32,826 nucleotides of DNA from Mollicutes bacterium (lineage in GTDB: Bacteria; Bacillota_I; Bacilli_A; Mycoplasmatales; MT37). The DNA lies in contig JARVCM010000014.1 in NCBI GenBank assembly GCA_029976705.1, positions 1 through 32,826 on the forward strand, written 5' to 3'. Shown here one piece after another: positions 1 to 32,826 of this stretch (its first letter is position 1; each line of letters opens with the position of its first letter). Below the pieces are notes generated by a model. It was not told where the DNA came from. It saw only the letters and a list, made by a program, of their open reading frames with translations, and did not search any database. A program made the translations under genes and the position numbers.

Positions 1-104
1 GTTCAGATTACAAACCGAGAAGTTCTTGATCAGATCGTAGAGGACCATCATCAGATTCAAGAAGAAGTTCAGATTACAAACCGAGAAGTTCTTGATCAGA
101 TCGT
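1..104 (+). repeat. Direct repeat, 38 bp identical unit at 1-38 and 67-104 (period 66 bp = 22 codons)
   Basis: gttcagattacaaaccgagaagttcttgatcagatcgt occurs at 1-38 and 67-104; encodes the repeated (S)SDYKPRSSWSDR. Confidence 0.9.
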
Positions 105-341
105 TCCGCTCGTGTAAACCCAACGAAAGATTTTGATCAAAAAACAACTTCTTCTCCATCTCCTTCTTCTGCCAAAACTTTTACAAAAGAAAAAAAATTG
201 AATGTTGAAATAAAAAAAAATATTTTTTCTATAAACCCTAAGTCTACATTTTCTAAACCTACACCTGCTAAACCTACACCTGCTAAACCTACACCTGTTA
301 AAACTCCATCTGCTAAAACTTTAGTTGGAGAAAAGAAATAG
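3..341 (+). CDS. C-terminal part of a protein with a low-complexity Ser/Arg-rich then Lys-Pro-Thr-rich tail (5' end outside window)
   Basis: Frame 3 with TGA=Trp is open from the window start to TAG 339-341: SDYKPRSSWSDRRGPSSDSRRSSDYKPRSSWSDRSARVNPTKDFDQKTTSSPSPSSAKTFTKEKKLNVEIKKNIFSINPKSTFSKPTPAKPTPAKPTPVKTPSAKTLVGEKK*. Third codon positions are mostly A/T, as in the other genes; the competing frame 1 has many G/C third positions. Confidence 0.75.
255..314 (+). repeat. 15-bp tandem repeat encoding KPTPA (three close copies plus a degenerate fourth, KTPSA)
   Basis: aaacctacacctgct at 255-269 and 270-284, aaacctacacctgtt at 285-299, aaaactccatctgct at 300-314. Confidence 0.9.
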
Positions 342-487
342 GTTAATTTTATTTTGTTGATTTTAAATTTAATTTCCAAACAAAATTATGCAAATGATAA
401 AAAACAAAACATTTTTTTATAATTTTTAGACAGTAATTTATGGTAAATTATTTTTTTTTTGGTGTTTTTTTAGCGGAATAAACAAAA

Positions 488-1795
488 ATGGAATTTCAAA
501 TTAATAAAAAAGATCTTGAAAAAATTAACATTTTAAATACGCAACTAGGTTATCCTCAAGGTATTTTTTATTTTTTAAGAAAAAAAAATATCAAAATTTT
601 AAAAGATCCAGAATTTCAATATTTAGTCAAGAAAAATAATCTTAATAATTATTTAGTGGATCTTTTAATTGAACAAATTTCTAAAAAAAATATCAAAATT
701 TTAAATGATAACAAAAAAAAAATTGTTGATTTACTTTGAAAAAAAAATAAACAACAATTTTTTAAACCAATTAACAAAACACAGATTATTCATAGAAATA
801 AAATTAATTGAAGGGCGGTTTTAACTTCACAACTTTTAACGCCAAAAGAAGAACAAATTTGTTTTCAAAAATTAGCAATAGCAAAAACAAAACTTAGCAA
901 AGAAAAATACGCGAGCATCATTGTAAGGTGTAATCAAAAACTTGTTGTAAGTATTTGCACTAAATATGGTAATCGTGGTTTAAAATTTGAAGATTTAAGA
1001 CAAGAGGGTGAATTAGGTCTTTTAAAGGCTATTGAAAAGTTTGATTATACTCGGGGATTTAAATTTTCAACTTACGCAACATGATGAATTCGTCAAACCA
1101 TTACTAGAGCTATTGCAGATCAAGGAAGAATAATTAGAATTCCTGTTCATATGGTTGAAACTATCAATAAAATTATTGCTACAGAAAAATTTTTAACTCA
1201 AAAATTAGGATTAGTACCTACTCCAGAACAAATTGCTACTCATTTAAAAATTAATTTAAGCGCTGCCAAAATAAAAAAAATTAAAAGATATGCTCTTCAC
1301 CCTAAAAGTTTAGAAAAAAAAATAAATAATAAACAAGATACTGAATTTGGTGATTTTTTAGAAGACAAAAAAGTATTAAATCCTAATGAAGAAATGGATC
1401 AAAAACTTTTGATTGATAAAACTGATGAAATGATTCGTAATTTTCTAACAACAAAAGAACAAAAAGTTATTCGTATGCGATTGGGTAAACCTCCGCAGAA
1501 ATTAAAACATCTTCTTGATCTCGTTGAAGTGCTTAAAAAAAAGAAAGAAATTGAAAAATTTATTTTAAAAAATAATATTTTTAAAGGACTCAATTTAAAT
1601 GATGTTGTGAGAAAAATTAAAGATAATAAAGAAGGTTATTTATTGAAAGAAATAAATAAATATTCCGCTTCGCCAAAAACATTAGAAGATGTTGGTAAAG
1701 TTTTAAAACTTACTAGAGAAAGAGTTCGTCAAATTGAAAATAAAGCATTTAAAAAACTTCGCAGTCAACGAAAAATTATTGCAGGTTATCGTTAA
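488..1795 (+). CDS. rpoD: RNA polymerase primary sigma factor
   Basis: ORFs 488-739 and 1151-1795 are in one frame and join through TGA codons; motifs [38 protein letters not shown] (regions 2.3-3.0) and [28 protein letters not shown] (region 4.2). Confidence 0.97.
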
Positions 1796-1868
1796 AAGTA
1801 ATCTTCATATCTAAATAAAAATTATATATAATTAAAACTAAGTTCAAATTTAAATTAAAAAATATATT

Positions 1869-2282
1869 ATGATAATGAAAAAACAAGCAAAACAAACATT
1901 GAACAATCAAAAAAACTTAAAATTAAGTAAAAATATTGAATTAAATCCAACAAAAGAATTAAAATTTGCTGTTATAAATTACTTAAATAATCAATTTAAA
2001 GTACATTTAGGAGAAAAAATTGTTTTTCCGTATATAGAGAAAATGGATGAAAATGAAAAAATTGTTTTTGATCAAATTTTAATGAACAATGATGCAATTG
2101 GAAATCCTTATATTAAGTCTTTTGTAGTAATTGCTCAATGTCTCAAACAAGAAATTAAAGATAAAAAAATTATTGTGTTTAAATATAAATCTAAAAAAAA
2201 TTATCGTGTTAAAACAGGGCATCGCCAAAAAGGTACACTATTACAAATTATTGAATTTAAAAATAATTATCAAGCAAAATAA
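1869..2282 (+). CDS. rplU: 50S ribosomal protein L21 with an N-terminal extension
   Basis: [28 protein letters not shown] matches the L21 C-terminal signature [21 protein letters not shown]. Confidence 0.95.
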
Positions 2283-2581
2283 TGAAAAATAAAAAATTCC
2301 ATATTGATTTACAATTTTTTGCTAAAAAAAAAGGAGCCGGTTCATCAAAAAACGGACGTGATTCAAATCCTAAATTTTTAGGAATCAAAAGAAGTGATGG
2401 GCAGTTTGTAAGAAATGGTGAATTAATTTATCTTCAACGTGGGACTAAAATTCATCCTGGTAAAAATGTTAAAAGAGCAAGAAATGATACTTTATTTGCT
2501 TTAATTGATGGTTTTGTTTCTTTTGGATATATCAAAAGAAACAAAAGAAATGTTGCGGTTTTGAAGATCGTAAATAATTAA
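2282..2581 (+). CDS. rpmA: 50S ribosomal protein L27
   Basis: [35 protein letters not shown]...[10 protein letters not shown] is typical of Firmicutes/Mollicutes L27. Confidence 0.97.
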
Positions 2582-2586
2582 AAAAC

Positions 2587-3141
2587 ATGACTTTTAATAA
2601 AAGAATTTTTTTCATTTCATTTTTGGTTTTTTTTGTTATTGCTTTACCGCCATTAATTGTTATTCCTTTACTTTTAACAGAAAAAAAAGAAACATTAAAG
2701 TATAACATTGTTGATTCCTTTAGTAATATTTCTAAAAAACATTATGTTCATCATTATTGAGATATAGAAAAATTAAAAGAAGAAATTAAAGAAAGAAAAA
2801 ATTTTGTTGTTTATTATGGCACACCACGATGTCCAGCATGTAAAGAAGCAACTAAAAAAATTAATAATAATAGTGAATTTAAAAATAAAATTAAATCTCT
2901 ATATGAAAAAACCAAACAAGCAAAATGGGTGTTTTTTTATGATAACAAAAGTACAGGTAGTGAAGAAAGAAAAAATTTTGACAAGGAATTAAATAAAATT
3001 ATTAAGGAAAGTGACCAAAAAGAAATTGAAGGAGTCCCTGCTTTCATTTTTTTTAAAAATGGTAAAGTCGTAGATACATTGACTGGAATTGACGATGACC
3101 TTGAAAAGCTTTTAAATAAAATTGATTTACATTTTGAATAA
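2587..3141 (+). CDS. Membrane-anchored thioredoxin-like protein (CPAC motif)
   Basis: ATG 2587 to TAA 3141 with TGA=Trp: MTFNKRIFFISFLVFFVIALPPLIVIPLLL (TM) ... NFVVYYGTPRCPACKEATKKI ... EGVPAFIFFKNGKVVDTLTG. C-x-x-C and cis-Pro (GVPAF) positions fit a thioredoxin fold. Confidence 0.85.
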
Positions 3142-3161
3142 AAAAACATTAATGACAAGTA

Positions 3162-5681
3162 ATGTTATTTAAACCAATGCAAAATTATGACTTCAAATAT
3201 ATTGAAAAAGTAATTAGTGATTTTTGAAAAAACACTAAATTAGAAACCAAAAAACCGAGAAAAAAATTTAGTATTTTAATGCCTCCGCCCAATATTACTG
3301 GGAAGTTGCATTTAGGACATGCTTTAAATAATTTTCTTCAAGACGCTTTAATTCGTTTTTATAAACTTAAAGGTTATCAAACTTTATGAATTCCTGGGTT
3401 GGACCACGCCGGAATTGCTGCAGAAATAATTGTAAAAAAATGAATTACAGCAAACAAATGAAAAATTAATGATGATAAAGAGCTCATTTTTTATTTCTAT
3501 AAATGATTTGAAATGAAAAAAACAGAAATAAAACAACAATGAAATAAATTAGGTTTAATGATTGATGAAAAGTGATTTGCCTTTACCTTGAATGAAAATT
3601 TTCAAAAAGCAGTAAAAAAAGCTTTTGTTGAACTTTATCAAAAAAAATTAATTTATCGAGATCAAAGATTAATTAATTTTGATTTATACTTGCAAACAGC
3701 TTTAGCGGATATTGAAGTTGTTCATAAAAAAATCATCGGTGAAATGTATTACATTAAGTATTGAACAACTGACAAAAAACATTTTGTTGTTGTAGCAACA
3801 ACAAGACCTGAAACTATTTTTGCCGATCAAGCACTTGTTATAAATCCAAATGATATAAAAAATCAAAAATGAAGCAAATATGAATTTCTTAATCCTTTAA
3901 CAAACAAAAAATTAATTATGTTAAAAAACATCAAAGTTAACGTTAACTTTGGAACTGGTATTTTAAAATGCACTCCTGGTCATGATTTTTTAGATTTTTC
4001 AATTGGACAAGAAAATAATCTCTTGCCAGTGATTTGTTTTGATAAAAAAGGAATTTTAAATAATTTAGCAAATGAATTTGCAGGATTAGATCGTTTGTCA
4101 TCAAGACCAAAAATTGTAAAAAAATTAAAAGAAATGAACAATTTAATTAAAATTGAAAAAATTGAACATAATCTACCTTTTTCTAGTAGAACAAATACTT
4201 TGATTGAACCCGTTTTATCTAAACAATGATTTTTAAAAACAAAAAAGTGATCCAAAATTATGATTCAAAAAAAAAATGAAATTAATTTTTATCCTCAAAA
4301 ATATCATAAAAATTTTTTAAATTGAATGGAAAAGTGTGAAGATTGATGTATTTCTCGACAGTTAAAATGAGGTCATCGTTTACCTGTATATTACAATTCT
4401 AAAAACGAAATAAAGGTTAGTTTATCAAAACCTCTAAATAATGAATGAAAACAAAGCAATGATGTTTTAGATACTTGATTTTCATCAGGGTTATGAAGCT
4501 TAATTAATTTTGGATGAAATAATGCAAAAAATCAAATATTAAATTCTTTTTTACCAATAAATGTTTTAGTTACTAGTTATGATATTATTTTCTTTTGAGT
4601 TTCGCGTATGTTGTTTTTGCATAATTATTTTGCAAAACAAATTCCATTTCAAAAAATTTTTATTCATGGATTGATTCGGACAAAAAATAATGAAAAAATG
4701 TCCAAATCAAAAGGCAATGTTATTGATCCAAATAATTTAATTGAAAAATTTGGCGTTGATAGTTTGCGCTTTTATTTACTAGGAAAACATAAAATAGGTG
4801 ATGATTTAAAATTTCAAGAAGAAAAACTTATTCAAGCGAATCAGTTTTGTAACAAAATATGAAATATAAATCGTTTTGTAGAAAGAAATAAAATTAACGT
4901 TAATAATTTTCAATTGTCTGAGTGTGAAAATGAACTTAATTATGATATTTGTAAAAAATTTTTGCTTCTTCAAAAAAAAATCACAAAAAATTGAAAAAAA
5001 AATTTATGATCAGTTTTGCTTGATGATTTGACGAATTTTATTTGAAAAGAATTTAGTAATCAATATTTAAGATTGGCAAAAATACAACTTAAAAACTTAA
5101 CAATAAAGAAAGAAACCCAACAAACAATTAATTTTATTTGACAACAAATTTTATTTATTTTGCATCCTTTTTTACCTTTTTTAACAGAATTTTTATGACA
5201 AAAATATCATCAAGGGAGCAGTATATTAAATAATGTCAAATTTAAAAAACAATCAAAATTTGTTTTTTTGCGAAAATTATTAGTTTTAGAATCTTTTTAC
5301 GAAATAGTAGAAGAATTAAAAAAAACAAATTTTGATTTACAAAAAAACAAAATTTGAAATTTTTCTTTAGAATCAAAGAAATATAAATTTTATTCTAAAC
5401 ATTTGAAGCAAATAAATCAATGATTACAAATTTATAAATGTCAGATAATAAAAGTTTCTAAAAGTGAAATTGAAAAAATAATTTTTATAGATAAACTTAA
5501 GCAAATTGATCTTGAAAAAGAAATTTTGTTTGTTAAGAATGAACTTATCAGAAGTAATAAAATTTTATCTAATCAACTTTTTTTAAAGAAAGCTAAAATT
5601 GAAATTATTAAACTTGAAAAAATAAAGAAAACTAAGTGAAAAAACAAATTACAAAATCTTTTGAATTTAAAAAAAAAATAA
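3162..5681 (+). CDS. valS: Valyl-tRNA synthetase
   Basis: Continuous code-4 [20 protein letters not shown] (HIGH-type motif), [34 protein letters not shown] (KMSKS). Confidence 0.96.
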
Positions 5682-5756
5682 TGGCAGCAGTAAGAGGAAT
5701 TGCGCCCCTGATCTCAGATTTGGAGTCTGATGTTTTGCTAATTAAACTATACTGCC
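5682..5756 (-). tRNA. trnW(cca): tRNA-Trp, anticodon CCA
   Basis: Reverse complement folds as GGCAGTA TA GTTT AATTAGCA AAAC A TCAGA CTCCAAA TCTGA GATC AGGGG CGCAATT CCTCT TACTGCT G CCA: 7/4/5/5 bp stems, encoded CCA, G73 as in bacterial tRNA-Trp. Confidence 0.9.
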
Positions 5757-5810
5757 TTAATGTTTTTTATTTTAAATTGAAATTTATGTTTTTTAGCAAT
5801 AAAAAAAATT

Positions 5811-8800
5811 TTAATCAAAAAAATCAAAAGTGTTTTGGTCAGATTTGTTTAAATTAACAAATAAACCAAGTTTTAAAAGTTTTTCAAATACTGTTTGATT
5901 AACTCTGGTGCGTATTTTGAAATCTTCTTGACTAGAAAAATTTTTAATTTCTCTTTCTTCAACTATTTTTTTTGCTAATTCAATTCCTAAACCATCTATT
6001 GATGTAAAGGGTGGAATAATTACTTTATTTTTTTCTTTATTTTTTTTAACAATAAAGCGATCAATATTTGATAAATTTAAATCTAAACTTACTATTTTTA
6101 TTTCTCTTTCAAACATTTCAAGGGTTATTTTATAAATAGGCATTAGATTTTCTTCTTTTGTAGACAATTGATCTTTTTTTTGTTGTCAAATATTCATTTT
6201 TGATTTGATTTTTTGATATTTGTCTTGAACAACTTCGGGACCTTGCAAAATTGTTTCTAAATCAAAAACTTTACAACGAATTGAGAAATAAGTAGCATAA
6301 AATTCGTGAGGATAATAGATTTTAAATCAAGCAAATCTGCATGCCATAATTACATAAGCTGTAGCGTGTGCTTTTGGGAATAAATATCTAATTTTTTGAC
6401 ATGATTCAATATATCATTTGGGAATTTTTTTTCTTTTCATTTCTTCTTCTTCTTCGTTATTCAAGAGTTTTCCTTTTTTTACTTTATTCATAACTTGATA
6501 AGCAAATTTTTTTTCTAAACCATTTTTAATTAAAAATAATAAAATATCATCACGACAAGAAATAACATCGTCAAGAGAAAATTTTTCTTCTTGAATTAAA
6601 TTTTTGGCATTATTTTCTCACACATTTTTTCCATGAGATAAACCAGAAACAGCAATAAGGTTAGAAAAAGAAGTTACGTTGATATCTGATAACATTTTTA
6701 TGACAAATTTAGTTCCAAATTCCGGTATGCCTAAAACTCCACTTCTCTTTTTGAATTTATTATTTTTTTTAATTTTTAAGACGGAAATATCAGAAAAAAG
6801 TTTAATCACATTCTTATCTCCTAAATCAATGTTTTTAGGGTTTATTTTTGTCATTTCTTGCAACATTTTCAGACCAGTTGGATCATCATGACCCAGAATG
6901 TCAATTTTTAAAAGTTGATTTTTTAAAACATGATAATCAAAATGAGTTGTTAAATTATCGCTATTTGTGTTATTAGAAGGAAAATTATAAGGAGTAAAGT
7001 CCAAGATATTTCTTTCTTTCGGAATGATCATTAATCCACCAGGGTGTTGACCAGTAGTTTTTTTTACTCCCGAGCAATAAAAAAGAATTTTTTGAACTTC
7101 AGCAAAAGGTAAATTATCTGTTTGATTTTTTTTTTCTAAATAATTCTTGTAATAGCCATAAGCTGATTTAGCAGCCACTGTACTAACTGTTCCTGTTCAA
7201 AAAACTTTGTTTTTGCCTAATTTTTTTGTCAAAAAATCAAACACAAAACGTTGCGCTTCTAGTTGAAATAAACCAGAAAAATTTAAATCAATATCTGGTA
7301 TTGTTTCTGAATTTAATCCGAGAAAAGATTCGAAAGCGATTTCATGTCCATTTTTTTGAAGTAAATTATTACATTTAGGACAGTTTTTGTTTATTAAATC
7401 AAAGCCTGACAAAAAATTTAAATCTTTATTTCATTCAAAATAAAAACATTTATTACAAATATAATGTGGTTTTAGTGGATTAACTTCTGTAATATCTAAA
7501 CAAAATGCCAAAAAAGAAGAACCGACTGAACCACGTGAACTAAAAAGATAACCGTTTTTTAGAGAATAATCTGTTAAATAATATGAAATCAAATAAATTG
7601 TACTATAACCAGATTTAATAATTTGTTTTAATTCATGATCAAACCTTTTTTTTAAATCCAAATCAAGATTTTTTCCATATTTTTTTAATAATTTTTCTTC
7701 AGAAATACGAATTAAATCAGTTTTATCATTAATAATTTTTGGCATAATAAATTCTTTATCAAAACATTTATTTTTTTCAATTTGTGCCGCAACGATGTTA
7801 GTATTTTTTACAACAATTTCATATGCCAAATCAGGATCTAAAAAATTAAAAATTTCTAGCATTTCTTCTGTAGTGCGTAAATATTGAGGGGGAGTTTTCT
7901 TAACTCTTTCTTTACTGTCATAAAGACTATGAAAAGAACCACCTAATTGTTTGTTAAAAACAAAAATATCACGATACATACGATGTTTAGGTTCTAAATA
8001 ATGAACATCTCCAGTTGCCACAACAATTTTTTTCAATTTTTTTGCTGTTTGAATAATGTTTTTAATTATTTGTTTTAAATTTTGAATATTGATTATTTCT
8101 TTATCAATTAAGTGCTGATACACTTCTGGCGGTTGTACTTCAATATAGTCATAAAAATCCATTGCTTCTTCTAATTCTTTTTGTGTATTGAAGCAAGCAA
8201 GATTAAAAATTTCTCCATTATAACAACCAGAACCAATTAATAGATTTTTTTTAAATTTTTCTAGTTCACTTTTTTCTAAAACTGGTTTGCGATACAAAGT
8301 TTTTGTGTGTGTATGTGATACTAAGTGATATAAATCTCTTAAACCTTGTTTGTTTTTTGCCAAAACATTAATATGATTTGCAAATAGTTTTTTACGAATG
8401 TTGATATTATTATTCATTTCTCATATTTCTTTAAAAGAAATAATTTTGTTGAAATTAATCATTGCTTCAAAAATTTGTTGCAAAACTTTAGTGTCATAAA
8501 TTGCTCGGTGTGCTTGGGATTTTAAATAATGTATCTTATATCTTTTAGCAACCTTTCCTAAACGGTGCTGTCTTAGTTTTGAATCTAAATGGCGTGATAA
8601 ATTTAATGTATCAATCGTAGGATTATTAATTTTTTTTCATTTTTTTAAAGCAAAAGCTTGATTAATAAAACTAATATCAAAATTGATATTATGAGCAATT
8701 AAAATAGCGTCTTGAAAAACATTTTTAATTTCTTTTAAAGCAACATCAATATTTATTGCATTTTTGTCATATTCTTCTTGAGAAATTTGAGTTAATTTTT

Positions 8801-10055
8801 GTGTATGTTCACTTAATTTGTTTTCACTTTTAATTAAAAAAGATTTTTTTTCTTTAATTAGATTATTTTCCACAATAATTGCTGCAAATTCAATTATTTT
8901 ATGAAAATTAGGAGATAACCCTGTAGTTTCAATATCAAAAAAAACCATTTTTTGATTTTCAATTAAACCATCAATATTTTTTGAAATAATTAATCCTGGT
9001 TTTGACAAAAATTCAAATTCACAACCAAAAATAATTTTTACATCAGGATATTTAACGCTCAACCTTTCACATTCTGGAAAAATATGAATATTTTCATGAT
9101 CAGTAAAAGCAATTGCAGGGTGTTTTCAAGCCTGTGCGTAAGATAAGTAGTCTTCTATTTCACCAATTCCATCTAAAGCAGACATTTTGGTATGAACATG
9201 TAATTCTACTCTTTTGTTATTTGCTTTGTCTAATCGCTTGAATATAGGTTGCCTTTTTTTAAAACTATCAGCATAAAAAACATTATTTTTATTATTTTTG
9301 CCTCAAAAAATAATTCATTGATATTTTTGTAAAATATTGGTATTAAATTTTTTTGAATTTTTTGTAAAATAAACAATAAAAGTTTTTTCTTGAGTTTCTA
9401 GCAAAATTTGAAATGTATGATTATTTGTAAAAATTTTTTCAGTAACTGTCAAAATTTTACCAAAAATTTCTGTAACTTTTTTGTTATTTTCTAAATATTT
9501 ATTCTTTATTTCTCGTTCTTCATTAATTGCTAAATTATTTAAAATTTTTGTTTTTTCTGCAATGCTTTCTTTATTTTTATATATTTCAATTTGATCAACT
9601 TCTATTTTTTCAACAAAAATACCATATTTCAACAAAAATTTTTTTAATTCTTTTTCGTATTCCGAAAAATTTATTTTCGGAATTTTTAATGTTATTTTTA
9701 ATTTTTTTTCATCAAAAGATAAATCAAATTTATCATTTATTTGTGGATTGATATAAATATTTTTATGAAAAAAAATAATGTAGTTTTGAACAATGTTTAT
9801 TTCATGTTTTCAATTAAATTGTTTTTCTCATTGCAAACTAATTTTAAAACGGCTTTTTTTTGCTTTGTTTTCAATTTCTTTAATTATTTCAATGTTAATA
9901 ATTGATAATTGTTTGATATTGATCAAAACTTCTTTAGTGGTTGAATCTACTTGTAAATTTTGTATTTCTAGGTTAGTTTGAACAATTGAACAATTTTTTT
10001 CAGAAACTCCAATTTTTTGCAATAAATTAATGAAATTTTTTTGTTTCAAAGACAT
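5811..10055 (-). CDS. polC: DNA polymerase III alpha subunit, PolC type (with 3'-5' exonuclease)
   Basis: ORFs 9828-10055, 9315-9635, 8637-9062, 7431-8417, 7197-7412, 6618-7178 and 5811-6167 share one frame and join via TGA; exonuclease motif VFFDIETTGLSPNFHKIIEFA, polymerase motifs FSSRGSVGSSFLAF and KKTTGQHPGGLMIIP. Confidence 0.97.
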
Positions 10056-10091
10056 GATTAAAAATTAAATATCTAAATTTTAATATAAAAA

Positions 10092-10643
10092 TTAGACTTT
10101 TAATAACTCATCAATTTTTTCTTTTAAAATTTCTTCCATTTTTTGATTATTAATATCAATAATTTTTTGAATTTTTTTTTGTTCCATTGATAATTCTTCT
10201 TTGGCTAATTTTTCTTCATTTTTTAAATATTTTAATAACTGATGTCTTAATTTACGAAGATGAATGCGATTATTTTCAATTTGAATCTTTCAATTTTTGA
10301 TAATTAGATCTTTTTTTTGTGTTGTAATTAATGGCAAAGTGATACAAATATTTTTACCTTGAATAGATAAATTTCAATCAACTTTGAAATCATCAATTGC
10401 CTTATGAATTGTATTTAACATTTTTGAATCAAAAGGAATAAGGTGAATTTCCCCTTGTGAATTTTTTTTTATATTAACTAAATATTTAATTGCTGTTTTT
10501 GATCCAAAATATTCAATTGTTATTTCTTCTAATAATAATAAATTAATTTTAAGAAAATCACCCTTAATGATTTGTTTTTTTCATGCTTCTACTGTTTGAA
10601 AAATAGCTTTTTCAAAATCATTTATATTATGAATTGCTGACAA
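10092..10643 (-). CDS. frr: Ribosome recycling factor, probable TTG start
   Basis: Code-4 translation ends ...KNWKIQIENNRIHLRKLRHQLLKYLKNEEKLAKEELSMEQKKIQKIIDINNQKMEEILKEKIDELLKV*, RRF-like; AAGGGGA Shine-Dalgarno-like sequence before the TTG; position after rpsB-tsf-pyrH. Confidence 0.88.
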
Positions 10644-11355
10644 TGCTAAATTTCCCCTTGTTTTTCAAAACTTCTAAAATAGAATTATTTTTATTGATGT
10701 CAAAAACCAAACAATCTACTTTTTCATTAATATTAAATGCTGCGGCAGATAAATCAACAAAATTTAATTTACGTGAAACCACATCATGATAAGAAATTTT
10801 TTCTATTCATGTTGCTTTTGGATTTAATGCCGGGTCTTCGGAATAAATGCCGTCAACGCCGTTTTTTCCTAAAAGCAACACATCAACGTTCAATTCTTTA
10901 GCTTTTAAAACAGCAGTAAAATCAGTAGAAAAATTGGGAGTACCAATTCCACCTACCAGAATTAATATTTTAAGTTCTTTCAATAAGTTATTTGCTAAGT
11001 CAAAATTATAAGAATATGCAATTTGCGTATCAATTCCAATAGAAGATAGCAACGCTACTTTTATTCCTTGTTTGAGAAAACATTCTTTTAAAAATAACCC
11101 GTTAATTACTGTTCCTAACATCCCTGAATAGTCAAGAGGAATTTGGCTTTGTGGTGATAATTCTTTGACATATGTCCGAGCGCGACAAATATTTCCAGCT
11201 CCCAAAACAATGATTATTTCACGATTTTCTTTTTTTAAAATTTTGACTTGTTTGATTATTCTTTCTGCAAAAACAAAATTAAAAAAAATATTTTTTCCGC
11301 TAAAAGCAGCGCCGCTAAGCTTTAATAAACATCTTTTGTATTTAAGGTTTTTCAT
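10627..11355 (-). CDS. pyrH: UMP kinase
   Basis: YKRCLLKLSGAAFSG...IIIVLGAGNICRARTYVK...DYSGMLGTVINGLFL...GKNGVDGIYSEDP; extended past a TGA codon to TAA 10627-10629. Confidence 0.96.
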
Positions 11356-11408
11356 TGATTAATTTCCCATTAAATTAAATTTTTTTTACCGTAACTACAA
11401 TTTGTTTT

Positions 11409-12098
11409 TTAAATATTTTCTTTTTGTTTTTTTGTTTCATTGGAAGTAGTAGAAGGTTTTTCTTTGTCTTTTGCTATTTTATCTTGAATTTTGTTAACCT
11501 TTTCTTTAGATAATGATACTTGATCAATATTAAAAAAGGATAAATTTCTTTCTGGATCAAAAAAAGTTTTGTAATTATCTAAAACAAATTTAGTAGATTT
11601 GAAAAATGAAAAAAATTTTAATTTTTCTGTTCATTTTTTACCTTGACTTTGGTTATAAACGTATTCTAAAGTAACGCTGTTATTGGGTGATTTTTTTACA
11701 AAAATAAAAGCACTATTTAAAACCGACATACCGATCAAATATACTTTTTCTTTTGTAAATTTAACTGCCAAATTATTAGAAAAAAACAGATAAAAAAATA
11801 AATAACATAAAATAAAAATAAAATTTAAAGAAATTAAAATTCAATATTTTGTTGTGGTTTCTCCGCCTGTTTTTATTAATTTTTTACCCGAATCAAGAAA
11901 AAGAAAAATGGTAAAAATTTGTCCAATCAACGTTATCACAAAAAAAAATGTTTCTATTGTGATAGCACGAAAATCTCAGAAAGTTTTGATTGCTTTTATT
12001 CTTGCAAATCAAATAGAACTAATCGCATACACTAAAACGATGTAACATCAAATAGCAAAAATAAATCAAGATGCGTAAACAGCCACTTTTATATCCAT
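11409..12098 (-). CDS. Uncharacterised multi-pass membrane protein with a charged C-terminal tail
   Basis: Code-4 ORF of 229 aa: MDIKVAVYASWFIFAIWCYIVLVYAISSIWFARIKAIKTFWDF...TFFFVITLIGQIFTIFLFLDS...YWILISLNFIFILCYLFFYLFFSNN...KEKPSTTSNETKKQKENI*. Several hydrophobic segments; no family recognised. Confidence 0.75.
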
Positions 12099-12100
12099 TT

Positions 12101-12946
12101 CTAATTACCTACAGTCAATAAGGACATACCGATTATTTTAACATCTTTATTTTTATTATATAAATATTTTCTTGTTGTTTCTGACGGACTTTTTACAAAT
12201 TTTTGTTCTAAAATACATAAACTTTTGAGACGCTTGTTTAATTTACCTTGAATAATTTTTTCTTGCAAATCTAAAGATTTATCTTTATCAATTTTTTTTT
12301 TGACTTGATTGATAATAATGTTTTTTTCTTGATTGTAAAAATCAGTATCTATAGATTCTAAATCAATAAAAGATGGTTTCATTGCCACAATATGCATTGC
12401 TAAATCTTCTCTGAGTTCAAAATCTATTTTTTGATCCAAAACTACTAAAGAACAACTTTTATAATCATTGTGATTATAAAAACCAAAATAATGATTGTTA
12501 TTTTTGGTTAAGGTTGTTATTTTTTCAAGATCAATTTTTTCTCCCATTTGTGTTGTTAATTCTAAAATTTTTTCTTTTACAGTTTGAGAATCAAAGGATA
12601 ATTTTTCAATTTTTGGTTTATCAATCAACTGATGTTTGGCAACTAATTCACCTAATTTAAAGAAAAATTTACGAAATATTTCGTTACGTGCTACAAAATC
12701 AGTTTTACAACTTAATTTTAACAAAACAGCAAAATTTTCTTGAATAAAAGTGGCACATATTCCTTCATTGTTTTTTTGATCTTTTTTTCCTTCTGCTTTG
12801 TCAGCAATGCCTTTCATTCTTAATCACTCAAAAGCTTTATCAAAATTATTATTGTTGACAAATAACGCTTCCTTACAAAGTGAAAAACTCACTAATGATT
12901 TATTACGTAATTTCTTCAATAATTTTATATCTACTTTTTTTTCCAT
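12101..12946 (-). CDS. tsf: Translation elongation factor Ts
   Basis: MEKKVDIKLLKKLRNKSLVSFSLCKEALFVNNNNFDKAFEWLRMKGIADKAEGKK (EF-Ts N-terminal UBA-like) and FAVLLKLSCKTDFVARNEIFRKF (hallmark CETDFVARN). Confidence 0.95.
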
Positions 12947-12949
12947 GAA

Positions 12950-13690
12950 CTATTTTGTTTTTGTTTCTGCTACTTCTTTGTTTATTATTTTTTTAAAATT
13001 ATTTTTTGATTGTAAGCAATTTTCTGTAATGTTTTTCATAATTAATTCTAAAACTTCTCGAGAGCCATCATTAATGGGCACAAAATGTTCAAATTTTTCA
13101 GGATTAACATTAGTTTTTACTAATGCTAAAACAGGAATTTGTAATTTTTGCGCTTCTTTTAAAGCGATTTTTTCACACTGAGGGTCAATGATGAATAAAT
13201 AATCAGGAATTTTACTCATTTCTAAAATTCCTTTTAAATTATTTTCCAAATTGATTTTTTTCTTTTGAAAAAAAACCCTTTCTTTTTTGGTCAATAAATT
13301 AATTAACCCTTTATTTTCTCTAGCATACATTTCTTGTAAAAGAAAAATTTGTTTTTGAATAGAGTCAAAATTAGTTAATACACCACCCAATCAACGTTTA
13401 TCAATAAAAAAATGATTAGTTTTTGTAATAAATTTTTCTAACAACCCTTTAGCCACTTCTTTTGTTGCTACAAAAAGAATTTTTTTTCCTTCTTGATCAA
13501 TTTCTTTTAAAACATTTTTTAATTTTTTAAGTTTTTCCAAACTTTTTTCCAAGTTTAAAACGTAAACATAATATTTTTTTTTATCGTATTGAGTATAACA
13601 AAGCATTTTGGGGTGAGCATATCGTCTTTTTCCACCAAAATCAGCATTTAAAGCACGAAGATTCTCAATATTTAAATCAAATGATGACAT
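12950..13690 (-). CDS. rpsB: 30S ribosomal protein S2
   Basis: ORFs 13391-13690 and 12950-13390 join at a TGA: FGGKRRYAHPKMLCY...FFIDKRWLGGVLTNFDSI...PVLALVKTNVNPEKFEHFVPINDGS. Confidence 0.96.
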
Positions 13691-13732
13691 TTTTTACAAT
13701 TCCTAAGTACTATTTTTTTAAGATATTTAATA

Positions 13733-15703
13733 CTAATTTCTTTTTTCAATATAACGACATTCAGGGTAGCCAGAACACGCAACAAAGGGACCGTAACGAC
13801 CTTGTTTTTTAACTAAATCCTTTTGACATTTTTCACACTTACGACCGAGTTTTTCTTCTTTTTGCGGTGTTTTTTCAATATAACGACATTCAGGGTAACC
13901 AGAACACGCAACAAAAGGACCAAATCTTCCTTGTTTACGCACTAAGTTTTTTTGACATTTTTCACAAATTTTTTCTAAAATTTGAGTTTCATTTCCTTCC
14001 ATCTCTTTATCTGCTATCTCCATTTTGGAATCAAAAAACTTTCAAAATTTTTTTAGAAAATTTATTCGTCTTTCTTCTCCCTTTGCTATTTTATCTAAAA
14101 TTTCTTCTAATTCAGCAGTATATTTTTCATTGATAAGATCTGAGAAGCTTTTTTTCAATCTTTTATTGACTAAACAACCAATTTCTGTAGAAAATAATTT
14201 ATTTTCTTTTTTTTCTAAATAACTACTTAATTTTAATTTTGAAACAACTGTGCTATAAGTTGATGGTCGACCAATTCCCAATTTTTCTAAAGTTTTTATT
14301 AAACTTCCTTCTGTAAAATTAGGTTTGGGTTTACTAATTTTAATATCTTTTAAAATTTCTTTATTTTTGATAACATTTTTAATTTTTCAATCAGGCACTT
14401 TGTTGATAAATTTTTTTAAATTAGGCGATAAAATTTTTAAAAATCCAGAAAAAATTAAATTTTCAGAAATTATTTCAAACTTATAATCTTTATTAATCAA
14501 TTCAAATTTATGAACATCAAATTTGGCTGGAGTCATAATAGAAGCTAAACTATAATTATAAATTAACAAATATAGACGAAAAAGATCTTTTTCTAAAACT
14601 TTTTCCATTAAATTTAAGTTCATTAATTCACCAGTGATATGGATTGATTCGTGAGCGTCTTGGATTTTTACTTTCGTGCCTTTTTTTTTTGTTTTTTGCT
14701 TTTGTGAAGGCATTGATCCACAAAAAGATGAACCAAAGTTTTTTTTAATAAAAAGTGACATTTTTTGATAAAAAACTTCATTAATTCTTTCTGAATCGGT
14801 ACGTGGATAAGTGATTAATCCCATTAATTTACCATTGATATCTACTCCTTCATATAATTTTTGTGCAAGTAACATTGTTTTTTTAATAGAAAATTGAAAT
14901 TGTGAAGAAGCCAGTTGAACGAGCGTTGCTGTTTTTAACGGACTAGGGCGATTTAATGTTGTTGTTTTTTTGATTATATTATTTACTTTTGTTTCACCAG
15001 ACAATGTTTCTTTAATTTGTGTAAATTCTTTTTCGCTTTTAATTGTGATGTTGATAAAAAGTTTTGGATCTTTGTTTGATCTTTTTTTTGTTAAATTGAT
15101 AAGAAAATTATCATCAGTCAAAATAGAAAGCAATCATTTTTTTTCGGGAATAAATTTTTCAATTTCTTCTTGACGTTGAACGATTAATTTTAATGCTACC
15201 GATTGTACGCGACCCGCAGATTTAGCTCTTATTTTTTTTTGTAATAATTTAGACAAGCGAAAACCAATAATACGATCCAAAAGACGACGAGTAATTTGGC
15301 TTTCTACTAAATCTGAATTAATATTTGTCGGATTTTCAATAGCCTTTAAAACAGCATTTTTTGTTATTTCATTGAAGAAAATACGTTTAATCTTTTTATC
15401 ATAATTTAATCTTTTTGCTAAATGATAAGAAATGGCTTCACCCTCTCGATCAGGATCGGTTGCCAAATAAATGATTTCTGCTTTTTTTCCATATTCTTTA
15501 AGTTGTTTTAAAATCATCTTCTTATCTTTGCTTACGATAAATTCAGGTTCAAAAGTATCTAAATCAATACCTAATCCATATTTACCTGTTTTTGCTAATT
15601 CTGTAACGTGCCCATTGGAAGACAAGACTAAATATTCATTACTGTTTAAATATTGTTTAACTGTTCTTGTTTTATTGGATGATTCTAAAATAATTAATTT
15701 CAT
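13733..15703 (-). CDS. topA: DNA topoisomerase I
   Basis: ORFs 15134-15703, 14387-15133, 14042-14281 and 13733-14023 are in one frame: YLATDPDREGEAISYHLAKRL, RIIGFRLSKLLQKKI, LITYPRTDSERI, MGIGRPSTYSTVV, two C-terminal zinc ribbons. Confidence 0.97.
13742..13967 (-). repeat. Intragenic duplication (offset 129 bp) of the topA zinc-ribbon segment
   Basis: CEKCQKNLVRKQGRFGPFVACSGYPECRYIEK versus CEKCQKDLVKKQGRYGPFVACSGYPECRYIEK; DNA is also highly similar (13747... versus 13876...). Confidence 0.9.
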
Positions 15704-15820
15704 AATTTTATTTGTAATTTAACATGAGATATTCTAATCAAATCTTGTTTCTTTTTGTTAATTCGTTTCTTAAATAAATTTTTAATTCAGCAAAGTCAAC
15801 AAAACAATAAAATTAAAGAA

Positions 15821-16015
15821 TTAAGTTAAAGTTTTCTTCTTTTTTAACGTTCTGATTTCTCGAGCCGTTAAATATACAACGATTTCTTTTCCTTGTGAAT
15901 CAATTTTTGTGTATTTTTGTAAATTTAATTTTCATGTTCGTTTAGTAATGTTAAGTGCCTTAGAACGATTATTACCAAACATTATTTTTTTTTTTGTATC
16001 TTTGAATTTTTTCAT
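15821..16015 (-). CDS. rpmB: 50S ribosomal protein L28
   Basis: MKKFKDTKKKIMFGNNRSKALNITKRTWKLNLQKYTKIDSQGKEIVVYLTAREIRTLKKKKTLT*; GNNRSxAxNxTKRTWxxNLQK is the L28 signature. Absent from the ORF track because of its TGA Trp codon and short length. Confidence 0.92.
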
Positions 16016-16228
16016 AATTTAAAGAAAATACTACTTTTATTACTCTTTGAATTTTACCATATCTTCAAATTACAAAAAAGATAATTTTAGAATGAATGAT
16101 TTTTCTTTTTTAGAAAAAAAACAGATCAGACAAAGTTTTTATTATTAATTAGCAAATAAAAGATTTGATTTTAAATAACTGTTTGAAAACAAAATTTAAA
16201 AATAATTTAAATCAGATAAATGAAAGAA

Positions 16229-17413
16229 TTATTTAATAACTTGAATAACTTTTCCAGCGCCGATTGTGTGTCCACCTTCACGAATTGAAAATTTTGTTTC
16301 TTTTTCAATTGCGACTGGGAAAATCAATTCAACAGTTAATTCTAAATTATCACCTGGCATCGCCATTTTTATTTTTTCATCAAGTGATACTACTCCGGTA
16401 ACATCGGTTGTGCGAAAATAAAATTGCGGTCGATATTTAGTAAAGAAAGGAGTGTGACGACCACCTTCTTCTTTTTTTAAAACATAAACTTGAGCCTTAA
16501 ACTTTGTGTGTGGGGTAATTGTTCCTGGTTTTGCTAAAACTTGTCCACGTTGAATTTCTTTTTTTTCTATTCCACGTAATAAAACACCAACATTATCGCC
16601 AGCGCAAGCGCTATCAAGTAATTTACGAAACATTTCTACACCAGTAACCACTGCTTTACGAGTTCCTTTCAAACCAACAATTTCTACTTGTTCGTTTAAG
16701 TTAAGTTTTCCTCTTTCTACTCTCCCGGTTGCCACTGTTCCACGTCCAGTAATTGTCAAGACGTCTTCCACTGACATTAAAAAAGGTTTATCAATATCAC
16801 GAACAGGGTCAGGAATATCTTTATCTACTGCATTCATTAATTCTTTGATTTTTTTTTCTCATTCAGCATTACCTTCGTTTGCTAAAAGTGCTGAACCACG
16901 AACAATTGTTACGTTGTCGCCGTCAAATTTATATTCTTTAAGTAAATCACGAATTTCTAATTCCACTAAATCTAACATTTCTTCATCTTGTACCCTGTCA
17001 CATTTATTTAAAAATACAACTAGGTTATTAACACCCACTTGTCGCGACAAAAGAATATGTTCACGTGTTTGTGGCATTGGACCGTCAGTTGCAGCAACGA
17101 CTAAAATTGCACCATCCATTTGTGCGGCGCCGGTAATCATATTTTTAATATAGTCAGCGTGTCCAGGACAATCTACGTGTGCGTAGTGACGAGATTCTGT
17201 TTCGTATTCTACGTGCGCTGTGTTAATTGTAATTCCACGTTCTCTTTCTTCAGGGGCTGCGTCAATTTTTTCATAACTAACCGCTTCTGCTAAATTTCTT
17301 TGTGAAAGGTGTTTTGTAATTGCTGCTGTTAATGTTGTTTTACCGTGGTCAACGTGACCAATCGTTCCAATATTTACGTGAGTTTTACTACGATCAAACT
17401 TTACTTTTGCCAT
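16229..17413 (-). CDS. tuf: Elongation factor Tu
   Basis: [83 protein letters not shown]; two ORFs join at a TGA. Confidence 0.99.
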
Positions 17414-17514
17414 CTAATTTACCAAATCCTTACTTTAAATATTTAAACGCGAACCTAAAAACACTACCAAAACATTTTAACTTAATTATTTTTCTTTGTC
17501 AACTTTTTTCAAAT

Positions 17515-18948
17515 TTATTTTTTTTTAAAAAAACACACAAGTGATTTTAACATTATTCCTGTGCCGCGTTTATTTTCAGGTTTAGTGGCTGTATAAGCAA
17601 TATCTAAATGTAAAAAAGGTGTTTTATCAATAAAATTAAAAAGAAAAGCAGCGGCATTACTTGCTCCACCCATATAAGTTTTGCTTGAGTTAGCAAGATC
17701 AGCAACAGGTGATTTCATATTTTTAAAATTTTCTTCAGTTACAGGCATTCTTCAAATTGGTTCGTGCATTTCTTGTGTAGCTTTAGCAAAATTTCTATAT
17801 AAAACATCATTATTACTAAATGCTCCTGTTATTGTTTGACCTAATGCTGCTCCTATAGAACCTGTTAAAGTTGATAGTTCAATTATTTGTTTCGGAGTAA
17901 AATGTTTTTTAGCATAACTGATAGCATCTGCTAAAATTAATCTACCTTCAGCGTCAGTGTTTGTGATTTCTACGGTTTTACCGTTTTTGGAAGTGATTAC
18001 AGATTCCACTAAAACTGCTTTTGAACCAATACAATTATCAGTGATTGGAACAATTGTCACAACATTTTGTTTAATTTTTAAATCACTAATTACTTTTAAT
18101 GCACTGACAACAATTGCTGCACCAGACATATCATATTTCATTCCTTCTTGATAATTAGAAGGTTTTAAAGAATATCCGCCCGTATCAAAAGTAATACCTT
18201 TTCCAACTAACGCTACAATTTTTTTTTTATTTTTAATGTTAGGAAAGTATTCTAAAACTGCAACACGTGGTTCGAATTGACTTCCGGAATTAACTGCCAA
18301 TAACAAGTTCATATTTTCGTTTTGAATTTGTTTTTTATCTAAAATTGTACATTTAACCAAAGGTTGTTCAGCAAAAAGTTTTTGAATTTTTTCAGCAAAT
18401 GTTACTGAATTAAGCAAATTAGGAGGACAATCTTGTAAATCACGAGCAAGATTTACTCCTTGAGCAATGATAATATTTTTATCTCATAATGTTTTAACGA
18501 TTTTATAATTTGAACTTGCTAAAGTTATTAAATTAATTTTATTTGTTTTTTTTGTTTCTTTTTTTGTTTTATATTTTAAACTTTGATGTCGATTGTAATA
18601 AATTTTTATTATGAAAGTTTCACAGATATTTGTGATGTTAATTTTTTTTGTGACAAAAGAATCAGCGTAAAAATCAAAATTTCACTCTTTTATCATTGTT
18701 AGTTGTTTAAGAATTTCTGTTAGTACTTCCAAATTAAATTCATTTTTTTTCCCCAAAGCAATGTAAATTGTTTTGGTTTCGCTGATTAAAGAAAAATTCT
18801 TAATTTCTTTCTTAATTAAAGGGTTTTGTAATTCTTTTTTAACTTTAACGTCTTCAAGAAAAAAACCTAATATCTTGAGATCATACTTCTTTTTTTGACT
18901 AAAAGTTAAAACAAAGTCTTCTTTAATTTTTTGAAACAATTCCATCAT
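17515..18948 (-). CDS. pepA: Leucyl aminopeptidase (M17 family)
   Basis: VGKGITFDTGGYSLKP, MKYDMSGAAIVV, NTDAEGRLILADAISYA, STLTGSIGAALG; ORFs join by frame. Confidence 0.95.
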
Positions 18949-18977
18949 TTATCTACCCTATAAAAAATACATTTTAA

Positions 18978-19193
18978 TTAAACTTTATTTAGTTGTTTTG
19001 TTATTTTTTTTCTCTTTGCTACTTTTTTCAATAAAATTCGTCTTGAAACAACGTCCTTCATATTTTTCTTTAAATGACGACTCAAATTTTCAATTTCTGT
19101 TTGCAATAAAGCGTCTTGTACTTGATTAGAACCTGTATCATTTTTATGTAATTGATTTTTATTAATAATTTCTTGTTTTTTGTTTTTACTCAT
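18978..19193 (-). CDS. rpsO: 30S ribosomal protein S15
   Basis: NDTGSNQVQDALLQTEIENLSRHLKKNMKDVVSRRILLKKVAKRKKITKQL matches S15 (DTGSxEVQ...HLKxHxKDxxSRRGLL). Confidence 0.93.
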   Translation of the reverse strand: MSKNKKQEIINKNQLHKNDTGSNQVQDALLQTEIENLSRHLKKNMKDVVSRRILLKKVAKRKKITKQLNKV

Positions 19194-19241
19194 TGGTTTC
19201 TCTTTGTATTTCTAATTTATAACACAACTTATTTGTTTGAA

Positions 19242-19712
19242 TTATTTTAACATTTTTTTATTAATCTTTGGTTTTTTTTTTAATTCTTTTACATCGTTTT
19301 TAATTAAATTTTGTATTTGTTTTAATGATGAAAAGATTACATTTTTACGATAAAAACGTAAAAAATAAATTTTGACATTTTGACCATAAACATTTTGTGA
19401 AAAATCTTGTAATCAATTTTCACAAAGAATATCATTTGTTGTTTTCGCTTGTAATACACAAGTTAAACCAAAATAATTTTGATTTTTTATTTGGGTTAAT
19501 GTAACATAACATCCGATTTTAAGAATGAATGGTTTTTTGGTTATAAATTTTAAATTTAAAGTCGGAAATCCTATTTTTCTTCCTTGTTTATTTCCATGAA
19601 GTACTTTGCCCTCTAGATAATAATAATAATTTAAAAGGTTATTTGCTTTTTCTATTAATCCTGTTTGTAAAAGTGATAATATCTCTAAATTAGGAATATT
19701 ATTATTTGTCAT
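19242..19712 (-). CDS. ribF: Riboflavin kinase domain of RibF (no FMN adenylyltransferase domain)
   Basis: EKANNLLNYYYYLEGKVLHGNKQGRKIGFPTLNL matches the RibF C-terminal domain (GxVxHGxxxGRxxGFPTxN); the ORF begins only ~30 aa before it. Confidence 0.85.
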
Positions 19713-20046
19713 TTTTTAGATTTTGTAAAATTTTTTGTACTTTTTCTGCTTCGGTTAAAATTTGATCATAAATAAAAATAAGTTCCGGCATCGTTCGACC
19801 CTTTCATTTACTGCTCATCATTTTTTTTAACACACCTGTATTTTTTTTTAAAAAAATTGTGATGTTGTTTGCAAGCGTATTACCAAAAACAGTGTAATAA
19901 ATCAAACATTTTTGTCCATTCTCATTAATTTTAATTTGACTAATATTAATTTGTTTTCATAAAGGATTATTTAAACGTAAGATGCTATCTAAAAGTAAAC
20001 GATAAAAATTACCGTGCTTTCGTTGTTTTTTAACATTATTTTTCAT
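19702..20046 (-). CDS. rbfA: Ribosome-binding factor A
   Basis: MKNNVKKQRKHGNFYRLLLDSILRLNNPLWKQINISQIKINENGQKCLIYYTVFGN...SSKWKGRTMPELIFIYDQILTEAEKVQKILQNLKNDK*; position after infB and the RxxPELxFxxD motif. Confidence 0.88.
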
Positions 20047-21883
20047 CTTGAGATAAGACTTGAAATTGACAAAGTTCATCACCAACTTGAAAATCATCAA
20101 AATTAAACAGAATAATTCCAAATTCTTGATTCATCACCGCTCCTTGAATGTTGTCGCGTTCATGTTTTAGTGATTTTATTTTTAAATTTTTACCAATAAT
20201 TGTTTGTTGTCGCATTACTTGAATTTTGTTATTGTCTAATTTGATTTGTCCCTTTCGTATAATGCATCCGGCGATGCTTCCTAATTTAGAATGATGGAAA
20301 ACTTTTAAAACTTCAGCTTGTCCGACTATTTTTTCATTTAATTGTTGGTTTTTTACGCTTGTTTGTAAATCTTCTAAATATTCAAAAAATTTATAGAGCA
20401 GATAAAAATTATGATAAATAATTCCCAATGCTTCTATTTTTTTTCCAATTACTTTGTTTAATTTAACATTAAAGGTTAAAATTTGACTTTTAGTAATGAT
20501 TGCTGATTGTAAATCATTAAGATTGATTTCGCCAAAACTAATTTGAATGAAATTAAGTTCAATTAATTCTGAATCTGTTTCTGAAACTAAAAAACCAGAT
20601 AAACGTTTTTTTAAAACTTGTTCGCTTGATTTACTGTCAACTTTAACAATGAGATTAATTTGTTGTTTTTGCTTCGTTGCCTGTAAAAAGTTTTTGACAC
20701 TGTTGAGTAATACTTGCTTGCTTTTGTTTGTTGTTGTCGATTTTTCATAATTAAAATTTTTGGCAAGATTAGCCACTAATTTATCATTAGGAAAACCAAA
20801 AATAATACTTCCCACAGGAACCAGTTTATTTAAACCAAGTAAAACGACACATTTTCCAGGAGTAACAATTTGAAAACACGTTTTCAAATCGTCATCAATT
20901 GATTTTATTTTACCAACTATATCATCAACGATCACGGCTTCTTTAACTTTTAAATTACCATTTTGAATAATTACACTAGTTTTTACTCCTTGTTTATCAA
21001 GAAAAGAATCTATTACTAATGCTTTGGGCAAAAGATTGATGTCTGTTTTTAAATTTATTTCGTTTCCTTTTAAAACAATAGCGTTTAAAAGTTCTTGAAT
21101 ACCTTTTTTTTGCAAACAACTACCCATTTTATAAACAGTGTTTCCGCCGATTGCAGTAGAAATTAAATCATAATGACTCAGTTGTTGCATAATATTTTGT
21201 GGATTAGCGGTTGCCAAATCCATTTTATTAATAAAAACAATAATTGGTACTTTTGTTCTTTTGGCGTGTTGAATAGCTTCAATCGTTTGTGGTTTGATTC
21301 CTTCGTTGCCTGCAACAACTAAAACAATTAAGTCAGTAATTTGCGCCCCTTGACTACGCATATCTTGAAAAATTTCATGTCCCGGAGTATCAATAAAAGT
21401 GATTTTATTTTTTTTGAAATTAACTTCGTAACCACCAATTTTTTGAGTAATTTTACCATGTTCACGATGGGCAACATCAGTGTTGCGAATCACATCCAAT
21501 AAAGTTGTTTTACCGTGATCAACATGCCCCATTACTGTGACAATTAAAGAACGATTAATAAATTTTGTTTCTTTTTGTGCAAAACCAAAAAATTGTACTT
21601 GTTCATAAAAGTGCTTAAATTCTTTTTTTTCAAAATCAAACCCTAATTCTAAAAGTAAATTTTGCATAATATTTTCATTTAAAATAGTATTTTTAATTCT
21701 TTCTTTAGAACCGGATATTTTTTGATAAATTAATTCTGTTTTTTGGTGGTCTAAGTTTAAAGTTTTCGTCAACGTTTCTAAACTAACGTTGTGAGAATAA
21801 TATAGAGTTTGATCACGAAAAACGACTTGACTAGCAAGAAACTTTTTGAGTTGAGAAATCTTTAATTTTTCTAATTTGTTCAT
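20036..21883 (-). CDS. infB: Translation initiation factor IF-2
   Basis: [40 protein letters not shown]...FIDTPGHEIFQDMRSQGAQITDLIVLVVAGNEGIKPQTIEAI. Confidence 0.99.
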   Translation of the reverse strand: MNKLEKLKISQLKKFLASQVVFRDQTLYYSHNVSLETLTKTLNLDHQKTELIYQKISGSKERIKNTILNENIMQNLLLELGFDFEKKEFKHFYEQVQFFGFAQKETKFINRSLIVTVMGHVDHGKTTLLDVIRNTDVAHREHGKITQKIGGYEVNFKKNKITFIDTPGHEIFQDMRSQGAQITDLIVLVVAGNEGIKPQTIEAIQHAKRTKVPIIVFINKMDLATANPQNIMQQLSHYDLISTAIGGNTVYKMGSCLQKKGIQELLNAIVLKGNEINLKTDINLLPKALVIDSFLDKQGVKTSVIIQNGNLKVKEAVIVDDIVGKIKSIDDDLKTCFQIVTPGKCVVLLGLNKLVPVGSIIFGFPNDKLVANLAKNFNYEKSTTTNKSKQVLLNSVKNFLQATKQKQQINLIVKVDSKSSEQVLKKRLSGFLVSETDSELIELNFIQISFGEINLNDLQSAIITKSQILTFNVKLNKVIGKKIEALGIIYHNFYLLYKFFEYLEDLQTSVKNQQLNEKIVGQAEVLKVFHHSKLGSIAGCIIRKGQIKLDNNKIQVMRQQTIIGKNLKIKSLKHERDNIQGAVMNQEFGIILFNFDDFQVGDELCQFQVLSQDEK

Positions 21884-21982
21884 AAAGCATATGTATATTT
21901 AATTTTAACATTTAATTGACTTTATCAATCAACTAACAAAACGCTTTGTCTCACAAAATAAAAAAAAAGAAATTTAAGATAT

Positions 21983-23143
21983 TTAAGTTTTAGGTTTTTC
22001 AACACATTTTTGTAAAATTTCAATTGGTATTTCTAATTTTTCTAAATCAACGTATGACAAATTACCATTTAACTCAACTTGATCAACGTTTTCAACATAA
22101 TTTTCCAAAGTTTCCACGATTATTTCATAACCAGTGATTTTTGATAGCAAACGAACTGCAGAACCTCTTTTACCAATTGCTGCTGGATATTGCGTTTCTA
22201 AAACGATAATTTGTACTTGATTTTCTTCTAAGAAAGCAATGTTAACGATTTTACTTGGTGAAGCAGCATTCATAATGAATTTTTTCGGATTTTTATCTCA
22301 AAGAAAAATATCAATTTTTTCTCCTCTAAGTTCCTGAGAAATTGATTTGATTCGTGTTCCGGCACGGCCGATGCATGATCCGATCGGGTCAATGCTAGGA
22401 TCGTTACATGTTATGGCTACTTTTGCGCGCATTCCTGGTTCGCGCATTGTTTTTTCAATTTTAATAACACCACTACCTACTTCTGGAATTTCTAATGCAA
22501 ATAAACTTTCCAAGAATTCATTACATTTTCTTGAACCCATTACTTGTCCAAAAAGATGATTTTTAAAAACATCAACAACGTAAAACCTTACTCTTTCACC
22601 GTGTCGTAAACGTTCAAAAGGTATTTGTTCTTCTTTAGGAATAAAAGCAAAAATATTGCCGATATCAACTGAAAAATAACGATAATCAATATTTTCAATT
22701 GTTCCGCTTAAAATTTTGCCTTTTTTATCAATAAATTTATTATAAATTTTTTCACTTTCAGCGACATTTAAAAAGTGTTTGATAACTTGAGAAACTTTTA
22801 AAATCGCAAAGTAAGAAAAGGAAGAAAGCGAAACAGGTAATTTTATTTTTTCACCAATTTGTGTTTTTGGGTTTTGTTTTTGGGCATCACTCAAAGAAAT
22901 TTCTAAATTTTCATCTTCTACTTCATTAACAACAGTTAATTTTTCAAACAACAATAAGTCTCCTGTTTCCAGTTCTGTATCAATAATTAATTCGTTATCT
23001 GGGTTTATTTCTTTGTTATAACCACTTTGTAATGCTTCTTTTACATTTTCTAAAATGAATTCTTTTTCAATTTTACGACTTTGTGCAACTTCTTTAATTG
23101 CCTTATCCATATTGATACGATTATTTTTTTTGTCTAATTTCAT
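21983..23143 (-). CDS. nusA: Transcription elongation/termination factor NusA
   Basis: MDKAIKEVAQSRKIEKEFILENVKEALQSGYN, MREPGMRAKVAITCNDPSIDPIGSCIGRAGTRIKSISQELRGEKIDI; open frame reaches 23182 (GTG), but the 23143 or 23110 ATG fits the family N-terminus better. Confidence 0.95.
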
Positions 23144-23190
23144 TGCATTTAAAAATTTTTGTTCTATGAATATAAAAAACACTTCATTAA

Positions 23191-23196
23191 ATTATA
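23191..23196 (-). promoter_or_regulatory. Candidate -10 element (TATAAT) for the nusA-infB operon
   Basis: attata on + (TATAAT on -) just upstream of nusA in the divergent intergenic region; no convincing -35. AT-rich background weakens the call. Confidence 0.4.
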
Positions 23197-23376
23197 AACC
23201 TAATTTTGCTTTTTTAATTCTCTATCCTTTTTTGATTATTTTTTTCTTAATTAAGTTAAATCTTTATTGTAGATGAAAATAACTTGGAAAATTCTACTTA
23301 TCAGTAATTTTTATATTTTAGTGTATTTTGTCAATTTTTTCCAAAAAGCAAACATAAAAATAAGAAAATTGTATAT

Positions 23377-23382
23377 TATAAT
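23377..23382 (+). promoter_or_regulatory. Candidate -10 element (TATAAT) upstream of the atpC-like gene
   Basis: gtatattataataatt; TATAAT 33 bp before ATG 23416; no clear -35. Confidence 0.4.
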
Positions 23383-23415
23383 AATTGTTAAACCGCACTC
23401 ATAAATAATTGATAT

Positions 23416-23691
23416 ATGACTAATTTTGAAATTACTATTTTTGAATATCAAAAGTTTTTTTTTAACAGTAAAGAAATTATTTCTATTGTTTTTAAAGGTA
23501 ATAAAATTGGTGAAGTTACGATTTTATATGATCATTCTCCCATCATTGTTGATTTAAATGAAACAATTATTAAGTGTAAATTAAGTTCGGGAAAATTTAA
23601 AACTTTTTGAATAGAAAAAGGTATTTTTTCTTTTGATCAAAATAAAGCCAAAGTTATGACTAATAAAGTTAAAATTCATCAGATAAATTAA
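23416..23691 (+). CDS. atpC: ATP synthase epsilon-subunit-like protein (N-terminal beta domain)
   Basis: MTNFEITIFEYQKFFFNSKEIISIVFKGNKIGEVTILYDHSPIIVDLNETIIKCKLSSGKFKTFWIEKGIFSFDQNKAKVMTNKVKIHQIN*; GEVTILxxHSPxIxxL resembles GxxGILPxHxPxxxxL of AtpC. Confidence 0.65.
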
Positions 23692-23745
23692 ATTTTTGTA
23701 TTTGTTAATAATTTTTGCTAATAACTAAAAATCAATCAAAATTCA

Positions 23746-26112
23746 ATGTTAACTTTTTTTACAAATAAATTTAAGAATTTGATTAATTTTTTTCAAAATG
23801 ATTATTGATCAATTAAGAATCACGAAAAACGTAAAAATCAAATTTTAAATCTTTGAAAACAACTTTTTCATTTATCTGACAAGAAATTATCTCTTAAGAC
23901 TAATGAATTTATTAAACGTTTTCGCAATGATGAAACTTTGGAATCAATGATGAATGAAGTTTACGCCGTTGCTTGTGAGGTGATTAAAAGAGTTACAGGA
24001 TTAGTTTTACATGATGTGCAAATTATTGGTTCTATTGTGTTGCATTTTGGTGATATTGCTGAAATGAAAACCGGAGAAGGAAAAACTCTTACTTCAATTT
24101 TGCCGGCTTATTTAAATAGTATTAGTGGCAAATCAGTTTTTATTGTTACTGTAAATGAATATTTGGTGAATCGTGATTGTAAAGAAAACAGTAAAATTTT
24201 TAATTTTGTTAATGTAAGTGTTGGTAAAATTTTGAATAAAATGAATTATCAAGAAAAACAAGAAAATTACCTAAGATCAATTGTTTATGGTACCAATTCT
24301 GAATTTGGATTTGATTATTTACGCGACAACATGAATCACATTGGACAACCTAAGTTGCAAAAAGATTTTTATTATGTAATTATTGATGAAATAGATTCAG
24401 TTTTAATTGATGAAGGACGAACACCCTTGATTATTTCAGGACAACCTAAAAATCGTGCTAATTTATATCAGCGTGTGGATAAATTTGTGAAAAATTTGAA
24501 ATCTTCTGATTTTAAAATTGACTCTGAAAGTAAACGCTGTTTTTTACAAAGACCAGGTATTTTAAAATCTAATCAATATTTTGGGATTAAAAATTTATTT
24601 GATATTGAAAATTCGGAATTATTTCATTTTATTAGCAATTCTTTACAAGCCAATTACATTTTAAAAAAGAACATTGATTATTTAGTGAAAAATCGAAAAG
24701 TATTATTAATTGACCAATTTACTGGGCGTATTACTCCAGATCGTACCCTTTCTGAAGGATTGCATCAATCCCTAGAAGCGAAAGAAAATTGTTCTATTCA
24801 GGAAGAAACTTCCGTTTTAGCAACAATTACTTATCAAAATTATTTTCGTTTATTTGACAAAATAGCAGGAATGACCGGTACTGCTAAAAGTGAAGAAGAA
24901 GAGTTTATGAAACTTTATAATATGCATGTTTTAGCAATTGATACTGACCAACCAGTCATTCGTATTGATGATGATGATTTGTTTTTTTATGACAAAAAAC
25001 GTAAATATTTAAAATTAACTAAAGATGTTCAAGAAATTCATGACCGCCAACAACCAATTTTAATTGGGACTTGTTCTGTGCAAACTTCAGAAGAAATTAC
25101 CATTATTTTTCGTAAATTCGGTTTAAAATTTCGTGTTTTAAACGCAAAACAACACGAACAAGAAGCTAAATTAATTGCCAGTGCTGGGAATCATGATTCA
25201 ATCACGATTGCAACAAATATGGCCGGAAGAGGAACGGACATTAAATTGGATGAAATTGCTAAAAAAAAAGGTGGATTGGCAGTTTTAGGTGTAGAAAGAA
25301 ACGAATCACGACGAATTGATTTACAATTACAAGGAAGATGTGGTCGCCAAGGTGAACCGGGTTATTCCGCTTTTTATGTTTCTTTGGATGATGATTTATT
25401 TTTGCGTTTTGGTAATTCATATTTGAAAAAGACTTTTAAACGCTTTCAAGAAGATGTTTTAAAATCAAGAATGCTTTCTAAAGGCATTAAAAAAGCCCAA
25501 AAAAAAATTTCAAATCAGAATTATGATCAACGTAAAAATCTTTTAGAATATGACAATGTTATTTCTCAACAACGAAGAGTTTTTTATAAACAACGTGATT
25601 TTTTAATTAACGATTCGGATTTAAATACATATTTAAAAAATCTTTTTGCGATTTTTCTACAAGAAAGTTGAAAAAAATTTTTTCCTGAACGTTGAGAAGT
25701 TTCTCAAAAAGAACTTTTTGATTTTTTATTGCAACTTCAAGAAAGTTGTTTGTTTTCATCAACAATCAAAGAGAAATTACAGCACGAAACTTGAACTTAT
25801 TTGGAAATTATTACTTTATTAACAAATGAAATTATTGAAAAATGAAATCAAGAACTGCTTCATTGTTACGAAAATACTTCTTTAATAGTCAAACAAAATA
25901 TTTTGGAAAAAATGGATTATGCTTGAGTACACCATTTAGATGAAATTTTTCGTATTAAAGCTTCATCTTTTTTGCACGGATATGCTCAAAAAAATCCTTT
26001 ACAAGCTTTTATTGAAGAAGCAGAAAGTATGTTTGGTTTTTTAAAAAACCAAATTATTTTTCAGTCAGTTCCGAGTGTTTTTGAAATTTTAAAAAAAAAT
26101 AGATCTCATTAA
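23746..26112 (+). CDS. secA: Preprotein translocase ATPase SecA
   Basis: GDIAEMKTGEGKTLTSILPAYLN, YGTNSEFGFDYLRDNM, IIDEIDSVLIDEGRTPLIISG, ATNMAGRGTDIKL, LQLQGRCGRQGEPG; extended 5' and 3' through TGA codons. Confidence 0.98.
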
Positions 26113-26206
26113 ACTAATAATTAACTGATTTTGGGATAAAAGCGTCAATAAAAAACAAAGAGAATTAAAACGCAAAGATTTTTTTCAAAAATTATCCAAA
26201 AACATA

Positions 26207-27190
26207 ATGAAAATAATGAGCAAAAAATCTCCAAAGATCCCGACACCACCACAAGCAAAAATCAATGGAGTTTATAGGCTGTATATTAGTGATCAAGACA
26301 TAGAATATTCCTATATTGGCATTAGTATTGATTGCAACGCTCGTATTAAAAAACATTTAAATGAAATAAAAGTACATTTTAATGGCCCCAAATTACCGAA
26401 TTTTATCCTTCAAATGTTTTTGTATAGCATCCCTACTAGTGCCCTATATATTAAGTGGGTGATGTTTATGCTTTATTATTCCAAAACACCAGAAGATATT
26501 AAATTTGAAATTCTTGATCAAACTTCAAGCAAAAACAGACACGAATTAGAAATTTTGGAAATGAAATATATTGCTAAATATGACTCAGAAAAAAATGGAT
26601 TTAACGGGATTTGAAGCAAAGCAATTATGTATGAAGCAGAACAAAATTTTCCTAGTAGAAAAGCAGGCAAAAGAAAACATATTAAAAAATTATTTGATTT
26701 ACAAGAAAAACGCAACAAAATCACAATAAAATGATTATTAGCAAATGAACCAAAATTACAGAAAATAAAATGTTTTTGATTATTGTTTAATTTAAAAATA
26801 ATTTTAGCCAAATACGATAAAAACAATGGTTTTGATGATCAACATGATGTTTTAAAAACAATGGTTAATTTATGAAAAGATCAAAAAATAAAAAGTTTAA
26901 ATAAAATGAAAAATAAAATAAGTTCGTTTCTTAAAAACAAAACAGGAATTGGTTATAAATATAAATTTGTTTGATTTAAAATTTGCAATACCATTTTGAA
27001 AAATTTAATGACTAATAAGTTTTTTTTACATAAGAGGCTAACTCAACAATTTATTGACTATTGATCTATTAAGTACAAAAGCAAGAATGACGTTTCAATT
27101 GATATTATGGATGAAACTTTTATTTGTTGACAAATTTTTGCTGTTGAAGCAAAAATAGAAAAATTGATTAAGCAAACGAAGGTAAGTTAA
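26207..27190 (+). CDS. GIY-YIG nuclease-domain protein, otherwise unrecognised (327 aa; start may be 26216 or further upstream)
   Basis: NGVYRLYISDQDIEYSYIGISIDCNARIKKHLNEIK...KFEILDQTSSKNRHELEILEMKYIAKYDSEKNGFNGI: Tyr, YIG, Arg, His, Glu and Asn positions of the GIY-YIG fold all present; C-terminal ~190 aa Lys/Trp-rich without known motif. Confidence 0.75.
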
Positions 27191-27317
27191 ATAACTTAGA
27201 AAACTAAACAAAAACATTATTGAAAAAATACTGAAATTGAAAGTTTTTTTCAAATATGAGATATTAAAGCAATGTTCAATTCTAATAGATAATAATATAA
27301 GATTTTGATAAAGAAAA

Positions 27318-29288
27318 ATGTATTTTTTAAAAACTAAATTTAAACCAAAGGGCGATCAAAAACAAGCAATCAACTCCTTATTTAAAAATATGCAAAATAA
27401 TAAAAAAAGCAATGTTTTGTTTGGTGCAACAGGAACCGGGAAGACATTTACTATGGCAAACATTATTTCACGCTTGAATCAAAAAACACTAATTATTTCT
27501 CCAAATAAAACATTGGCAATTCAAATTTTTGCTGAAATGAAACATTTTTTTCCTAAAAATAAAGTGGAATATTTTATTTCACCATTTGATTTTTATCAAC
27601 CGGAAGCTTATTTGCCGAGCAAAGATGTCTACATTGATAAGTCAGTCAAGTGAAATTTAGATATTAAAAAAATGCGTATGAACACATTAAACTCTTTATT
27701 AACGGAAAAAAGTGTAATTGTTGTTTCTACGGTGGCGGCAATTTATGGTACTGCTAATCCTGATGAATATCAAAAATTTATTTTGAAATTAAAAGTTGGT
27801 CAAGTACTAAAACAAAATGACTTAATTGAGTTGTTGATTAAATCTAATTATGAACGTAATGATTTTATTAATGATGGTTCTAAATTTATGGTTAAAGGAA
27901 ACATTATTACCGTTGGTTTAATAAATAATGATAATTTTTTACGAATTACTTTTGATGATGATTGTGTCAATTCTTTAAAAGAATTGGAATCAGTTACTTT
28001 TAATTTGCTTCAAAACCATCAAGAATATTGTCTTTTTCCTGGTAATGAATATGTGGTGGATATGATCAAAATTCAAAAAGCTGCCGCTTCAATTGAAAAA
28101 GAATTACAAAAAACAATTAAAACTTTTAATCAAGAAAATAGATTTGTGGAAAGTTATCGAATTAAAACAAGAACAGAACAAGATTTAGAAGAATTAAGAG
28201 AATTTGGGATATGTAAAGGCATTGAAAATTATGCTTTGCACTTTGATAATCGTCTACCAGGACAACCGGCGTTTACCCTTTTGGATTTTTTTCGTTATTC
28301 AAATGATAACTTTATTACAATTATTGATGAATCACATATAACGATTCCGCAGATTTATGGAATGTATTATGGTGATCGCTCTCGTAAACAAAATTTAATT
28401 GATTTTGGTTTTCGCTTATCCACCGCTTTAGATAATCGACCATTAAAATTTGATGAATTTGTAAAAAAATTGGATAATGTAATTTATGCCTCAGCTACTC
28501 CTGGTAATTATGAATTAAAGGAAATAAAAACTGAAATAGTGGAACAAATTGTTCGTCCGACAGGATTACTAGATCCGGTTATTGAAATTAAATCTACTAA
28601 AAATCAAATTGATGATATTCTTCAAGCAATTAATCATCAAATTAAAAATAATCACCGTGTTTTTATTTTGACACTAACAATTCAAATGTCAGAAGATTTA
28701 ACTAAATATTTGCAAGAACGTAGTATTAAAGTTGCCTATATTCATAGTCGTTTAAAAACTTTTCAACGCACTAAAATTTTAATTAATCTTCGTAAAGGTA
28801 TTTTTGATGTTGTGGTGGGAATCAACTTATTACGTGAAGGGTTAGATATTCCGGAGGTAGCCTTAGTGATAATTTTAGATGCGGATAAAGCGGGATTTTT
28901 GAGAGACACTAAATCTTTAATTCAAATGATTGGTCGTGCCAGCCGCAATAAAAATGGCAAAGTTTTTTTATATGCTGACAAAACTACTACCTCCATGCAA
29001 CGAGCGATGCAAGAAACTCAACGTCGGCGTGACAAGCAATCGGCTTATAATCAAAAACACGATATTATTCCTCAAACAATTATCAAACCCATTGAAGATA
29101 TTTTTTTGGATAAAGATTTGAATGTTTTTTATCAAAAAATGCAAAAAAAAGATAAAATTTCCAAACCCGAACGCAGAGAAATTATTAAAATTTTAGATCA
29201 AAAAATGCAAACGGTCATCAAAAAAATGGATTTTGAAATGGCAGCAAAAATCAGGGATATGATTTTTGATTTGATGAAAAATGAATAA
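27318..29288 (+). CDS. uvrB: Excinuclease ABC subunit B
   Basis: [79 protein letters not shown]-terminal UVR motif [13 protein letters not shown]. Confidence 0.98.
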
Positions 29289-29370
29289 TTTATGGTTTTT
29301 TTTGTTGTCAATAATTATTAATTTTTGGTTTGCTTTTTATGAATTAAGAAGATGGCAATCGTTTTGGTAA
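29281..29370 (+). CDS. Possible 29-aa hydrophobic small protein overlapping the uvrB stop
   Basis: ATG 29281 to TAA 29368-29370: [29 protein letters not shown]. No ribosome-binding site seen; all its Trp codons are TGG, unlike neighbouring genes. Confidence 0.25.
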   Translation: MNNLWFFLLSIIINFWFAFYELRRWQSFW

Positions 29371-29506
29371 AAATAATTCTTAGAATAATTTTCAAAAATC
29401 CCCTTTTTTTCCAAAAGATAATAATGCTATTGTTTGACCTTTTAAAAAAAGTTTAGCATTTATTTAAAAAAATTAAAAATTTATAAGAAAAATAAATTTA
29501 TTAGTG

Positions 29507-29512
29507 TATAAT
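29507..29512 (+). promoter_or_regulatory. Candidate -10 element (TATAAT) for the repeat-protein gene
   Basis: ttagtgTATAATccggatt, 28 bp before ATG 29540; no convincing -35. Confidence 0.45.
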
Positions 29513-29539
29513 CCGGATTAATACTTAATTATTATTAAT

Positions 29540-32500
29540 ATGTTTGTTATGTTTGTTTTCAAAAGGAAGTTTTTTGATTTTAAGTTAATTCTTTTTTTGT
29601 TATTTTTTGTATTTCTACTTTTTTCCACGGTTATTTTTTTTACCAACTCTTCAACAAATACTTCATTTTCTCCAGTTCACGAAAAAACTTCAAATCTAAA
29701 CAAAAAACGACAATCAAATTTGGCAAAACTTAAAACCTTGTATCATGCTTTGAAAAACGAATCAAATCAAGAAACTTTGCGAAACATCAAGGCATTAACA
29801 GTCAATCAAATTGTTGTTAACAAGAGAAATTACAACATTAGATACTTAAAAAATTTAAAACCTTTGGAATTACCGCTTCTTCTTCTTAACAAACATGCAA
29901 AAAACGAATTGAAAATATTAGTTAGAAATAATGTTTCTTTTACAGTTTTACAAACTACAGTACAAAACATCAAAAACACCCAAGCAGCCCTGGATGTAAA
30001 ACTTAAAACCTTGTATCATGCTTTGAAAAACGAATCAAATCAAGAAACTTTGCGAAACATCAAGGCATTAAGAACTAAGACAATTCTTATTGATAAAAAA
30101 ATATACGACATTCGTAACTTGAAAACTTTTAATCTTTCGAATTTACCACTTTTTGCTAGACTTAACATACGTATAAAAACCGAGTTAAAAATATTAGTTA
30201 GAAATAATGTTTCTTTTACAGTTTTACAAGCTACAGTACAAAACAAAAAAAATACCTGAAACAAAAACTGAAAACAAAGACGAAAACCAAAGAAATATTC
30301 TTGTCAACTTACTAGTGTTAGATTTCCGGGACGTCGTGCACATTTGTTAAAAAGAGGAAAAACATTATTATCAAAACTTAATTTACCAATAAATCGTGCT
30401 CTTTTGTTAAAAATTAAAGATTTGACAACTGATAAAATCAATGTTTTAAATAGACGACATAAACTTGTTGACTATAACATTACCGCTTTAAAAAATTTTG
30501 TTTTACGAGCAAAATATTTTCAATTAAAGCAAGAGGATAAGAAAGAATTGAAAAAATTAGCATTTTGTCAACTTTGATGATCTGACTTTAGAAAAGCGGT
30601 TAACGATTTTGAGATTGATCAAATTATAGCCTACGACAGCCACATTTCAGTTAATAGTCAAACGGGACAAAAATTAAAAATCTTTTTAACCGATTTGTTG
30701 AAAGCTGAAAACATCAAAGTTTTTGAACAATTGAAGCAACTTGGTCTTTCAAAAATTATGATTAATAATGCTTTTTATGAAATTGATGCCTTAAAACAAT
30801 TTGATGTGTCATCAAGTTTTAAACACACCACCGAACTTACGATAGATGAGACGGTAAAGGATTTTTTGCTTACTGCTCAATCAGATTCATGACCAAAAAA
30901 CACACCTAAACAACTTCTTAATTTGGCGATTAATGATGTTAAAGTTGCTCAAATTAAAATTGCAATTCGTGAAACAATTAAAAAAGAGTTTGCTAATTTA
31001 TTCCATAATTTTAGAAAACCAGCGAAAGGAGTTATTTCTAAAATTAAATTTCTTAAACTTGATGAACTTGTTATTGGTGAAAAGAGTTACAGTGTTAAAG
31101 CCTTAAAGAAATTTAATTTTGCTGATAAAAAAGCGGATTTTGATATTTTGGAAAATAAAGAAGTTCAAGAAGACAAAGTCACAGTCACAGACACAAATAA
31201 GGGCAAAGACACCAAAGAAGTTGAGGAATTAAAGGTAGAATTGACCGCCTTTGTTAAGGAAGATATCAGAATGCCCGAAATTGTTGAAGTAGTGGAAAAA
31301 ACAATAGAAGTTACTTATTCTTCTCCTGTTAGGTCTTCACCGCTTATTGATAAAACCCCGCATTTAGACGCTTTTGTTCGAGATTTCCAAAACGTCTTTT
31401 TTAAAGAAGATGTTTTAGACGAAATGGTCAGTTGAAATCTGGAAACAATTAATATTGATGGTAAGGATTATCAAATTGGAGAAATAAAAACATTTGATTT
31501 TTCAAAAGTAAATACATTTAATGATATTTCAAATGCTGGAGTAAAAACACAATTAAAATCGTTGGTTAACGATAATATTAATGCTGGCAAAATTTGATTA
31601 AGTATGACAAATGCAAAAGCTAATGTTTTGTTTAATGAATTTAAAAAACCTGCAAATAAAATTTCTGTTTTAGACGAAATGGTTAGGTTAGGTATAACAT
31701 CAATTCAAATTGATGATTTTATGTATGAAATTGATGATACATCAGTATTTGATTTTACGACAGTTGTTAATTTTAAAGAACTTCTGGAAGATAATGATGT
31801 GAAGGGAGAACTTGTAACGCTAGCAGGACAAAATATTAAGTTTGAACAAATTATCAATTTTATACGAATTCGTAAAAATTTTACTGATTTTTTGACTGAA
31901 TTTGTAAAAGCAGAAAATAAAAGTACTTTAACGGATTTAAAAAATCTTGAAACTAATAAACTTAAAATTAATAATTTTGAATATTCAGTCAACGAATTAA
32001 AAAAGGTTGTTGTTTCGGATGATGTTAGTCATATTGATTTTTATATAAATTCAGAATCAGCAGAAAAACAACAATTTGATCTTTTATTTGCAAAAGATGT
32101 CACTTTTGCTGCTTGAAAAGCAGCAATAGAGGCCCAAAAACAAAAAGAGGTTCTTAATGCTAACCAAGAACTTTATAAGCAATTTTATATCCAATTAAAA
32201 AATGAAGTAAATCAGACAACTTTAAAGAATCTTAAAGCATTAAAAGCTAACACGATCAATATTCAAAACAAAGATTACAACATTAACAATTTGAAAACTT
32301 TAGATCTTTCTGCTTTGCCACTGTTTGTTGGACTTAACAAAAATGTTAAAACGGAACTAGAAGCATTAGTAAAAAATAACATAGATTTTGAGATTTTAAA
32401 AACTAATGCCAAAGCCAAAAAAGACATCCAAGATCAAGCGGATTTTGAAGAAAAAACAGAAGCCTTGTTTGACGAATTGAAAGACGAAGCAAATCAAACA

Positions 32501-32826
32501 ACATTTAACAATCTTAAAGCATTAACAGCTGACAAAATCAATATTAAAGGAACTGATTACGACATTAACAATTTGAAAACTTTAGATTTTGGAGTTATTG
32601 ATGAATTTAGTAAATTAGTAGATGCTGATATTAGAACGGAACTAGAAGCATTAGTAAAAAAAGACATAGATTTTGAGATTTTAAAAACTAATGCCAAAGC
32701 CAAAAAAGACACCCAAGATCAAGCGGATTTTGAAGAAAAAACAGAAGCCTTGTTTGACGAATTGAAAGACGAAGCAAATCAAACAACATTTAACAATCTT
32801 AAAGCATTAACAGCTGACAAAATCAA
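29540..32826 (+). CDS. Very large modular repeat protein with an N-terminal membrane anchor (3' end outside window)
   Basis: ORFs 29540, 30344, 30695, 30923 and 31604 are all in one frame and join through TGA; the frame remains open to the window end. N-terminus KRKFFDFKLILFLLFFVFLLFSTVIFFTNSS is a TM/signal anchor; at least 10 copies of a module containing xIxIxxxxYxIxxLKxF and KxELxxLVxxxIxFxxL. Confidence 0.88.
29725..30071 (+). repeat. 74-bp exact direct repeat (29725-29798 and 29998-30071) inside repeat modules 1 and 2
   Basis: aaaacttaaaaccttgtatcatgctttgaaaaacgaatcaaatcaagaaactttgcgaaacatcaaggcattaa in both copies, offset 273 bp (91 codons). Confidence 0.95.
32351..32826 (+). repeat. 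Near-identical 285-bp-period direct repeat truncated by the window end
   Basis: 32351-32541 and 32636-32826 align with about three mismatches (acggaactagaagcattagta...aaagcattaacagctgacaaaatcaa). Confidence 0.95.

Follow-up and report, generated by a model that had tools for sequence, protein, structure and literature searches.

What is the giant protein whose gene runs off the end of this stretch of DNA, and what might it do for the bacterium that carries it? The window, that is, the whole stretch analysed, is 32,826 nucleotides long and constitutes an entire contig (C7) of an assembly that is 82% complete. The assembly has 445,436 bp on 21 contigs, exactly the figures published for Ca. Thalassoplasma callogorgiae (24.9% GC; PMC11535214 Table 1), a symbiont of the deep-sea octocoral Callogorgia delta, and is assigned to that species on these statistics. 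The main text of the genome paper leaves repeat proteins unmentioned (PMC11535214). A sequence-only reading of the window had proposed a giant protein made of diverged copies of one unrecognised module, and we followed up that proposal here.

Under translation table 4, a single open frame on the forward strand extends from an ATG at 29540 to 32824, comprising 1,095 codons with eight TGA codons read as Trp and no stop before the contig end, as the earlier reading of this frame had it. The encoded protein starts with one hydrophobic helix, a transmembrane helix or signal anchor at residues 16-34 (29585..29641, by hydropathy scan and sequence) with the basic stretch KRKFFDFK ahead of it, in keeping with the membrane anchor that had been suggested. 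Since the window is the whole contig, the 3′ end of the gene is absent because the assembly cuts it. The last 107 bp are an exact copy of 32435-32541, 285 bp upstream (126 of 127 positions agree over the final 127 bp); the contig thus ends within a direct repeat, which accounts for the break and makes the module count of this gene a lower bound only. A search for overlapping contig ends that might complete the gene gave no partner for the right end of C7.

An iterative profile seeded from the motif detected ten full modules and, after them, 31 residues that open an eleventh. As a control for circularity, we used an independent profile of 53 modules, all from contigs other than C7. This profile recovered the same ten modules with i-E values of 4e-7 to 1.5e-18 and the partial eleventh at 1e-3, while 1,000 shuffled versions of the window protein yielded zero domains at E<=1. 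The claim of at least ten copies therefore stands, and all of the motif copies that had been quoted were found, for example QIVVNKRNYNIRYLKNL, which starts at residue 90 (29807). Self-similarity lags of the protein peak at 95, 94 and 91, so that a period of about 90 aa is recovered in the middle modules. The proposed period of 85-95 aa holds for most modules; the exceptions are modules 4 and 5, which an inserted loop extends to about 105-109 aa.

The array lies entirely on the forward strand. Module 1 occupies 29723..29974 (independent-profile i-E 8.5e-16), and module 2, found by the same profile and nearly identical to module 1 over codons 1-25 and the last 22, occupies 29996..30250. A basic spacer (WNKNWKQRRKPKKYSCQ...GRRAHLL; 30251..30349) separates module 2 from module 3 (30350..30607; 3.9e-7). 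Beyond it lie module 4 with its long loop (30665..30979; 1.7e-8), module 5 with a long charged loop (30980..31306; 5.4e-8), module 6 (31355..31618; 4.5e-16), module 7 (31610..31876; 1e-13), module 8 (31871..32140; 6e-12), module 9 (32165..32422; 2.4e-17) and module 10 (32447..32707; 1.5e-18). The start of module 11 (32732..32824) is cut by the contig end, and its DNA repeats the opening of module 10 exactly.

Structure prediction, which had been suggested as a check on the modules, gave confident models both for one module and for three in tandem. With 29 aligned modules as input and module 10 as the query, AlphaFold2 returned a model with pLDDT 93 and pTM 0.81, consisting of helices at residues 2-12 and 14-24, strands at 30-33 and 36-39, and helices at 60-71 and 76-85. 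The predicted module fold is thus helix-helix/beta-hairpin/helix-helix, with high confidence. The three-module model, for which window modules 8-10 (module 8 being the first) were aligned with 15 other disjoint three-module stretches, reached pLDDT 91.5 and pTM 0.75, and in it helices of about 32 residues (79-110 and 173-204) run continuously over the module borders. With similarly high confidence, tandem modules are predicted to be joined through their helices, as a putative rod rather than loosely strung beads. The hydrophobic core and fold are kept at about 20-30% identity between modules. Foldseek comparison with the PDB and with the viral models of BFVD gave a best E of 1.6 or worse and TM <=0.34.

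Known repeat families likewise gave no match for the module, as the sequence-only reading had anticipated. Pfam produced nothing meaningful for the whole protein at E<=10, for 29 modules at E<=1 or for eight family proteins at E<=1, and NCBIfam contained no family at a meaningful E. We rejected the Pfam matches to UvrA_inter (0.019) and DUF7892 (0.041), which were below cut-off and not repeated from module to module, and also the PHROGs matches, which were spread over 41 different families at E>=0.0037 and mostly concerned a single module each. A match of the C6 protein to Clostripain (E 0.0014, below cut-off) was not accepted either. A profile search of PDB sequences gave a best E of 0.14, tblastn against phage and plasmid records gave no match, and single-protein scans of genome contigs and viral contigs revealed no relative, as did a scan with ValRS. 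Profile searches covered three overlapping genome sets, 320 from the order, 395 from the class and 392 from the phylum (about 1,090 others), and returned no convincing relative. Marginal matches in seven other order or class genomes (E 1e-4 to 1e-3) were rejected, each being a single partial copy that did not improve with an 82-module profile. Lineage restriction, which had been named as a sign of novelty, holds among the genomes searched and is provisional, since the nearest of these are distant (SecA <=48% identical, none from the same family, Oceanoplasmataceae).

Several side observations touch on the same genome and its published sister. Residues 865-956 of a frame at C8:2-3142 (L009) weakly match Pfam EAL (E 0.021) across two repeat modules. 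In the sister symbiont, the highly transcribed, unannotated protein U1 has an EAL-like region from which use of cyclic di-GMP was inferred (PMC11535214). As a lead only, that region might match a similar module and not be a true EAL domain. Within the window, a 327-aa frame at 26207-27190 (+) has a start resembling GIY-YIG (GVYRLYIS...SYIGIS) and no Pfam match at E<=0.1; Ca. Thalassoplasma callogorgiae is reported to have no homolog of the GIY-YIG protein U2 (PMC11535214).

The window gene is one of many. A module profile counted 76 copies genome-wide on about ten contigs, and an ORF-based profile counted 82 modules in 18 open frames, which take up 27.0 kb, 6.1% of the assembled sequence; both counts see nothing on C11, a 2.8-kb contig that is all N. 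Family genes are often broken by contig ends. A recurring plan emerges: an N-terminal transmembrane helix (TM), an optional M41-like peptidase domain, modules, a cap module, a C-terminal TM and a basic tail. The gene at C1:49341-51779 (about 806 codons) has seven modules and a TM at each end. A frame of 1,207 codons on C9 has 13 modules and a C-terminal TM and is cut on its 5′ side, and one of 1,011 codons on C2 is cut at both ends. Starts with an N-terminal TM occur on C6, C7, C8 and C21, and ends with a C-terminal TM and basic tail on C8, C9, C12 and C21. Judged by eye, a cap variant (..LYxLVNxKDQxxKI..) forms the final module before the C-terminal TM on C6, C8, C9, C12, C21 and, in part, C1. 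Fragmentary copies with stops or frameshifts are also present (C21:858-2239, C15, C1:60264 and C17). C2 and C12 overlap, but within the repeat, and their join is uncertain; the join of C8 to the right end of C3 is clean, with a 123-bp overlap. Across the latter join lies a 537-aa member (C8:13466-14740 plus the right end of C3) with an N-terminal TM, two modules and a C-terminal TM, followed by a basic, aromatic tail of ~250 residues that has internal repeats (KDRIKKFF) and is predicted to be intracellular.

Two genes carry an M41-like domain. The one on C21 (5662-7632, L007) has HEAGH after its N-terminal TM (Pfam M41 E 0.1; 14.6 bits in the genome search) and runs on into four modules. The one on C20 (L093:820-1962) has HEGGH (M41 E 1.8e-4) and a C-terminal TM, and the profile found no module in it. 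A GGHxAE motif is also present in both, and their M41 scores of 12.9-21.8 bits are under the curated cut-off of 29.9; an ordinary M41 match of 187 bits lies elsewhere, on C1. Both proteins are membrane-anchored, have no AAA part and are predicted to lie outside the cell. Should the M41 matches be genuine, the two domains would be FtsH-type peptidases that work outside the cell and on their own, with the AAA portion missing.

On which side of the membrane do the modules lie? The stretches before the N-terminal TM and after the C-terminal TM are basic, an inside signature at both ends, so the modules are predicted to be outside. No signal peptidase I was found above cut-off in this 82%-complete genome (best 8.5 bits); thus the N-terminal TM may be an uncleaved anchor, with both ends of the protein kept in the membrane as a loop. 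From these features we infer export and an outside location of the modules. Given the N-terminal helix and the C-terminal TM with basic tail in relatives, the most economical reading is that the window protein is an extended surface protein, which supports the earlier suggestion to that effect. The window also encodes, at 2587-3138 (+), a membrane-anchored thioredoxin-like protein with a CPAC motif (Thioredoxin_2 E 1.9e-7) that possibly acts on exported cysteines.

The DNA of the modules records how they have changed. Among exact blocks of >=24 bp shared by modules, 74 of 75 are in register, including a few shared between different contigs, as expected under duplication and homologous exchange. 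Modules 1 and 2 are identical at 24 of codons 1-25 (helices 1-2) and at 19 of the last 22 codons (helices 3-4); of the 29 codons of the hairpin and loop, 6 are identical, 19 differ nonsynonymously and 4 synonymously. This is consistent with a constant helical frame and a changing hairpin. The pattern is not universal: shared blocks on C2 and C9 include the hairpin. Among pairs of related modules the median pN/pS is ~0.7, a value that, with few sites and one genome, relaxed constraint fits equally as well as diversifying selection.

Several functions are conceivable for such proteins. The modules could be a mechanical stalk only, lifting functional domains, whether M41-like peptidases or unrecognised N-terminal ones, off the membrane and binding nothing, and both the M41-like domain after the N-terminal TM in two genes (C21 HEAGH, C20 HEGGH) and the continuous inter-module helices fit a spacer. 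However, most members, the window gene included, have no other recognisable domain, and both M41 matches are under the curated cut-off. A passive spacer also leaves the divergence of hairpin and loop beside near-identical helices unexplained, and we regard a pure stalk as unlikely. A genome reduced to 445 kb still retains large, uninterrupted frames of 806 to 1,207 codons, and the module core and fold are kept at about 20-30% identity; this makes it quite improbable that the family is in decay, mostly pseudogenes and tandem-duplication leftovers of little function, even though some copies are fragmentary and pN/pS is high.

We would also give little credence to cytoplasmic or inner-membrane cytoskeletal rods that shape the wall-less cell. 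The helical tandem layout resembles spectrin-type scaffolds, elongated or filamentous cells were seen in the coral (PMC11535214), and in the C8/C3 member the C-terminal TM is followed by a long basic tail, but the basic residues that flank both TMs place the modules outside. The habitat bears on another alternative. Mollicutes in Callogorgia delta were imaged as aggregates amid the collagen fibres of the mesoglea, in images made with general bacterial probes and assigned mainly to the sister Ca. Oceanoplasma callogorgiae (PMC11535214). Such sessile aggregates speak against gliding, and so against a motility leg like Gli349 of Mycoplasma mobile, in which a motor inside the cell pulls on a long, flexible surface protein. 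That a giant mollicute surface protein is N-terminally anchored here would suit this idea, Gli349 being a leg of approximately 97 nm (PMC6935860). The present proteins, however, form a multigene family dispersed in the genome and possess C-terminal TMs, and a search of the order's 319 other genomes gave no convincing module match, although among these M. mobile is perhaps not included. A leg of this kind seems to us very remote.

On balance, and with moderate confidence, we favour the reading that the window gene is a member, cut short by the assembly, of a multigene family of membrane-anchored extracellular rod proteins that form a host-contacting, changeable surface layer. The N-terminal hydrophobic segment would route the chain via Sec, leaving the modules outside, and, judging from charge, the C-terminal TM and basic tail seen in sister genes would anchor the protein in the wall-less membrane. 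The last helix of each module is predicted to continue as the opening helix of its neighbour, so that many modules together would make a stiff rod. In-register recombination would share the helical frame among copies while hairpin and loop diverge, and for this reason the rods are most likely a changeable surface layer. This layer would probably touch the mesoglea, the matrix of the host, and neighbouring cells through numerous weak contacts, and some members may carry an M41-like peptidase domain on the outer side. More tentatively, and in our view rather doubtfully, the modules may constitute a new fold family that serves as a recombining surface-diversity system, in which >80 modules swap hairpin and loop in register on a constant helical frame to make host-binding or immune-evading rods, some with extracellular M41-like peptidases.

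No mollicute genomes are more reduced than those of this symbiont family, which also lack glycolysis, yet ~6% of this one is spent on a single family of giant proteins. Such a retained investment points to needs in the coral mesoglea, where immune amoebocytes have been discussed (PMC11535214): holding on to the matrix, aggregation or evasion of amoebocytes. The family is probably a changeable surface coat that grips the host. On the more tentative reading above, a recombining repertoire would give an extremely reduced symbiont changeable rods for host binding or immune evasion. The module is in any case an unclassified domain whose predicted fold is unmatched in the PDB and in a viral protein model library, and it is a defined, expressible test object for symbiont-host contact in a deep-sea coral.

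How does the family compare with known systems? The best reading by analogy is that these are rod-shaped adhesins or coat proteins outside the cell that undergo recombination, and they may work like Embp/Ebh or the ScARPs without homology to them. Staphylococcal Embp/Ebh has an export signal, a rigid rod of helical repeats, a C-terminal TM, a long helix that joins bundles in the FG-repeats, and repeats of low mutual identity, and it is a rod with many weak fibronectin sites (PMC7587433); these structural traits resemble what is seen or predicted in the coral symbiont family. It differs in that its F- and FG-repeats, of 125 or 170 aa, are helical bundles, whereas the coral symbiont module has a beta-hairpin, and in belonging to a cell-walled host, the coral symbiont being wall-less. 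Correspondingly, FIVAR, GA and DUF1542 are absent (whole protein at E<=10; 29 modules and eight family proteins at E<=1), and the modelled helix-helix-hairpin-helix-helix is not a helical-bundle repeat and has no PDB fold match at E<1.

Closer in lineage, ScARP/SARP1 of Spiroplasma citri is likewise a mollicute multigene family; its proteins have an N-terminal signal, exposed repeats and a C-terminal TM, and their part in adhesion and entry has been demonstrated (PMC3485318). A similar layout is predicted here from the N-terminal TM of the window gene and the two TMs of related genes. The ScARPs are plasmid-borne and have 6-8 sarpin repeats of 39-42 aa, against a period of about 85-95 aa here, and tblastn of the window protein against a plasmid collection gave no match. 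Gli349 is, similarly, a giant surface protein of a mollicute, with a length of about 97 nm (PMC6935860). It differs in being a single gene within a gliding machine and in having a terminal foot. Its ~100-aa repeats are predicted to be beta-rich. The BspA-like or DUF285 proteins are also repeat-rich mollicute surface proteins and differ in module length and predicted fold; scanning the protein against Pfam at a threshold as loose as E<=10 gave neither DUF285 nor a BspA-type LRR, which upholds the earlier view that the module is distinct from DUF285. Thus, giant modular surface proteins are already known; what is new is the module, its predicted fold and the scale of the family in so small a genome.
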